A stretch of 64,000 nucleotides of DNA from an uncultured bacterium (GTDB taxonomy: Bacteria; Fidelibacterota; Marinisomatia; Marinisomatales; Marinisomataceae), in assembly GCA_943788675.1 (NCBI GenBank), contig CALSRE010000002.1, forward strand, positions 201,371 through 265,370, read 5' to 3'. How positions within the stretch are numbered: the first letter of the stretch is position 1; the number at the start of each line of letters is the position of its first letter. Both the position numbers and the translations under genes were made by a program. The notes under the pieces were generated by a model. It did not search any database. It was not told the DNA's origin and was given only the letters and a program-made list of their open reading frames with translations. This document shows, piece by piece, positions 1-64,000 of this stretch.

Positions 1-801
1 CATTTCGCTCATATCTCCTAACAAAAATTTTACTATTACTTTTGGTAAAAATAAAACCCATTTTAGCAAACCTTTTTTATGGTTAATAATAGTCTTAAAG
101 AATTCTTGATGAGTAGTAAAATTTGGAGAAACTAAATTGAAAACTCCTTCTAAATTATTATCTATTGAATAAGATGTAAATCCAGCAATATCATCAACAT
201 GTACCCAAGTAAAATAGTGATTTTTATCACCTGGAATCGGAATTGAAAAAAACAAAGGTAAAGACAGCAATGATACAATCTTTTTTTGAAGCACCACTCC
301 AATTCTTAATTGAATTATTTTAATACTTTCATAAGAATTAAATATTTCACTTTCTTTTTCATTTTGAACACATACATCTGATAAAAATGTATCACCATAC
401 TCAGAATGTTCTTGAACAGAAAAATCATATTTAGCCTTAATATTTGCATAGATACCAACAGCTGATGCATTAATTAATTGCTTTGGAATAATTTGGTTTT
501 TCTTGCAAAATTTATGTAAAAGATTAGTGGTCTCAATTCTACTGTAAAGAATTTTTCTTTTAGTTTTTTTTGTCCATAACTGGTCTACTTTTTCTCCATT
601 CAACTTAATTAGTATAGATATTTTTGAAAGCATAGTAGGATTGGTAGTATTCCAATCAACCAGCTCAACATTTTTTGTAAATGAATTTCTATGCTGATCA
701 ATATTCCTTGTTAAAACAAAAACTTTATAATTTTGATTTGATAAAATCTCAATGATTTTTTTTCCAATGAATCCGGTGCCGCCTGCGACAAGAATATTCA
801 T
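1..801 (-). CDS. TIGR01777-family NAD(P)-dependent epimerase, C-terminus off window
   Basis: I translated the minus strand from an ATG at 801; the frame stays open to base 1, giving 267 residues. The N-terminus MNILVAGGTGFIGKKI is the Rossmann GxxGxxG nucleotide-binding motif of extended short-chain dehydrogenases. NASAVGIY matches the SASAVGYYG-like block and HYFTWVHVDDIAG the WVHVEDLA block of the TIGR01777 (YfcH) epimerases, which run to about 290-300 residues, so roughly 30 residues are missing. Substrates in this family are mostly unknown. Its stop is outside the window. Its ATG overlaps the stop of the crotonase gene behind it (ATGA), so it is probably the last or nearly last gene of that operon. 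Confidence 0.85.
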   Translation of the reverse strand, partial: MNILVAGGTGFIGKKIIEILSNQNYKVFVLTRNIDQHRNSFTKNVELVDWNTTNPTMLSKISILIKLNGEKVDQLWTKKTKRKILYSRIETTNLLHKFCKKNQIIPKQLINASAVGIYANIKAKYDFSVQEHSEYGDTFLSDVCVQNEKESEIFNSYESIKIIQLRIGVVLQKKIVSLLSLPLFFSIPIPGDKNHYFTWVHVDDIAGFTSYSIDNNLEGVFNLVSPNFTTHQEFFKTIINHKKGLLKWVLFLPKVIVKFLLGDMSEM

Positions 802-1541
802 TTTTTTGCCAATGAGCTCATGACAGTTTTGACTTTTTTTTGCGTCTCTTCAGAGAACCAATTATCAATCAATACATCATAATCAAAATTAGTTTCATGC
901 ATTAGCGATTGCTTTAATCTAGCAAATGGCTCTCCAGCATTTATATAAAATTGAGCTAATTTTTTTGCTCTTTCTAAAGCGATTGTGGTGGCTTTCTTCT
1001 TTCCTGAAAATCTATGTCCTACTAACTCATTTATTAATCCTTTTTTTTCAGCTTGGACTGGCGAATACATTTTGCACTGTGTAGCAACTTCAAATAAGTT
1101 ATCTCTACTGATAGAGTGTGAAATAATTGAAAGCATATCTGGTGGCAAGTCAATACCAATTGCCATCTCATTCAATCCCATGCGATGCATACCATGCATC
1201 CCATATCGATAATCGGAGGCTAAAGCTAGTAGACAGCCTCCAGCTATTGCATGCCCGCCTACAATACTTATTACAGGGCCTTGAAAATCTCTACATGCTT
1301 GAAGCAGTTTTCCAAGAGTACCAAAAATTAAAGCTACTTGCTCAGGCTCTGTAGCAGATGTTAAATCTTTTAGATTTAATCCTGCGCTAAAAACTTTATC
1401 GTTTCCTAAAAAAATTACTGCCTTGCACTCGTTATAGTTTAATTCTTGAATAATTTTTTTTGCTCTATCAACGCTTAAAAGATTCGGACCTTTGTCGCCC
1501 ATTTGAATTATTTTTACATCATTTTCTATTATAATGTTCAT
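798..1541 (-). CDS. Enoyl-CoA hydratase/isomerase (crotonase) family protein
   Basis: 247 residues, the usual size for a single-domain crotonase. The two oxyanion-hole segments are visible as FSAGLNL (about residues 51-57) and GHAIAGGCLLALASDYR (about 96-112). E125 in GLNEMAIGI sits where one catalytic glutamate of hydratases lies. The segment expected to carry the second (PGAGGTQRL-like) reads DLPPDMLSII, so simple water addition is uncertain and isomerase, thioester hydrolase or other crotonase chemistry is possible. The start overlaps the stop of the thioesterase gene by 4 bp, so the two are probably translated together. A role in cytoplasmic acyl-CoA turnover is inferred from family and neighbours. 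Confidence 0.82.
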   Translation of the reverse strand: MNIIIENDVKIIQMGDKGPNLLSVDRAKKIIQELNYNECKAVIFLGNDKVFSAGLNLKDLTSATEPEQVALIFGTLGKLLQACRDFQGPVISIVGGHAIAGGCLLALASDYRYGMHGMHRMGLNEMAIGIDLPPDMLSIISHSISRDNLFEVATQCKMYSPVQAEKKGLINELVGHRFSGKKKATTIALERAKKLAQFYINAGEPFARLKQSLMHETNFDYDVLIDNWFSEETQKKVKTVMSSLAKK

Positions 1542-1951
1542 TTATTCTCTCCAAACTCATTTTTTATTTCTTCAAAAACCTTAACACTTTTTTGACTTTC
1601 AAAGTCAAAGCACACAAGGGTCATATGGCAACTAATTGCACACTCATCATCCCCTTCTACGAATAAGCCATACTCATAGTCAAAACTTTTTCCTCCTACT
1701 CTGGAAACCTTAAGCCCGATGCTGATTTTTTTTGGATGCTTGACTTGTTTTAAAAAATTGAATGACATCGAAGCCACAATGAATGGAAATTTATTGCTAT
1801 CATAAGGGAAAAGCCCAATATCGTTTGCATGCCTAACTCTAGCATCTTCAAAATAAGTTACCGCAGTTCCATGATTAAGATGTCCTAACATATCTTCATC
1901 ATACCATCTTGTTTCCATATTATAAAATCTAGAGAATTGTTCTTTTTTCAT
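1538..1951 (-). CDS. Acyl-CoA thioesterase, 4HBT hot-dog fold (YbgC/FadM-like)
   Basis: 137 residues, typical of single-domain 4-hydroxybenzoyl-CoA thioesterase-like proteins. TRWYDEDMLGHLNHGTAVTYFEDARVRH carries the family hallmark (R-Y/W-x-D-x-D-x-x-G-H-x-N) with the catalytic Asp just before the GH. Known members hydrolyse acyl-CoA thioesters in the cytoplasm; chain-length preference cannot be read from sequence. The start is 1 bp from the preceding DCC gene's stop and the end overlaps the crotonase start by 4 bp, placing it in the same operon. Confidence 0.85.
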   Translation of the reverse strand: MKKEQFSRFYNMETRWYDEDMLGHLNHGTAVTYFEDARVRHANDIGLFPYDSNKFPFIVASMSFNFLKQVKHPKKISIGLKVSRVGGKSFDYEYGLFVEGDDECAISCHMTLVCFDFESQKSVKVFEEIKNEFGENK

Positions 1952-2337
1952 CAGTCAATTAAAAATTTTGGGTTATTTATAGGAAAAATACATTCTTCTT
2001 TTTTTCCAAACCAGCTATATCTTCTTTTTGCAATGAGGTCATAAACAAGATCAGTAAAAAAACGTGGAACTAAATAAAATAAATATCGTAGAGGGCTTTT
2101 TAATTGTTCAAGAATTACAAAAGCAGCATTGGATTTAGTATATAATATATCACCCTTTTTAACAATCACGGTATCCATCGTTTCTAAATATTTTTGGTCA
2201 ATTGTTGATTTTGCAAAGTTAGACTGAAGTGGACTAAAATATAAAATATTCTCTTTATCCATTTTTATTAAGGTGTTCATTGCTGAAGAACAAACAATAC
2301 ATACACCATCGTAATATATCACTATTTTGGTTTTCAT
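1951..2337 (-). CDS. DCC-family (DUF393) putative thiol-disulfide oxidoreductase
   Basis: 128 residues. The N-terminus IYYDGVCIVCSSAMNTL contains D10 and the CxxC pair C13/C16 that define the DCC family, predicted to have a thioredoxin-like fold. YLFYLVPRFFTDLVYDLIAKRRYSWFGK matches the conserved C-terminal part (YxxIAxNRyxWFGkx-C). E26-range acidic segments and an absent signal peptide suggest a cytoplasmic or membrane-peripheral protein. No biochemical function is firmly established for the family. The start abuts the stop of the DUF1295 protein gene. Confidence 0.82.
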   Translation of the reverse strand: MKTKIVIYYDGVCIVCSSAMNTLIKMDKENILYFSPLQSNFAKSTIDQKYLETMDTVIVKKGDILYTKSNAAFVILEQLKSPLRYLFYLVPRFFTDLVYDLIAKRRYSWFGKKEECIFPINNPKFLID

Positions 2338-2972
2338 TACAAAATGTAGGGCACTATAAAAGCTGTTTTATCCTTGTATGATTTATGTTCATCAAATCTT
2401 GAAAGAGATTTATCAATTTTAATCATATTGGGAATCCAAACAGCAACAATAAATAGAACAAGAATTGTTGCCGGCAACCACCATAATGATGTTTCAATAA
2501 CAAGCAAAACAAAGCTTAAATAGATTAAAAGTTCACCAAAATAATTTGGATGTCTACATTGTTTCCAAAAACCATCAGTTATTAGACCAGAGTTATTTTT
2601 TAAAAAAATATATTTTTGCATATCTGAAGCAAAATGATAGAATACTCCAATTGAGAATGTAAAAGTTGCAGCTGTAATAATGGGCAGAGAAGCTTCATGG
2701 CCTGCTAGGGTAATAATAAAGGCTGGTGCCCAGTAAAGGACTAGACCAAAAAAAATTAGAAAAGCATAGGGAGTACCAACCTTACTTTCCCATGTTTTAT
2801 CTGGAAAAATGTAACTCTTAGCAACCCACATTAACCCATAAGATCCATGCAAGCAAAAATAAATCCATGCAGTCATGTTTTGTTCCTGATTAAAACAAAA
2901 TATCAAGGACAAAACTAGAAGCCAGGTTACTCCTTTAGCAAAATCTATTATATATTTTTGCTTAATTCGCAT
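2337..2972 (-). CDS. DUF1295 / steroid 5-alpha-reductase-like integral membrane protein
   Basis: 211 residues with several hydrophobic segments. ITDGFWKQCRHPNYFGELLIYLSF (about residues 131-154) matches the G-x-W-x-x-x-R-H-P-N-Y-x-G-E block shared by DUF1295, isoprenylcysteine methyltransferase and steroid 5-alpha-reductase C-terminal domains; in those enzymes this region binds the nucleotide or AdoMet cofactor. The substrate is unknown. A small membrane ORF (2962-3066) runs into its 5' end, and its stop abuts the DCC gene. Confidence 0.78.
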   Translation of the reverse strand: MRIKQKYIIDFAKGVTWLLVLSLIFCFNQEQNMTAWIYFCLHGSYGLMWVAKSYIFPDKTWESKVGTPYAFLIFFGLVLYWAPAFIITLAGHEASLPIITAATFTFSIGVFYHFASDMQKYIFLKNNSGLITDGFWKQCRHPNYFGELLIYLSFVLLVIETSLWWLPATILVLFIVAVWIPNMIKIDKSLSRFDEHKSYKDKTAFIVPYIL

Positions 2973-3066
2973 ACAAAAAGAAAGGTATTAATAAAATTGA
3001 CATGATTATTATTATCGTTAAAAAAGATTTTTTATAAAAAGTAACTATGTCTTTTTTATCTCGCAT
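2962..3066 (-). CDS. Possible 34-aa single-pass membrane miniprotein
   Basis: An ATG at 3066 opens a 34-residue frame: lysine-rich N-terminus (MRDKKDIVTFYKK), then a hydrophobic stretch (SFLTIIIIMSILLIPFFLY) ending in TAA at 2962. It overlaps the end of the rhodanese gene by 11 bp and the start of the DUF1295 gene by 11 bp. It fills an otherwise unexplained gap in a tightly packed operon. The polar-then-hydrophobic layout looks like a real membrane peptide, but I recognise no family and AT-rich DNA readily encodes Ile/Leu/Phe runs. Confidence 0.4.
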   Translation of the reverse strand: MRDKKDIVTFYKKSFLTIIIIMSILLIPFFLYAN

Positions 3067-3436
3067 TACTATCAGCCTTCCAGGCTAGCATACCGCCATT
3101 GACATTTACTGCATTAAAACTATTTTCAATTAATAAATCTTTGCCAAAATTAGATCTATTTCCACTTCTGCAAACAACATATATTGTTTCATCTTGGAAC
3201 TCTTTTAATTCTTCTATTCTGATTTCAAGCTCATTTATAGGAATAAGTATTGCACCATTTATGTGCCCTAATGGCCCAAAATACTCCTCTTCAGTTCTTA
3301 CATCCAATACAACAGTATTTTCATCAAAAATTTTACTTTGAAATTGCTGCATAGATATAACATCTACATTTTTACTGCAAAAATTCATGAAAAAAGTTAC
3401 TACAAAAAATAATAGGATTAATTTAATTTTCTTCAT
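3056..3436 (-). CDS. Rhodanese-like domain protein, exported
   Basis: 126 residues. A hydrophobic leader (KLILLFFVVTFFMNF) ends at C20; the sequence before that Cys is not a good lipobox, so lipidation is uncertain but export is likely. The rhodanese core follows: VVLDVRTEEEY (about 42-52), GHINGAILIP (58-67) and the active loop VVCRSGNRS with C89 as the persulfide-forming cysteine. Such periplasmic single-domain rhodaneses carry sulfane sulfur; the partner is not evident here. It lies between two small membrane ORFs that overlap its ends. Confidence 0.85.
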   Translation of the reverse strand: MKKIKLILLFFVVTFFMNFCSKNVDVISMQQFQSKIFDENTVVLDVRTEEEYFGPLGHINGAILIPINELEIRIEELKEFQDETIYVVCRSGNRSNFGKDLLIENSFNAVNVNGGMLAWKADSNAR

Positions 3437-3530
3437 CTCTTCTTTTTCTTATATACCTCTTGATTGTTAAAAAGTTAAATATTGTACCAAAAATTACAAG
3501 AAAGGACATTAATATAATTGTACTTTTCAT
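3423..3530 (-). CDS. Possible 35-aa single-pass membrane miniprotein
   Basis: An ATG at 3530, two bases after the stop of the PNPOx-like gene, opens a frame of 35 residues: MKSTIILMSFLVIFGTIFNFLTIKRYIRKRRDEEN. One hydrophobic helix is followed by a strongly basic tail, the positive-inside signature of an N-out/C-in membrane peptide. The stop lies 14 bp inside the rhodanese gene. No family is recognised. Position between two genes with no other space supports it; small size and AT-rich composition argue caution. Confidence 0.42.
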   Translation of the reverse strand: MKSTIILMSFLVIFGTIFNFLTIKRYIRKRRDEEN

Positions 3531-3532
3531 TT

Positions 3533-4126
3533 TTAAGGTGCTATCCATTCGGCGTCAATCTTACTATCGCTTAACATAAAATTACATCTAAAATGTCCAC
3601 TATATTTTAATTTCAAATAATCTACTTTATCAAAATAACATCTAACAATTACAAAATTTTTATACCCAATTAAAGATTCTTTATCTGAAGGATTTTTAAA
3701 TTGTACACTTTCAGGAATGTTTGGATGATATTCACTTAAGGATTCAGATGGACTGTAAGGTCCCATATAGCATCTTTTTGATGAAGGGGTTACCTGATTC
3801 CAGCGCTTTTTTGTTTCAGAACAATCATAAAAAACTTTTGTTTTTCCATTAAACCTTATTTGCACCTTAGTTTGAGATGAATAAAACAATGCTGAAAAAT
3901 TATTATTATTTTTCAACTCTGCTAATTTGGGACTACGTATATCAGAATGGAACTCAAAATAGTTATTTTTTTTTGAGAAATCTCTCAAAACAACGGTCCT
4001 TACTTTTGGAGATTTTTCGTCAACAGAAGCTAGAGAAAATGTTCTATATGGATGAGCAGATTCACTGATAGCATTTTCCATCAAGTCAACTATTTCATCA
4101 TAAATGTTTTGAAATTCTTTTTCCAT
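3533..4126 (-). CDS. Pyridoxamine 5'-phosphate oxidase-family (PNPOx-like) flavoprotein
   Basis: 197 residues of FMN-binding split-barrel type. FSLASVDEKSPKVRTVVLRDF near residues 26-46 and the FHSDIRSPKLAELKNNNNFSALFYSS segment match PNPOx-like proteins in which the R-T-V-V-L-R strand and the S-x-K loop contact FMN. The C-terminal YLKLKYSGHFRCNF resembles the conserved L-x-x-x-H-x-R-x-F ending. It lacks clear features of true PdxH, so vitamin B6 oxidation is not certain. Divergent from proteorhodopsin with 78 bp between the starts. Confidence 0.78.
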   Translation of the reverse strand: MEKEFQNIYDEIVDLMENAISESAHPYRTFSLASVDEKSPKVRTVVLRDFSKKNNYFEFHSDIRSPKLAELKNNNNFSALFYSSQTKVQIRFNGKTKVFYDCSETKKRWNQVTPSSKRCYMGPYSPSESLSEYHPNIPESVQFKNPSDKESLIGYKNFVIVRCYFDKVDYLKLKYSGHFRCNFMLSDSKIDAEWIAP

Positions 4127-4143
4127 CTTCTTTATTAAAGTAT

Positions 4144-4197
4144 TTGAGTTTTAAACAAATTTAATTATATATTAACGGAATTTAACAATAATGAGGT
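4144..4197 (+). promoter_or_regulatory. Putative proteorhodopsin promoter and ribosome binding site
   Basis: TTGAGT at 4144-4149 and TATATT at 4168-4173 are 18 bp apart and resemble sigma70 -35 and -10 boxes. GAGGT at 4193-4197 lies 7 bases before the ATG at 4205 and is a good Shine-Dalgarno site. The 10-base string GAGGTATAAA recurs at the same spacing before the TonB receptor gene. The RBS is well supported; the promoter boxes are visual matches in AT-rich DNA. Confidence 0.4.
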
Positions 4198-4204
4198 ATA
4201 AAAC

Positions 4205-4903
4205 ATGTTTATAAACTTAATTGGTATGGATCCAAGCACTTTAACAGGATTCACATTCTTTGTAGTTAATATGGCTTTACTTGCTTCTGCTCTTTTCTTT
4301 TGGTTAGAGAGAGATAATGTAAATCCTAAATGGAAAACATCATTAACGGTTTCTGGATTAGTATGTTTCATTGCTGCGGTACACTACTTCTATATGAGAG
4401 GAAGTGACGGAGTTGAAACTGTTGCTATTAGATACATTGACTGGTTAATTACAGTTCCATTACTTATGATTGAGCTTTACATTGTACTGTTAGCAGTAAC
4501 TAAAGTTAGCTCAAGCGTATTTCAAAAACTTCTTGGTTATACTACTCTTATGCTTGTTTTCGGTTACTTAGGGGAATCTGGCGCAGTTGCAGCTATCAAT
4601 TCAACAACTGGTTTTGTTGCAGGTATGCTTTTCTGGGGTCTTGCTCTAAGAGAAATTTGGTCAGGTGAAGCTGCTGAAGCTAATGCTGGATCAAAAAATA
4701 AAGCTGGTCACTACGCATATGATAACCTAAAGAAAATCGTAACTTTTGGTTGGATAATTTATCCAGCAGGTTACGCTCTAGGTTACTTTGGTGGTGGAGT
4801 TGATATGGATGTTGTAAATCAAGTTTACAATCTAGCTGATTTTGTTAACAAAATTCTTCCAGGTGTCATTGTTTGGGCAGCTGCTAGAATGGATACAAAA
4901 TAA
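4205..4903 (+). CDS. Proteorhodopsin, green-type light-driven proton pump
   Basis: 232 residues with seven hydrophobic helices. Helix C reads RYIDWLITVPLLMIE, giving D79, T83 and E90, the DTE set (acceptor, T, donor) of outward proton pumps. L87 is at the spectral tuning position (Leu = green absorbing; Gln = blue). H60 matches the His that pairs with the acceptor Asp. K216 in NLADFVNKIL is the retinal Schiff-base lysine. There is no clear cleavable signal peptide; the start is fixed by GAGGT 7 bases upstream. It is monocistronic, with its own likely promoter and a strong hairpin terminator. Retinal synthesis genes (crt, blh) are not in the window. Confidence 0.97.
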   Translation: MFINLIGMDPSTLTGFTFFVVNMALLASALFFWLERDNVNPKWKTSLTVSGLVCFIAAVHYFYMRGSDGVETVAIRYIDWLITVPLLMIELYIVLLAVTKVSSSVFQKLLGYTTLMLVFGYLGESGAVAAINSTTGFVAGMLFWGLALREIWSGEAAEANAGSKNKAGHYAYDNLKKIVTFGWIIYPAGYALGYFGGGVDMDVVNQVYNLADFVNKILPGVIVWAAARMDTK

Positions 4904-4918
4904 CCAATTCATTAAAAT

Positions 4919-4953
4919 CAAAAAAAAGGCCTTCAATTGAAGGCCTTTTTTTT
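4919..4953. terminator. Bidirectional rho-independent terminator
   Basis: A perfect palindrome AAGGCCTTCAATTGAAGGCCTT centred at 4936/4937 is flanked by an A run on the left and a T run on the right, so it makes a GC-rich hairpin followed by U's on either strand. It ends the proteorhodopsin transcript (plus) and the kinase/acyl-CoA dehydrogenase transcript (minus), whose stop codon is at 4952-4954. Confidence 0.92.
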
Positions 4954-6109
4954 ATTCAAATAAATTACTTAGCCTATCTTTAACTATAGCCTGCTTAGCC
5001 ATCACTGATAATGATATTACAGCAAGGTTTAGCAGTCCAAATCTTTTATCTTTTGTGAATCCTTTTTTATATCTGAAATATATTTGCTGAGCTATTACAG
5101 CAATCTTAAATAGACCAAATACATAATAGAACACAGGATTATTCACTGTATGTCCAGATTTATTTTCATACATCTCAAGAATGCCTTCTCTGGATGGATT
5201 TCCTTCTAAGGTAGTAGCACTTAATTGGAATAATTGTAATTCTGGCAAGTCATTTCTATCTACCCAATAACCAAGTGTAGTTCCAAGATCCATAAAAGGG
5301 TCACCAATAGTGGCCATTTCCCAATCTAAAACAGAAATGATGTTAGAATAATTATTCTTATCTAATACTAAATTATCATACTTGAAATCGTTATGAATAA
5401 TCGCTTCTTTAGATTCCTTTGGCTGATTTTCATTTAACCATTTTGCAATAAATTCCATATTGCTAATAGAATCCGTTTTTGAATGGTAGTATCTTTTTGT
5501 CCATCCTTCAACTTGTCTTTTAACATAACCATCAATTTTTCCTAAATCATTTAGATTGGCTTGATTTATATCAACTGAATGCAATTCTACAAGTGTGTCT
5601 ACAAGTGAGCTAGATATTTTTTCAATGATTTCTTTACTTGGAGAATTTTTTTGCTGGAGATTGGGTCTTATTATATATCCCTGCACGCGATCCATAATAT
5701 AAAATGGTGCTCCTAAAATATTTTCATCATCGCAAAAAAGATGAACATTTGGAACTTTATGAAACTGAGATTTTAAGTTTTTTAATACCGTGTATTCTCT
5801 TAACATGTCATGTCCACCTTTTAAACTCTTAGCTCCATATGGTGGCCTTCTAAGAACCATTTCTTGTGTAGAATTTTTTAAAAAATATGTTAGATTAGAA
5901 TACCCGCTTGGAAACTGTTTTAACTTTAGATTGCCTGTATCAATATTATTATTTTGTAAGAATACTTTTAGATTTTCTAAAGAAAACTCTTCGCCTGAAC
6001 GAATATTTCTAGGAATATCTTCCTCAAAACCAGGTGTTTTTTTATTTTGAACAAAAAGTGATAATAAGTAGTAAAATTTTAGCTTTAGAGGAACTCTCAA
6101 AACTTTCAC
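4952..6109 (-). CDS. ACAD10/11- and LvaA-like acyl-CoA phosphotransferase (APH fold)
   Basis: 385 residues with the aminoglycoside-phosphotransferase kinase fold. The catalytic loop HNDFKYDN (H239, D241, N246) and the Mg-binding VLDWEMATIGDPFMDL (D262) are intact. SGYSNLTYFL is the nucleotide loop and MVLRRPP carries the likely ATP-contacting residue. The sequence style (RRPP, YGAKSLKGGHDMLREY, DWEMATIGDP) is that of the kinase domain of ACAD10/ACAD11 and of LvaA, which phosphorylate the 4-hydroxyl of 4-hydroxyacyl-CoAs. The start is GTG at 6109, 4 bp after the dehydrogenase stop; no internal Met precedes the fold, and no good Shine-Dalgarno site is seen, so translational coupling is likely. 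The substrate is inferred. Confidence 0.85.
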   Translation of the reverse strand: MKVLRVPLKLKFYYLLSLFVQNKKTPGFEEDIPRNIRSGEEFSLENLKVFLQNNNIDTGNLKLKQFPSGYSNLTYFLKNSTQEMVLRRPPYGAKSLKGGHDMLREYTVLKNLKSQFHKVPNVHLFCDDENILGAPFYIMDRVQGYIIRPNLQQKNSPSKEIIEKISSSLVDTLVELHSVDINQANLNDLGKIDGYVKRQVEGWTKRYYHSKTDSISNMEFIAKWLNENQPKESKEAIIHNDFKYDNLVLDKNNYSNIISVLDWEMATIGDPFMDLGTTLGYWVDRNDLPELQLFQLSATTLEGNPSREGILEMYENKSGHTVNNPVFYYVFGLFKIAVIAQQIYFRYKKGFTKDKRFGLLNLAVISLSVMAKQAIVKDRLSNLFE

Positions 6110-6113
6110 AAAC

Positions 6114-7310
6114 TTATTTTAAGTACTTTTTCATTATTTCTTTAGCAACTCTAGTTTTATGAACCTCATCTGCTCCATCATATATTCTAGCAGAGCGCTC
6201 ATGTCTATATAGTGAAGCTAACGGTGTATCATCAGTCATCCCTAGAGCACCGTGGACTTGGATAGCCCTATCAAGCACATTTTGAAGTACCTGCGCTACA
6301 TAAAATTTAATTGTAGATATTTCTACTTTTGCAGCATAAGCTCCTTCATTATCAATTTTTTTTGCTGCATCTAACACCATTAATCTTGAGGCGTTTATTT
6401 CAGCTCGTGATTCAGCAATCCAATTTTGAACTGTTTGCTTTAAAGCAAGGGGCTTTCCAGGAGCTAATTCTCTTGAGGCTGCCCTTTCACACATCATTTC
6501 AAATGCTTTTTCGCACTCACCAATCCATCTCATGCAATGATGGATTCTACCTGGACCAAGTCTATCTTGAGCAATTTTAAAGCCAGCTCCAACTGGGCCT
6601 AAAACATTTTTTTCTGGAACAATACAATTTTCATACTTTATTTCGGCATGAGCATTCCATCCATCTCCCTCGTCGCCCATAACAGAAATATTTCTTATAA
6701 AGTTAAAACCTTTAGTATCAGTAGGGATAATAATTTGCGATGCTCTCATATATGGATTAGGATTTTCAGGATCTGTTATTACCATTGCAATTGCAAAGTC
6801 TGCTCCATCAGCTGATGAAGTAAACCATTTATGGCCATTAATTACATAGTTAGACCCATCTTTAATGGCTGTTGTACCCATCATAATAGGGTTAGATCCG
6901 GCATAATCAGGCTCAGTCATTGAAAAACAGCTTCTAGCCTTTCCAGTAACTAAAGGATTTAAAAAATTTTCTTTTTGATATTCCGTTCCATGCTCCATCA
7001 ATATTTCCATATTTCCAGCATCTGGTGCTTGACAATTGAATACATATAATCCGTAAAAATTTTGACCTAATATCTCATAGATTTGACCAAGTTGATACAA
7101 GCTTAATCCGAGACCGCCATGGTTTTTGGGGATTTGCGGCGTAAATAAGCCCATTTCTCTCACCTTGTTTCTTTTTTCCTCCAAGAATGGTAAATGATCT
7201 GCAAACTTATGACTTAAATCAAAAGAATTTTCATCTGCAATCATTTCTTCATCGATAAATTGCTGAATTTTAGATTTAATATTTTCAAATTTTTCTGTTG
7301 AAATTGCCAT
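6114..7310 (-). CDS. Acyl-CoA dehydrogenase of the ACAD10/11 (LvaC) type
   Basis: 398 residues, full length. The FAD/substrate loop CFSMTEPDYAGSNP, the GHKWFTSSADGADFAI strand, LGPGRIHHCMRWIG and AIQVHGALGMTDDTPLA are all present. The C-terminal active-site segment reads IYDGADEVHK, with D378 where many acyl-CoA dehydrogenases have the base Glu of YEG; the ACAD10/11 branch carries a DG(P/A)DEVH variant here. In that branch the flavoprotein can eliminate phosphate from 4-phosphoacyl-CoA. It is followed after 4 bp by the kinase gene, so the two likely act in sequence. It starts 8 bp after the histidine phosphatase gene ends. Confidence 0.9.
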   Translation of the reverse strand: MAISTEKFENIKSKIQQFIDEEMIADENSFDLSHKFADHLPFLEEKRNKVREMGLFTPQIPKNHGGLGLSLYQLGQIYEILGQNFYGLYVFNCQAPDAGNMEILMEHGTEYQKENFLNPLVTGKARSCFSMTEPDYAGSNPIMMGTTAIKDGSNYVINGHKWFTSSADGADFAIAMVITDPENPNPYMRASQIIIPTDTKGFNFIRNISVMGDEGDGWNAHAEIKYENCIVPEKNVLGPVGAGFKIAQDRLGPGRIHHCMRWIGECEKAFEMMCERAASRELAPGKPLALKQTVQNWIAESRAEINASRLMVLDAAKKIDNEGAYAAKVEISTIKFYVAQVLQNVLDRAIQVHGALGMTDDTPLASLYRHERSARIYDGADEVHKTRVAKEIMKKYLK

Positions 7311-7318
7311 GACTTCCC

Positions 7319-8017
7319 TTAAATGTATGTTTCTAAATATCTTGGTATAAAACTACGATTAAATGTTTCTAATGTAAAAGTATCATTTTCTTTCGTAAAA
7401 AGTGAAATAGAAGCATTTTTAATTTTAAAGTTTAACTGCATAATCTCTTCAGCTGAAAGTGAATGACATTCAGCGTATATTCCCGTAATTGTTCCTCCAG
7501 AAGACACAACCATAGTCTTTGAACCTTCTTTCATTATTTCAGCAACTTTACCTTTTGCAATCTTAACACGATTTTTAAAGCTTTCATAACTTTCAAAATT
7601 TTTATCTGAAAGATCTAGTTCTTCGTTAATCCATTGTTGAGCGATAATATTGAAATACTTTAAAAATGTTTTCTTTCTCTTCCAAAATGGAATTTCGCTC
7701 ATTAACTCTTTAATATTCTTGTTTGTTTCTAGCATTTTAGGAATAAAATATTGAGCAATTTCCATTAATTGATTCTCAGCAAATTCATCAACAATTATCG
7801 GATTGCTTAAAGTTTGACCATAGCCTTTATTTATACCATTGAAAGTTTGAATATGCCTTTTCATTGGACCTACAACTACATTGTCAAAAACTAAATTTCT
7901 TTTATTTAATTTTTTACCCAACGAAATGGATTGCTTGATACCCTTTTCGCTTAAGTTATCATAATTTTTTTCACCAAATGATGCTTGTCCGTGACGGATT
8001 AGATATAGTTCTGAAAT
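7319..8017 (-). CDS. Histidine phosphatase family protein with likely AUU start codon
   Basis: The conserved catalytic block LIRHGQASFGE lies upstream of any ATG, GTG or TTG that would allow a shorter call. In this frame a TAG is followed by GAG GGG AAT ATT; the ATT at 8017 is preceded by AGGAGG (8023-8028) with 5 bases between. Starting there gives 232 residues beginning (M)SELYLIRHG, the normal family N-terminus, with H9 the phosphorylated His. The second catalytic His (usually V-x-H-G-G) is replaced: VVSSGG, S173. A TTG start at 7921 would remove the catalytic motif. The enzyme may be a weak or altered phosphatase. It sits between the MaoC hydratase and the dehydrogenase/kinase pair, so a phosphoester of that pathway is a plausible ligand. 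Confidence 0.8.
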   Translation of the reverse strand: MSELYLIRHGQASFGEKNYDNLSEKGIKQSISLGKKLNKRNLVFDNVVVGPMKRHIQTFNGINKGYGQTLSNPIIVDEFAENQLMEIAQYFIPKMLETNKNIKELMSEIPFWKRKKTFLKYFNIIAQQWINEELDLSDKNFESYESFKNRVKIAKGKVAEIMKEGSKTMVVSSGGTITGIYAECHSLSAEEIMQLNFKIKNASISLFTKENDTFTLETFNRSFIPRYLETYI

Positions 8018-8028
8018 ATTCCCCTCCT
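8015..8028 (-). promoter_or_regulatory. Strong Shine-Dalgarno site before a non-standard AUU start
   Basis: Reading the minus strand, AGGAGGGG (8028-8021) is followed by AAT and then ATT (8017-8015). The distance from AGGAGG to ATT is 5 bases. It is one of the strongest ribosome sites in the window, which supports initiation here even though AUU is rare; the classic bacterial example is infC. Confidence 0.65.
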
Positions 8029-8032
8029 AAAC

Positions 8033-8488
8033 TTATTCGTAAATCAAAAAAACTTGCTCTGCTATACAAGCAGGTTTACTACTATCTTTTAACTCAACAG
8101 TTACTTCTACTGTTAACTTGGCTCCATTTTTGATTTCTTTAAAATCTTTTAACAAGACTCTTCCTCTTACAAAGCTATTTACCGGCACAGGAGCAGTGAA
8201 TCTTACACGATTTAAGCCATAATTTACACCCATTTTCGCTGATTTAATCGAATAGGTTTCTTCTAAAAATTTTGGAAGCAAGGACAATACAAGAAATCCG
8301 TGTGCAATTGTGGTTTTGAAAGGTGAAAACATTTTTGCTTTTATAGGAGCCGTGTGAATCCATTGTTGATCACCTGTAACTTTACCAAATTCGGAAATTT
8401 GTTTTTGAGAAATTTTTTGCCATTCGCTCAATCCAAGCTCTTCACCAACTAAAGTTTTAGCTTCTGCTAGATTGTTCAAAATCTTCAT
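8033..8488 (-). CDS. MaoC-like (R)-specific enoyl-CoA hydratase
   Basis: 151 residues, the size of single-domain hot-dog R-hydratases. The dyad motif is clear: GDQQWIHTAPIKA with D40 and H45, then TTIAHGFLVLSLLPKF with H63-G64. These enzymes hydrate trans-2-enoyl-CoA to (R)-3-hydroxyacyl-CoA in the cytoplasm. Its stop is about 5 bp before the Shine-Dalgarno site of the histidine phosphatase, so it is the first gene of the acyl-CoA cluster and could take the enoyl-CoA made by the kinase/dehydrogenase pair. Confidence 0.9.
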   Translation of the reverse strand: MKILNNLAEAKTLVGEELGLSEWQKISQKQISEFGKVTGDQQWIHTAPIKAKMFSPFKTTIAHGFLVLSLLPKFLEETYSIKSAKMGVNYGLNRVRFTAPVPVNSFVRGRVLLKDFKEIKNGAKLTVEVTVELKDSSKPACIAEQVFLIYE

Positions 8489-8515
8489 CTTAAAAAATTA
8501 ACTTTTTGAGCGATA

Positions 8516-9859
8516 TCATACAATATTAAACTTTTTGAAATAAAATTTCATCCAAGCATAAGAGATTATAGCAGCGATCAAAATTGCAAACACTTGTGAG
8601 TACCACACCCATTCTAAGGGCTTGCCAATGTAATAAAAATAATATGATAAAGGAGCAGTCAATATAAGAACTCGAGTAGTTGTTGTAATTAACAGTGGGA
8701 CTCCTTGACCGAGAGCTTGGCAAACTCTAGAGCAAATAACGCTTATTCCAACTGCTGGATAAGCCAGAATAATGACTTTTAAATAAGTTACTCCAATATC
8801 AATAACCATCAAATTAGAACTAAAGATAGGTAAGATTTTTTTTGCTAGCATAAAGAAAAGAATTACACTTATTGTTGTAATTATTACTGCTCTGTTTATA
8901 CCATAATAAACGACCGATAAAAGCTTTTTGTACTCTTTTGCTCCATAGAACATTCCAACAATTGTCGTCAAGCTGATTGCTATTCCTAGAATTGGCATAA
9001 ATAATAACATATCAAGCCTAGAAACAATTTGATATGCCGCAACTGCCTCTGTGGAATAATTAACAAGAATCTTATTCATCACAACCTGTCCAAATGAAAT
9101 AATAAGCATTGATAAAGACGAAGGAATTCCAATTTGAAAGATTTTTGAAATAATATAATTATCTAATGAAAGATTTCTGATATTAAATGATATATAAGTG
9201 GATTTTTTTACAAAGATGATAAACAAGTATGATGCAACCATTGCTATTTGACTTATTATGGTAGCAAATGCAGCTCCTCGAACACCATAATCAAATGTAA
9301 AAATAAGTATTGGGTCCAAGATAAGGTTTAAAACGGTTCCAATTAAACCTATGATCATAGGAATTTTTGTTTCACCCTCTCCAGCAAGAATGGCTCTAAA
9401 AAACATAGAAAATATGACTAATCCCAGGCCAAATGTTAAAATACGTAAATAAGAATACGCAATAGATAAAATTTCTCCTTCAGCCCCCAGGATTGATAGC
9501 AATCCCTCTCCATAAATTACTCCTAGAACTGTCAAAAACATAGTACTTAAAAAACCAATTAAAATAGTTTGAGAAGCTGTTTTTTCAGCATTTTCTTTAT
9601 CTTTTTGTCCGATATATTGTGCTATAGTAGCAGTTGTACCTGTACCTATCCCTACACCAAGACCTATAATAATAAAGAATAGTGGACTCACGAATGCAAC
9701 AGCAGTAACCTCGTCAGCGCCCAGCCATCCAATAAACATTATATCAACTACATTAAAAAGAGTTTGGACCATCATTCCTGCAATAATAGGCATTGCCATT
9801 GTCCACATAGATTTATAAGGATTTGCTATAAAAGCATCTAATCGAGATTCTTTTTGCAT
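8516..9859 (-). CDS. MATE family efflux transporter
   Basis: 447 residues, about 12 hydrophobic segments in two homologous halves. The N-terminal MWTMAMPIIAGMMVQTLFNVVDIMFIGWLGADEVTAVAFVSP is typical of MATE exporters (DinF/NorM-like), as are TTIVGMFYGAKE and SVICSRVCQALGQG. Such proteins export cationic drugs or metabolites against H+ or Na+ across the inner membrane; substrate cannot be read here. It follows msrB with no gap and precedes the MaoC gene by 27 bp. Confidence 0.92.
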   Translation of the reverse strand: MQKESRLDAFIANPYKSMWTMAMPIIAGMMVQTLFNVVDIMFIGWLGADEVTAVAFVSPLFFIIIGLGVGIGTGTTATIAQYIGQKDKENAEKTASQTILIGFLSTMFLTVLGVIYGEGLLSILGAEGEILSIAYSYLRILTFGLGLVIFSMFFRAILAGEGETKIPMIIGLIGTVLNLILDPILIFTFDYGVRGAAFATIISQIAMVASYLFIIFVKKSTYISFNIRNLSLDNYIISKIFQIGIPSSLSMLIISFGQVVMNKILVNYSTEAVAAYQIVSRLDMLLFMPILGIAISLTTIVGMFYGAKEYKKLLSVVYYGINRAVIITTISVILFFMLAKKILPIFSSNLMVIDIGVTYLKVIILAYPAVGISVICSRVCQALGQGVPLLITTTTRVLILTAPLSYYFYYIGKPLEWVWYSQVFAILIAAIISYAWMKFYFKKFNIV

Positions 9860-10357
9860 CTATGTTTCAAAAAGATATAAATACTCTTTATATCCTTTTT
9901 CTTCCATTTCTTTGACAGGAACAAATTGTAGAGCAGCAGAATTAATACAATATCTTAACCCAGTAGGATTTGGTCCGTCATTAAAAACATGACCAAGATG
10001 AGAATCGCCTTCCTTGCTTTTTACCTCAGTTCTTGGCAGAATTAATTCGTAATCTTGTTCAAAAGTGACATTTTTTTTCTCAATTGGTTGATAAAAAGAA
10101 GGCCAACCCGAATTAGAATCATATTTATGTACTGAAGCAAAAAGCGCTTCTCCTGAAACAATATCAACGTAAATACCTGGCTCTTTGTGATCCCAGTATT
10201 CATTATCAAATGCTGGCTCAGTTCCACATGCTTGAGTAACATAATATTGCATATCCGTTAACTTAGATTTTTTCTCTTCCATTGCTTCTTCCATCGTCTG
10301 TGCATTAACGCTTAAACACATTATTGCAATTATTGTATATTTTTTTATTTTTTTCAT
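9860..10357 (-). CDS. msrB: Peptide-methionine (R)-S-oxide reductase MsrB, exported
   Basis: 165 residues. A signal peptide ([16 protein letters not shown], likely cut after about residue 19) suggests a periplasmic enzyme repairing oxidised methionine. The core has [22 protein letters not shown] and [11 protein letters not shown] with C137 as the catalytic cysteine. The paired CxxC zinc ligands of many MsrBs are absent ([10 protein letters not shown] replaces one pair), so this is a zinc-free type. The usual resolving Cys before GWPSF is Ser; C44 in ACGTEPAF is a candidate substitute. Its start is divergent from the TonB receptor gene with 141 bp between. Confidence 0.93.
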
Positions 10358-10430
10358 AGAAAACTAAGTTAATACTACTATTGATTTTTTGTTTGGTTTT
10401 TTTCAATTATGGTTATACCTTAAAAACGAA

Positions 10431-10491
10431 TTGAGTTTTATGTGCTAAAAGTACGTAAAAAACTAACTGATATATTAAAAAAATAAGAGGT
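10431..10491 (+). promoter_or_regulatory. Leader and ribosome binding site of the TonB receptor gene
   Basis: GAGGT at 10487-10491 is 7 bases before the ATG at 10499 and matches the proteorhodopsin RBS in sequence and spacing (GAGGTATAAA). TTGAGTTTTA at 10431-10440 repeats a string also found upstream of proteorhodopsin, and TATATT lies at 10471-10476, but the two are too far apart to be a standard promoter pair. The rest of 10358-10498 shows no other structure. Confidence 0.4.
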
Positions 10492-10498
10492 ATAAATA

Positions 10499-13400
10499 AT
10501 GAAACTTAATAATTCAAGTTTTCAATATATGTTTGCCTTGCTTTTAACTGTTTCTTCGCTAGCAGCTCAAAGCATTACTGGTACAATTACTAGTAATGAT
10601 GGTGATGCTTTAGCTGGTGCTAACATTTCAGTTGAAGGTACTGATACGGGAGCGTCATCAAATGTTGATGGTTCTTTCGCGATTTCAGGTCTAAGCGATG
10701 GTACATATACTGTAACTGCTTCATACATTGGTTATGAAGATACTAGTGCAGTTGTTACTATAAGCGGAGGCACGGCAGCTAGCTTAAACCTTACACTAGA
10801 TCAAAGTAATTTATTACTTAATCAAGTAGTAGTATCTGCATCTTTCAAAAAAGAAATGATTGTAGATTCTCCTGCAAGTGTTGAGGTTTTTAGCGGCAAA
10901 GAACTCGAAGCAAGAAATGCAACAACTATTGTTGATTTACTTGCCAATAAAGCTGGTGTGGAAACCATGAAAATGGGTGTTGAATCATCTAACATGACTG
11001 TTAGAGGGTTTAATAGCGTTTTTTCTGGTGCAATTCATGCCGTAGTTGATAATAGATGGACTCGTGCTCCTGTAGTAAATGCACAGCTTCTTCAGTTTAT
11101 GGCACCTGATGATTCAGATGTTCAAAGAGTTGAGCTCGTAAGAGGTCCTGCTACTCCAATGTACGGTCCTGATACACAACAAGGTGTTATTGCTCTATAT
11201 ACTAAATCACCTTTTAACCAAGGAAATAGAGTAGCATTAACTGTTGGTGACAGAGCTTATAGTAAACTATATGCTCGCTTAGCACATCAATGGTCACCTA
11301 GGGCAGCGACCAGATTATCTATTAAAACCGTTACTTTTGAAGATTGGCCATCAAATATGCCAAGAACTGCTGCGGAAGCAGCTGCAGCTGGACATACGTA
11401 TTTTGAGCCAGTTACAATCAGAAGAGGTTTACAAACTACTGTTTATCCATACGTAGATTATGAAAATGAAACAACATATAACGACCCTGTTGGAGGTTCT
11501 AGAAACACTGCATCTGCAGATGAACCTTACAAACCAGAAAGTACAACTGTTGATATGAAAACAGAATTTCGTCCTGATTTAAAGTCAACTTTGACTGTTA
11601 ATTTAAGGGCTGCTGAATTATCAGCTGTTGAAATGACTGGTGTTGGTAGACAGCATGCAGATAATGCAACGCTTTATCAGATGCAATTAGCATACTCAAG
11701 ACAAGATTTCTTGGGTGGTGACTTGTTCTTAAATCTATTTTCAAATAGTAATGAACAAAAAACTACATACAATCTTTCAAACGGTTTGTTAGTTTCAGAT
11801 ACATCATCAAATATTGCATTCCAATTACAACACAATATTGACATGAAAAATGGTCAATCTATTGTTTGGGGAATGGACTATTTAAGTAGAACTCCTGAAA
11901 CTGCGGGTTCTATCAATGGTCAGCATGAAGATATTGATGATTTCTCAAATATTGGTGTTTATTACTCATATGAAAAGAAATGGGGAGATACATTAAAATT
12001 TGTTGGTACAGGTAGATTAGACAACAGTAATTATCTTAGAGACATAGGTACAGATTACTTATTTGCTCCAAAATTAGCTCTTGTATTTTCTCCTGATGCC
12101 ATTAGAGGAAGTTTTAGATTGACATATGGACAAAATATGGATCTTCCTGGAAACTTCACTAAAAATCTTGATATTGGTGTAGGAACTAACTTTGTTTACA
12201 ATGGTGTATTGGGATTAGATTTCCAATCTAACGATCCAGGTCTTAATCCATTAGTAGCATTGGGAGGATCTGCATTACCATTTAATCCAGATTTCCAAGT
12301 GAAAGCGATGGGTTCATCTACTGTAGGTTATACCTATGAAAGAGATGCGAATGGTAATCCAATGTTCCGTTCAAATTGGTCAAATGCTATTCAACAAGGC
12401 GTAAACACTTACTATGAATTAGGAAATAGTACAATTAATGCTGCTGCATGGGGCGTATTTGCACCTGTCATTGCAGGTCAATTTGTGCAAGATCCTGCTA
12501 GTGGTGGTGCAATTGTAGCTGGTTATGGTGGAGTACTTGGACAAAACTATGGTGCGGCGCTTGCTGCTGGAGCTCCGGCTTCTGCATTAGGCTTATCAGC
12601 TGATGCTTTAACAGCATTTAATACTGTTGCAGCAACAGGTGATATACAAGGAGCAGTTGCAGCTGCAGCTGGAACAATGGCACTAGAAGCAGCTAATTCT
12701 TATGTTGCTTTAGCAAATATGTCTGCTCCTTCTTCTTTCTCAAATCAACTATGGGATTTAACATTAAATCCTTCATCAACTTCTGATTATGTTGATTATA
12801 ATGTGGTGAAAGAAACAGTATGGACGCAAACTGAGCTTGGTTATAAAGGCCAAATTTCAGATAAAATGACTCTTGCGGTAGATGTATACGATATTAATGT
12901 TGAGGGTTATGTAACTAACTTGCAGTCAATGTCAGGTCTAGTTGCGGTAAATGCAGATGTAACATCATTAATTGAATCAATGGCAGCTAACACAGCAACT
13001 ATTGATGCTGTTAACGGCAATACCAATTTAGCAAACTTCATTTCAGCTATGGATGGAGCACTTGGAGCAGATGCTAATGCGGCTGCTGGCGGTTATGATG
13101 AAGCAGCTATCGTACTTCAACAAGGAGTTATTGGTGCCCCAATGGGTGCTATTTCTCCACAGAATTCACCATATGGTGGTAACCTAATTGTTGGTTATAA
13201 ACAAATGAGTGAAGATCTGAATTTAAAAGGAATGGAAGCAACCTTAAACTACTTCCCTAACACAGATTGGAATTTCTACATGAATATGTCATTCTTAAAT
13301 GACAATGTTCTTGAAGCAATGCATGAAGGTGTTGAACAAGTTATTGAAATGAATACTCCTAAATTTAAATTAGGAGCAGGGTTTAATTACTTTGGTGAAA

Positions 13401-13642
13401 ACAATTCATTTGGAATGACACTTAGACATCAAGACTCATATCTTGGACAAACTGGTTTTGCACTTGGAACCGTTGAAGGTTTCTACACTGTTGGTGTTAG
13501 TGCTAGATGGAATGTACAGAGTGTTGATGGAATGTCAGTTGGTTTAATGATTGATAATGTTACAGACAATGTACACAAGGAAATGTTCCTTGGACCTGAA
13601 ATGGGTAGAATGACTACCCTTCAGATTGGTTATGATCTGTAA
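10499..13642 (+). CDS. TonB-dependent outer-membrane receptor with CarboxypepD_reg-like N-terminus
   Basis: 1047 residues. Signal peptide to about residue 23 (LLLTVSSLAAQS). Residues 24-105 form a carboxypeptidase-regulatory-like beta domain (TGTITSNDGDALAGANISVEGTDTGASSNVDGSFAISGLSDG). A TonB-box-like VVVSAS (about 111-116) precedes the plug, which ends with VELVRGPATPMYGPDTQQGVIALYTKSPF. A 22-strand barrel should fill the rest. Two Ala-rich, poorly barrel-like insertions occur at about 674-741 and 817-870, likely long surface loops. It imports a bulky nutrient using TonB energy; the ligand is unknown. Monocistronic with its own terminator; no SusD-like partner follows. Confidence 0.93.
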   Translation: MKLNNSSFQYMFALLLTVSSLAAQSITGTITSNDGDALAGANISVEGTDTGASSNVDGSFAISGLSDGTYTVTASYIGYEDTSAVVTISGGTAASLNLTLDQSNLLLNQVVVSASFKKEMIVDSPASVEVFSGKELEARNATTIVDLLANKAGVETMKMGVESSNMTVRGFNSVFSGAIHAVVDNRWTRAPVVNAQLLQFMAPDDSDVQRVELVRGPATPMYGPDTQQGVIALYTKSPFNQGNRVALTVGDRAYSKLYARLAHQWSPRAATRLSIKTVTFEDWPSNMPRTAAEAAAAGHTYFEPVTIRRGLQTTVYPYVDYENETTYNDPVGGSRNTASADEPYKPESTTVDMKTEFRPDLKSTLTVNLRAAELSAVEMTGVGRQHADNATLYQMQLAYSRQDFLGGDLFLNLFSNSNEQKTTYNLSNGLLVSDTSSNIAFQLQHNIDMKNGQSIVWGMDYLSRTPETAGSINGQHEDIDDFSNIGVYYSYEKKWGDTLKFVGTGRLDNSNYLRDIGTDYLFAPKLALVFSPDAIRGSFRLTYGQNMDLPGNFTKNLDIGVGTNFVYNGVLGLDFQSNDPGLNPLVALGGSALPFNPDFQVKAMGSSTVGYTYERDANGNPMFRSNWSNAIQQGVNTYYELGNSTINAAAWGVFAPVIAGQFVQDPASGGAIVAGYGGVLGQNYGAALAAGAPASALGLSADALTAFNTVAATGDIQGAVAAAAGTMALEAANSYVALANMSAPSSFSNQLWDLTLNPSSTSDYVDYNVVKETVWTQTELGYKGQISDKMTLAVDVYDINVEGYVTNLQSMSGLVAVNADVTSLIESMAANTATIDAVNGNTNLANFISAMDGALGADANAAAGGYDEAAIVLQQGVIGAPMGAISPQNSPYGGNLIVGYKQMSEDLNLKGMEATLNYFPNTDWNFYMNMSFLNDNVLEAMHEGVEQVIEMNTPKFKLGAGFNYFGENNSFGMTLRHQDSYLGQTGFALGTVEGFYTVGVSARWNVQSVDGMSVGLMIDNVTDNVHKEMFLGPEMGRMTTLQIGYDL

Positions 13643-13664
13643 TAGATTATTGGTTAGATATAAT

Positions 13665-13695
13665 AAAAAAGCCCTCAAATTTTGAGGGCTTTTTT
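13665..13695. terminator. Bidirectional rho-independent terminator
   Basis: GCCCTCAAATTTTGAGGGC at 13671-13689 is an inverted repeat with 9-bp arms, an A run on its left and a T run on its right. It can stop the TonB receptor transcript (plus) and the dehydratase transcript (minus) that converges from 14686. Confidence 0.92.
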
Positions 13696-13720
13696 ATATA
13701 TAGAATATTAATTTTTAAAT

Positions 13721-14686
13721 TTAATTCTTACCTACTTTTAACCAAGGAAGAGATACTAAATCAACATTGCCACCAGTAATGACTAATACTAATTTCTGTC
13801 CTTTAAACATTGCTTTATTCTTAATAACACTTGCTAAAGCTAAAGCACATGACGGCTCAATAACAATTTTCATTCTTTCCCAAACTAATTTTGTAGTATC
13901 TATGATTTCTTTTTCTGTTGCAAGAATAATTTTATCTATATTTCTTTGAATAATAGGGAGAGTCATTTGTCCTACAATAGCCATTAAACCATCTGCTACA
14001 GATTCTCTATGTTGCATATCAATACGTTTATTAGCTTTAAACATTTGATAGGTGTCATCAACACTTTCTGGTTCACATCCAATAATTTGAGCAGGCGAAT
14101 CTAAACCTTTAAGCGCAATAGAAATACCGCTTATTAATCCTCCGCCACCAATGGGTACTACTACCGCATCAAAGTCTTTAACTTGCTCGACTATTTCTAA
14201 AGCAATAGTTCCTTGACCTGCTATAACATCATAATTATCATATGGATGAATTGAGATTCTGTTATTCTCTTTTACTATATTTAAAAATAATTCATCTCTT
14301 TCAGCCATAGAATCACAGAAAATCATATTACCATTATATGTTTTAACGTTATGAATTTTTGCCTTTGATACACTTTTTGCCATTACTATATCAGCATGTA
14401 TATTTCGAAGATTAGCTGCGCAAGCTATAGCACCTCCATGATTGCCTGAAGATTGACATGCAACTCCTTGCTTTGCTTCAGAGTCAGTTAAGGAATAGAT
14501 TGCATTTGAAGCGCCTCTTATCTTAAACGATCCTGTCTTTTGAAAGTTTTCACATTTAAAATATAACTGCATATCTAAAAGGTTGTTAAAATATTCAGAT
14601 TCGAGAATTGGCGTTTCTTTTACAATTGAAGCGGTTCTTTTTTTTGCTTCAAAAATATCAGCTAGTAAAGGTTCTGTAGATAACAT
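13721..14686 (-). CDS. PLP-dependent threonine/serine dehydratase (TdcB/serine racemase type)
   Basis: 321 residues, fold type II. The PLP lysine is K55 in KTGSFKIRGASNAI; SSGNHGGAIA binds the substrate carboxylate and VPIGGGGLISG binds the phosphate. There is no C-terminal ACT regulatory domain, so it is the short catabolic/racemase form and not allosteric IlvA. It deaminates threonine or serine to 2-oxobutyrate or pyruvate, or could racemise serine. It lies 12 bp after the secreted protease gene. 2-Oxobutyrate or pyruvate could feed a 2-oxoacid oxidoreductase such as the one nearby, but that link is inference. Confidence 0.88.
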   Translation of the reverse strand: MLSTEPLLADIFEAKKRTASIVKETPILESEYFNNLLDMQLYFKCENFQKTGSFKIRGASNAIYSLTDSEAKQGVACQSSGNHGGAIACAANLRNIHADIVMAKSVSKAKIHNVKTYNGNMIFCDSMAERDELFLNIVKENNRISIHPYDNYDVIAGQGTIALEIVEQVKDFDAVVVPIGGGGLISGISIALKGLDSPAQIIGCEPESVDDTYQMFKANKRIDMQHRESVADGLMAIVGQMTLPIIQRNIDKIILATEKEIIDTTKLVWERMKIVIEPSCALALASVIKNKAMFKGQKLVLVITGGNVDLVSLPWLKVGKN

Positions 14687-14698
14687 TGAAATATACTA

Positions 14699-17245
14699 TT
14701 ATCTAAGGAATACTAATTTTCCAGCTTCAGTAAAACTACTAGTTCTTATTTGATAGAAATATACTCCACTACTAACTACGTCTCCATCATCATTCTTTCC
14801 ATCCCAAACAATTGATTGGTAACCAAATCGTTCTTCATTATTAATTAACTTTCTTACTATTCTACCGCGAACATCTATGATCATCATTGATAAAAATTGT
14901 GCGGTGGGTAAATCAAACTCTATGGTTGTTCCTGGCAAGTTAAATGGATTTGGATAACTTTGTGCTAACCTGTAGTTTGAAGGAGCCGTTGATAAAAACT
15001 CAAAACCTTCTGATAGCAATTGATTATTTTCATCATAGGATGAGAAATAAACTTTTAATTCCTCAACCAAAAATGATTGATTTTCAAAATCTAAAACCAT
15101 TGAATCTCTACTATTTCCAGGATTTAAATTTGAAAGTTCAAGATGAAAGAGACCTTGATTTGTATCATGAGCATTTATTAGAGAGTAGTCTGAAAAACTT
15201 AAAGTACTTAAGTCAATTAAATAGTCATCTGCGCTGTACTCAAAATAAACTTGAGAAGACACAGCATCTTCAGGAAGAGTTATTGTCATTTTGTTATTTA
15301 AAATTTTGAAATCAGGTATACTACCCTGCCCTGTTAAATAATCTGGTGTACTACGCCCATTCTGTTGAAAAGACCAATCCCACATTGATTCAAACATTGA
15401 TAAATCTTGGCTATTTGACACTCCATCAAAGTCAGGGAATAAATAAGGCATATTGCCACTTACCGGTGCAATATCTGCTCCTGGATAGTTGGCAATGAAT
15501 GCTGCATAATCTTTGAAATCAATAACCCAATCATTATTAGAATCACCCAATAAAGATCCAAAATACCAAAAATCTAAAGATACAACATCAGAAGTTAGTC
15601 CTACTCTGTCAATACTAAATACTTGAATATAGTATCTTTGATAATCTTGTAAAGGAAGATCATCCAAATTTATTTGAGTAGATGTATATATAGTGGATGA
15701 TACAATATCATCCTGTCCTGGTGTTGATCCTACAGAAAGAGAGTAAGCTTCAACTCCACTTGTTGCGTCTGTAAAGTTATCTAAACTAATTGATATATCA
15801 GGTGTTTGAGGAAGGTAAAACTGTTGATCTAAGTCATCTGTAGAAATTGTTCCAGCTACAGGATCAACTCTGTCAACTTTAATTACAATTTCTCCTGATT
15901 CAAAATTGTTAAATCCTGTTGTTGTTCCAACAGCTACTCCGGAAGCGATATATACAGAAACGTCACCATCAGATTGCGGAGTAATTACGAAATCAAATGA
16001 GGTTCCAATTCCTCCATTTAAGCTAGCTATGTCACCATTTGTTACAGTGATATCATCGGCTGAAAAACCTGAAACTTCTTCTGCGAATGCAACATTAAAA
16101 GAGAGAACACTTGAAGAAGTTAACAATTGTGATGTTGTTGAAAGAGATGTATTTACTCCTTCAAAATCTAGCCATCCTATATTTGAATCATAACTTGCAG
16201 CCCAAGCCTCACCTTGAATAACTTGTTGCTTAGAAAACATAACCATATTATAGTCATAAACATAGTCCATATAATTCATAAATTGTTCACCTTTTCCGGT
16301 GTTAGCAATACATTCATTAAGGGCTCCTGCACCATACCAACTTCCATTAGATTCTACTAAATCAGCAGAATAATTAGGATTTAATTGATTTGGAATATCG
16401 CTAAAATCGGGTGTTGAAGTACATGAAGATGAATTAAATGTATGTGGATATGTGAAATTATGACCTAGTTCATGTGTAAGAGTTCTTCCTCTTCCATAAG
16501 TTGATAATTCCCCTGGATTTTCTACAGAACCTACAGATTGATTTAAAACAACTGCATGAGGATAAGTATAATATGCTTGACCTAGTAATCCACTTCCAAG
16601 CGTAGCAATGTACACACTCATATACGGCTCATTAGTATAACCATTTTCACCGGGACAAGGCCTTCCAACTTCATTCATTGCATCGCAAACACCACCAATG
16701 GAATTGCTAGTCTGAATCCTAACAATTGATTCTCCTTCAATTAATTCTGAACCTGTCAACTCTCCTTTGTAGCCTACAAATCGAATGTTATGCTCACCTC
16801 TAGCATTATAATGACTGTAATCAACATTAGCATCCTCTCCAGACGAAGGATTAGCAGATTGTGGCACTTTTTCACCATCGGGATTTAGCTTTCTAAAATC
16901 TAAATTTATTTGATCGAAATTTGCTGCAATTTTTTCGAAAGCAAGATTATCAACGCTATCATTAGCATTGCTATAAAGAACATAAAATCTTACTGGAATA
17001 TCAAGAGTTGAACTTTCGAATCTTTCCATTTCATTTGAACCGTATTTCATTCTTGAATTTCTTATATCATCAATTTTGGCATATGTTTGTTCGACAAATT
17101 GAGGATTTGTAATTTTTAACTGTTCGTACAATTGATCGGTACCACACATAGTATGATTATGATCATTATCGTGTCCTTGGATTTGCTTTGATTGGGATAA
17201 AGCAATCCCAGTCATAAAAATAAATACTATTATTAATTTTTTCAT
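14699..17245 (-). CDS. Secreted M43-like zinc metalloprotease with C-terminal type IX-like sorting domain
   Basis: 848 residues. Signal peptide KKLIIVFIFMTGIALSQS. The zinc site is HELGHNFTYPH (H258, E259, H262, H268) with a Met-turn at QFMNYMDY (about 321-328), as in pappalysin/cytophagalysin (M43) metzincins. An Ig-like segment (FAEEVSGFSADDITVTNGDIA) and a fibronectin-like segment follow, then a dockerin-like calcium segment (GDSNNDWVIDFKDYAAF). The last ~85 residues, YPNPFN...GYQSIVWDGKNDDGDVVSSGVYFYQI, are the FlgD-like domain that sends proteins through type IX secretion. It likely degrades particulate protein at the cell surface. Upstream 17246-17316 shows no clear promoter. Confidence 0.9.
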   Translation of the reverse strand: MKKLIIVFIFMTGIALSQSKQIQGHDNDHNHTMCGTDQLYEQLKITNPQFVEQTYAKIDDIRNSRMKYGSNEMERFESSTLDIPVRFYVLYSNANDSVDNLAFEKIAANFDQINLDFRKLNPDGEKVPQSANPSSGEDANVDYSHYNARGEHNIRFVGYKGELTGSELIEGESIVRIQTSNSIGGVCDAMNEVGRPCPGENGYTNEPYMSVYIATLGSGLLGQAYYTYPHAVVLNQSVGSVENPGELSTYGRGRTLTHELGHNFTYPHTFNSSSCTSTPDFSDIPNQLNPNYSADLVESNGSWYGAGALNECIANTGKGEQFMNYMDYVYDYNMVMFSKQQVIQGEAWAASYDSNIGWLDFEGVNTSLSTTSQLLTSSSVLSFNVAFAEEVSGFSADDITVTNGDIASLNGGIGTSFDFVITPQSDGDVSVYIASGVAVGTTTGFNNFESGEIVIKVDRVDPVAGTISTDDLDQQFYLPQTPDISISLDNFTDATSGVEAYSLSVGSTPGQDDIVSSTIYTSTQINLDDLPLQDYQRYYIQVFSIDRVGLTSDVVSLDFWYFGSLLGDSNNDWVIDFKDYAAFIANYPGADIAPVSGNMPYLFPDFDGVSNSQDLSMFESMWDWSFQQNGRSTPDYLTGQGSIPDFKILNNKMTITLPEDAVSSQVYFEYSADDYLIDLSTLSFSDYSLINAHDTNQGLFHLELSNLNPGNSRDSMVLDFENQSFLVEELKVYFSSYDENNQLLSEGFEFLSTAPSNYRLAQSYPNPFNLPGTTIEFDLPTAQFLSMMIIDVRGRIVRKLINNEERFGYQSIVWDGKNDDGDVVSSGVYFYQIRTSSFTEAGKLVFLR

Positions 17246-17316
17246 AATTTTATCCCGTGAAATTTTATATTTCTACAATATAGTTTTTTAAAAGAATAAA
17301 ATAAATATATTATTTG

Positions 17317-20300
17317 TTAAAAAACAGACTGAGCTTTTTTGAAATATTCATCCATAGTTTCTAATCTTACTTCTTCATATCCACGAATTATGTCTGGAAG
17401 TTTTGAAAATTTAATTAGATTTTCGTATTGACCATTTCCGATTTCGTCAATTTTACTTGAAATTGTATCTCTATAAAAATTTAAAACTTTTTTATCTGCT
17501 TGTCTAACATCACTGCTAAACCATGCCATAAAATCAAAAGCTGTTCCTCTTAGGAATTTCATATTCTTCAACATTACATAGAAAACCTTAAACCAGGAAC
17601 CCAAAGCAAGTTTAGACTTTACTCCTGGTAAACGATTTAAAATTGGAATATTTTGCATTGCTTTAAGAAATGGCGGATGTAGCATATAACTTATTTTAGC
17701 AGACCTACCAAACTCTTTACTAATTGCTGAATCAAGCTCTGCTTTTAAAGACAGTCTTGCTACTTCATACTCATCTTTTGTAGCCATTAGTTTGAATAAA
17801 TATTTAGCAACATTCTGAGACAAGTCTGAGCTTGATCTCAAATCTTTCTCTTTAATATATACTTTGTTTACAAAATTAACATATTCTTTTGCAAAAGCTA
17901 AATTTTGATAATCAATAAGCTCTTGAGTTCTGTATTCTAAGATATGCCTCAATTCTTGATCGGGTGATATTGAATCAATTAATTTGATGGCTTCTGAAGA
18001 TAAGCTTGGCTCTACTGCTAAGCTGCCAGAACGATATAAATCTATTGTATCAATCCAATGAGGGTCTGATACTACCTTTCTTCCAATATTAAATGCTTCA
18101 GTATTCTGTTTAACAGCGACTCCGTTTATTTTAATAGCTTTTTCTATTGATTCATTAGACAAAGGAATGCTTCCTGATTGATAAGCGGCTCCAATAACAA
18201 TAAAATTGGCCTGCATATTACTTCCAAAGAAATGCTCAGAAAGTTCTGTAGCATTTAATAAAGCAGTATCTTTGGAATATTCTTTAATAAGGTCAATCAT
18301 AAAGGATGCTTCAGGATATTCTGCTGCAGTCGATCTAACCATATCTCCTGTAGGTATTTCAGACGTTGAAATAATAGATGTAGAATTTTTCGTGCTAAGT
18401 TTAGCCATATTTTTAGGATTTGCTCCTGTCAATAAATCAAAAACTAAATAAGCATCTGATTCTCCATTAGCTACTCTACTTGAATACTCTTTATTATCAC
18501 TTACAATTTTCAAATGAGAAACTACCGATCCACCTTTTTGACTTAAACCTGTTTGGTCTAAAGCAATAACCTTTTTCTTTTCAATAAATGCAGCTGTTGA
18601 AATAATTTGATTAACAGTGACTACGCCAGTTCCTCCAATTCCTAACATGAAAATATTAGCTACATCTTTTTGAATCTTTTTAGGATTTGGAATTATTGAT
18701 GGGTCAAAATTTATTTCAGGCAATAATCTCTTATCGTCTTTTTCAGATGGAATAACTTGAATAAATGAAGGACAATTACCTTCAACACATGAATAATCTT
18801 TATTACATGAAGGTTGATCTATTTGAGTTTTTCTTCCATACTCTGTTTTGATAGGTTGAACACTTAAACAATTAGATTTAACTCCACAGTCTCCGCACCC
18901 TTCACAAACTGCCTCATTGATAAAAATTCTTTTTTTTGGCTCATGAACTAAGCCGCGCTTTCTTAGTCGTCTAAGATTTGCTGCACATGATTGGTCATGA
19001 ACTAGCACAGTAACACCCTTTATAACCTTTAATTTCTTTTGAGCCTCTACAATTTCATCTCTGTGCATAATTTCAATATCTTTATCCCATCGAGATTTTT
19101 CGATGGATTTGTATGCAGACGTATCATCTGTAGTAATAATAACCTTTTCAACGCCTTGGGATTTCAAATATTTTGTGAGCTCTGGTAAATCTAAACCACC
19201 ATCTGGGTCTTGTGCTCCAGTCATTGCTACAGCTCTGTTGTATAAAATTTTGTATGTTATATGTGATTTAGCTGCAATTGCCTGTCTTAGTGCTAAAGAT
19301 CCTGAATGGAAAAAAGTTCCATCCCCAATATTTTGGAACATATGCTCTTTTTCAATAAATGGTTCCATACCTGCCCATTGAGCTCCTTCTCCACCCATGT
19401 GGGTAGTACCAAAAGCTTTACCATCATCGACAAACATTGCCATTAAGTGACAACCAATACCACCAAAGGCTGAGTCACCCTCAGGTAATTTTACGGTTGA
19501 TGTATTATGAGGACATCCAGAGCAAAAATACATAGATCTTGATGATAAAGATTGTCCATAAATTCTTTTATCAACCTCAGTAATTATATTAATTTTATTG
19601 TTATCTGACTCTACTCCAAACTTAGAAGCATATCGTTTAAAGAAAATTTTTGATAAATCATCAGCAGTTAATTCACCGTATCCAGGAATTAAAGGCTTAT
19701 TGTGTTCATCGTTTTTACCGATTATAATAGGTTTATTGCTATAATTATAAATCTCTTCCTTGATAAGCATTTCGATAAATGATCTTTTCTCTTCAACTAT
19801 AAAAATCTCCTCAAGATTTTCAGAAAAACTTCTAATGATATTGCTATCAACGGGGAAAGTTGCTCCAAGCTTCAATATTCTTACACCTTTGTCATTAAGG
19901 AATTTTTTATCCCATCCCAATGAATCAAAAGCCTCTAATACATCATAGTAAGTTTTGCCTGCAGTAATAATACCAACAGAATCATTTTCAGATTGCACTG
20001 TAATTTTATTTATCTTGTTTGATGCTAGAAAATGTTTAGCAGCTTCAATTCTTCCCAGATGAATTTCTTTTTCTGTTGGCAAACTATGATGACCTACAAG
20101 TTTGGCATTTTGCGTATGTTTCCATGGTTGACCATTGTATTGAAAATCTGGAATATTGATATTAATTCTTTCAGGATGAACAATAGCACTACTAAACCCA
20201 TCTGCAATATCAGTAACAATTTTAAAACCTGACCATAGTCCTGAATATCTTGACATCTCATATGCAAATCTACCCAAGTCCAATATTTCTTGAACATTAC

Positions 20301-20832
20301 CAGGATAAAAAATTGGCATCATTGCATCAAATAAAGCAGGTTCAGATTGTGATGGCAAAGTTGAAGATTTACAAGACGGATCATCTCCAGCCACTGCAAG
20401 CACTCCTCCATTTTTACCAACACCTAGAAAATTTGCATGTCTAAAAATATCTCCTGAACGATCTACTCCAGGGGCTTTTCCGTACCACATACCAAGAACG
20501 CCATCGTATTTAACATTAGATACCATTCCTGCCATTTGACTACCATATATAAGTGTTGCACCAAGATCCTCATTGACGCCAGGAATAAAATTAATGTTAT
20601 GTTGATCTAATAATTTTTTGTTTCTAACCAGATTTATATCTAGCACACCAACAGGCGAACCTCTATAACCTGAAACAAGAGTTCCAGTATTTAAACCCTT
20701 GATTAGGTCTGCCCTATTTTGATCAAGTAGAAGACGTACAAGTGCTTGAATTCCAGATAAAACTATCCTTCCTTCTAAGAGATTGTATTTATCTTCTAAT
20801 GAAAATTTATTATTCAATTTTATGTCTGTCAT
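17317..20832 (-). CDS. One-chain indolepyruvate:ferredoxin oxidoreductase family protein
   Basis: About 1171 residues from the ATG at 20832 (MTDIKLNNKFSLEDKY); an ATG at 20847 is also possible and neither has a good ribosome site. It fuses the alpha-type pyruvate-binding and TPP parts (GDGTFFHSGSLALRQA, about 505-520), cysteine clusters (VCEGCGDCGVKSNC and CNKDYSCVEGNC, about 640-690) for 4Fe-4S centres, and a gamma-like domain (MLGIGGTGVVTVNQIIS, about 725) at the end. The family oxidatively decarboxylates aryl- or branched 2-oxoacids to acyl-CoA with ferredoxin as acceptor, in the cytoplasm. The separate IorA/IorB arrangement of archaea is not used here. Substrate is not certain. Confidence 0.9.
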   Translation of the reverse strand: MTDIKLNNKFSLEDKYNLLEGRIVLSGIQALVRLLLDQNRADLIKGLNTGTLVSGYRGSPVGVLDINLVRNKKLLDQHNINFIPGVNEDLGATLIYGSQMAGMVSNVKYDGVLGMWYGKAPGVDRSGDIFRHANFLGVGKNGGVLAVAGDDPSCKSSTLPSQSEPALFDAMMPIFYPGNVQEILDLGRFAYEMSRYSGLWSGFKIVTDIADGFSSAIVHPERININIPDFQYNGQPWKHTQNAKLVGHHSLPTEKEIHLGRIEAAKHFLASNKINKITVQSENDSVGIITAGKTYYDVLEAFDSLGWDKKFLNDKGVRILKLGATFPVDSNIIRSFSENLEEIFIVEEKRSFIEMLIKEEIYNYSNKPIIIGKNDEHNKPLIPGYGELTADDLSKIFFKRYASKFGVESDNNKINIITEVDKRIYGQSLSSRSMYFCSGCPHNTSTVKLPEGDSAFGGIGCHLMAMFVDDGKAFGTTHMGGEGAQWAGMEPFIEKEHMFQNIGDGTFFHSGSLALRQAIAAKSHITYKILYNRAVAMTGAQDPDGGLDLPELTKYLKSQGVEKVIITTDDTSAYKSIEKSRWDKDIEIMHRDEIVEAQKKLKVIKGVTVLVHDQSCAANLRRLRKRGLVHEPKKRIFINEAVCEGCGDCGVKSNCLSVQPIKTEYGRKTQIDQPSCNKDYSCVEGNCPSFIQVIPSEKDDKRLLPEINFDPSIIPNPKKIQKDVANIFMLGIGGTGVVTVNQIISTAAFIEKKKVIALDQTGLSQKGGSVVSHLKIVSDNKEYSSRVANGESDAYLVFDLLTGANPKNMAKLSTKNSTSIISTSEIPTGDMVRSTAAEYPEASFMIDLIKEYSKDTALLNATELSEHFFGSNMQANFIVIGAAYQSGSIPLSNESIEKAIKINGVAVKQNTEAFNIGRKVVSDPHWIDTIDLYRSGSLAVEPSLSSEAIKLIDSISPDQELRHILEYRTQELIDYQNLAFAKEYVNFVNKVYIKEKDLRSSSDLSQNVAKYLFKLMATKDEYEVARLSLKAELDSAISKEFGRSAKISYMLHPPFLKAMQNIPILNRLPGVKSKLALGSWFKVFYVMLKNMKFLRGTAFDFMAWFSSDVRQADKKVLNFYRDTISSKIDEIGNGQYENLIKFSKLPDIIRGYEEVRLETMDEYFKKAQSVF

Positions 20833-21130
20833 ATGCGTTAATTGCATCAAATATTAATACAGAAATTGATGCAAAACAAGTAGGCAAAATAAAGTGACTA
20901 TCTAAATGTTTTATAAGCCTAATTGATTTGCTTCCCGTTTTTTTAAAAAAAATATGAATATTCGCATTTTTAAACTTGACTAAAATAAAGAAAAATAGAT
21001 AAGTTGGAATGCCAGCCAATAAGCTTTTCGAAAGCTTTGTATTTGCAAAAAAACTGATAATCTCATTTAGAGAATTGTCTGCGGACAAAAATAAATATTA
21101 ACAGTAACCGAGGGTTAGAATTAGAGAATT
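20833..21130. promoter_or_regulatory. Divergent control region between the oxidoreductase and nrdJ
   Basis: About 300 bp with no convincing gene. It holds an inverted repeat AAGCTTT-TCG-AAAGCTT (21021-21037) and a near-palindrome TTGTCTGCGGACAA (21075-21088, one mispair) about 43 bp before the nrdJ ATG at 21131. Neither matches the NrdR box. No B12 riboswitch (no long conserved leader) is apparent. nrdJ has only weak purine stretches (GAGGG at 21110-21114, AGAG at 21124-21127) as ribosome sites. Confidence 0.4.
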
Positions 21131-23509
21131 ATGGCGGAAGCAATAGAAATAAACTTTCCAACAGAAAATGAAAAAAATCCAAAAATTGATTCGGAACTAA
21201 AGAATCAAATCTTAGGCTTTAATGTCAAAAAAGATATGGATAGTAAAGATGTTGAAAGTTGTCCAGAAGAATACAAAGTTGAAAATTATTACAAAGAAGA
21301 CGAATTAGGTCGAAGCGTTCTTGAGATGAAATATCTTGCTCCGGGAGAGAAGCATCCGTGGAATCTATGGAAAAGACAAGCTAAAGCGTTAGCAAGCGTT
21401 GAGAAAACTCCTGAATTGCAAGAAAAATGGGAAGCAGCTTTCTTTCAAGCGCTTAAAAATTTTAAATTTGTTCCAGGGGGAAGAATTATGCATGGAGCAG
21501 GTCGTGAAGATATAACGACAACACTTAATAACTGCTACGTAGTTGGTATTAAAGATGATTCAATCAAGTCTATATATGATTGTGTTATTCAAGAAGCAAT
21601 GACCTATAAATACGGTGGTGGCTGTGGACATGACTTATCTGTTTTAAGACCTGGCGGTGATGAAATCCAAGGTACAGGAGGAAATTCATGTGGCCCTGTT
21701 GGTTTTATGAACTTATTTAGCGAGAATACAAATACAATTGCTCAGCATGGTAGAAGAGGTGCTAACATGCAAACCTTGAGAGTTGATCATCCAGATATTG
21801 AAAAATTTATTGAAATCAAAACTGGTGATATAGACATGGTTAAGTACTCAAATATTTCAGTATTGTTAACAGATGAATTTATGAATGCAGTTCAAAAAGA
21901 AACGGATTTTGATTTGCAATGGGGTGGCAAAGTATACACTACTGTAAAAGCAAAAGATTTGTGGATGAAAATTATCGAACATGCGCACGCAAGTGCAGAA
22001 CCAGGACTACTTTTCTGGGATACAATGACCAAATATCACAATGCTGAATATTGCAGTCCATTGGTATCGACTAACCCATGCGCAGAACAACCGCTGCCGG
22101 ATGGCGGGTGCTGTAATCTTGGAGCATTAAACTTAGAGAGATTTGTTGACGGAAATGGTAATTTTGATTTTGATGGGTTTAAAGAAACAACAGCTATTGG
22201 TGCAAGATTTTTAGACAATGTTATAGATTATAATCTTGATCGTCATGCTCTTGAAGAACAAAAACAAAATGCTATGAATGATCGTCGCGTTGGACTTGGA
22301 ATTCTTGGTCTTGGAGATATGCTTGTCAAAATGGGTATCAAGTATGATTCAGATGAGGCTTTAGATACTATTGCTAAAGTAATGGAAATTCACAGAAATA
22401 CTGCCTACGAAACGAGTGCAGAATTAGCAAAAGAAAAAGGGCAGTTTCCTAATTTTGATTGGGACGGTTACTCTGAAAGTCTTTTTGTACAAGATTTACC
22501 TAAAGAACTGCAAACTAAAATTAAAAATCATGGTGTAAGAAACTGTACTCTTACAACAGTTGCTCCAACCGGAAGCGGAGCTATTGTTGCACGCGTAACA
22601 TCAGGGGTTGAACCAATTTTTGCAACATCTTATAAACGTAAGGTTAAAAAGAATGATAGCTTGGGTAAAGAGTTTGATACTTTCACAGTATACCATCCAG
22701 TTGTAAAAGAAATGTTTGGTACTGATGAAAGTTTACCAGACTATGTAGTTACAGCTCATAATGTTGATCCATTTTTTAGGGTAAAAATGCAAGGAGTTGT
22801 TCAAAAATATATTGATAGTTCAATTTCTTCTACAGTTAATTTAGCTGAAGAAACTACAGTGGATACAGTTGCCGATATCTATATGACAGCTTACAAAGCT
22901 GACTTAAAAGGAATTACTGTATACAGAGAAGGCTCTCGTGAAGGTATTCTTATTACTGAAGAGAAATCATCTGAGAATGAATCAAAAAATCTTCATACAT
23001 CTGAAAAGAAAACAGCGCGTAATCGTCCTCCTATTACAGAAGGAAGAACAAGACGTATGAGAACCGGAGACGGAACCTTATATGTTACCGTAAACGAAGA
23101 TGAGAACGGTCTTTGTGAAGTATTTACGGCCATTGGTAAAGCTGGTGGCACTGTTGCAGCACAAACTGAAGCAATCAGTAGATTAATCTCTCTATCTCTT
23201 CGATCAGGAGTAGATCCAAATAGTATTATTAGCCAGTTAAAAGGTATCAGTGGGCCAAACCCTACATGGGAAGATGGTCAGTTAATTTTATCAACACCTG
23301 ATGCTATCGGTAGAGCCTTAGAATCTTTTGTCAATGGAGATGTGACTCCAGACAATAGCAAAAAAAAAGCTCAATTTGAATTAGCAGAAGAAACTGCTAG
23401 CGCAACTAAGCCTCGAGGAATATATTGCAAAGAGTGTGACAGTAACGGCATTGTTGATGAAGGTGGTTGTTTAGTTTGTAAAGATTGTGGCTGGTCTAAA
23501 TGCGAATAA
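21131..23509 (+). CDS. nrdJ: Adenosylcobalamin-dependent (class II) ribonucleotide reductase
   Basis: 792 residues. The N-terminal RNR segment is followed by NNCYVVG (first redox Cys), YGGGCGHDLSVLRPGG, the radical-site NPCAEQPLPDGGCCNLGALNL (about 316 onward, with catalytic Cys and Glu) and PTGSGAIVARVTSGVEPIF. A TSCPD domain (about 650-720) and a C-terminal zinc-ribbon-like tail, YCKECDSNG...CLVCKDCGWSKCE, complete it. It makes deoxyribonucleotides with AdoCbl and without an oxygen-dependent radical partner, useful across oxygen levels. It stands alone on the plus strand and converges on frr with only 15 bp between and no hairpin. Confidence 0.96.
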   Translation: MAEAIEINFPTENEKNPKIDSELKNQILGFNVKKDMDSKDVESCPEEYKVENYYKEDELGRSVLEMKYLAPGEKHPWNLWKRQAKALASVEKTPELQEKWEAAFFQALKNFKFVPGGRIMHGAGREDITTTLNNCYVVGIKDDSIKSIYDCVIQEAMTYKYGGGCGHDLSVLRPGGDEIQGTGGNSCGPVGFMNLFSENTNTIAQHGRRGANMQTLRVDHPDIEKFIEIKTGDIDMVKYSNISVLLTDEFMNAVQKETDFDLQWGGKVYTTVKAKDLWMKIIEHAHASAEPGLLFWDTMTKYHNAEYCSPLVSTNPCAEQPLPDGGCCNLGALNLERFVDGNGNFDFDGFKETTAIGARFLDNVIDYNLDRHALEEQKQNAMNDRRVGLGILGLGDMLVKMGIKYDSDEALDTIAKVMEIHRNTAYETSAELAKEKGQFPNFDWDGYSESLFVQDLPKELQTKIKNHGVRNCTLTTVAPTGSGAIVARVTSGVEPIFATSYKRKVKKNDSLGKEFDTFTVYHPVVKEMFGTDESLPDYVVTAHNVDPFFRVKMQGVVQKYIDSSISSTVNLAEETTVDTVADIYMTAYKADLKGITVYREGSREGILITEEKSSENESKNLHTSEKKTARNRPPITEGRTRRMRTGDGTLYVTVNEDENGLCEVFTAIGKAGGTVAAQTEAISRLISLSLRSGVDPNSIISQLKGISGPNPTWEDGQLILSTPDAIGRALESFVNGDVTPDNSKKKAQFELAEETASATKPRGIYCKECDSNGIVDEGGCLVCKDCGWSKCE

Positions 23510-23524
23510 ATTTTAGAAAATAAT

Positions 23525-24082
23525 TTACTTATCTAGGATTTCAACTTCTTTTTCTTGCTGGATTAAATTCAATCTCTTAACAAAAGAGTCGGTTACTTCT
23601 TGGATATCATCCATAAATTTTTTCATATCATCTTCTGGAATTTTTTGCTCTTCTTCAACTCTTTTAGCTGATTGAATCATTTCTCTTCGAATATTTCTGA
23701 CTGAAATTCTTCCATCTTCAATAATCTTGGATGCAACTTTAACTAACTCCTGTCTTCTTTCAACAGATAGAGGAGGAAAAGTAATCATTATACTATTTCC
23801 ATTATTAGAAGGATTAAAACCCAAATCAGATTCTAATATTGCTTTCTCAATATCATCAATAGAAGTTTTATCAAAAGGTTGAATACTAATTGTAATAGCA
23901 TCCATTGTCGAAATATTGGCAATTTGATTTAAAGGGGTATCGTTATCATAATACTTTACCAAAATCTTATTGAACATTTCAGGGTTTGCTCTTCCAGTCC
24001 TAATCTTGGTCAATTCACTTGAAACAAAGGTTATAGTTTGTTCCATTTTTGATTTTGCCGAATCTAAGCTTTGACTTAACAT
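23525..24082 (-). CDS. frr: Ribosome recycling factor
   Basis: 185 residues, standard length. KIRTGRANPEMFNKILVKYY and the C-terminal RRLN-like coiled helix are characteristic, with the conserved RxNxRRE stretch seen as SVRNIRREMI. It splits post-termination ribosomes together with EF-G in the cytoplasm. It is the last gene of the rplM-rpsI-rpsB-tsf-pyrH-frr set, one base after pyrH's stop. Confidence 0.97.
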   Translation of the reverse strand: MLSQSLDSAKSKMEQTITFVSSELTKIRTGRANPEMFNKILVKYYDNDTPLNQIANISTMDAITISIQPFDKTSIDDIEKAILESDLGFNPSNNGNSIMITFPPLSVERRQELVKVASKIIEDGRISVRNIRREMIQSAKRVEEEQKIPEDDMKKFMDDIQEVTDSFVKRLNLIQQEKEVEILDK

Positions 24083-24083
24083 T

Positions 24084-24800
24084 TTATTCTACGCTTGTAC
24101 CTATGTCAGTGTTTCCATTTAAGAAATTAAATAAATTATTTTCTTTAGTAATATCTAAAACCCTTATGGGCATTTTATTCTCTTTGCATAAAGTTATTGC
24201 TGTTAGATCCATTATTGCTAATTCTTTTTCTAAAACTTCTGAAAAACTGATTGATTTAAATTTTTTAGCACTAGGGTTAGTATTAGGATCTGAATCAAAT
24301 ACTCCATCTACCTTAGTGCCTTTGATTAATAAATCGCAATTTAATTCAGCTGCTCTTAAAGCTGCAGCACTATCAGTGCTAAAAAAAGGATTTCCTGTAC
24401 CTCCAGCTATTATAACAATCCTACCTTTATCTAAATGCCTAATTGCTCTTCTTCTAATATATGGCTCTGCAATTTTTGGAATATCAATACCAGATAGTGT
24501 GCGAGTTTCACACCCAACCTGCTCTAATGAGTCTTGAAGCGTAACAGAGTTAATTATAGTTCCTACCATTCCAATATAATCTGCAGTAACTCTGTCCATA
24601 CCTTTTTCGGAGGCATCTCTTCCTCTAAAAATATTACCAGCGCCTAAAACAATACCAATATCAATATTAAGCGCTTTTAATGCTGCAACTTCTTTAGCAA
24701 GCTGTTGAGCAATTTGAGGGTATACACCTTGCGGTTGATTTCCTGAAAGAATCTCACCACTTAACTTAAGTAGTACTCTTCTTTTTTTGTTTTGAGACAT
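24084..24800 (-). CDS. pyrH: UMP kinase
   Basis: 238 residues of amino-acid-kinase fold. LLKLSGEIL is the N-terminal phosphate loop; VLGAGNIFRGR, MDRVTADYIGMVGTIIN and GGTGNPFFSTDSAAALRA are diagnostic PyrH blocks. It phosphorylates UMP to UDP, following the pyrB/pyrC steps encoded a few genes upstream. Its start overlaps the tsf stop by 1 bp. Confidence 0.97.
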   Translation of the reverse strand: MSQNKKRRVLLKLSGEILSGNQPQGVYPQIAQQLAKEVAALKALNIDIGIVLGAGNIFRGRDASEKGMDRVTADYIGMVGTIINSVTLQDSLEQVGCETRTLSGIDIPKIAEPYIRRRAIRHLDKGRIVIIAGGTGNPFFSTDSAAALRAAELNCDLLIKGTKVDGVFDSDPNTNPSAKKFKSISFSEVLEKELAIMDLTAITLCKENKMPIRVLDITKENNLFNFLNGNTDIGTSVE

Positions 24801-25402
24801 TAATTTGATTGTTCGCCAAGAGCAAATCTTACAAACCTATTAACGGTAATATTCTCGCCTAATTTGGCTACCGCTTCTTGGACTAATTGTGAAATAGTAA
24901 CATCTGGATTTTTAACAAAGGACTGATGCATTAGACAATTGTCTTGAATAAACTTATTTAATTTTCCTTCAACAATTTTTTCAACAACATTATCAGGCTT
25001 CCCAGATGATTTTGCTTGATCAACAAAAATTGCTTTTTCTCTATCTAAAATCTCTTGAGCAATTCCTGATTCATCTACAGCTAATGGATTAGAGGCAGCA
25101 ACTTGCATTGCAATACTGCTTGCTAAATCGTTAAAACCTTCAGTTTTTGCTACAAAGTCGGTTTCACATCCAACTTCAACAAGTACGCCTAATTTATTAC
25201 CATGATGTATATATGAGAAAACAACGCCTTCGTTAGCTGCTCTTGAAGATTTCTTTTCTGCTTTAGCTATACCAGCCTTTCTAAGTTGGTCTACAGCTAA
25301 GTCAAGGTCTCCGTCAACTTCCATCAACGCTTTCTTGCAGTCCATCATTCCTGCTCCAGTTCTTTCTCTTAAAGTTTTAACTAGTTTAGCGTCAACGCTC
25401 AT
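24800..25402 (-). CDS. tsf: Translation elongation factor Ts (short form)
   Basis: 200 residues, close to the short EF-Ts of Thermus and not the ~280-residue enterobacterial form. The N-terminal VKTLRERTGAGMMDCKKAL UBA segment and the core TDFVAKT (the residues that displace Mg2+ from EF-Tu) are intact. It recycles EF-Tu from GDP to GTP. Downstream of rpsB by 4 bp, the standard arrangement. Confidence 0.97.
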   Translation of the reverse strand: MSVDAKLVKTLRERTGAGMMDCKKALMEVDGDLDLAVDQLRKAGIAKAEKKSSRAANEGVVFSYIHHGNKLGVLVEVGCETDFVAKTEGFNDLASSIAMQVAASNPLAVDESGIAQEILDREKAIFVDQAKSSGKPDNVVEKIVEGKLNKFIQDNCLMHQSFVKNPDVTISQLVQEAVAKLGENITVNRFVRFALGEQSN

Positions 25403-25406
25403 GTGT

Positions 25407-26147
25407 CTACCCTTTGCTATTTTCTTTGTTTAAATCTTTGGTGACAGTTTCTTCTGCCTTATCTTCATCTTTTTTGCTAACTGAAATAATTGTATTAACT
25501 ATCTCGTTAATCAAAAGCTGAATAGTTCTAATTGAATCATCATTTGCTGGAATTGGATATTCACAAAGTGTTGGGTCTGTGTTTGAATCAACAATGCAAA
25601 TAATAGGAATTTCAAGTTTTTTAGCTTCCTGAATTGCAATAGATTCAGTTTTACCGTCAACTACAACAATAGCATTAGGAAGTCTTTTCATATCTTTTAT
25701 TCCCCTATGCTGATCAGAAAGTTTTATTTTTTCTCTATTCAATTGTAACATTTCTTTTTTTGTTAAATCTTCAAAAATTGGAGAACCTTCTTTTTCAAGA
25801 GAATGTAATCTTTTGATACTTTTCTTAATTGTTGAAAAATTAGTTAGCGTTCCACCAAGCCATCTTTCTACTATATAAAACATACCACATCTGTCAGCTT
25901 CCTGCTGAATAACATCCTTAGCATGTTTTTTTGTTCCAACAAATAAAATTTCACCATTTCTTTGGACAGTATGTGCTACAAAATTTAGAGCTTTATCTAA
26001 ATTATTTAAGGTATCGTCTAAATTGATAATATCAATACCATTCTTTGATGAGACTACGAAATCTTTAAAATTAGGATCGGTTTTACTGCTTACGTGGCCA
26101 AAATGTGCGCCTGAATTAAGTAAGTCTTCTTTAGTAATTTTTTGCAT
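25407..26147 (-). CDS. rpsB: 30S ribosomal protein S2
   Basis: 246 residues when started at the ATG at 26147 (MQKITKEDLLNSGAHFGHVSSKTDPNFK), which matches the S2 N-terminus and lies 4 bp after the rpsI stop. The same frame is open further upstream into rpsI, but that extension is lysine/glutamate-rich and reads through rpsI in another frame, so it is rejected. ADRCGMFYIVERWLGGTLTNF and PNAIVVVDGKTESIAIQEA are conserved S2 blocks. The charged C-terminal tail (EDKAEETVTKDLNKENSKG) is normal. Confidence 0.96.
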   Translation of the reverse strand: MQKITKEDLLNSGAHFGHVSSKTDPNFKDFVVSSKNGIDIINLDDTLNNLDKALNFVAHTVQRNGEILFVGTKKHAKDVIQQEADRCGMFYIVERWLGGTLTNFSTIKKSIKRLHSLEKEGSPIFEDLTKKEMLQLNREKIKLSDQHRGIKDMKRLPNAIVVVDGKTESIAIQEAKKLEIPIICIVDSNTDPTLCEYPIPANDDSIRTIQLLINEIVNTIISVSKKDEDKAEETVTKDLNKENSKG

Positions 26148-26151
26148 AATA

Positions 26152-26550
26152 TTATCTTTTTGAGAATTGGAACTTCTTTCTTGCTCCTGGTTGTCCATAT
26201 TTTTTTCTTTCAACTTCTCTAGCATCTCTTGTCAACAAACCATGAGATTTAAGCTGAGATCTAAATTCATTATCAATTTTTAATAAAGCTCTAGCAATAC
26301 CTAATTGAATTGCTCCAGCTTGACCTGTTAATCCTCCGCCTTTAACATTAATCTTAATGTCATATTTGCCTTTAAGGTTAAGCACCTCTAAAGGTTTTAC
26401 TGCGTGAATAACTAAAGACTCTCTCTTTAAATAATTGTTGATATCATCTGAAACATTATTAATTGAAAAATTTCCTTTTCCATCTGAAAGATAAACTCTG
26501 GCTGTTGAATTCTTTCTTCTTCCAACGCCATTATAAAATTCTTTCTTCAT
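26152..26550 (-). CDS. rpsI: 30S ribosomal protein S9
   Basis: 132 residues. GVGRRKNSTARVYL at the N-terminus and KYGQPGARKKFQFSKR at the C-terminus, whose terminal SKR reaches the P-site tRNA, are diagnostic. It starts one base after the rplM stop and is cotranscribed with it, as is usual for S9/L13. Confidence 0.98.
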   Translation of the reverse strand: MKKEFYNGVGRRKNSTARVYLSDGKGNFSINNVSDDINNYLKRESLVIHAVKPLEVLNLKGKYDIKINVKGGGLTGQAGAIQLGIARALLKIDNEFRSQLKSHGLLTRDAREVERKKYGQPGARKKFQFSKR

Positions 26551-26987
26551 TACTTAGAACTCCATTCTTTTGGTTGCTGTGCATCGTGTCCATGATTACT
26601 ATCCTTATATATTCTAATATGTTTAGAAATTTCTCTACCAAGCTTGTTTTTTGGCAACATTCCTTTAACAGCGCTGAGCAAAACCTTTTCGGAATCATTT
26701 TTCATCAGTTCGCTAAAACTAGAATACTTTACACCGCCTGGATAGCCTGAATGTCTAAAATATTTTTTTGTTTCAGATTTATTTCCAGTAACTCTTATTT
26801 TTTCAGCGTTAATAATAATAACAGCATCTCCCATGTAAATATTGGGAGAATAATTAGGGCGGTGCTTTCCGCGTAAGACCTGAGCTACTTCAGATGAAAA
26901 TCTCCCTAGTACTTGGTCTGTTGCGTCAAAAAGCCACCACTGCTGGCTAACATCTTTTGCTGATATAGTTTTTGTTATCTTTTTCAT
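26550..26987 (-). CDS. rplM: 50S ribosomal protein L13
   Basis: 145 residues. WWLFDATDQVLGRFSSEVAQVLRGKHRPNYSPN and KMLPKNKLGR-like (VKGMLPKNKLGREI) are L13 blocks. It is the first gene of the ribosomal/translation set after pyrC, with a 68-bp gap that contains an inverted repeat (27025-27049). Confidence 0.98.
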   Translation of the reverse strand: MKKITKTISAKDVSQQWWLFDATDQVLGRFSSEVAQVLRGKHRPNYSPNIYMGDAVIIINAEKIRVTGNKSETKKYFRHSGYPGGVKYSSFSELMKNDSEKVLLSAVKGMLPKNKLGREISKHIRIYKDSNHGHDAQQPKEWSSK

Positions 26988-27024
26988 AATTCTATAAAAA
27001 TGCTTTGAAACTTAATTGATGTGT

Positions 27025-27049
27025 TATCATTAGTCAATGATTAATGATA
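27025..27049 (-). promoter_or_regulatory. Inverted repeat in the rplM leader
   Basis: TATCATTA (27025-27032) and TAATGATA (27042-27049) are perfect 8-bp complementary arms around a 9-base loop, in the only sizeable gap between pyrC and rplM. It could be a leader hairpin (L13 autogenous control is known in bacteria), an operator, or part of a promoter. AT-rich arms make it a weak hairpin and chance is possible. Confidence 0.3.
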
Positions 27050-27055
27050 GAGAAT

Positions 27056-28351
27056 TTATAATGTAAAAAATTGATTTTTAGAAATTACAAATTTTACTTT
27101 TCCAACTAGATCTTTTCCTATAAATGGTGAATTTGAAGATTTAGATAAAATATGGCTATTTTTAAATTTCCATTTTTCATTTGGATCAAAAATTGTTATC
27201 TGAGCTTTTGAACCTATATCAAACAAATTTGTTTCTAAATTCATAACTTTTCTAGGATTAACTGTAATTTTTTCAATTAGTGACTTAAGGCTCATTCCAT
27301 TTTCTTTTACTAGTACTTTATTAACAACTCCAAAACATGATTCTAAACCAATCATACCAAACGCTGCTTCATTAAAAGTGGTTTCTTTATCTTCTAATGT
27401 ATGAGGAGCGTGATCAGTTGCTATACAATCAATTAATCCTGACTTTATTCCTTCAATTAAGGCTTTTCTATCTTTTTTACTCCTTACCGGTGGAGCTACC
27501 TTTAAATTTGTATCAAAAGAATCAATATCTTCATCTACGAAATAAAGATGATGAGGAGAAACTTCAGCAGTAATTAGCTGTTTCTTACTTTTAAATTGTT
27601 TTAGTAAATCAACAGCTTCTTTGGTTGATAAATGAAGTAAATGTAATTTACTATTTAATGATTCTGCTAGTAATAAATCTCTATAGACCATCACAGCTTC
27701 TCCCAGGCTAGTATTTCCTTTTAATCCTAAATTATTAGAGATTGAAGAAGCATTCATTACTCCATCATTTCTTAAGAAGATATCCTCTGCATGATTCATG
27801 ATTGGCACATTAAGCATTTTAGAGTAGGTTAAAGCTAATTTCATAAATTGAGCATTTTGAATTGGGACTCCATCATCGCTAAAAGCTATTGCTCCATTTT
27901 TTTGCATCAACAACATCTCGGTCAACTCTTCACCTTTCATTCCTTTAGAAACAGCTCCTATTGGAAAAATGTCTATTGGTAATTTTTGACTTTTGCTAAC
28001 TATATAGTGAATATGTTCTGGAGAATCTATGACTGGATTAGTATTTGCCATAGTACAAACCTGTGTAAAACCTCCTGCTAGAGCAGAATAAGAGCCAGAC
28101 TCAAGAGTTTCTTTATCTTCTCTACCAGGCTCTCTAAAATGAACATGCATATCGCAGAAGCCATGAGTTACCACTAATCCTTTGCAATTTATAACTTTAT
28201 AATCTTTTCCTTTTGTAGATATGGAGTCCGAAATTTTTGAAATCTTTCCAGATTCTATTAATAAATCGCCATTAAATGTTTTTTTAGAAAATGGATCTAT
28301 AATTCTTCCAGATTTTAATAGAATTTTTCTTGCGTTAATTCCTTTAATCAT
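27056..28351 (-). CDS. pyrC: Dihydroorotase, type I
   Basis: 431 residues. The metal-binding DMHVHFREPGREDKETLESG is the type I signature; DDGVPIQN, NHAEDIFL, HLLHLSTKEAVDLL and TDHAPHTLEDKETTFNEAAFGMIGLE supply the remaining ligands and loops. It closes carbamoyl-aspartate to dihydroorotate in pyrimidine synthesis. The start overlaps the pyrB stop by 4 bp, which fits the frequent pairing of these two enzymes. Confidence 0.96.
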   Translation of the reverse strand: MIKGINARKILLKSGRIIDPFSKKTFNGDLLIESGKISKISDSISTKGKDYKVINCKGLVVTHGFCDMHVHFREPGREDKETLESGSYSALAGGFTQVCTMANTNPVIDSPEHIHYIVSKSQKLPIDIFPIGAVSKGMKGEELTEMLLMQKNGAIAFSDDGVPIQNAQFMKLALTYSKMLNVPIMNHAEDIFLRNDGVMNASSISNNLGLKGNTSLGEAVMVYRDLLLAESLNSKLHLLHLSTKEAVDLLKQFKSKKQLITAEVSPHHLYFVDEDIDSFDTNLKVAPPVRSKKDRKALIEGIKSGLIDCIATDHAPHTLEDKETTFNEAAFGMIGLESCFGVVNKVLVKENGMSLKSLIEKITVNPRKVMNLETNLFDIGSKAQITIFDPNEKWKFKNSHILSKSSNSPFIGKDLVGKVKFVISKNQFFTL

Positions 28352-29277
28352 AATTTAATATCTCCATCTCCAAGCAATAAATACAAAATTGACATCCTTG
28401 AAGCAACTCCATTAAGCACTTGATCTAAAATAACTGCATTATCTGAATCTGCAACTTTGCTATCTATTTCTACTCCCCTGTTCATTGGTCCAGGATGCAT
28501 GATAACAATGTCTTTTTTTAATTTACTTATTTTTTCATAGGTTAAACCAAACTCGCTATGGTATTCCCTCTTAGAGGGAATTCTTCCAAGATGCATTCTT
28601 TCTAATTGAATCCTAAGCGCAATAACTGCATCACACCAATTAAGAACCTCATTTAAATTATATGTAATATTTATGCCTAATCTTTTCGCATCTCCAGGCA
28701 ATAAAGTGCTTGGTCCACAAACTACAATCTCGGCTCCAAGTTTTTTTAAAGCAAAAATATCACTTCTAGCTACTCTACTATTAAGAATATCACCTACGAT
28801 ACCGATTTTTAAGCCTTTAATTTTTCCAAATTTTTCCTTAAGAGTAACCATATCTAAAATTGCTTGAGTTGGGTGCTCATGAGAGCCGTCACCTGCATTT
28901 ATAACTGCCCCATCAATATATTCTGTTAATTTTAAAGCTGAACCTGGATGACCATGTCGAATAACAGCGCCGTCTATTTTCATAGATTCAATATTTTGAA
29001 CAGTGTCTTTTAAAGTCTCACCTTTTTTGACACTGCTTGTAGATGCAGAAAAGTTAATACTGTCAGCCCCCAGCCTTTTTTCAGCTAATGAGAAACTAAT
29101 TTTTGTTCTTGTAGAATTCTCAAAAAACATATTAACGATTGTCTTTCCTTTTAAGAGAATAGATTTTCTAGATTCTGTATTTAGGATTTCTTTAAACTTG
29201 AAAGAGGTATCTATTATTTTGTTCAAATCAGAAATTGGAAAATGTTCTAAACCGATAAGATGTTTGCTTTTTAACAT
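28348..29277 (-). CDS. pyrB: Aspartate carbamoyltransferase catalytic subunit
   Basis: 309 residues. FENSTRTKISFSLAEKRLGAD is the carbamoyl-phosphate site (STRT) and HPTQAILDMVTLKEKFG and HPGPMNRGVEI are conserved. It makes carbamoyl-aspartate. No pyrI regulatory subunit is adjacent; pyrC follows directly, as in organisms where the two proteins form a complex. No pyrR attenuator or pyrimidine-responsive leader is visible in the 24-bp gap before it. Confidence 0.96.
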   Translation of the reverse strand: MLKSKHLIGLEHFPISDLNKIIDTSFKFKEILNTESRKSILLKGKTIVNMFFENSTRTKISFSLAEKRLGADSINFSASTSSVKKGETLKDTVQNIESMKIDGAVIRHGHPGSALKLTEYIDGAVINAGDGSHEHPTQAILDMVTLKEKFGKIKGLKIGIVGDILNSRVARSDIFALKKLGAEIVVCGPSTLLPGDAKRLGINITYNLNEVLNWCDAVIALRIQLERMHLGRIPSKREYHSEFGLTYEKISKLKKDIVIMHPGPMNRGVEIDSKVADSDNAVILDQVLNGVASRMSILYLLLGDGDIKL

Positions 29278-29301
29278 TAATTCTCCAATTGTTTGCGAAA
29301 A

Positions 29302-30210
29302 TTAGTTTATTTGAGTCAATTTATCAACAATATCATTTGATGTATTTTTTTCAATATCAAATGACAAATCATATTTATTAGAATTATACCATTTATTTTG
29401 TCTCCTAGCATATTGACGAGTTCTTATGAATATTTTTTCCATAGCTTTATCTATAGAAATTTTATTTTCTAAATATTCTTTTATTTCTCTAAAACCAATA
29501 TAATCTATATGGCTAATATCGATATGATTATTAACAATAATCTCTACCTCTTCAATCATTCCATTGTCAAACATCTCAATTAATCTTTCTTTAATTCTTG
29601 GATGTAAAAAGCTATTATTAGCATTTAAATAAACAAAAAAATAATTTTCTACATAATTACTTTTTCTAGCTGAAAAACTAAAGTTTTCAGATAAAGGAAT
29701 TCCCGTAGTTTCAAAAATCTCTAACGCTCTGACTAATCTTTTTTTGTTATTGATATGAACCTTCTCACTATATTTAGGATCAATTTTTTTTAATTTATTA
29801 TAGAGTCTAACTTTATCTTTTTTGTAATCTGCTTCAAGCTTTTTTCTTATTTCAATATTGGTATGACTTCCTTCAAAAATACCTTCAATAAGAGATTTAA
29901 AATATAACCCTGTTCCACCGCAGAGTATTGGAGACTTTCCTCTGGAAAAAATATCGTCAATTTTAGAATCTATAAGTTGTAAATATTCACCAGATGATAT
30001 TTTTTCGTTTAGCTTTTTAAATCCAATTAAATGATGAGGAATTTCATCTAATTGTTTTTTTGAGGGCTGAGCAGTACCAATAGATATTCCATCATAAATC
30101 TGCCTTGAATCAACACCAATTATTTCTCCATTAATCTTCTTGGCTAATTTGATTGATAAACTTGATTTTCCAATTCCAGTTGGACCAAAAATTGAAAATA
30201 TTTTTCTCAA
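29302..30210 (-). CDS. miaA: tRNA dimethylallyltransferase
   Basis: 302 residues. GPTGIGKSSLSIKLAKKINGEIIGVDSRQIYDGISIGTAQP is the P-loop and the DSxQxY block; LCGGTGLYFKSLIEG and IRTRQYARRQNKWY are conserved. It transfers dimethylallyl from DMAPP to A37 of tRNAs reading UNN codons. DMAPP comes from the MEP pathway whose dxs and ispH lie at the far end of this window. It abuts the M50 protease gene. Confidence 0.97.
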   Translation of the reverse strand: MRKIFSIFGPTGIGKSSLSIKLAKKINGEIIGVDSRQIYDGISIGTAQPSKKQLDEIPHHLIGFKKLNEKISSGEYLQLIDSKIDDIFSRGKSPILCGGTGLYFKSLIEGIFEGSHTNIEIRKKLEADYKKDKVRLYNKLKKIDPKYSEKVHINNKKRLVRALEIFETTGIPLSENFSFSARKSNYVENYFFVYLNANNSFLHPRIKERLIEMFDNGMIEEVEIIVNNHIDISHIDYIGFREIKEYLENKISIDKAMEKIFIRTRQYARRQNKWYNSNKYDLSFDIEKNTSNDIVDKLTQIN

Positions 30211-30831
30211 TTAAGCGCCTGTCAATAAATAAAAAATAATAGAAACTGGGGTTAGGATGATTGTTGATAATATTGGAATTCCTATTAAGTTTAAGATGAT
30301 AAGCCCAATTAGAACCCTTGGTCCATAAATTTCAATATTATATAACGTTCTAGGATTTTTTACAAGCAGCGGAAGGATTCTTGATCCATCGAGCGGATTC
30401 AATGGCAGTAAATTAAATATTGCTAAAACAATATTAATTTGAATGAATATTTCTAAAGGAAATATTACCTCTTCGCTGAATTGAAAATAAAAATTTAATC
30501 TGTAAAAAATCGACGCCAAAAAAGCTAAGAACATATTTGAAGCTGGACCAGCCATAGCAATCATCATCATATCTTTTTTAGGGTTTTGGAGATTCTGTAT
30601 ACTTACAGGAACAGGCTTTGCCCATCCGAATCCTAAAAAATATAATGCGAATGTACCGAAAGGATCTAAGTGATTAAACGGATTTAAGTTCATTCTATTT
30701 TGATAATATGAAGTATAATCTCCTAAAAGATAAGCAACTCTTGCATGAGCATACTCATGAAAAGTTAAAGCAAATAGTATTGTTGGAACTAAAATTAATT
30801 GAAGTTCTAATGATAAGCTGGCTATTCCCAT
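30211..30831 (-). CDS. Site-2 protease (M50) family membrane protein
   Basis: 206 residues with four to five hydrophobic segments. FHEYAHARVAYLLGD has the HExxH zinc motif within a membrane helix, and NPLDGSRILPLL supplies the third ligand (N/D-x-x-P-x-D-G). NPFNHLDPFGT is common in this short, PDZ-less subgroup. Such proteases cut transmembrane substrates within the bilayer; this branch has no assigned substrate. It starts 12 bp after the xerC/D stop. Confidence 0.88.
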   Translation of the reverse strand: MGIASLSLELQLILVPTILFALTFHEYAHARVAYLLGDYTSYYQNRMNLNPFNHLDPFGTFALYFLGFGWAKPVPVSIQNLQNPKKDMMMIAMAGPASNMFLAFLASIFYRLNFYFQFSEEVIFPLEIFIQINIVLAIFNLLPLNPLDGSRILPLLVKNPRTLYNIEIYGPRVLIGLIILNLIGIPILSTIILTPVSIIFYLLTGA

Positions 30832-30843
30832 ATTAAAAGATAG

Positions 30844-31752
30844 TTAATTCTTTTTTTTATCAAAAGCTTTCATGTATTCAGTATCTATAAATTCTTTTGA
30901 TAAGTGAACATATATTTCAGTTGTAGAAATATCTGAATGCCCAAGTAATTTTTGAATTTCAATTAAGTTTGCTCCACCATCTATTAAATGAGTTGCAAAT
31001 GAGTGTCTAAAAGTATGAGGAGAAACAGATTTTGTTACCGCGGCAGCATTTACATATTTTTTGATAGATTGCCATATAGCAGCACGGGTTAATTTTTTTC
31101 CATTATTACTTAAAAAAACAAACTTGCTTTCCGAAGACTTTCTAGTTAAAAGAATATGTCGAGACTGATAAAGATATTTTTCTAACCATTCTTTTGCATA
31201 AAAAGTAAGTGGAATAATCCTCTCTTTATTACCCTTCCCAAAAAACCTAATAACATTCGCATCAAATTGAATATTGCTAATTTTTAATTCGCACAACTCG
31301 CTTACGCGAAGACCGCATGAATATAATAATTCAATAATACATCTATCTCTTAATCCTAATAATTCATTGTCAGTATTTTCAGCCTCTTTAAAAATTCTTT
31401 TTATTTCATCTAAAGATAAAACAGTAGGAAGTTTTTTAGTCAATTTTGGAGTAAAAATACTATTAAGGGGATTTTTTTTAATTTCTTTTCTATCAATCAA
31501 ATATGAAAAATACGAAGATAAGGATGAATATTTTCTTTTAATAGATCTAGGAGAAATTTTACTCCTGCTTAAATATCTAAAATAATTTTTTATGACTTCA
31601 GAACTGTTAACTACTTTTTTGAAAGTTATTTTTCTTTTTTTAAGAAACTTTTCAAAAGATTTAATATCAGATAAATATGAATTTACAGTATTTGATGAAT
31701 GATTTTTTTCAATCTTTAAAACTTGAACGTAATGCTCTAAGTTTTTAAGCAT
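30844..31752 (-). CDS. Tyrosine recombinase XerC/XerD type
   Basis: 302 residues, standard length. N-terminal SAM-like domain, then the catalytic part with SCGLRVSELCELK (catalytic Arg), HTFRHSFATHLIDGGANLIEIQKLLGHSDISTTEIYVHLS (His-x-x-Arg, His and the nucleophile Tyr). It likely resolves chromosome dimers at dif; XerC and XerD cannot be told apart from this single copy. Housekeeping context (accC, gcvH, miaA) argues against a mobile-element integrase. Confidence 0.92.
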   Translation of the reverse strand: MLKNLEHYVQVLKIEKNHSSNTVNSYLSDIKSFEKFLKKRKITFKKVVNSSEVIKNYFRYLSRSKISPRSIKRKYSSLSSYFSYLIDRKEIKKNPLNSIFTPKLTKKLPTVLSLDEIKRIFKEAENTDNELLGLRDRCIIELLYSCGLRVSELCELKISNIQFDANVIRFFGKGNKERIIPLTFYAKEWLEKYLYQSRHILLTRKSSESKFVFLSNNGKKLTRAAIWQSIKKYVNAAAVTKSVSPHTFRHSFATHLIDGGANLIEIQKLLGHSDISTTEIYVHLSKEFIDTEYMKAFDKKKN

Positions 31753-31754
31753 AT

Positions 31755-32132
31755 TTAACCAATTAGTTCGATGTAGGCTTTTGAATCCAATAAAGATTCT
31801 GTTGAAAAGCTACTTTGTAATTCAATCTTTACCATCCATCCCTGCTCGTATGGATCTGTATTTACACCTTCAGGGTCATCATTTAAATTTTCATTTACTT
31901 CTATGATTTTTCCATCCATTGGCATAAATAGATCCGAAACTGTTTTTACAGCTTCAATAGTACCAAAAACGTCACCTTCGCTAAAAGATTCATCGACTTC
32001 AGGGAATTCCAAAAATATAATATCTCCTAACTCGCCTTGTGCAAAATCTGTAATACCAATGGTTGCTATGTTACCTTCAATTTTTACCCATTCATGCTCA
32101 GATGTATACTTCAAATTTTCTGGATGATTCAT
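31755..32132 (-). CDS. gcvH: Glycine cleavage system H protein
   Basis: 125 residues. LKYTSEHEWVKIEGNIATIGITDFAQGELGDI is the standard N-terminus and the lipoyl lysine is K63 in GTIEAVKTVSDLF. It carries the methylamine intermediate between P, T and L proteins. gcvT and gcvP are not in the window. Its start lies 35 bp inside the 3' end of accC in another frame. Confidence 0.97.
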   Translation of the reverse strand: MNHPENLKYTSEHEWVKIEGNIATIGITDFAQGELGDIIFLEFPEVDESFSEGDVFGTIEAVKTVSDLFMPMDGKIIEVNENLNDDPEGVNTDPYEQGWMVKIELQSSFSTESLLDSKAYIELIG

Positions 32133-33486
32133 CCTTTTTCCCTTCTGTTTTCTTTAAAAATTTACCTAAAAAATTTATATCAAAATTTCCATTATTAAAG
32201 TCTTTATTTTCAAAAATTTTTTCCAATAATGGTAGTGTAGTTTCAGGACCTTCAATAAAGGTCTCCTGTAAAGATCTTTTCATTCTTATAATAGCTTTTT
32301 CTCTTGTTGAAGAATGAACTATCAATTTCCCTAACATTGAATCGTAGAAAGTAGGTATTTGATATCCCGCATAAATAAATGAATCAATCCTTACACCAAT
32401 ACCTCCAGCAAAATTAAGCGATTTTATTTTTTTTGGAGATGGTACAAAATTATTATATGGATCTTCAGCGTTAATTCTACATTCGATCGAATGTCCATTC
32501 ATTGATATATCTTGTTGCTCCATCGATAGCTTTTCTCCAGCATAAGTTCTAATTTGCTCCTTTACCAGATCAATCATAAATACCATTTCAGTAACTGTAT
32601 GCTCAACTTGTATTCTTGTATTCATTTCAATAAAAAAGAAGTTCTTATCTTTATCTACTAAAAATTCTATTGTACCCGCTCCAACATAATTAACGTTTTT
32701 AGCTAACTCAATTGATTTTGATGTAAGTTTTTCTCTTAAATCTTCATCAACAAAAGCTGATGGACATTCTTCAATTAACTTTTGATTATTTCTTTGTATA
32801 GAACACTCTCTTTCACCGAGATGTAAATGATTTCCAAATCTATCAGAGAGAATTTGAACTTCTATATGTCTACCATTTTCAACAAATTTTTCAACATAGA
32901 TTTCAGAATTATTAAAAGCCATTCCTGCTTCATTCTGAATAATAGCAAAACCTTTTTCTGCCTCAGATACATTTCGGATAACGCGCATTCCTTTTCCTCC
33001 GCCGCCGGCTACAGCCTTCAGCATAACAGGATATCCAATATTTTCTGCTATTTCAAGAAACTCTTCTACAGAAGAAAGCGTGTTACTTCCAGGAATAATG
33101 GGTACTCCTGCATCACTAGCTGCTCTTCTTGCATTAACTTTATCTCCCATTAGATCAATAATTTCTGAATCAGGGCCAATAAATGTAAATCCATTATCTT
33201 TACATATTTGGCTAAATTTTGCATTTTCTGCAAGAAATCCATAACCAGGATGAATTGCATCAGAATTTGTGATTTCAGCTGCAGCTATGATTCTTGGAAT
33301 GTTTAAATAACTTTCTACCGCAGGGCCATTTCCAATGCAAACAGCTTCATCAGCAAATTTTATGTGCAAAGAGTGTTCATCTGTTTTAGAAAAAACGGCT
33401 ACTGTTTTTATTCCCATTTCGTTGCATGCTCTAATGATTCTTATAGCGATTTCACCTCTATTGGCAATAAGAATTTTCTTAAACAT
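32098..33486 (-). CDS. accC: Acetyl-CoA carboxylase, biotin carboxylase subunit
   Basis: 462 residues. KILIANRGEIAIRIIRA, the ATP loop AGGGGKGMR, and FFIEMNTRIQVEHTVTE (usually VEHPVTE) identify it. It carboxylates the biotin on AccB, the first step of fatty acid synthesis. The last ~12 residues (EGKKDESSRKFEVYI) extend beyond the usual end and overlap gcvH by 35 bp. It follows accB by one base. Confidence 0.97.
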   Translation of the reverse strand: MFKKILIANRGEIAIRIIRACNEMGIKTVAVFSKTDEHSLHIKFADEAVCIGNGPAVESYLNIPRIIAAAEITNSDAIHPGYGFLAENAKFSQICKDNGFTFIGPDSEIIDLMGDKVNARRAASDAGVPIIPGSNTLSSVEEFLEIAENIGYPVMLKAVAGGGGKGMRVIRNVSEAEKGFAIIQNEAGMAFNNSEIYVEKFVENGRHIEVQILSDRFGNHLHLGERECSIQRNNQKLIEECPSAFVDEDLREKLTSKSIELAKNVNYVGAGTIEFLVDKDKNFFFIEMNTRIQVEHTVTEMVFMIDLVKEQIRTYAGEKLSMEQQDISMNGHSIECRINAEDPYNNFVPSPKKIKSLNFAGGIGVRIDSFIYAGYQIPTFYDSMLGKLIVHSSTREKAIIRMKRSLQETFIEGPETTLPLLEKIFENKDFNNGNFDINFLGKFLKKTEGKKDESSRKFEVYI

Positions 33487-33487
33487 T

Positions 33488-33967
33488 TTATTTGGAAGGT
33501 TTTAATTTGAAAAGCACTTGATCAAATTCAACTGGACTAGCGTTTTGAATTAAGATTTCTTCTACTACTCCTGAATCTTCAGCCTGAATCTCATTCATAA
33601 TTTTCATTGCTTCTACAATACATATTGTATCCCCAGGATTAACCGTATCTCCAATAGATGCAAAAGGTGCAGATTCAGGATCTGGAGAGGAATAGAAAGT
33701 TCCAGGCATTGGCGATTTTACTTCGACTAAATTAGAAACATCTGGGGTTTCAATTTTATGTTCTTGTTTACTTGTATCATTATCGCTTGATATTAAGTTT
33801 GTGCTACTTACTGGAGTATTTTGGGAAGAAACCGTAGAAGAATCAACATTAAGTATAGATGGTTTTTTTGTAACCTTAATCTTGTTAAAACAAGACTTAA
33901 CTTCAATTTCATTAACATCGCTATTCTCAAGCATGTAAATAATTTCTTTTATTTTATCTTTCCACAT
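33488..33967 (-). CDS. accB: Acetyl-CoA carboxylase, biotin carboxyl carrier protein
   Basis: 159 residues. A disordered Ser/Thr/Pro-rich linker (about 40-80) precedes the biotinyl domain [25 protein letters not shown]; biotin is attached to K122 in EAMKIMNE. Works with AccC just downstream. Begins 3 bp after the efp stop. Confidence 0.97.
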
Positions 33968-33970
33968 AAA

Positions 33971-34534
33971 CTAATGTTTTACTCTTTCTGAGTAGCTACC
34001 ATCCTTAGTATCAACTTTAACTAAATCACCCTCATTTATAAATAATGGAACCTGAACTTCTAAACCAGTTTCTAATTTTGCAGGCTTTAATGCATTTGTT
34101 GCAGTATTTCCTTTATGACCAGGGTCAGTTTGAATAACCTTAAGAACTGCTTTTGAAGGTAGGATTAAACTTATTATTTCTTCTCCATCAAAAGATATTT
34201 CTATGGTATCTCCCTCTTTAATATAAAAATGGGCATTATCCATCATTACATCTGAAACATTGACTTGATTGAAGGTGTTGTTATCCATGAAAACAAAACT
34301 ATCACCATCTCTATACAAATATTGAAATTTACTTGATGTAACACGAATAAATTCAATTTTAGCTCCAGAATTATAAGTATGATCAATAATTTTACCAGAT
34401 TTAAGATCTTTCAATTTAGTTCTTACAAAGGCAGGGCCTTTACCAGGCTTAACATGTTGAAACTCAACAATCTTCATTCTTGAGTTTTTAAAAAGAATTA
34501 CTGCGCCGTTTCTAATATCTGCTGTTGTACTCAT
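33971..34534 (-). CDS. efp: Translation elongation factor P
   Basis: 187 residues, full length. The loop HVKPGKGPAFVRTKLK carries K32, the residue modified or used unmodified at the tip that reaches the peptidyl-transferase centre (usually PGKGQAF; here GPAF). IKEGDTIEISFDG and PLFINEGDLVKVDTKDGSY are conserved domain II/III blocks. It relieves stalling at proline runs. efp-accB-accC is a common bacterial order. Confidence 0.97.
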   Translation of the reverse strand: MSTTADIRNGAVILFKNSRMKIVEFQHVKPGKGPAFVRTKLKDLKSGKIIDHTYNSGAKIEFIRVTSSKFQYLYRDGDSFVFMDNNTFNQVNVSDVMMDNAHFYIKEGDTIEISFDGEEIISLILPSKAVLKVIQTDPGHKGNTATNALKPAKLETGLEVQVPLFINEGDLVKVDTKDGSYSERVKH

Positions 34535-34561
34535 GGTTGTAAATTAATTTAATTAATTGCT

Positions 34562-35428
34562 TTATAATAGTTTTCTTATAACTTTTTTTAATAATTCTAA
34601 AATATCTTTTTTTTCAGATTTTGAAGGAGATTTTTTTGCAAACTTTACTTGATCAATTTCGTCTAAAAGCATATTTAATTCATCATCTTTAAAGAAATTT
34701 TTTAACTCCATTGAAGTCATTTCATAAGAAATGATATAAAAATTATTGTAAAAATATTTTCTCAATATTTCTATTATTTGATCATAAAATTCTTTAACTG
34801 ACAAATCTAAATCAATTTTGTCTACATCTTTTAAAGCTTTTGACATTGGATTAGAGTTAAAAAATCTTCTTTTTGTAAATTTTTGACTATTTCTTGTTTT
34901 TAAAAGATAAATAAAATACAAAATTGCAACAATCAGAAGAAGGGTTAAAAATAATCTCAACCTTTCAATTGGAAACTTTATTTCTTTCAATGGTTTATCG
35001 CTAATTACTGTAGTCATAGTACTATCAAAAACTGAGGTAATAAAAACCTCACTAGAATCAGTTTTAAAAACTGAAGGAGATATAGAATCGGGAAAGCTAA
35101 TGCTAACATAATGAGGTGGAATAACAACCTTGCCAGTATCCCAAAATGCAATCTCATAATTAAATAATATAGAATTATTCATTGTATCAATATTTGATTG
35201 AGTAATTATTACTTTGGTAGAATCTTTAAGCCAGAATGAAGAGTCTTCCCACGCTACATGATTTATTGTATATAATTCGCCCAAATTGTCTACTATAATA
35301 CTATGATTAATAGGAAAACCTATCTGAGATATTTGAGGATTTGTTTCAAAATTAATTTCAGGAGACTGTGAAATATCTTGGCAAGAAAAAAATAATATAG
35401 ACAATAAGATATAATACTTTTTCATCAA
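34562..35428 (-). CDS. BatD-like / DUF4381-like lipoprotein with one membrane helix
   Basis: 288 residues of uncertain family. Signal with a plausible lipobox ending at C16 (SILFFSC). Residues ~20-150 look like an extracytoplasmic beta domain; LRLFLTLLLIVAILYFIYLL (about 157-176) is a membrane helix; the remainder is a charged cytoplasmic domain. Its place directly after a DUF58 and a MoxR gene matches BatD/DUF4381 members of aerotolerance-type operons. Its start overlaps the DUF58 stop by 4 bp. Function unknown. Confidence 0.6.
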   Translation of the reverse strand: MMKKYYILLSILFFSCQDISQSPEINFETNPQISQIGFPINHSIIVDNLGELYTINHVAWEDSSFWLKDSTKVIITQSNIDTMNNSILFNYEIAFWDTGKVVIPPHYVSISFPDSISPSVFKTDSSEVFITSVFDSTMTTVISDKPLKEIKFPIERLRLFLTLLLIVAILYFIYLLKTRNSQKFTKRRFFNSNPMSKALKDVDKIDLDLSVKEFYDQIIEILRKYFYNNFYIISYEMTSMELKNFFKDDELNMLLDEIDQVKFAKKSPSKSEKKDILELLKKVIRKLL

Positions 35429-36303
35429 CTTCTTTTAGCTCTTTTTCTAAAAAATTGCATTAAAAATTTTACATAATCGTCATCTGTACTAATTTGCAAT
35501 AAATCAAAGCCTATATTTTTACATTTTTTTGAAAACGTATTAAGTTTTTTATTAGAATTTTCTGAAAATTTTTTTCTACTCTTTCTGCTTGAAGTATCTA
35601 TCCAAGTCTTTTTACCAGTTTCAGAATCATGTATTTTTATTAATCCAATGTTCGGGAATTTTTTTTCTAAAGAGTCATATATCTGCAAACCAACTAAATC
35701 ATGCTTAAAATTTAAAAATTTTAACTCATTCCAAAAATTATCATCAATAAAATCAGAAATTAGAAATATTACACTTTTTCTTTTTGAAATTTTATTTGCA
35801 AAATCAATAGCATTTTTAATCGAAGTTTTTTTTTGTATATAATCAAAATCATGATTTATTATATCGGTAATTAACCTTAAAACATGCTTTTTACCTTTAT
35901 TTGGTGGGATATATTTTTCAATTTTGTCACTAAACAAAGCTAATCCAACCTTGTCATTATTTTTAATTGCTGAAAAACTTAGCATAGCTGCAATCTCTAC
36001 AGCAACATCAATTTTTAACTCGCTCTTTGACCCAAACATTCCTGAACTACTTACATCGATTAGGATTAAAACTGAAAGCTCTCTTTCTTCTTCAAATATT
36101 TTTATATGAGGTTTACCCGTTTTTGCAGTAACATTCCAATCTATAGACCTGACATCATCTCCAGGAATATACTCTCTAACTTCTGAAAATGTCATCCCCC
36201 TTCCTTTAAAATTAGAATGGTAATCTCCTCCAAAAAAGTCATTTACAATGTTCTTAGTTCTTATTTCAATCTGCCTAACTTTTTTGAGAATTTCTTTGGA
36301 CAT
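35425..36303 (-). CDS. DUF58 domain protein (MoxR-associated, vWA-like)
   Basis: 292 residues. YIPGDDVRSIDWNVTAKTGKPHIKIFEEERE is the DUF58 signature, followed by a vWA-like fold: ILIDVSSSGMFGS gives a MIDAS-like DxSxS. Such proteins pair with MoxR AAA+ ATPases in envelope-associated chaperone or metal-insertion systems. Located 7 bp after moxR and overlapping the BatD-like gene. Targets are unknown. Confidence 0.85.
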   Translation of the reverse strand: MSKEILKKVRQIEIRTKNIVNDFFGGDYHSNFKGRGMTFSEVREYIPGDDVRSIDWNVTAKTGKPHIKIFEEERELSVLILIDVSSSGMFGSKSELKIDVAVEIAAMLSFSAIKNNDKVGLALFSDKIEKYIPPNKGKKHVLRLITDIINHDFDYIQKKTSIKNAIDFANKISKRKSVIFLISDFIDDNFWNELKFLNFKHDLVGLQIYDSLEKKFPNIGLIKIHDSETGKKTWIDTSSRKSRKKFSENSNKKLNTFSKKCKNIGFDLLQISTDDDYVKFLMQFFRKRAKRS

Positions 36304-36310
36304 CTAAACC

Positions 36311-37303
36311 TTATGGAACTGGGATTTCTTGAAGAAGCTGATCAATGATATCTTCTGATGATATTTCTTCAGCTTCTGCTTCATAAGATAGTAAAATTCT
36401 ATGTCTTAGTATATCTCTAGCTACATATTTAACATCTTCAGGTATAACATAACCTCTTCCATCAATAAATGCTTTAGCCTTCGAAGCAAGAACCAAATTG
36501 ATCGAAGCTCTTGGAGATGCGCCGAAGGTAATTAAGTCACTCAATTTAGATAAGCTAAACTTATCTGGCTCTCTAGTTGCAAAAACTATATTTAAAATAT
36601 AATCAGCAATTTTTGAATCAATATATATCTCATTAACTAATTTCTGTGCATCAAGAATTGTTTTAGACTTTACTATTGATTTAATTTCATTCTTTGAAAT
36701 TGTGCTTGCTCGTTCTAAAATTTCTTTCTCTTCCTTAATTGATGGATAGTCAACAATCACCTTCATCATAAATCTGTCAACTTGAGCTTCTGGGAGTGGA
36801 TAAGTACCTTCTTGCTCAATTGGATTTTGCGTAGCTAGTACCAAAAATGGAGTTGAAAGTTTAAAAGTCTTTTCACCAATTGTAACCTGTCTTTCTTGCA
36901 TTGACTCAAGTAACGCGCTTTGAACTTTTGAAGGAGCCCTATTTATTTCATCTGCTAAGATTATATTAGAAAAAATAGGACCTTTTTTTGTATTGAATTC
37001 TCCAGTTTTCTGATTGTATATCAATGTTCCTAATAAATCTGCTGGGAGCATATCTGGAGTAAATTGTATTCTTTTAAATTCAGCGTTAATTAAGCTTGCA
37101 ACAGTATTAATTGTTAAAGTTTTTGCTAAACCAGGAACACCTTCTAAAAGTATGTGACCATTAGAAATAACTGAAATTAAAATCTTATCTATTAGATCAT
37201 GCTGACCTACTATTACATTAGAAATTTCATTTCTAAGCTCATCAACAAATGATGATTTTTGTTGAATCTTATCATTCAACCTGTCTAATTCATTTTTTTT
37301 CAT
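36311..37303 (-). CDS. MoxR-family AAA+ ATPase
   Basis: 330 residues. Walker A LLEGVPGLAKT, Walker B ILADEINRAPSKVQSALLESMQERQVT, sensor LVLATQNPIEQEGTYPLPEAQVDRFMMK and the C-terminal lid with FGASPRASINL are standard MoxR features. It should act as a chaperone working with the DUF58 and BatD-like proteins downstream. Its start overlaps the AsmA-like gene's end by 14 bp. Confidence 0.93.
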   Translation of the reverse strand: MKKNELDRLNDKIQQKSSFVDELRNEISNVIVGQHDLIDKILISVISNGHILLEGVPGLAKTLTINTVASLINAEFKRIQFTPDMLPADLLGTLIYNQKTGEFNTKKGPIFSNIILADEINRAPSKVQSALLESMQERQVTIGEKTFKLSTPFLVLATQNPIEQEGTYPLPEAQVDRFMMKVIVDYPSIKEEKEILERASTISKNEIKSIVKSKTILDAQKLVNEIYIDSKIADYILNIVFATREPDKFSLSKLSDLITFGASPRASINLVLASKAKAFIDGRGYVIPEDVKYVARDILRHRILLSYEAEAEEISSEDIIDQLLQEIPVP

Positions 37304-38489
37304 CTAAACTTCTCATAGTATGCTTTGCTTCAAACTCAGTATCAGTTAATGGAACCAAGAATCCGCTACTTTTTTTAATTTTTAAAGAACCTTTCAAATC
37401 TAATACATTTTTTCCTATGATAGAGACTGTTAAGTCTGTTACGCCATTTAAATTAATATTTTCTAGTTTTGCAAAATATATATCATAACCATTAACGATT
37501 AAATTTAAATCAGGTTTCGCAATTTCTGTAAAATCTATTGTACCGCCAATTTGCAAGTTAGGCTTTGTTTGCAGTCCTAAGCTTTTTTTAGGATTATAAA
37601 CTGTTCCAATTAAGTTGGCTTGTCCAATATTATCAACAATATTTAAATCTAAATTAAGTCTTCTTATGGGCTCTGGTTTTAACTGAGCAGGAAACGTCTT
37701 AAGTCGCATAGTAGTATTTCTAATCTGAATAACACCATTCAATTTTTGACTCATTTCAGCATTGTTAACGAACTCGTCCTCGAGTGTAATATCAAATGAT
37801 ATAGTCTCTTTTGAGTCCCCTATGCTTTCTACATCTGGAAAAAATTGAGCAATGTAGCTTGCAGGAAATTTATCTGAAGATTTTAACCTAAATTTAAAAC
37901 TATCTAAAATTGAATTTTGTGAAAACTGTATAACGTTTAATAAAAAATTAAATTCACCTAAATCTATTTCACCATCAATCATTTTTCCATTTTCAGCTTT
38001 AATAGATAAATCAAAAGACTTTTTATCGTTTGTATCTATTTTTTTTTGACCCTCGACATTGGATATATCAAGCAATGGGCTTTTTAATTTAATAGCTACT
38101 GGATTAATTAAATTAAGATCAGTATTGTTGTTTAATAGTATTTCAAGTGCAAATTGCAAAGTCTTTCTGAAATCTAAAGATGTATTTAATGTAATATTTT
38201 CTGCTTCAATAAATATTTTGCCAGACTTCTTAATGACTGGATCAACTAAAGTAATATAGGTATCAATATCTTTGTCTCTAGCTTTAAAAAAAACAGAAGA
38301 TGATTCATTAAAATCAATTTCAAATCTTTGGGTAAGACTGCTCAATGTCTTGTTTGACTTATCAAGATTGAATTCTACTCCATCAGTAAGATAAAAATAG
38401 AACGCTATCACAAAAATCACTAAAAAAAGTATAAAAGTTGATACTAAGCTTAGTAAAGTTTTTATTAGTTTTGGAACTATGCCTTCCAT
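37290..38489 (-). CDS. AsmA-like membrane-anchored protein (uncertain)
   Basis: 399 residues. One N-terminal membrane helix (LLSLVSTFILFLVIFVIAFYFYL), then a long extracytoplasmic part of repeated beta strands (KSGKIFIEAENITLNTSLDF, NADLTLIVNGYDIYFAKLENINLNGVTDLTVSIIGKNVLDLKGSLKIKK-like endings), the look of AsmA/TamB-type bridge proteins that move phospholipids to the outer membrane. No diagnostic motif is certain, so this is a fold-level guess. It lies 43 bp downstream of dnaK. Confidence 0.5.
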   Translation of the reverse strand: MEGIVPKLIKTLLSLVSTFILFLVIFVIAFYFYLTDGVEFNLDKSNKTLSSLTQRFEIDFNESSSVFFKARDKDIDTYITLVDPVIKKSGKIFIEAENITLNTSLDFRKTLQFALEILLNNNTDLNLINPVAIKLKSPLLDISNVEGQKKIDTNDKKSFDLSIKAENGKMIDGEIDLGEFNFLLNVIQFSQNSILDSFKFRLKSSDKFPASYIAQFFPDVESIGDSKETISFDITLEDEFVNNAEMSQKLNGVIQIRNTTMRLKTFPAQLKPEPIRRLNLDLNIVDNIGQANLIGTVYNPKKSLGLQTKPNLQIGGTIDFTEIAKPDLNLIVNGYDIYFAKLENINLNGVTDLTVSIIGKNVLDLKGSLKIKKSSGFLVPLTDTEFEAKHTMRSLDEKK

Positions 38490-38532
38490 AATTGAAAAAC
38501 TAACTATTAATAGCTAAATATAAAATCTAAAA

Positions 38533-40440
38533 CTAGTCTTCTACTACTTCAAAATCAGCATCTTTGATTTTTTTATCATCTTTTGCTTCTGTAGATGAAC
38601 TTGTCTCTTGAGCTGAGCTCGCTTGTTCTTGCGCGCTTGAAGCATCATACATTGAAGAAGCTTTTGAACTCCATACTGAATTTAAATTTTCCATTTCTGC
38701 TTTAATATCATCAATCACTGATGATTCATTAGCTTTTTTAAGCTTATCTAATGCTTCATTCAGATCTTTTTTATCATCTTCTGAAAGCTTATCATCTAGA
38801 TCTTTCATCTGCTTCTCTGTTTGAAACACAAGTTGTTCAGCTTGATTTTTAGTATCTATTTCTTCTTTTTTTGCTTTGTCTTCTGCTTCATGTTTTTTGG
38901 CATCATTCACCATTTTTTCAATTTCTTGATCTGACAATCCGCTTTGAGCTTCAATTCTTATACTTTGCTCTTTTGATGTCGCCTTATCTAATGCTTTAAC
39001 ATTTAAAATTCCATCAGCATCCATATCAAATGAAACTTCAATTTGAGGAGTACCTCTTGGTGCAGGTGGAATTCCATCTAAATGAAATCTTCCTAAGCTT
39101 TTATTATCATTAGCCATAGATCTTTCACCTTGGACTACATGTATATCAACCATTGGTTGATTGTCTGCTGCCGTAGAGAAAACTTGAGATTTTTGCGTTG
39201 GAATTGTTGTATTTTTTTCAATTAATGGTGTAGCAACGCCACCCATTGTTTCTATTCCCAATGTAAGCGGTGTTACATCAAGCAATAATACGTCGTCTAC
39301 GTCTCCTGAAAGTACGCCACCTTGAATAGCTGCTCCTAATGCAACTACCTCATCAGGATTTACGCTCTGGTTAGGGTCTTTTCCAAAGATTTCTTTTACT
39401 TTTGCTTGAATAGCTGGTATTCTAGTTGATCCACCTACAAGTATAACTTCATTTATATCAGAAGAACTCAATTTTGAATCTCTTAATGCTTGCTTACAAG
39501 GAGCAACAACTCTTTCAACTAAGTCTGTAACTAGCTGTTCAAAAGCCGCTCTAGTTAAAGTCATATTTAAATGCTTTGGACCTGATGAGTCTGCTGTAAT
39601 GAAAGGAAGGTTAATTTCTGTTTGCTTGGAAGAAGATAGTTCTTTCTTAGCATTTTCTGCGGATTCTTTTAATCTTTGTAACGCCATTGGATCTTTGCGA
39701 AGATCAATTCCTTCAGTTTTTTTGAATTCATCTGCTAACCAATCTACTATTTTTTGATCAAAATCATCTCCGCCTAGTCTTCCGTCACCATTACTGGCGT
39801 TCACTTCAATACTTTGACCTTCATCATTTAAGATATCTAAAATTGAAATATCAAAGGTTCCTCCTCCTAAGTCAAAAACAGCAACCTTTTCATCTTTTTT
39901 CTTATCAAAGCCATACGCTAAAGATGCAGCTGTTGGTTCATTGATAATTCTTTTTACATTTAAACCAGCAATTTTTCCAGCATCTTTAGTAGCCTTTCTT
40001 TGTGAATCATTAAAATATGCTGGTACAGTTATTACTGCATCTGTTACAGTAGAGCCTAAATATTGTTCGGCCATTTGTTTCATTTTTTGCAAAACCATAG
40101 CACTTATTTCTTGTGGCTGATACTGCTTTCCATTTGCTTCAACGTTTACCTTTTTACCGTCAATCACCACATTATAAGGTACTTCATCAATATCTTTTTT
40201 TATTTCAGCAGGTGTTCTGCCCATAAATCTCTTTATTGAATAAATCGTATTGCTAGGGTTAGTAACTGCCTGTCTTTTAGCAGGGTCACCAACCAGTCTT
40301 TCTCCATCCTTAGTAAATCCAATTACCGAAGGGGTAGTTCTTCCACCTTCTGGACTGGTAATAACTGTTGGTTCACCACCCTCCATAACCGCTACACATG
40401 AATTTGTTGTACCTAAATCAATTCCAATAATTTTACCCAT
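38533..40440 (-). CDS. dnaK: Chaperone DnaK (Hsp70)
   Basis: 635 residues. [31 protein letters not shown] and [11 protein letters not shown] are ATPase motifs; the C-terminal tail DADFEVVED is close to the usual EEVKD-type end. Protein folding in the cytoplasm. A good Shine-Dalgarno AGGAG sits 7 bases before the ATG (40447-40451). grpE and dnaJ are not adjacent. No CIRCE element is seen. Confidence 0.98.
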
Positions 40441-40446
40441 TATAAA

Positions 40447-40520
40447 CTCCTTTAAATTTTTAGTTCAATTTAATAATTGCAAAGATGATACCAATAGAAT
40501 TTTAATGCCATTAATGTCAA
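40447..40520 (-). promoter_or_regulatory. Putative dnaK promoter with TGTCA/TGACA repeat
   Basis: On the minus strand a perfect TTGACA (-35, 40520-40515) lies before a poor -10 (TATTGG or CTATTG at about 40491-40497), and AGGAG is 7 bases before the dnaK ATG. The -35 is the right arm of TGTCA-N7-TGACA, which could be an operator. This 96-bp gap is larger than its neighbours', supporting a separate promoter. The weak -10 limits confidence. Confidence 0.35.
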
Positions 40521-40536
40521 TAAGTATGACATAAAG

Positions 40537-41202
40537 TCAGGTATTTATATTTTTTAAATCTCCTCCTTCGAGAATATACTGACTGTGACCTATATCAAAT
40601 ATTTCTTCATCATGTGTGGCAATAATAAAAGTTAAATTATTTTTAGTATTTAACTTTTTAAAGAGTGCTATCATTTTAATAGCATTTTCTTTATCTAAAT
40701 TTCCTGTCGGTTCATCAGCTATAACTATTGAGGGATTATTTACTATCGCTCTCATTACTGCTACTCTCTGCTTTTCGCCACCTGACAAATCATTTGGGAA
40801 AGATTTCATTCTATCTTCCAGTTCAAAAATTTTGAAGAGTTCTTTAATTTTTTGTTTATCAATTTTTTCTTTACTAATCATTTTAGGCATACAGACATTC
40901 TCTTCAAGCGATAATTCCGGAATAAGATTATGAAATTGAAAAACAAATCCTATATTTAAATTACGCAGCCTATTTAGATCTATAGCCTCACTTAAAGATT
41001 GGTTATTTATAAATATCTCTCCACTATCAGCATGATCTAAAGTGCCTAATATACTCAAGAGTGTTGATTTTCCTGACCCTGAAGGACCTTTAATGGTTAC
41101 AATTTCTCCTTCTTTGACGTCAAAACTTATATTATTTAATACATTTAAAGTTTTTTTACCATCAAGAAAATTCTTACTTAAGTTTTTAACTTTTATAATC
41201 AT
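40537..41202 (-). CDS. lolD: LolD-like ABC transporter ATP-binding protein
   Basis: 221 residues. Walker A GPSGSGKST, signature LSGGEKQRVAVMRAI and Walker B IVIADEPTGNLD. The MacB/LolD branch is shown by IVTIKGPSGSGKSTLLSILGTLDHADSGEI. With the two FtsX-type permeases upstream it should release lipoproteins from the inner membrane for transfer to the outer membrane. Overlaps the preceding permease by 4 bp. Confidence 0.9.
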   Translation of the reverse strand: MIIKVKNLSKNFLDGKKTLNVLNNISFDVKEGEIVTIKGPSGSGKSTLLSILGTLDHADSGEIFINNQSLSEAIDLNRLRNLNIGFVFQFHNLIPELSLEENVCMPKMISKEKIDKQKIKELFKIFELEDRMKSFPNDLSGGEKQRVAVMRAIVNNPSIVIADEPTGNLDKENAIKMIALFKKLNTKNNLTFIIATHDEEIFDIGHSQYILEGGDLKNINT

Positions 41203-42335
41203 ATCTGTCTATTAATAATTTGATTTGGACTCATATCTTTAACAAATCTTAATGGAATTAATGAAAAAATACCAACTAATACTAAAGAACCTGCTACAAG
41301 AACAAAGATATCTCCTATAAATAAATTCATGGGCAACGTCTCCACTAAATAAAATTCTGGGTCTAACTTAATCAGTGCAAAAGAATTTTGAATATTAATA
41401 ATTAAAATTGCAAAAAATATTCCAAGAAAAATTGCTCCAGCTCCTATAAGGTAGCTATAAATAATAAAAATTATTTTAATTCCTGTTTTGTTCATCCCTA
41501 GAGACATTAAAATAGCCAAATCCTTTAGTTTCTTTGAAGTAATTTGCATGATTGATGAACTTAAATTGAATGATGCTACTAATATGATTAAAGATAAAGT
41601 AAAAAAAGTAATCTTCTTTTCAATTTCAGTTGCTTCATAAAGTTGTTTATTTCGATCTTTCCATGACGATATTTTAGATGATAAATTTGTGTTTAACGCT
41701 TCGGAAGTATTGAATTCAAAAGATAAATTTTTATTTTTAGAATCTTTAATTATACCAAAGATTAGAGAATCATTTGCTCTTAAAATTCTATTATTAAATA
41801 TATTAGCCACAATAAATTCTCTTGCCTCAGGAACGCCAAAGGAACTGAACTTAAAATCTTTAGATATGATTTTAACCTTATCTCCAATATCTAAACTAAG
41901 TCGTGAAGCAAGCGCATTACCAATTATGATTTCATTATCATATAATGCTTCATGCTTTTCTGTCAGATATAAATTATAAAAATCAGTTATAGATTGATTG
42001 GTAACAGACTTAAACTGAATAAGGCTTTGTTTATTTTCAGAAATAATTATTAATTCATCAACATTATAAATGGAATAGCTGTGATTATTGGAATCTAAAT
42101 AATCTTTAATAGATTTGTCTGCTTTATCACTATAATTCTCAATTTCAAATTGACCATACAATTTAATGGATTCAGATTTTAGAATATCTTGAAAACCATT
42201 TAAAACAGATATAGATAGCACAATTGAAGCAGCTCCAATAAATAAACCTACAAATGAAACAAAATTTATAGCACTCGAAGTAAATTTCTTTTTTGGAAAC
42301 AAAAATCTTTTTGCTATTAAAAAATATAAATTCAT
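41199..42335 (-). CDS. LolC/LolE-type (FtsX) ABC permease
   Basis: 378 residues: an N-terminal helix (FVSFVGLFIGAASIVLSISVLNGFQDIL), a large periplasmic domain (about 45-235), and three C-terminal helices ending in IPLRFVKDMSPNQII. This layout is that of LolC/LolE. It forms the second half of a heterodimer with the next permease upstream and is powered by the LolD-like ATPase downstream. LolC versus LolE cannot be assigned. Confidence 0.87.
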   Translation of the reverse strand: MNLYFLIAKRFLFPKKKFTSSAINFVSFVGLFIGAASIVLSISVLNGFQDILKSESIKLYGQFEIENYSDKADKSIKDYLDSNNHSYSIYNVDELIIISENKQSLIQFKSVTNQSITDFYNLYLTEKHEALYDNEIIIGNALASRLSLDIGDKVKIISKDFKFSSFGVPEAREFIVANIFNNRILRANDSLIFGIIKDSKNKNLSFEFNTSEALNTNLSSKISSWKDRNKQLYEATEIEKKITFFTLSLIILVASFNLSSSIMQITSKKLKDLAILMSLGMNKTGIKIIFIIYSYLIGAGAIFLGIFFAILIINIQNSFALIKLDPEFYLVETLPMNLFIGDIFVLVAGSLVLVGIFSLIPLRFVKDMSPNQIINRQI

Positions 42336-43480
42336 TTATTCCTCAAATTATCAATAGGATTTATTTTTATAAAATTTGTTAAAGATGCAAATGAGAAAAC
42401 AGCACTAAATAGGATACTGAATAGAATCAAATACAAAGAGCTTAAATAATTAAAATCCATTGGAAGGTAATCAACAAAGTATATGTTCTGAGAAATAGCT
42501 ATAAAATGAAATTTATTCTGAAAAAAAATAAACAAATAAGATATAATTATACCTAAGGATGAACCTAAAAAGGCTAGCATGATTGATTGAAAAACAAAAA
42601 TTTTTGATATAGAGGAATTAGGCAAGCCATAGATACTTAAAATTGAAAAGTTCAATTTCTTTTCATTAAATAAAACAGTCAAGGAACTCAGTAGTCCAAA
42701 AAATGATACAATTACAATCATGCTAAAAATAAAAAATATTGGCCATTTTTGCGTATTAATCCAATCAAATAGATTTGCATACCTATCAAATACATTAATT
42801 TCATAAAATGGGTACTCCATAGCGTTTTGATTATTTGAATTAGTTAAAATCCATCCTGAAATTTTGTTATCGACATTGTAGAACTCTTGAAGAAATTCAA
42901 GATTGATAAAAACCTGTCTTAAATCATATTCCTCAATTCCAGAGTCATACAAATATTTAATTTTTAAAAAAACAAATCTGTTATTATTTGACAATTTATT
43001 TAAGTTTGCTGGATTAAAAATAGCTAATTCGTCTCCTTGTAAAACCGACAATTTATTTGCTAAAGTTTTGCTAATAATAATATGATTTTTTTTTAATTCA
43101 ATATTCCCATTTTTAAATAAATTAATTTTATCGATATCAGTTGATTTATACCCATTTAATACAATATTCTGGGAATTTTTTTTTGATTTTAATAGAGCAT
43201 ATTTCTCTAAGTATTGGATTCCACCATCAGGAATTAGATTTTTATATTCACTACTATCAAATTCATCTTCAAAAAGATGGTTTATTGTGCTATAGCCATT
43301 AAGATCTGATAACTTTTGAGCAATAGCTGATTCAAACCCTGCGATAGAGCTAGATACAATATTTAAGGATGCTATACCAAGAGAAAGACTTAAAATGGTT
43401 ATTAAATTTGTAATTCTAAAGACTGCACTGCTTTTTTTTGAAATGAATAATCTTTTAATTAAAAAAAATAGAAAATTCAT
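42332..43480 (-). CDS. LolC/LolE-type (FtsX) ABC permease
   Basis: 382 residues with the same plan as its neighbour: helix 1 (TNLITILSLSLGIASLNIVSSSIAGFESAI), periplasmic domain, three C-terminal helices and the ending FIKINPIDNLRNK. Overlaps the following permease by 4 bp and lysS by 4 bp. The pair probably arose by duplication and now works as a heterodimer for outer-membrane lipoprotein release. Confidence 0.86.
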   Translation of the reverse strand: MNFLFFLIKRLFISKKSSAVFRITNLITILSLSLGIASLNIVSSSIAGFESAIAQKLSDLNGYSTINHLFEDEFDSSEYKNLIPDGGIQYLEKYALLKSKKNSQNIVLNGYKSTDIDKINLFKNGNIELKKNHIIISKTLANKLSVLQGDELAIFNPANLNKLSNNNRFVFLKIKYLYDSGIEEYDLRQVFINLEFLQEFYNVDNKISGWILTNSNNQNAMEYPFYEINVFDRYANLFDWINTQKWPIFFIFSMIVIVSFFGLLSSLTVLFNEKKLNFSILSIYGLPNSSISKIFVFQSIMLAFLGSSLGIIISYLFIFFQNKFHFIAISQNIYFVDYLPMDFNYLSSLYLILFSILFSAVFSFASLTNFIKINPIDNLRNK

Positions 43481-44952
43481 TTAAGAGATTTTAAGGTTGG
43501 AAATATAATTGCATCTCTTATCCATCGAGTATCAATTAATAACATCACCAATCTATCAATTCCAATCCCCACGCCAGCAGTTGGAGGCATTCCTGTCTCA
43601 ATCGCTTCTAAGAAATTTTCGTCAATTGGAAATGCTTCTTCATCACCGTCATCTTTTTTGTTTGACTGATCTTCAAATCTTTTTCTTTGATCAATTGGAT
43701 CATTTAATTCAGAAAATCCATTTGCAAATTCCATTCCAGCAATGAACAATTCAAATCTTTCTGTGAAATTTATATCTCCATTTCGATTAACTTTGGCTAA
43801 AGGTGAAATTTCTACCGGATGATTAATTACATAAGTTGGTTGAATAAGATTAGGTTCAACTTTTCTTCTCATTATTTCATCTATGAGAGTTGCTAGGCTG
43901 TCCTTTTTTGAAACTTCCAGTTCTAGTTCATTGCAAACTTTTAAGACATCAGAGTGATTGGATATATCTATCTTATAACCTGTATGCTCTTTAATCAGCT
44001 CATCCATCGTTTTTCTAGAAAATTTCTCTTCAAAATTAATTGTATTTCCATCCCATGATATCTGTTTCAAACCTAAGTCTTCAACCACTTTTTTAAACAT
44101 TTCTTCAACAAAATCCATCATAAAATTATAATCTGAATAAGCTTGATAAAATTCAAGCATAGTAAACTCCGGATTATGACTTCTATCAATTCCTTCATTT
44201 CTAAAATCTTTGGATAATTCATATACCTTTTCAAATCCACCCACAATTAATTGCTTTAAATATAACTCTGTTGCAATTCTTAAATAAAAATCTTGATCAA
44301 GTGCATTGTGGTGTGTTGTGAATGGTTTTGCGTTTGCTCCTCCATAAATTGGCTGCAAAACAGGTGTTTCAACCTCAAGATATCCATGATTATTAAGAAA
44401 AGATCTGATTGTATTAATTATTTTAAATCTTTTTATGTAATTATCTTTTGTTTCGGGATTGATAATTAAATCAAGATATCTTTTTCTGTATCTAAATTCT
44501 TTATCGGAAACAAGATTGTATTTTTCACCATCCTTTTCTTTTACATCTGGAATTGGCTTAATACTTTTTGATAAAATTGTTAAGGAAGATACTTTTATTG
44601 TTAAGGCATCAGTTTTTGTTTTAAAAACTACACCCTCAATTCCCACATAGTCACCAATATCTATTAATTTGAATAGATTGTAGTTTTCTTCGCCAACATC
44701 ATCTCTAGCTATATAAAATTGAATACGACCTTTTTGATCTTGAATATTTGCAAATGACGCCTTACCCATTTTTCTTAAAGACATTATCCTGCCGGCCAAA
44801 TTGACTTTGCTATCGATTAAGTCTTCAGTTATTTGAGATGAATGATGAGTTTGATTAAAATCATATGCATAAGGCTCAACTCCCAATTCACGGATTTTTT
44901 TCAACTTTTCAAGTCTATTATCAATTATTTGTTTTAAGCTTTTATTTTCCAT
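43477..44952 (-). CDS. lysS: Lysyl-tRNA synthetase, class II
   Basis: 491 residues. N-terminal anticodon-binding OB fold (LAGRIMSLRKMGKASFANIQDQKGRIQFYI), motif 2 FRNEGIDRSHNPEFTMLEFYQAYSDY, motif 3 GIGIDRLVMLLID. Charges tRNA-Lys. Follows prfB by 9 bp, as lysS often does, and overlaps the permease gene downstream. Confidence 0.98.
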   Translation of the reverse strand: MENKSLKQIIDNRLEKLKKIRELGVEPYAYDFNQTHHSSQITEDLIDSKVNLAGRIMSLRKMGKASFANIQDQKGRIQFYIARDDVGEENYNLFKLIDIGDYVGIEGVVFKTKTDALTIKVSSLTILSKSIKPIPDVKEKDGEKYNLVSDKEFRYRKRYLDLIINPETKDNYIKRFKIINTIRSFLNNHGYLEVETPVLQPIYGGANAKPFTTHHNALDQDFYLRIATELYLKQLIVGGFEKVYELSKDFRNEGIDRSHNPEFTMLEFYQAYSDYNFMMDFVEEMFKKVVEDLGLKQISWDGNTINFEEKFSRKTMDELIKEHTGYKIDISNHSDVLKVCNELELEVSKKDSLATLIDEIMRRKVEPNLIQPTYVINHPVEISPLAKVNRNGDINFTERFELFIAGMEFANGFSELNDPIDQRKRFEDQSNKKDDGDEEAFPIDENFLEAIETGMPPTAGVGIGIDRLVMLLIDTRWIRDAIIFPTLKSLK

Positions 44953-44961
44953 TGCGAAAAC

Positions 44962-46057
44962 TTATTTATTTTTTTCCATTTTATCTAACAAATAACTATA
45001 TATAAAATCATCAATATTACCATCCATTACAGACTTAATATTTCCGACTTCAAACTTAGTTCGATGATCTTTAATCATATTATAAGGATGGAAGACATAA
45101 GATCTAATTTGACTTCCCCATCCTATATCTTTTTTTTCACCCTCCAGTTCTTTTTTGCTTTCAAGCTGTTTTTGCATTTCCATATGAAACAATTTCGATT
45201 TTAAAACTTTCATTGCTTGCTCTTTATTTTTGTGTTGAGATCTTTGAGTTTGACATTGAGTTACTACTCCTGAGGGTATATGCGTTATTCTTATGGCAGA
45301 ATCAGTTTTATTCACATGTTGTCCTCCTGCACCGCTCGATCGAAATGTATCTATTCTTAGATCTTTTTGATTAATCTCTATATCAATTTCATTATCAACA
45401 GAAGGTGAAACTGAAACTGACGCGAAAGAAGTATGCCTTCTACTATTTGAGTCAAATGGTGAAATTCTTACTAACCTATGAATTCCTATTTCTGATTGCA
45501 TCAATCCATAGGCATAGTCACCAACTATTTCAATAGTACAATCCTTTAATCCTGCTTCGTCACCATTTTGGAAATCGATTACATTAAACTTAAATCCTTT
45601 AGATTCAGCCCACATAGAATACATTCGATATAACATTTCAGCCCAATCTTGACTTTCTGTACCTCCGGCTCCTGGATGAATAGTTACAATAGCATCGTTA
45701 CTGTCATTTTTACCATTTAAAATAAGTTTAAGTTCAAAATCTTTTAATAATTTAGAAAAGATATCTAGCTCTTTTGAAACTTCTTCTTCCTTAACCTGTT
45801 CTTGATCGAGAAATTCATTAAGAACTTCCAAATCTTCAGCTTTCTCAATCAATCTCTTTCTAAGATTAATATCTTTCTCAAGGAGAGATATTTTTTTCAT
45901 TATTAAAGTGGATTCAGTATTATTTTCCCACATTGTGGGGTCTGAAATTTGATTTTTTAAATCCTGGAGATCGGAGGACTTTGACTCTAAGTCAAAGATG
46001 CCTCCTTATTTGATTAAATTTTTCTAATGATATTGAATATTTTTCTTTTAAATCCAT
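44962..46057 (-). CDS. prfB: Peptide chain release factor 2, with programmed +1 frameshift
   Basis: The gene needs two frames. Frame 1 starts at ATG 46057 (MDLKEKYSISLEKFNQIRRHL, 21 codons) and meets TGA at 45994-45992. Slipping +1 on CTT TGA C continues as DLESKSSDLQDLKNQISDPTMWEN and on to the stop at 44962, giving 364 residues, the normal RF2 length. The internal AGGAGG just before CTT and the CTTTGAC shift site match the known RF2 autoregulatory design. SPFDSNSRRHTSFASV contains the SPF stop-recognition motif and GAGGQHVNKTDSA the GGQ catalytic loop. The ATG overlaps the stop of the UbiA-fusion gene by 10 bp. Confidence 0.95.
45972..46006 (-). promoter_or_regulatory. RF2 programmed-frameshift site inside a long hairpin
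   Basis: In mRNA sense the order is AGGAGG, CAT, CTT TGA C (45991-45997), a 5-base loop, then GTCAAAG (45985-45979), T, CCTCC (45977-45973). The shift site CTTTGAC pairs perfectly (7 bp) with the downstream GTCAAAG, and GGAGG of the internal Shine-Dalgarno pairs (5 bp) with CCTCC across a small CAT/T internal loop. The frameshift is established biology; the hairpin is seen in the sequence and its role is unknown. Confidence 0.85.
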
Positions 46058-47523
46058 ACGCTCAACAAAACTCCAATTGTAAGAAGAACCCCTGTTAAAA
46101 AGTGTATTCCGATTGTGGAAACATTTACAATTAAAAGCTCATATGGTAACTGCTGGAGATTTGCATCTTGTTTTTCCCATTCTGTTAACCATTCTGTTCC
46201 TTTTTTACTAGCAAAATTAAATATTAACATTGGAATTAATGCAATCAATGTAAAATAATTACCAGCATATACTGAAGCGCCTATAATAAGCAAAAATGAT
46301 AGAAACATAAGATTTCTCCATACTGAGAAAGGTCTTCTGTAGTTCGCTTTGTCAGATGGGCCTGCTAACTTTACAACCCAACTATTTTTATTCGCAGCTT
46401 TATCAGCATTGTAGTCCTGAAAGCAGTTAATAAATAAAACTAAAGCGATGAATATTCCTACAGGAGCTGAATATAATAAAGTAACAATAGGATCTATTGT
46501 TTGTGTTGGTGCGATGGATAGATTTTGCATTAAAGCTGCACCATAAACCATCAATGGACCAAAGCCTATAAAAACAGCTAAATCGCCTAATCCATTATAT
46601 GCTAATTTGAAAAATCCAGTATACATTATTCCTAGAAAAACACCTAAATAACCTAAATACATCAATGTAGAATCAATTTGACCATCAAAAAATTGATTAT
46701 TCAAGTACAGGCCAACAAGGATGGTGGCTGTAAAAAAATATATAGATGAGAGAAGCATATTTGTTGGCGTTATTAAGCCAGATTGAATTGCTCTTGATCC
46801 GCCGTTAAAGGGACTAGCTAACTTGTTCAGTTCATCATTTCTTGATTTATGATCAAAATAGTCATTAATATTATTTGTACCTATTTGAGCACATACTGAA
46901 CCTAACATAACTACCCAAAAGGTTGACCAATCAAAAACTCCAAACTGCTTGTAAGCTATTGCAGATCCTAACATAATAGGTGCAATAGTAGCTGTTAAAA
47001 AGGGCGCTCTTACTACAGTAACCCAATACTTGATTGTATTAACAATATTAGTTTTCACCTCTTGAAAAAATCCCATTCTATTTTCTGAAATCTCCATCCA
47101 CTCAAATTGTTTTTCAGCAAAAAAATCGACATATTTAATTGTTGTAGGTTTAATTTTGTAATAACCAATAACATCATTAGTAATCAAGAATTCATCGTGC
47201 ATATACTTTGAAAAAGCTTCAGTAACTTTTAAAATAGCTTTTTTAGCCTTTTCAGCCTCATTTTTATCGATGACTTTTGATGCATATGCATCTATTTGCA
47301 ACTCTTTAATTCCATCTTCTCCATCAGGTCTAATGACGCATTGGACTTTCGGGTTCATGGAAATTTGAACCGCTTTTCTTGATGGATTAAAAGTGAAGAA
47401 ATATATATCAAGTCCATCATTAGCAAAATAAACATTCGCAGCTGATGCATTTCCAGCAACGCTGGTAGACAAAGTCATAAACTCTGATCTATTTAACAAA
47501 TCTAAAATTTTATCTTTTAACAT
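46048..47523 (-). CDS. Fusion: PNPOx-like flavin barrel + UbiA/MenA-type prenyltransferase
   Basis: 491 residues in two parts. Residues 1-~140 (FMTLSTSVAGNASAANVYFANDGLDIYFFTFNPSRKAVQISMNPKVQCVI) are a split-barrel PNPOx-like domain. Residues ~155-491 are a polytopic UbiA enzyme: NDYFDHKSRND (about 220-230) is the first Mg-diphosphate motif and NCFQDYNADKAANKNSWVVKL the second, closest to MenA, which prenylates 1,4-dihydroxy-2-naphthoate for menaquinone. The two domains are normally separate genes. The aromatic acceptor is inferred. Between cdaA and prfB, with 2-bp and overlapping junctions. Confidence 0.85.
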   Translation of the reverse strand: MLKDKILDLLNRSEFMTLSTSVAGNASAANVYFANDGLDIYFFTFNPSRKAVQISMNPKVQCVIRPDGEDGIKELQIDAYASKVIDKNEAEKAKKAILKVTEAFSKYMHDEFLITNDVIGYYKIKPTTIKYVDFFAEKQFEWMEISENRMGFFQEVKTNIVNTIKYWVTVVRAPFLTATIAPIMLGSAIAYKQFGVFDWSTFWVVMLGSVCAQIGTNNINDYFDHKSRNDELNKLASPFNGGSRAIQSGLITPTNMLLSSIYFFTATILVGLYLNNQFFDGQIDSTLMYLGYLGVFLGIMYTGFFKLAYNGLGDLAVFIGFGPLMVYGAALMQNLSIAPTQTIDPIVTLLYSAPVGIFIALVLFINCFQDYNADKAANKNSWVVKLAGPSDKANYRRPFSVWRNLMFLSFLLIIGASVYAGNYFTLIALIPMLIFNFASKKGTEWLTEWEKQDANLQQLPYELLIVNVSTIGIHFLTGVLLTIGVLLSVWI

Positions 47524-47525
47524 AG

Positions 47526-48305
47526 TTAGCCTTCCTCGATAAATTCATTCATTTTATCATTTAATATTTTTCCAAGCTCTTCAAGTGAAAGGCCAGAATT
47601 TATAAAAAAACCATTTTCTGCAACAGAGATTTTTCCGCTTTCTTCTGAAATGACTACAGCTAAGGCATCGCTCTCTTCAGAAATACCTAATGCCGCTCTG
47701 TGCCTTGTGCCCATTTCAGGATTTAACGTTTTACTTTCAGTAAGAGGTAAAATGCATGACGCAGCTTCAATTAAATTATTATGAATAACAACCGCACCAT
47801 CATGCAGTGGCGATGTAGGATTAAAAATTGAAACCAACAGTTCGGGGCTAAATGAAGCATTCATTGGAACTGCGTCAGAAACAACATTTTTAAGAGAATT
47901 TTCTCTTTCAAAAACTATTAATGCTCCCCAATTATTTTTTTTAATCTCTTCAATACTGGATAAAATATCTTCCTGAATAGCTGTTTTCTCAATTTGGAAT
48001 AGCTTCCTGAGAATTCTATTTTGACCTACAGAAGTTAATAGTCTTCTAATTTCAGGCTGGAACAATATAACAAAAACCACAACCCAAACAGTTTGAAATA
48101 AATTTAACAGCCATGAAGTGGCTTTAAAACCAAGAATGTTAATTATAAATCCAGCAAAAAATATAATCAGAAGACCGATGAGCATTTGCCCGCCACGAGT
48201 ACCTCTAAAATAGGAATATGCGTATGAAAATATAGCTGTAACTAATATTAAATCGAATAAATCTGTAAGGGTAAACTTTAAAAAACTTATTTCAAATAGA
48301 TTCAT
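47526..48305 (-). CDS. cdaA: Diadenylate cyclase (CdaA type)
   Basis: 259 residues. Three N-terminal membrane helices (about 12-85) precede the DAC domain with HDGAVVIHNN (DGA) and GTRHRAALGISEES (RHR), the catalytic signatures. It makes cyclic di-AMP, which governs potassium and osmotic balance. No CdaR regulator is adjacent. The folP-cdaA adjacency is common. Starts 9 bp after folP. Confidence 0.95.
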   Translation of the reverse strand: MNLFEISFLKFTLTDLFDLILVTAIFSYAYSYFRGTRGGQMLIGLLIIFFAGFIINILGFKATSWLLNLFQTVWVVVFVILFQPEIRRLLTSVGQNRILRKLFQIEKTAIQEDILSSIEEIKKNNWGALIVFERENSLKNVVSDAVPMNASFSPELLVSIFNPTSPLHDGAVVIHNNLIEAASCILPLTESKTLNPEMGTRHRAALGISEESDALAVVISEESGKISVAENGFFINSGLSLEELGKILNDKMNEFIEEG

Positions 48306-48313
48306 ATTATAAT

Positions 48314-49165
48314 TTAGCTAATATATTGTTGTGAATTTAAAATTTTCTTTGCAATCGTTAAGGCTTTTCTAGTTTGATCAACATCATGAACTCTAAAAAC
48401 AGAAACACCTTTTTGAAGACCTATAACATTTGCTGCCAATGAACCTTCTATTCTATCATCTTCAGGTACGTCAAGAGTAATACCAATAAAAGATTTCCTC
48501 GAAGCCCCAAGCAAAACAGGATAACCTAATTTTGTAAATTTATTTAAATTGTTAATAATTTCAAAATTATTTTCAACAGATTTTCCAAAACCAATACCTG
48601 GATCAATAATAATTTTTTTTCTATCTACCCCTTTTGATATAACAAAATCAATACGAGTATTTAGGTATGAAATAATATCGCTTATTAATGAAGAATATTG
48701 TGGATTTTCTTGCATATTTTTAGGAAGACCTTTCATATGCATCAAAACAATAGGGCAATCAAATTTTAAAGCTATATCTACCATATCTTTATCAAATTCC
48801 ATCGCACTAACATCATTGATTATTGAAGCGCCTACTTTAAGTGCTTGATTTGCAACTTCTGATTTTGTTGTATCAATTGAAATACATACATCAGTTTCTC
48901 TTCTTAGGGCTTCAATAACAGGCAATACTCTTGAAAGCTCTTCATCTAGGCTTACTGAATCAGAAAATGGCTTAGTTGACTCTCCGCCAATATCAATAAT
49001 ATCAGCTCCTTCATCAACCATTTTTAGAGCATGTTTTACTGCAGAGTTTTTATTAAAATAATGCCCTCCATCGGAAAATGAATCTGGAGTGACATTCAAG
49101 ATACCCATTAATAATGATTGTTTTTGTTTTTTTGAAAGCCAATCATTTAGGTGATTTGAATTCAT
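48314..49165 (-). CDS. folP: Dihydropteroate synthase
   Basis: 283 residues. MGILNVTPDSFSDGGHYF and DIGGESTKPFS are the pterin and p-aminobenzoate signatures; IIIDPGIGFGKSVENN and LLGASRKSFIG complete the barrel. Makes dihydropteroate for folate. Lies 3 bp after ftsH in the usual tilS-ftsH-folP order. Confidence 0.97.
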   Translation of the reverse strand: MNSNHLNDWLSKKQKQSLLMGILNVTPDSFSDGGHYFNKNSAVKHALKMVDEGADIIDIGGESTKPFSDSVSLDEELSRVLPVIEALRRETDVCISIDTTKSEVANQALKVGASIINDVSAMEFDKDMVDIALKFDCPIVLMHMKGLPKNMQENPQYSSLISDIISYLNTRIDFVISKGVDRKKIIIDPGIGFGKSVENNFEIINNLNKFTKLGYPVLLGASRKSFIGITLDVPEDDRIEGSLAANVIGLQKGVSVFRVHDVDQTRKALTIAKKILNSQQYIS

Positions 49166-49168
49166 ATA

Positions 49169-51064
49169 CTATGTTCTACTAATTTTTTTGCCATTCATCA
49201 TAACTTTAATATCATTTCCATCAATTGTTTCATGCTCTAATAACTCTTCTGCCATGAGATGTAATAAGCTAATATTATTTTCTAATATTTTATGTGCATT
49301 TTCCTGAGCATTTTTGATGATAGATACTACTTCATGATCAATTTTTTGTGCTGTTTCTTCGCTATAATCTCTATGTGACTGAATCTCTCTTCCAAGAAAA
49401 ATTTCTTCGTTCTTTTTTCCAAACGCCATTGGACCTAATTTATCGCTCATTCCCCACTCACAAACCATTCTTCTTGCAATACTTGTTGCTCTTTCTATAT
49501 CATTTGAGGCACCAGTAGTAATCTCATTTAAAATAAGATTTTCCGCAGCTCTTCCTCCCATCATAACTGCAAGCCTGCTCAATATGTATGTTTTTGAATA
49601 ACCATGCTTCTCATCAATCGGTAATTGCATTGTTACGCCTAACGCTCTTCCTCTAGGTATTATAGTTACCTTATGAACTGGGTCAGCTTCAGGTGAAAAA
49701 AGTGCAACAACTGCATGCCCAGCTTCATGATAAGCTGTAACTTTCTTTTCATGATCTGACAATACCATGCTTTTTCGTTGAACTCCCATCAAAACCTTAT
49801 CTTGAGCTTCTTGGAAATCGGAATTATCAACAAACTTTTTTCTTTTTCTGGAAGCTAGCAAAGCCGCTTCATTGACCAAATTTGCTAAATCTGCACCAAC
49901 CATTCCTGGAGTTCCTTTTGCAATATCAAGCAGGTTAATGGTTTTTGGTTTCATTTTAATTTTTTTTGTATGGATTTTCAAAATATCATGCCTTCCTTTT
50001 AAATCAGGAACATCAACAACTACTTGCCTATCGAACCTTCCCGGTCTCAATAAAGCAGAATCCAATACATCAGGTCTATTTGTAGCTCCCATTACGATGA
50101 TATTGCTAGAATTATCAAATCCATCTAATTCAACAAGTAATTGATTTAAAGTTTGCTCTCTTTCATCGTGTCCTCCGCCAAGACCAGCGCCTCTTTGTCT
50201 ACCAACAGCATCTAACTCATCAATAAATACAATAGAAGGTGCATTCTTATTGGCTTGTTCAAACAAGTCTCTTACTCTAGAAGCTCCAACACCTACAAAC
50301 ATTTCGACAAAGTCTGCGCCACTTATACTATAAAAAGGTACATTTGATTCACCTGCCACAGCTCTTGCCATTAGGGTTTTTCCAGTTCCTGGAGGTCCAA
50401 CTAATAAAACCCCTCTAGGAATTTTTCCTCCTAATTTTTCAAATTTTTTAGGGCTTTTTAAATATGCAATTACCTCTTCAAGCTCTTCTTTTGCCTCAAT
50501 GCAACCAGCTACATCTTTAAATTTTACTTTCTTTTGATTCCCTGAAAATATTTTTGCTTTGCTTTTACCAAAACTAAAAACATTATTCATTCCATTCCCA
50601 GAACCCTGCATTCTTCTTAAAAGAAATAACCAGAATGCTATCAACAATAGCCATGGTGCAAAACCAAGCAACCAACTTGTCCAATCAATCTTTTCTCCCT
50701 CAAAATTATACTCTATATTTTTTTCATCCCATATTGCTATTTGCTCTGAATAGTCTGCAGGAAGATATACTACAAATAAAAGTCTCTCTTCAAACTCAGC
50801 TCCATTTTTATTGGTAAGTGTTGATGCTTCGAATAGCTCTCCGTGAAAAGAATTATCATTTTCTATAGAGGCTTCTTTAATTTTGTTATCTGCTAGAAGC
50901 TCTTTGTATGTATTATAAGAAATTTCAACCTCACTTGACGACTCGTCTGGAAGAAATGCAAAAGATGCTATAATAAACATTATAATTGAAGCCCAAATTA
51001 AAACTGAACTTGGTCCAGAAGGGGCTTTTTTTGGATTTGGTTTTTTGCTTTTTTGATTTTTCAT
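49169..51064 (-). CDS. ftsH: ATP-dependent zinc metalloprotease FtsH
   Basis: 631 residues. Two N-terminal membrane helices flank a small periplasmic domain (about 22-150). AAA+ motifs: [33 protein letters not shown], and the second region of homology [21 protein letters not shown]. Zinc site [11 protein letters not shown]. It degrades membrane and some cytoplasmic proteins. The N-terminal basic tail ([17 protein letters not shown]) is typical of the wider group. Confidence 0.98.
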
Positions 51065-51100
51065 CGGAGATGAATTTAAGAAAAATGAATAATAAAAAAA

Positions 51101-52420
51101 CTAATTCCTCAAGAAATTTAGTTTTGCAACCTTTTTAGAATTTTGATCAATTTTATACTTATCGCTTAATTGGTATCCAGCTACCCAAACAATCTCTTCT
51201 TTATTACAAACAACTAGAGATTGATTTCTTTTATAGAAAGATATCTTTTTGTCTTTTAAAAATTTATTAACTTTTTTCGAACCGCTCATTCCAAGAGGTA
51301 AAAATTGATCATCTTTTTTTACAGATCTAATAATTAAAGTATTATTTAAATTTGATGCATCAATAAATTCTGTATTCAAATCATCAGCAAAATAATTAGG
51401 TTTATTATGAAAATCCCAGGAAAATGTGAAATCTTTATCTGAAATGTTTTCACCAGCTGAAACTTCTTTATAGATAGTATTTTCTAAAGATTTGAATATA
51501 ATAATATCATTTTGGTCAATTGCAATTGTTACTTCGTTAATTTTTCTTTCTGTACCAACCTTATTTTTTCTAAAAAAATCTTTTATTTCTCTTACGCCAG
51601 TTTTTGACATTGATTTATCCTGATAACAAAACTTATTTATGATTCTTAATTGAATTAATAAAGGTAAATTCAAAAATATATCTCTATTAATTTGAACTAA
51701 ATTTTTTGTCTTATTGAACGATTCTGATTCATAAAACATGTTTTCGGTATAATCAATCAGTCTATTCACTTCTTTTATCCTACTATTAAGGTCAAGAAAT
51801 GGTAAATGAATATTATTTTTGACTTTTCTTAAGCTTGGAAAAACTTTATTTCTTAGAAAATTTCTAGTAAATGATATATCATCATTTGAAGAATCATCTA
51901 AATAGTCTACACTTTGCTGATTAGCATATTCTATAATCTCTTCTTTTGAAATATCAATCATCGGCCTTAAGACATTATTATTTTTTTCTCTAATTCCTTG
52001 TAAACCGCTTAGTCCTGATGAGCTTAAGATTTTTATAAGAATTGTTTCAGCTTGATCGTCTGCATGATGAGCTGTAATAATATAATCTGCACCAACCTCT
52101 TTTCTGGCATCCTCAAGAGCTTTATACCTTAAATCTCTAAACTGTGATTCGATATTTGAGGTTATATTGCTGGATGAAATTTGCTTAATAATACATTTTA
52201 TATTAGAATCGCATGCATCAGTAACTAACTTTTCCATAAGCAATGCATTTTCTTGATAATTATGATTTACATGACAAACAGAAAATATATTTTGGTTAGA
52301 CATTTTTTTAAAACAATCTAGCATTACCATTGAATCTATACCGCCTGATACAGCCAAAAGAAAATGAGGTTTCTCATTTCCAATTAGTGACTCAATATTT
52401 GATAAAATTTTATTTTGCAT
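51101..52420 (-). CDS. tilS: tRNA(Ile)-lysidine synthase
   Basis: 439 residues. The PP-loop SGGIDSMVMLDCFKK near residue 25 and TAHHADDQAETILIKI place it in TilS; the C-terminal half has the TilS substrate-binding region (LPLGMSGSKKVNKFLKDKKISF). It modifies C34 of the AUA-reading tRNA-Ile with lysine. Overlaps the MBL hydrolase gene by 11 bp; ftsH follows by 36 bp. Confidence 0.95.
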   Translation of the reverse strand: MQNKILSNIESLIGNEKPHFLLAVSGGIDSMVMLDCFKKMSNQNIFSVCHVNHNYQENALLMEKLVTDACDSNIKCIIKQISSSNITSNIESQFRDLRYKALEDARKEVGADYIITAHHADDQAETILIKILSSSGLSGLQGIREKNNNVLRPMIDISKEEIIEYANQQSVDYLDDSSNDDISFTRNFLRNKVFPSLRKVKNNIHLPFLDLNSRIKEVNRLIDYTENMFYESESFNKTKNLVQINRDIFLNLPLLIQLRIINKFCYQDKSMSKTGVREIKDFFRKNKVGTERKINEVTIAIDQNDIIIFKSLENTIYKEVSAGENISDKDFTFSWDFHNKPNYFADDLNTEFIDASNLNNTLIIRSVKKDDQFLPLGMSGSKKVNKFLKDKKISFYKRNQSLVVCNKEEIVWVAGYQLSDKYKIDQNSKKVAKLNFLRN

Positions 52421-53039
52421 ATTTCACTAAAAATGGATTTGTTTTTAATTCATGTTCCAATGTTGTTATTTCGCGATGCCCAGGGAGCAAAGTAGAATTA
52501 ATATCATATGAATTTACAAATATTTTTAGTGATTTTTCCATATCAGCTGGATTTGATGTCTGAAGATCAGTTCTACCAATAGAACCCTTAAATATTAAAT
52601 CTCCACAAAAAATAAGTGAATCTATTTCAAAGCTCATACAACCAGGAGAATGTCCTGGATTATATGTAAGATTAAATTCAAACATACCAATACTTAATGT
52701 CTTTGCAGTCTCTTCAATCCAATGACTAACCTCGGGTTTAACTGAATCAACACTCATGTACCCTTTCATTAAGTCATAATGTTCAAGCATTACACTATTG
52801 CCTCTGCATATATAAAAAGGAATATTATAATGGCTTATACAATCACTTGCAGAAGCAATATGGTCAATATGAGCGTGTGTAGCTAATAGTGCTATTGGAG
52901 ATAAATTATTAGCTTTCAAATAATCATCAATTAAATCAAAACCTAACCCTGGATCAATAATAATTGCTTCATTTTTATCGTTCGATAATATGTAGATATT
53001 TTGATCAAGAAGTCTTGAAATTATTTTTTTGTACTTCAA
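52410..53039 (-). CDS. MBL-fold metallo-hydrolase (glyoxalase II-like)
   Basis: 209 residues. THAHIDHIASASD is the HxHxDH zinc motif; PGHSPGCMSF and LIFCGDLIFKGSIGRTDL supply further ligands, and LPGHREITT the last His. The short YcbL/GloB-like form cleaves thioesters such as S-lactoylglutathione or acts on related substrates. No glutathione enzymes are seen here, so the true substrate is open. Adjacent to the GAPDH-like gene (2 bp), which raises the possibility of a triose-related or methylglyoxal-clearing role (inference). Confidence 0.87.
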   Translation of the reverse strand: MKYKKIISRLLDQNIYILSNDKNEAIIIDPGLGFDLIDDYLKANNLSPIALLATHAHIDHIASASDCISHYNIPFYICRGNSVMLEHYDLMKGYMSVDSVKPEVSHWIEETAKTLSIGMFEFNLTYNPGHSPGCMSFEIDSLIFCGDLIFKGSIGRTDLQTSNPADMEKSLKIFVNSYDINSTLLPGHREITTLEHELKTNPFLVKYAK

Positions 53040-53041
53040 GA

Positions 53042-54106
53042 TTATACTCTGTCAAAGAAAAATCTACTTAAGGAATTAATTTTATCTTGATATGAATGAG
53101 GATTTAAGAATCGCACTGTTGCTGCAATGCTTGATAAAATTGAATTACCATCTTGTGGTGTAAAACAAAAACCTGATATTTCATGATCATTTCTAACATT
53201 TATTGAGGCTTCTACAACTACTGTCTGATTTAAAATTCTTCCGTAAAGACCTTGGTCTCTACCAAAAGAAAATACTTCGTTAGTTGAGTGATGCTCAGTT
53301 AATGAAATTCTATCATTTGCTATAAAAAGATCAATAACTTTATCTTTAGATGTTGGCTCTTTCACTTTCAAGTTAAACCAGACAGTATGCATATACTGTG
53401 AATTAACTTTCATTGCAGAAGAAAATAAATCTAAATCAAGATTCATAGTCTTAAATAACCCTGCAGCATCTTCAGCGTGGTGCGTACCGTAAACAGGATG
53501 TCCATGATCATTCACTGTTGGAGCTGGAACAAAACTTCCAGTTTGACTAATGTCATTACTTCTTCTAACACAAATAAATTTTCCTTCCACAAGATTATCT
53601 GGAGATATACTGAGAGCTAATGTATTTACTAAACACGCAATATTATGAGTATTGCAAGATACTACTTGTAAAAATTGGTCTTCAGAATTAATAACATGAT
53701 CATTAATACCTCTGGCATATTTTTTTCCAAAACCATTTTCACTTCCTTGAGCAAGAAAACCTTTGACCTTATCAGAGTATTTATTGTAAAAGTCAGCTTT
53801 ATTTTTATGCCCAAAGCCACTTGGAGTACAATCTATTACCACAGAACTTCTGGCAACAGCTTCTTCCATTATAAATTCTGGCTCTAAACCTATTTCTTTA
53901 AAAGCACTAACCCTATCTTGGTGCACTGAAAGTCTAGCGCCCTTGGCTATCAAATTTTTAATTTTTGGAGCATCTTTTGTTAAAGGAGACTGCTTATGAA
54001 AGGTAACTTCATCAATACCCAGGTTACTCTTTTGCTCGCATAATATTCCAATTAAAGGCTCGCCAATAGTTCCTGTTCCAACAACATGTACAATTTTTCT
54101 TTCCAT
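53042..54106 (-). CDS. Archaeal-type (type II) glyceraldehyde-3-phosphate dehydrogenase homologue
   Basis: 354 residues. The NAD(P) motif is VVGTGTIGEPL near residue 9. IDCTPSGFGHKNK resembles the DATPGGIGxKNK block of archaeal type II GAPDH, and VVSCNT gives C151 as the likely catalytic cysteine (archaeal VVSCNTTGL). RRSNDISQTGSFVPAPTVNDHGHPVYGTHHAEDA mirrors RRAxDPxxxxxGPxNAIxP...SHHGPDV, with H209/H210 at the base position. Similarity to common bacterial GapA is low. It may use a different aldehyde or phosphate ester. Sits between the ccm block and the MBL hydrolase. Confidence 0.65.
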   Translation of the reverse strand: MERKIVHVVGTGTIGEPLIGILCEQKSNLGIDEVTFHKQSPLTKDAPKIKNLIAKGARLSVHQDRVSAFKEIGLEPEFIMEEAVARSSVVIDCTPSGFGHKNKADFYNKYSDKVKGFLAQGSENGFGKKYARGINDHVINSEDQFLQVVSCNTHNIACLVNTLALSISPDNLVEGKFICVRRSNDISQTGSFVPAPTVNDHGHPVYGTHHAEDAAGLFKTMNLDLDLFSSAMKVNSQYMHTVWFNLKVKEPTSKDKVIDLFIANDRISLTEHHSTNEVFSFGRDQGLYGRILNQTVVVEASINVRNDHEISGFCFTPQDGNSILSSIAATVRFLNPHSYQDKINSLSRFFFDRV

Positions 54107-54125
54107 AGCTATAATTTCCCCAAAT

Positions 54126-54224
54126 TTATTTTCTATATTTTTTAATATTATAAATGAACCAAATAAAAATAGTTATAAATACAACAAAAAGTGCTGACAA
54201 AAAATAATATAGATAACTATACAT
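54126..54224 (-). CDS. ccmD: CcmD-like 32-aa membrane peptide
   Basis: The ATG at 54224 overlaps the end of ccmC by 8 bp and opens a 32-residue frame: MYSYLYYFLSALFVVFITIFIWFIYNIKKYRK. One hydrophobic helix with a basic C-terminus, directly after ccmC, is the signature and the standard place of CcmD, which stabilises the CcmABC heme-export complex. CcmD has almost no sequence conservation, so position is the main evidence. Confidence 0.7.
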   Translation of the reverse strand: MYSYLYYFLSALFVVFITIFIWFIYNIKKYRK

Positions 54225-54864
54225 ATCTATTCTCAATATCTTTCTTTTTTAAGACCTCAATTTTAAGCATTAACATCAAAATCATTAATGAAGTAAATGA
54301 AACTAATGAAAATAAGAAGGGGGTTAAAATTCCGGACGGCTGTTTGTTCATTCCCAATTGCGGATGAGACTGAATTTCTGCTGCCCAAAAATTTACTGAA
54401 GCAAATATTATGGGTATATCTAAAAATGCAATAATACCAATGACGGCTGATACCAAAGCCGCTCTTTGTCTATAAAGGCCAATATTTCTAAGAATAAAGT
54501 ATCCTATATATATTAAAAATAATATGAGTGTTGTCACCAATCTAGGCTCCCAAACCCACGGCTTTCCCCATATTGGAGTTGCCCAAATGGGACCAGTGAT
54601 CAATACAAGTGATGTGAATATAGTACCTATTTCAGCTGATGCATGACCGATTCTATCATATTTTAAATCTTTAGAAAACAAATATAAAAAACCACTTATC
54701 ATAACTATGAAGTAAGCTAAAAAACCAGACCATGCAATTGGTACATGCAAATAAAATATTTTCTGTGCCCACTCTTGATCAGGAACCATTGGAGTAAAAA
54801 AAATAATCCAAAATAAATTGGCAACCATTATAAGAATTGTTAAGATAAAAAAAGTTAAATTCAT
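54217..54864 (-). CDS. ccmC: Heme exporter protein CcmC
   Basis: 215 residues with about six helices. WAQKIFYLHVPIAWSGFLAYF holds the first external His. IWGKPWVWEPRLVTTLILFLIYIGYF is the tryptophan-rich WWD-type motif; the usual WDxR reads WEPR, a D-to-E change. It presents heme to CcmE on the periplasmic side. Joined to ccmB by an overlap of 1 bp. Confidence 0.93.
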   Translation of the reverse strand: MNLTFFILTILIMVANLFWIIFFTPMVPDQEWAQKIFYLHVPIAWSGFLAYFIVMISGFLYLFSKDLKYDRIGHASAEIGTIFTSLVLITGPIWATPIWGKPWVWEPRLVTTLILFLIYIGYFILRNIGLYRQRAALVSAVIGIIAFLDIPIIFASVNFWAAEIQSHPQLGMNKQPSGILTPFLFSLVSFTSLMILMLMLKIEVLKKKDIENRYV

Positions 54865-55523
54865 TATTGTTTAATCAATCTCCCAAATAGATTTATTCCT
54901 AAAAGAACGCCTAACAATGCAAAAGTTAATAATATCAACCATGATTCAATATATAAAGATGCAGTATCTTGAATAATTAATCCTAAAGCAATATTTGAAG
55001 AATTAATAAGTATGGGAATAATTATTGGGAAAAATATTACTGGAAATAAAAAACTTTTCGATGTTGAAGTATTAGTGAGAAGAAAGATTAATATTCCAAA
55101 CCCAATTAATCCAAAATTTGTAAGAACACACAATGGAATCAAATTAAAAACTATATCAAAATTTAAACCGGTAAATAGTATATAAATAAAAAGAAGTATC
55201 TGCTGCACTCCTGCAAGAATCATATTTAATGTAAATAATTTTGAAAGAAATACTAAAGATAAATCTATAGATGAGGAGTAAATTAAATCATGGATGCTAA
55301 AATCTCTCTCCCTAGCAAATGAATTCTCAATGAGCTTTATAGAAGACAAAGCAACTATAATCCAAAGAAATCCATTAAAAATTATAATATCATTAATTTT
55401 GGAAAGAGGAAAAGTAAAAAGTAAAAACATCAAGCAAGAAATTGCAAAAAAAGACATGTAGAATAAATTGTAAGATGATTTACTCTCCAGATATAATTCA
55501 TTATATATAAGTTTAAATAACAT
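54864..55523 (-). CDS. ccmB: Heme exporter permease CcmB
   Basis: 219 residues with six hydrophobic segments. ENSFARERDFSIHDLIYSSSIDLSLVFLSKLFTLN matches the cytoplasmic loop of CcmB (usually FExDxxDGtLeqlxxSP...). Works with CcmA to release holo-CcmE. Overlaps ccmA by 11 bp and ccmC by 1 bp. Confidence 0.88.
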   Translation of the reverse strand: MLFKLIYNELYLESKSSYNLFYMSFFAISCLMFLLFTFPLSKINDIIIFNGFLWIIVALSSIKLIENSFARERDFSIHDLIYSSSIDLSLVFLSKLFTLNMILAGVQQILLFIYILFTGLNFDIVFNLIPLCVLTNFGLIGFGILIFLLTNTSTSKSFLFPVIFFPIIIPILINSSNIALGLIIQDTASLYIESWLILLTFALLGVLLGINLFGRLIKQ

Positions 55524-56124
55524 CGCTAATTAAAGTTAAATTTTTAATATTAATCATCTTATCACATATAGACTTACTTTCATCAATATGGTGGGTGGAA
55601 AAAATAATTGATCTTCCTTCTGATTTAAAGCGAGTAAAAATTTTCTTAAAAGCCTTTATTCCTTGATAATCTAGATTGCTAAACGGCTCATCGATAAACA
55701 GGTAGTCCCATTTCAAATTCATTGCAATTACTAGCTTGTTACGCTGAAGATTTCCTTGCGAAAAAAATTTTAATGGCATACCTCTTAATTCTGCTATATT
55801 TAATATTTCTAAAGAATTATTAAATGTATTCATATCTATCTTTTGATTATGATACCTAGAAAGAATTGTCAAATTTTCTTCTATAGTTAAGTCTCCAAAA
55901 ACATTAGCCTTATCACTTAAAAATAAGAAATTAGCATTTGACTTAAATTCTACAAATCCTGAATCATAGCTTATTAAACCTGATATACATTTTAAAAATG
56001 TTGTTTTACCGCAGCCATTTACACCTGATATAGCACAAATTTTTCCCAAGTCTATAGAAAAAGAAACATTTTGCAATACACAGGTGTTTGAAAATGATTT
56101 ATTAAGATTTTTTACTATTAACAT
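55513..56124 (-). CDS. ccmA: Cytochrome c biogenesis ATP-binding protein CcmA
   Basis: 203 residues. Walker A GVNGCGKTTFLKCISGL, Walker B YLFIDEPFSNLD; the signature is degenerate (FFSQGNLQRNKL for LSxGQ-QR), a usual trait of CcmA. Energises release of heme-loaded CcmE. Its 5' end is overlapped by a small membrane ORF. Confidence 0.92.
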   Translation of the reverse strand: MLIVKNLNKSFSNTCVLQNVSFSIDLGKICAISGVNGCGKTTFLKCISGLISYDSGFVEFKSNANFLFLSDKANVFGDLTIEENLTILSRYHNQKIDMNTFNNSLEILNIAELRGMPLKFFSQGNLQRNKLVIAMNLKWDYLFIDEPFSNLDYQGIKAFKKIFTRFKSEGRSIIFSTHHIDESKSICDKMINIKNLTLISDVI

Positions 56125-56212
56125 TATTTAATGTTTTGATTAATGGCCAAAAAACATATACAATTACAATAAATAAAAATGAAAAAATAAATATTTGATT
56201 AAATAGCTCCAT
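56102..56212 (-). CDS. Possible 36-aa membrane miniprotein in the ccm operon
   Basis: The ATG at 56212 lies one base after the ccmF stop. The frame reads MELFNQIFIFSFLFIVIVYVFWPLIKTLNNVNSKKS: one hydrophobic helix with a basic tail, ending 23 bp inside ccmA. It fills the only gap (89 bp) between ccmF and ccmA. It resembles the small helper subunits of heme-handling complexes (CcmD, CcoQ/CcoS-like) in layout only; no family is recognised. Confidence 0.5.
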   Translation of the reverse strand: MELFNQIFIFSFLFIVIVYVFWPLIKTLNNVNSKKS

Positions 56213-56213
56213 T

Positions 56214-58184
56214 TTACATTTTTCTCCTTGAAGGCCAGAATGCAAATAATGAACCTATTACCATCATAATTCCACCAATCCACACCCAATTGACTAAAGG
56301 ATTAATCATTATTTTAAAATAACCGAGATTTTTCTGAGCATCATAAGCTGAAAAGATTGAATATATATCTTTTTGAATAGTGCTATGGATGTCTAATTCA
56401 CTATGGGGCTGTCGTTTTTCTGGGTCAGAATTCCAGTAAAAATAAATTCTTTTTTCAGGTTTAAGATTTGTTAAAAACTGATTCTCTTTATCTATAACAT
56501 CTATATTGCTTAAAAAAGCATAGTGATTGTCTCTTGCCTCACTTTCAATACTATTAAGCTTGAAAGTATAATTAGCAAAATAGATTTGTTGGCCTGGAGC
56601 TAAACTAAATTCTTTTTCAACTTCAAACGCTCTGCCAATGAACCCAACAAATATAAGTACAATTCCTATGTGTACAATATATCCACCATTTTTATGCCTA
56701 TTACTAAGCAACATGCTTGCAAAAGATACAAAAACATTCGAAGAAGATTTTTTCTGTTTTTTATATGACTTATAAAACTCTCCCAGAATTGAAGTTAAAG
56801 TGAATGTTATGCCCATAATTGCAACCAAAACATACAGCTGAAAAGATGCTGAAAACAGAAAATAGCTAAAACCAGAAATAAAGCTGATAGTTGAAGGCGT
56901 TTTAAATCTACGTAATAAAATATCTTTAGATGTGTAATTCCATGAGAGCAAGGGTCCAATTCCCATTAAAAACAATAAAACCAAACCAATAGGTATATTG
57001 AGTTGATTAAAATATGAAGCTCCAACGTATATTTTATTTCCATCCCATGCTTCTGATAAAATTGGAAATAGCGTACCCCACATTATCGTAAAGCACATTA
57101 AAATAAGTATTAAGTTGTTATAAAGAAATCCGCCTTCTCTTGATGTAAAAGAATCAATTCGGTCATCTGTATCTAAATAAGACTTTCTCTTAAAAAACCA
57201 AAAAACTGTATACAAAATTAATAAAGAAAGAAAACTAAAAAACATTGGCCCTAAATTTTCAGCTGTAAATGAATGTACAGATGAAATAACGCCACTTCTT
57301 GTAATAAATGTGCCTAGAATGACTAATAAATAAGTTGAAGTTGCTAATAGAAAATTCCATTTTTTTAGCATACCTCTTTTTTCTTGAATCATTGAAGAGT
57401 GAATAAAAGCTGTCAATGTAAGCCAAGGCATTAGTGAAGAATTTTCTACAGGATCCCATGCCCAGTAACCACCCCAACCTAATTCATTATAAGCCCAATA
57501 ACCGCCAAGAATTATACCAGCTGAAAGAAATGTCCATACAAACAACGACCATCTCCTTATAGATTGTACCCAATCAAATGTAATATCTTTTGAAATAGAT
57601 GCGGCTAAAGCCATAACAAAAACTATAGCTGAACCAGTAAATCCTACATATAAAATAGGAGGATGTATAGCCATAAAGAAATTCTGCAACAATGGATTTA
57701 ATCCATTCCCATTTTGAACAACAATATCAGCAGAAACCGGATCAAATGGATTTGCTATAAAATTTGATAATAGAATAAAAAATGAAAAAATAAATGCAAG
57801 TATTAAATATGAATGAAACTTGAGAGAATTCATTCTTTTTAATGTTGTATAAATATAGACGACTGTGAAAATTGAAGTTATAAAAGACCAGAATAATAAT
57901 GATCCAGCCTGCCCTGCCCACAAAGCTGTAACTTTAAAAAACATAGGTGTTTCATAACTAGTATATTGCGCAACATATTGGAGGTTAAAATTGCTAACTA
58001 GCAGTTCATTCAATAAACAAAAAAAAGCTAAAAATATACTATAACATGTCGCTAAAATTGCTCTTTCAGCTACAAGCAAATAGTTTTTTTTTCCTAAAAA
58101 ATTGAATAAACCAAGAAATAAAAATGAAGAGAAAATTAAACCTCCTGCTAAACTGATTGCTATGCTACCAATTTGAGAGATCAT
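56214..58184 (-). CDS. ccmF: Cytochrome c heme lyase subunit CcmF
   Basis: 656 residues with about 15 helices. GWGGYWAWDPVENSSLMPWL (about 235-253) is the WWD motif that holds heme; NPLLQNFFMAIHPPILYVGFTGS and FITRSGVISSVHSFT carry the external histidines. It takes heme from holo-CcmE and attaches it to apocytochrome c. Stop of ccmE and start of ccmF overlap by 1 bp. Confidence 0.97.
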   Translation of the reverse strand: MISQIGSIAISLAGGLIFSSFLFLGLFNFLGKKNYLLVAERAILATCYSIFLAFFCLLNELLVSNFNLQYVAQYTSYETPMFFKVTALWAGQAGSLLFWSFITSIFTVVYIYTTLKRMNSLKFHSYLILAFIFSFFILLSNFIANPFDPVSADIVVQNGNGLNPLLQNFFMAIHPPILYVGFTGSAIVFVMALAASISKDITFDWVQSIRRWSLFVWTFLSAGIILGGYWAYNELGWGGYWAWDPVENSSLMPWLTLTAFIHSSMIQEKRGMLKKWNFLLATSTYLLVILGTFITRSGVISSVHSFTAENLGPMFFSFLSLLILYTVFWFFKRKSYLDTDDRIDSFTSREGGFLYNNLILILMCFTIMWGTLFPILSEAWDGNKIYVGASYFNQLNIPIGLVLLFLMGIGPLLSWNYTSKDILLRRFKTPSTISFISGFSYFLFSASFQLYVLVAIMGITFTLTSILGEFYKSYKKQKKSSSNVFVSFASMLLSNRHKNGGYIVHIGIVLIFVGFIGRAFEVEKEFSLAPGQQIYFANYTFKLNSIESEARDNHYAFLSNIDVIDKENQFLTNLKPEKRIYFYWNSDPEKRQPHSELDIHSTIQKDIYSIFSAYDAQKNLGYFKIMINPLVNWVWIGGIMMVIGSLFAFWPSRRKM

Positions 58185-58591
58185 TATATTTTTTCAGTAT
58201 TTTTTAGATCGCCTTCATATCTAGAGGCACACTTTGTTTGTAATTCCGTGGCAGATATTTGACTATTATCAAAAGAGCCTGAAACTACAACCTCAGCATC
58301 ATCTTTAAATAAGTCAGGACGAATGCCATAGTAATACACTTTAACGCTGTCGTCATTTTGATATACAAAAAAAGATGCTTCTAATTGATCTTCTTCAGAT
58401 ATAACGATTGAATTTGGTTTAATATATCCACCAACCTTTACTTTATCGATCTGATTAGAAATATCTGATAATTCAGCTACAGAATAATATCGAACAGTTA
58501 ATGAGCTGTCTTGTTTGAAATTAGTTAAGTAAAAAATCCAACTAATAACAATTACAAAAATAATTGATATAGAAATGTTAACTTTATTCAT
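58184..58591 (-). CDS. ccmE: Heme chaperone CcmE, CxxxY variant
   Basis: 135 residues. One N-terminal membrane anchor (ISISIIFVIVISWIFYLTNF), then an OB-fold. At the heme-binding place E. coli has HDENY (H130); here the aligned block is TKCASRYEG, C121 and Y125, giving CxxxY. This variant is known from Desulfovibrio and archaea (System I*) and binds heme through Cys. It starts the ccm block, 3 bp after mcmA1. Confidence 0.93.
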   Translation of the reverse strand: MNKVNISISIIFVIVISWIFYLTNFKQDSSLTVRYYSVAELSDISNQIDKVKVGGYIKPNSIVISEEDQLEASFFVYQNDDSVKVYYYGIRPDLFKDDAEVVVSGSFDNSQISATELQTKCASRYEGDLKNTEKI

Positions 58592-58594
58592 ACT

Positions 58595-60190
58595 TTAAAT
58601 TCCAAAAGATTCTTCCCATTCTCCATAAACTTCCTTCATCACTTCAACAATTTCACCTACAGTGCCACCTGCTTCTGCAACTTCCACTAAAAAGGGGACT
58701 AAATTTAAATCTTTTTTGCAGGCATTGCTCAATTTTTTCATTTTTTCTTCAAGAAGCTTATTGTCTCTTGTTTCTCTAAGTTTTTCAATCTTTTTTTCTT
58801 GTGTTTCTTGAGCATCTTTTGAAATTTTTAAAATTTCAATATCTAATTTTTCATTCTCCTCAACGAAATCATTAACTCCAACAATAACTCTTTCTTTAGA
58901 ATCAACAGATTCTTGATATATAGATGCTGATTCAGCAATTTTCTTTTGAAAATATCCTTCTTCAATAGCCTGAATAGTACCTCCCATTTCCTTAATTTCA
59001 TCAAAATATTTATTGGCTTGCATTTCTATTTTATCAGTTAATTCTTCAACATACCATGAACCACCTAATGGATCAGCTACATTAGGAACTCCTGTTTCAA
59101 AAGCTAATATTTGTTGAGTACGTAATGCAATTTTTGCTGCTTTTTCAGATGGCAATGCTAATGTCTCATCCAATGAATTAGTATGCAATGAATTTGTACC
59201 TCCGAGAACAGCAGACATAGCTTCAAAAGCTGTTCTAACAATATTATTTTCAGGCTGCTGAGCAGTTAATGAACAACCCGCTGTTTGAGTATGAAATTTT
59301 AACTTTAATGAACTTTCATTTTTTGCTTTATATTTATTTTTTAATCTATTTGCCCAAATCCTTCTGGCAGCTCTATACTTAGCAATTTCTTCGAAAAAAT
59401 CCATATGTGCATTAAAGAAAAATGATAATCTATGTGCAAAATCATCAATTTTTAAACCTCTCTCAAGAGATTCTTCTATGTAGGCAAATCCATTATTAAG
59501 CGTAAATGCTAATTCTTGAGCAGCAGTTGAACCAGCCTCTCTAATGTGATAACCGCTAACTGATACAGGATTATATAAAGGCATTTTTTCTGAGCAAAAT
59601 TCAATGATATCAACTACCAATTTTACTGAGGGTTCAGGTGGAAAAATCCACTCTTTTTGAGCCATATACTCTTTTAAAGCATCATTTTGCAACGTACCTC
59701 TCAACGTGCTTATATCAATATTGTTCTTTTTTGCTAAAGCTACATAAAAAGCAAAAAGAATAATTGCGGGACCATTTATTGTTTGAGAAACTGAAATTTT
59801 TTCAAGATTAATTCCATCAAATAATGTTTCCATATCCTCTAATGAAGACACATTTACTCCGCAAACACCGACCTCACCAACCGATAATTCATGATCTGGA
59901 TCATAACCCATGAGAGTTGGCATATCATATGCCACAGATAATCCAGTTTGCCCATTCTTAAGAAGATATTTATATCTTTCATTTGTCTTTTCAGGAGTAC
60001 TAAATCCAGAAAATTGTCTCATTGTCCACAACTTACCTCTATACATATTTTTATGAATTCCTCTAGTATATGGAAAGTGCCCAGGATCAATATTATATCT
60101 ATCTTCGCCACCACTTGATGAATAGAACTCATTAAGCTCATCTCCGCTTATACTTTTAAAGCTTTGATTTCTTTTTGGTTTTTTAGTCAT
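58595..60190 (-). CDS. Methylmalonyl-CoA mutase, catalytic (alpha) subunit without B12 domain
   Basis: 531 residues. RGIHKNMYRGKLWTMRQFSGFSTPEKTNERYKYLL, GQTGLSVAYDMPTLMGYD, RGTLQNDALKEYMAQ, VSVSGYHIREAGSTAAQELAF and NRLKNKY are the conserved TIM barrel of the AdoCbl mutases. There is no DxHxxG cobalamin domain, so a separate small subunit is required and is not in the window. The MRQFSGF and YKYLLKNGQTG style fits methylmalonyl-CoA mutase; isobutyryl- or other acyl-CoA mutase is possible. Overlaps dxs by 8 bp. Confidence 0.9.
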   Translation of the reverse strand: MTKKPKRNQSFKSISGDELNEFYSSSGGEDRYNIDPGHFPYTRGIHKNMYRGKLWTMRQFSGFSTPEKTNERYKYLLKNGQTGLSVAYDMPTLMGYDPDHELSVGEVGVCGVNVSSLEDMETLFDGINLEKISVSQTINGPAIILFAFYVALAKKNNIDISTLRGTLQNDALKEYMAQKEWIFPPEPSVKLVVDIIEFCSEKMPLYNPVSVSGYHIREAGSTAAQELAFTLNNGFAYIEESLERGLKIDDFAHRLSFFFNAHMDFFEEIAKYRAARRIWANRLKNKYKAKNESSLKLKFHTQTAGCSLTAQQPENNIVRTAFEAMSAVLGGTNSLHTNSLDETLALPSEKAAKIALRTQQILAFETGVPNVADPLGGSWYVEELTDKIEMQANKYFDEIKEMGGTIQAIEEGYFQKKIAESASIYQESVDSKERVIVGVNDFVEENEKLDIEILKISKDAQETQEKKIEKLRETRDNKLLEEKMKKLSNACKKDLNLVPFLVEVAEAGGTVGEIVEVMKEVYGEWEESFGI

Positions 60191-62054
60191 TTATCTTCTT
60201 AATAAAGTTAAAAATATTTTCATACAAAGTTACTGAATCTAATCCAATTTCTTCTAATAAAACATCTCTAGGTCCATGATCTACAAATCTATTTGGAACA
60301 CCTAAAGTTAAAATATCTTTAGAAAGATTATTTTTTGCAGACCAATTCAATATGCCTTCCCCAAAACCACCATCTATGACACCCTCTTCAATGGTAACAA
60401 TTTTTTTAAATTTTTTAAAAGATGAATTTAGGTAATCAATATCCATAGGTTTAATAAATCTACAATTAACAACTTCTGCAGTAATATTCTTTTCAGCTAA
60501 TTTTCGGCAAATCTCTAAACTTTTATGCACCATTGAGCCAACTGCAAGAATAAGAACATCTTCTCCAGAACTTAAAACCTCCCAAGATCCTATTGATAAT
60601 TTTTTAGGTTTTAAATTGTCAAACACAACCGACGACTCCTTTGGATATCTTATGGTAAAAGGTGTTTTTTCATTTAATGAGGCAGTGTAAAGCAAATTAT
60701 TTAATTCATTTCCATCCTTTGGAGCAGAAATTATAATGTTTTGAATACATCTTAAATATGCTATATCTAATACACCATGATGCGTAGCACCATCTTCTCC
60801 AACCAAACCTGACCTATCTAAACAAAAAATTACAGGTAGATTTTGCAAGGATATATCATGAACTATATGGTCAAAAGCTCTTTGTAAAAAAGTTGAATAA
60901 ATTGCTACTATAGGGATTTTATTTTCTGTTGCCAATCCACCGCTAAAAGTTACAGCATGCCCCTCAGCTATTCCTACATCATAAAATCTATTTGGAAATT
61001 TTGACGAATAACTAACTAAACCTGCTCCTTCTCTCATGGCAGCTGTGATAGCAACAATATTTTTGTTTTCTTTTGCAAGGTTGCATATTACTTCACCAAA
61101 AACGTTTTGATATATAGGTGCTTGGATAGGCTTATCATTAGAATCTTTTTTTCTTTCTTTTACACTATGATATTTTAAAGGATCATCCTCCGCATAATCC
61201 AAACCTTTACCCTTTTTAGTAATTGCATGCAAAACCACTGGTGTATCTAGATCTTTAATTTTTTCTAATACATCGACAAGCTCAGTAATATTATGACCAT
61301 CAATTGGTCCAAAATATCTAAAACCTAAATCTTCAAAAACTGTTGTTGGAAGAAAAAACTTTTTTGCGCTAGACTCTGCTTTTCTGAGTATAGACTCACC
61401 TACCTTCAAACTGCTTGGTAGTTTTTTTATTGTTTTATAGATCCATTTTCTAAACTTATTATAATTTTTATTAGTAGCAATTTTTACTAAATAATTTCTA
61501 AAAGCTCCTACATTAGGACTGATAGACATATCGTTATCATTAACAATTACAAGTAGTTGTTTTTTTATATTTCCAGCATTATTCATCGCTTCAAATGCTA
61601 AGCCACCTGATAAGGCGCCGTCTCCTATAATACTAACAACTTTAAAATTATCATTTTCCAAATTTCTACTTGCTGCTATTCCAAGCGCTGCTGAAATAGA
61701 AGTAGATGCATGCCCAGCACCAAAAACATCATATTCACTTTCAGACCTTTTTAAAAACCCGCTTAAACCTTGATACTTTCTTATAGTTGAGAAATTGTCA
61801 TATCTCCCTGTAAGAATTTTATGAGCATATGCTTGATGTCCTGTATCCCATACAATTTTATCTTTAGGTGTATCAAAAACATAGTGAATAGCAGTTGTAA
61901 TCTCAACAGCTCCGAGCGTTGGTGCTAAATGTCCACCTATCTCATTTATAGTTTCTGTTATATGCAATCTCAACTCATCACATACATTCCCTAGCTTTTC
62001 TTTAGGAATGCTTTTTAGATCATTAGGTGTTTTTATATTGTTTATATACTTCAT
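60183..62054 (-). CDS. dxs: 1-deoxy-D-xylulose-5-phosphate synthase
   Basis: 623 residues. TPP motif GDGALSGGLAFEAMNNAGN, VWDTGHQAYAHKILTGR, and the transketolase-like C-terminal domain (DRSGLVGEDGATHHGVLDI, RYPKESSVVF). First step of the MEP isoprenoid route. Adjoins pdxT with no gap. Products of the pathway serve MiaA and the UbiA enzyme of this window and, through retinal, proteorhodopsin. Confidence 0.97.
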   Translation of the reverse strand: MKYINNIKTPNDLKSIPKEKLGNVCDELRLHITETINEIGGHLAPTLGAVEITTAIHYVFDTPKDKIVWDTGHQAYAHKILTGRYDNFSTIRKYQGLSGFLKRSESEYDVFGAGHASTSISAALGIAASRNLENDNFKVVSIIGDGALSGGLAFEAMNNAGNIKKQLLVIVNDNDMSISPNVGAFRNYLVKIATNKNYNKFRKWIYKTIKKLPSSLKVGESILRKAESSAKKFFLPTTVFEDLGFRYFGPIDGHNITELVDVLEKIKDLDTPVVLHAITKKGKGLDYAEDDPLKYHSVKERKKDSNDKPIQAPIYQNVFGEVICNLAKENKNIVAITAAMREGAGLVSYSSKFPNRFYDVGIAEGHAVTFSGGLATENKIPIVAIYSTFLQRAFDHIVHDISLQNLPVIFCLDRSGLVGEDGATHHGVLDIAYLRCIQNIIISAPKDGNELNNLLYTASLNEKTPFTIRYPKESSVVFDNLKPKKLSIGSWEVLSSGEDVLILAVGSMVHKSLEICRKLAEKNITAEVVNCRFIKPMDIDYLNSSFKKFKKIVTIEEGVIDGGFGEGILNWSAKNNLSKDILTLGVPNRFVDHGPRDVLLEEIGLDSVTLYENIFNFIKKIND

Positions 62055-62618
62055 CTATTTTTTATTAAAACAAATACTATGTATCAAAGTTTCATTTAAT
62101 AATTCTGGATGGCATGTTACTCCTACGTGCATTCCTTGCTTTACCCCAATTACTTCATTTTTGTAAGTTGCAAAAACTTCAACATCTTTTCCAATTTCTT
62201 TTATTTTTGGCGCTCTGATAAAAAGCGCTTTAGTATCTTTGCTTGAGTCTAAATAATTAACTGAAATGTTTCCCTCAAAAGAATGTACCTGTCTTCCATA
62301 AGCATTTCTTTGCATAATAACATCTAAAAAACCAAAATTATAAACTCTCTCATCGTTTGCTTGTTTAGACATTAAAATAATGCCAGCGCAAGTACCTAGT
62401 ATAGGTTTGTAATTTGAAAAATCTTTAATTCCATCAATTAAATTGTCATTTTTTTTAAATAGCTTTGAAATTGTTGTTGATTCTCCTCCCGGAAAAACAA
62501 GACCATCTAAACAATCAAGGTCTTTAGATTTATTAACTAGCCTATAATCTAGATTAAGTTTTTTAATAACTTTTATGTGAGCATCAAAATTTCCTTGAAG
62601 TGCAAGGACGCCAATCAC
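62055..62618 (-). CDS. pdxT: Pyridoxal 5'-phosphate synthase glutaminase subunit PdxT
   Basis: 187 residues. IGVLALQGNFDAHIKVIKKL, GGESTTISKL, GTCAGIILMSKQ (nucleophile Cys), and TCHPELL (catalytic His-Glu). Provides ammonia to PdxS. Two bases follow pdxS. Confidence 0.97.
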   Translation of the reverse strand: MIGVLALQGNFDAHIKVIKKLNLDYRLVNKSKDLDCLDGLVFPGGESTTISKLFKKNDNLIDGIKDFSNYKPILGTCAGIILMSKQANDERVYNFGFLDVIMQRNAYGRQVHSFEGNISVNYLDSSKDTKALFIRAPKIKEIGKDVEVFATYKNEVIGVKQGMHVGVTCHPELLNETLIHSICFNKK

Positions 62619-62620
62619 AA

Positions 62621-63493
62621 TCAGTCTCCTCTATTAGAAAATTTTTCTTCTTCAGCAATATCAGACATAAGAATCCCTTTCATAGCATCTTTCAGATTAT
62701 AAGAGGCGCTTAATACATCTTTTGCATTTTTGTAATGTGTTACTGATTTTACAATTGCATGTGCTCTTTCAGATGGATCTTCACTCTTAAATATTCCCGA
62801 GCCTACAAAAACTGTTTCAGCTCCTAATTGCATCATCAATGATGCATCTGCAGGAGTTGCAATTCCTCCAGCAGCAAAGTTAGGAACGGTAAGTTTTTGA
62901 TTTTTTGCTACCTCTTCAACCAAATCAACAGGAACTCTATATTCTTCTGCTTTTAAAGATAAGTCTGCATTTTGAAGTTCAATAATTTGAGAAGTGATCA
63001 TTTTCATATGTCTAACTGCTTCTACAATATTTCCACTTCCAGCTTCACCTTTAGTTCGAATTAAAGCTGCGCCTTCATGAATTCTTCTCAATGCTTCTCC
63101 TAAGTTCCTTGCACCACAAACGAATGGTGCTTTAAAAGGATGCTTGTCTACATGCGCATACTCATCTGCCATTGTTAACACTTCGCTTTCATCGATAAAA
63201 TCTACTTCTAATGCTTCCAAGATTTGAGCTTCGGCAAAATGTCCAATTCTACATTTAGCCATAACAGGTATAGACACATTCTCCTGTATTTCTTTGATCA
63301 TATGAGGATTACTCATTCTAGCAACCCCACCATCTTTTCTAATATCTGAAGGTATTCTTTCAAGAGCCATAACTGATACTGCTCCTGCGTCTTCTGCTAT
63401 TTTGGCTTGCTCAACGTTTGTTACATCCATAATTACCCCGCCCTTTAACATTTCTGCTAAACCGACTTTAACTTTAAATGATTCTTTACTCAT
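62621..63493 (-). CDS. pdxS: Pyridoxal 5'-phosphate synthase PdxS
   Basis: 290 residues. [44 protein letters not shown] is the near-invariant PdxS block; [19 protein letters not shown] and [19 protein letters not shown](A)E follow. It makes PLP from ribose-5-phosphate, glyceraldehyde-3-phosphate and ammonia, forming a complex with PdxT. Overlaps ispH by 8 bp. Confidence 0.98.
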
Positions 63494-64000
63494 GAATAAT
63501 TTCCTTTTCTTCTGTATTGGTTATTTCTTTGACTTTTTTAATTACTGACTCTATTATCCAATCTGGAGTTGAAGCTCCTGCAGATATTCCTATTGAATTT
63601 ACATCACTTGTTATCCAAGCGAAATCAATTTCTGCTGCACAAGTAACTTGATAAGTATTTTTATTTCTTTCTTTACTCAATTCTGCTAACCTTTTTGAAT
63701 TTGCGCTTGTGAAAGAGCCGATAATAATCATCAAGTCTGTAATTTCAGATAACTCCTTAATTTGCTCTTGATTTCTCTTTGTTGGAAAACAGATTGTATT
63801 AACAAACCTCAAGTCAAATACTTTTGTCATCAAAATATTTATAATATCTTGAACATTCTCTATTGTCTGGGTTGACTGACTTACTATCCCTGCTTTCTTA
63901 GTTTTTCTTAATGCTTTTGCTTCTTCGACTGAAGCTATAATTATTGGATCTGGTATTTGACTTGCAATACCTACTACTTCATCATGGCCATGATCGCCAA
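63486..64000 (-). CDS. ispH: 4-hydroxy-3-methylbut-2-enyl diphosphate reductase, N-terminus off window
   Basis: The minus-strand frame is open from base 64000 to the stop at 63486, so the gene is cut at its 5' end. The visible part begins [18 protein letters not shown] (GDxxHxEVxG of IspH) and continues through [15 protein letters not shown] (Fe-S Cys), [28 protein letters not shown] and [16 protein letters not shown]. About 90 N-terminal residues are missing. An internal ATG at about 63833 is not the start: the conserved sequence continues in frame upstream. Last enzyme of the MEP pathway, making IPP/DMAPP; needs a 4Fe-4S cluster. Confidence 0.93.

Follow-up and report, generated by a model that had tools for sequence, protein, structure and literature searches.

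We report a four-gene operon of an uncultured bacterium, comprising a MaoC-family hydratase, a histidine phosphatase (HP), an acyl-CoA dehydrogenase (ACAD) and an APH-fold kinase, which probably feeds 4-hydroxyacyl-CoAs into beta-oxidation through phosphorylation and elimination, and in which HP would be a kinase partner or brake, or a slow-acting phosphatase. The operon lies in a window of 64,000 nt, the whole stretch of DNA that was analysed (assembly GCA_943788675.1, contig CALSRE010000002.1). The best supported part of this proposal is the kinase step followed by elimination, because the ACAD clade is bracketed by two groups, LvaC and ACAD11, whose function has been published (PMC11342911, PMC12440821), and shares their special residues. 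The proposal would extend the recently solved 4-hydroxy acid pathway, via a third ACAD/kinase clade, to abundant ocean bacteria (SAR406) and to many phyla.

Operon layout and conservation of the gene order

The four genes occupy positions 4952-8488 of the minus strand and follow each other in the transcription order MaoC, HP, ACAD and kinase. They are separated by gaps of just 15 nt (MaoC/HP), 8 nt (HP/ACAD) and 4 nt (ACAD/kinase), confirming the single operon proposed in the earlier note. An intrinsic, terminator-like hairpin of 16 pairs (4919..4954, minus strand) separates the operon from the convergent rhodopsin gene. Immediately upstream of MaoC are the genes for a MATE exporter and MsrB (8516..10357, minus strand), in an order that is kept in the genus; both are possibly co-transcribed with the operon, and we assign neither a role in the pathway. 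The host genome, of ~1.0 Mb in 2 contigs, is 95.7% complete, and the host group is Candidatus Marinimicrobia (SAR406).

Conservation of the gene order had been suggested as a check, and the order is kept far beyond this strain. Every genome of the genus whose contig is intact (~20 genomes) had MaoC-HP-ACAD-APH, MaoC being upstream of HP throughout the genus. Since both the order and the residues are kept in these ~20 genomes, the four-gene operon is not a chance arrangement. Members of the same taxonomic order carry SDR-ACAD-APH without HP. Moreover, the order HP-ACAD-APH was seen again in four or more further phyla, with examples in Alteromonadaceae, Microbulbifer, a Pseudomonas, Desulfomonile (Thermodesulfobacteriota), a Myxococcota and a Spirochaetota.

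Members of the HP subfamily itself occur in seven phyla or more. Among named genomes and publicly deposited plasmids, Azoarcus, Burkholderia, Azospirillum, Pseudoalteromonas, Streptomyces, Deinococcus and other taxa carry such an HP next to genes for a kinase, an ACAD and an SDR. Public records frequently contain runs of kinase, ACAD, SDR and histidine phosphatase; in Deinococcus radiodurans, an SDR, MaoC, an ACAD, a kinase and HP all lie at one place, and Sulfitobacter has an HP-kinase run. When loci were collected by an HP-pattern search, an ACAD and/or a kinase was present within 6 kb of HP in 41 of 80, compared to ~1% expected by chance, a rough reckoning in a set where many of the loci are related. 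The other 39 loci, mostly from Comamonadaceae and Pseudomonas, had HP with neither gene. In total, HP stands apart from the kinase and the ACAD in about 40 of 96 HP genes, so it may have another role; ORF-level blastp confirmed that HP is truly alone at loci where tblastn had seemed to miss the neighbours.

A histidine phosphatase without its second catalytic His

The second gene of the operon (7319..8017, minus strand) encodes an HP of branch 1, of 232 aa (PF00300, E=2.8e-17 for the full protein). Its reading frame is open to 8026, reads SELYLIRHGQASFGEKNYDNLS and includes the catalytic LIRHGQASFG. Note that the ORF listed from the internal TTG at 7921 is truncated and is devoid of the catalytic motif. 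Direct reading revealed an AGGAGG ribosome-binding site at 8028-8023 and, 5 nt downstream, an ATT at 8017-8015 (together 8015..8028, minus strand), which is the probable start codon. In several genus mates, no in-frame ATG, GTG or TTG precedes the RHG motif; in two others, an ATG stands exactly at the codon matching this ATT. The idea that the altered HP was a mere artefact of the truncated TTG frame was rejected, since RHG is present in the full protein and it is the H2 site that is changed.

As had been noted previously, this phosphatase is altered. The change is confined to a single point, where SSGG is found instead of the canonical SHGG, with Ser172 at the H2 site. In the histidine phosphatase superfamily, the second catalytic His is normally needed for the transfer chemistry. 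Ser occupies H2 in every member of the HP subfamily examined (~96 loci, with a few genomes represented twice), most of them collected by a scan with the N-terminal RHGQAS motif alone, and Arg7, His8 and Arg53 are kept. Wherever the site could be read in paralogues from these genomes, H2 was His, and in a profile search the subfamily scored at least 164 bits vs at most 42 for other histidine phosphatases. The structure predicted by AlphaFold2 (pLDDT 93) matched, by Foldseek, the fold of phosphoserine phosphatase, PGAM5 and PhoE. By its fold and its RHG nucleophile motif (PF00300, AlphaFold2, Foldseek), HP belongs to branch 1 of the superfamily, and the second His of the canonical catalytic site is absent from it; Ser172 could still support slow catalysis. 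HP-kinase fusions were sought and none was present among the ORFs examined, the long HP frames being upstream read-through only. In the literature searched, no paper tied a Ser-substituted histidine phosphatase to acyl-CoA metabolism, nor did any describe a kinase-linked HP subfamily whose members all lack the second His, subscription papers lying mostly outside this search.

A second type of histidine phosphatase, with the His intact, adjoins LvaA-LvaB-LvaC in some Pseudomonas and the kinase-ACAD pair in Paraburkholderia. The presence of two types beside such kinases indicates that phosphatase-fold proteins have joined them at least twice in bacteria. A HAD domain has likewise joined this type of kinase in ACAD10. 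In P. citronellolis LA18T, a histidine phosphatase was described in 2019 in a cluster with lvaA/lvaC homologues, and was suggested to remove the phosphate from 4-phosphovaleryl-CoA (PMC6692424). That cluster and our operon both associate a histidine phosphatase with a kinase and an ACAD; judged by P. capeferrum L257, the LA18T phosphatase is probably of the intact RHGxVxYF/VSHD type, not SSGG. The earlier note had regarded the combination as undescribed. Because of the 2019 report, and since such clusters are plentiful in databases, this does not hold for histidine phosphatases in general; the altered type does seem undescribed in the literature searched.

We favour the reading in which HP partners the kinase, either in regulation or through altered chemistry. 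A serious rival to a regulatory or slow role, to which we attach appreciable weight while considering it short of probable, is that HP, in spite of having Ser in place of His, is an active enzyme that removes phosphate from 4-phosphoacyl-CoA or the free acid, either to repair a dead-end metabolite or as a step replacing elimination. His8, the nucleophile, and Arg7/Arg53 show little or no variation, the fold matches that of active phosphatases, Pseudomonas and Paraburkholderia have the intact type beside a similar kinase, phosphate removal has been proposed for the LA18T phosphatase (PMC6692424), and free 4-phospho acids occur in mammalian cells (PMC11342911). However, the substitution of the second catalytic His has no exception among the copies examined, and full dephosphorylation by HP would constitute a futile ATP cycle against the kinase.

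A regulatory partner has a counterpart in ACAD10, whose HAD domain, with one Asp of the DxD motif lost, shows hardly any phosphatase activity and keeps the kinase in check (PMC11342911). Rather speculatively, the members of the Ser-H2 subfamily might all be partners that regulate 4-hydroxyacyl-CoA kinases, and would then be functional counterparts of the unrelated HAD domain of ACAD10, and perhaps of LvaB, as disabled phosphatases that were independently recruited to curb the same metabolic kinase. A stand-alone bacterial HP with a parallel loss, genetically linked to a kinase of this type, would open the question of the ACAD10 phosphatase domain to simple systems, and HP is a concrete, testable candidate for a partner protein of the kinase.

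The dehydrogenase and the kinase

The third gene (6114..7310, minus strand) encodes an ACAD of the ACAD10/11-LvaC type, of 398 aa, which its PDB matches, its residues and its position in the tree predict to be 4-phosphoacyl-CoA eliminating. The best PDB matches were human/mouse ACAD11 (261 bits) and a related mycobacterial protein (~260 bits), compared to 151 bits for the best ordinary ACAD. The YDGADEVH loop reported in the earlier note is present, and Asp378 in it aligns with the catalytic D753 of ACAD11. In total, R250, H258, R261 and D378 correspond to R626, H634, R637 and D753 of ACAD11 (mouse numbering), residues that are reported to be specific to ACAD10/11 and LvaC and to have phosphate-recognition or catalytic functions in ACAD11 (PMC12440821). 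The R/H/R triad and the Asp were present in 63 of 63 ingroup sequences and in none of the 4 outgroup ACADs, 3 of which come from the host genome itself.

In a bootstrapped tree of 42 sequences, the operon ACAD was monophyletic with LvaC and ACAD11 vs the other ACADs (UFBoot/SH-aLRT 100/99). Within this superclade, LvaC (100/98), the operon ACAD with its relatives (100/98) and the sequences including ACAD11 (100/99) formed separate clades, the second being sister to the ACAD10/11-like clade (joined with 98/95) and LvaC being outside both. A larger, quick tree agreed with this one. Note that, with an outgroup of 2-4 sequences that have long branches, the root is less secure than the clades themselves. 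The operon ACAD falls outside the ACAD10/11 clade proper, in a third, sister clade; both it and the kinase are also outside the LvaA/LvaC clades proper, the LvaC and LvaA candidates forming separate outer clades. The earlier placement of the two proteins with LvaA/LvaC and ACAD10/11 stands as regards the superclade and the R/H/R/D residues, but neither of the named clades includes them. Since the third ACAD clade lies between LvaC and ACAD10/11, and the kinase behaves similarly, the predicted kinase/elimination function on 4-hydroxyacyl-CoA is phylogenetically bracketed. This third ACAD/kinase clade in Marinimicrobia was not found in the literature searched, which mostly excluded subscription papers.

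The LvaA and LvaC used here are candidates picked by operon structure in Pseudomonas genomes, not the KT2440 proteins: LvaC is the ACAD of operons with the lva order (sigma-54 regulator, APH, DUF6285, ACAD, SDR, AMP-ligase), located through DUF6285. When ACAD similarity was used to look for lvaC of P. putida, first in 59 and later in 299 Pseudomonas genomes, the hits were ubiquitous solo ACADs instead of the lva operon. Between the two groups of candidates, identity is 59% for the kinase and 78% for the ACAD, precisely what has been published for P. citronellolis vs P. putida. However, the LvaC candidates are only 36-38% identical to ACAD11, which does not match the 62% and 56% identity reported between LvaC and ACAD10/11 (PMC11342911).

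The last gene of the operon (4952..6109, minus strand) has a GTG start and encodes an APH-fold small-molecule kinase of 385 aa (PF01636, E=1.7e-43), the only PF01636 gene found in a genome-wide search of the host. The HND and DWE residues that had been described as intact are so, in HNDFKYDN (residues 239-246) and DWE (262-264), and the catalytic HxD, N and DWE residues are conserved across the ~63 kinases compared. With these residues checked, the kinase is predicted to phosphorylate 4-hydroxyacyl-CoA. The best PDB matches were 9o56 (287 bits), the closest solved kinase, for which no paper could be traced, ACAD11 8v3v (160 bits) and 3dxp (145 bits). In the kinase tree, the LvaA candidates, to one of which the operon kinase is 25% identical, formed an outer clade, ACAD11 was in one clade and the operon kinase in another, which also holds HP-linked kinases from gammaproteobacteria and Deinococcus. 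The two trees are not fully congruent: these gammaproteobacterial and Deinococcus kinases group with the operon kinase, whereas their ACADs group with ACAD11. This mismatch indicates that the kinase and the ACAD have been recombined between lineages, both always being of the same superclade.

A position of the hydroxyl at C-4 is what the bracketing suggests. It is unlikely, though worth considering, that the same kinase-ACAD chemistry is applied to another hydroxylated or amino acyl-CoA (e.g. 5-hydroxy, branched or ring-derived). The operon ACAD belongs to neither of the two characterised clades and is 36-40% identical to the LvaC candidate (36%) and ACAD11 (about 40%), and no SDR, CoA ligase or DUF6285 gene of the levulinate type is adjacent to the operon. 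Against this, the phosphate-contact triad and the Asp base are identical in all three ACAD clades, and both bracketing clades use 4-phosphoacyl-CoA. That an ordinary ACAD incidentally neighbours an unrelated APH-type kinase, as the broad family models (acyl-CoA dehydrogenase, phosphotransferase) would allow, is highly improbable given the 100/99 support of the superclade, the lack of the signature residues in the other ACADs of the host, and the ACAD-APH adjacency in order relatives and in at least six phyla.

Proposed pathway and related systems

In the pathway that we propose, the kinase would use ATP to phosphorylate the 4-hydroxyl of a 4-hydroxyacyl-CoA. The ACAD, with Asp378 and FAD, and with R250, H258 and R261 holding the phosphate, would then oxidise the product, eliminate the phosphate and re-reduce, giving the 2-enoyl-CoA; for both enzymes, these roles are suggested by clade membership and residues. 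The MaoC-family hydratase (8033..8488, minus strand; 151 aa; PF01575, E=1.5e-23), in which the Asp and His of GDQQWIH are present, may hydrate this to the 3-hydroxyacyl-CoA, as its family and its position suggest. A FadB-like protein (3HCDH) and a thiolase, which share one cluster with one of the three other ACADs of the host genome, would complete beta-oxidation. HP would most likely serve the kinase as a partner or brake, or else be a slow phosphatase limiting the build-up of 4-phosphoacyl-CoA, a role proposed from its conservation and by analogy with that put forward for the degenerate HAD domain of ACAD10. As guesses, the substrates might come from lactones, oxylipins and lipid peroxidation products of the surface ocean.

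The mammalian ACAD10/ACAD11 (PMC11342911, PMC12440821; PDB 8v3u, 8v3v, 2wbi) likewise combine a kinase and an ACAD, and have the R/H/R triad and the Asp base in common with the operon ACAD. Both ACAD10 and the operon include a degenerate phosphatase, of the HAD fold in the former and of the histidine-phosphatase fold in the latter. In contrast to ACAD10/11, the operon has separate genes, an ACAD of the sister clade and a MaoC gene. LvaA/LvaB/LvaC of Pseudomonas putida also include the kinase and the ACAD in one operon, with the same four ACAD residues, and the same two-step chemistry would be expected from both pairs. Unlike the lva pathway, however, no LvaB (DUF6285, PF19802) was matched in the host genome, and neither LvaD nor LvaE adjoins the operon. 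Finally, the HP-APH-SDR-ACAD clusters of Azoarcus, Burkholderia, Marinobacter, Deinococcus and Streptomyces carry the same Ser-H2 HP subfamily and the same kinase and ACAD superclades; they include an SDR, and their order often differs, whereas the genus studied here has MaoC-HP-ACAD-APH without SDR.

Genes beside the operon

A rhodopsin gene adjoins the operon on the opposite strand (4205-4903, + strand; D-T-E with Leu at the tuning position, as read by eye: IDWLITVPLLMIE). At the nucleotide level, this gene is closer to some genus mates than its flanking genes are, with identities of 94%, 89% and 83% versus 85%, 75% and 74% for the kinase gene. Moreover, several lineages of the genus lack it. 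Together, these comparisons suggest that the rhodopsin gene has been exchanged within the genus. Past it, genes for a crotonase, a 4HBT thioesterase, a DCC1-like oxidoreductase and a DUF1295/steroid-reductase-like protein form a run (798-2972, - strand) that keeps its order across the genus.

Start codon of the histidine phosphatase gene

The apparent start of the histidine phosphatase gene is ATT, preceded by a perfect AGGAGG (8015-8028, - strand). Several genus mates share this apparent start, while in two others that codon is ATG. It is rare for an ATT start to be conserved.

Related loci in other genomes

A second histidine phosphatase type, with the motif RHGxVxYF and its His intact, adjoins LvaA-LvaB-LvaC in some Pseudomonas and kinase-dehydrogenase genes in Paraburkholderia (comparison loci L257, from P. 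capeferrum, 5806-6513; L259, 4829-5545; L261, 5980-6801; L268, 3899-4612). LvaB, which adjoins the kinase gene at the lva-like loci examined (gene at 5643-5996 of locus L252), belongs to DUF6285 (PF19802), found in 14 of 199 Pseudomonas genomes; Pfam still lists this family with unknown function.

Finally, about 97% of 299 Pseudomonas genomes carry an ACAD10/11-like dehydrogenase without an adjacent kinase (as at loci L213 and L217). The partner of this stand-alone enzyme may be the histidine-phosphatase-linked APH-fold kinase encoded elsewhere, as at locus L149.
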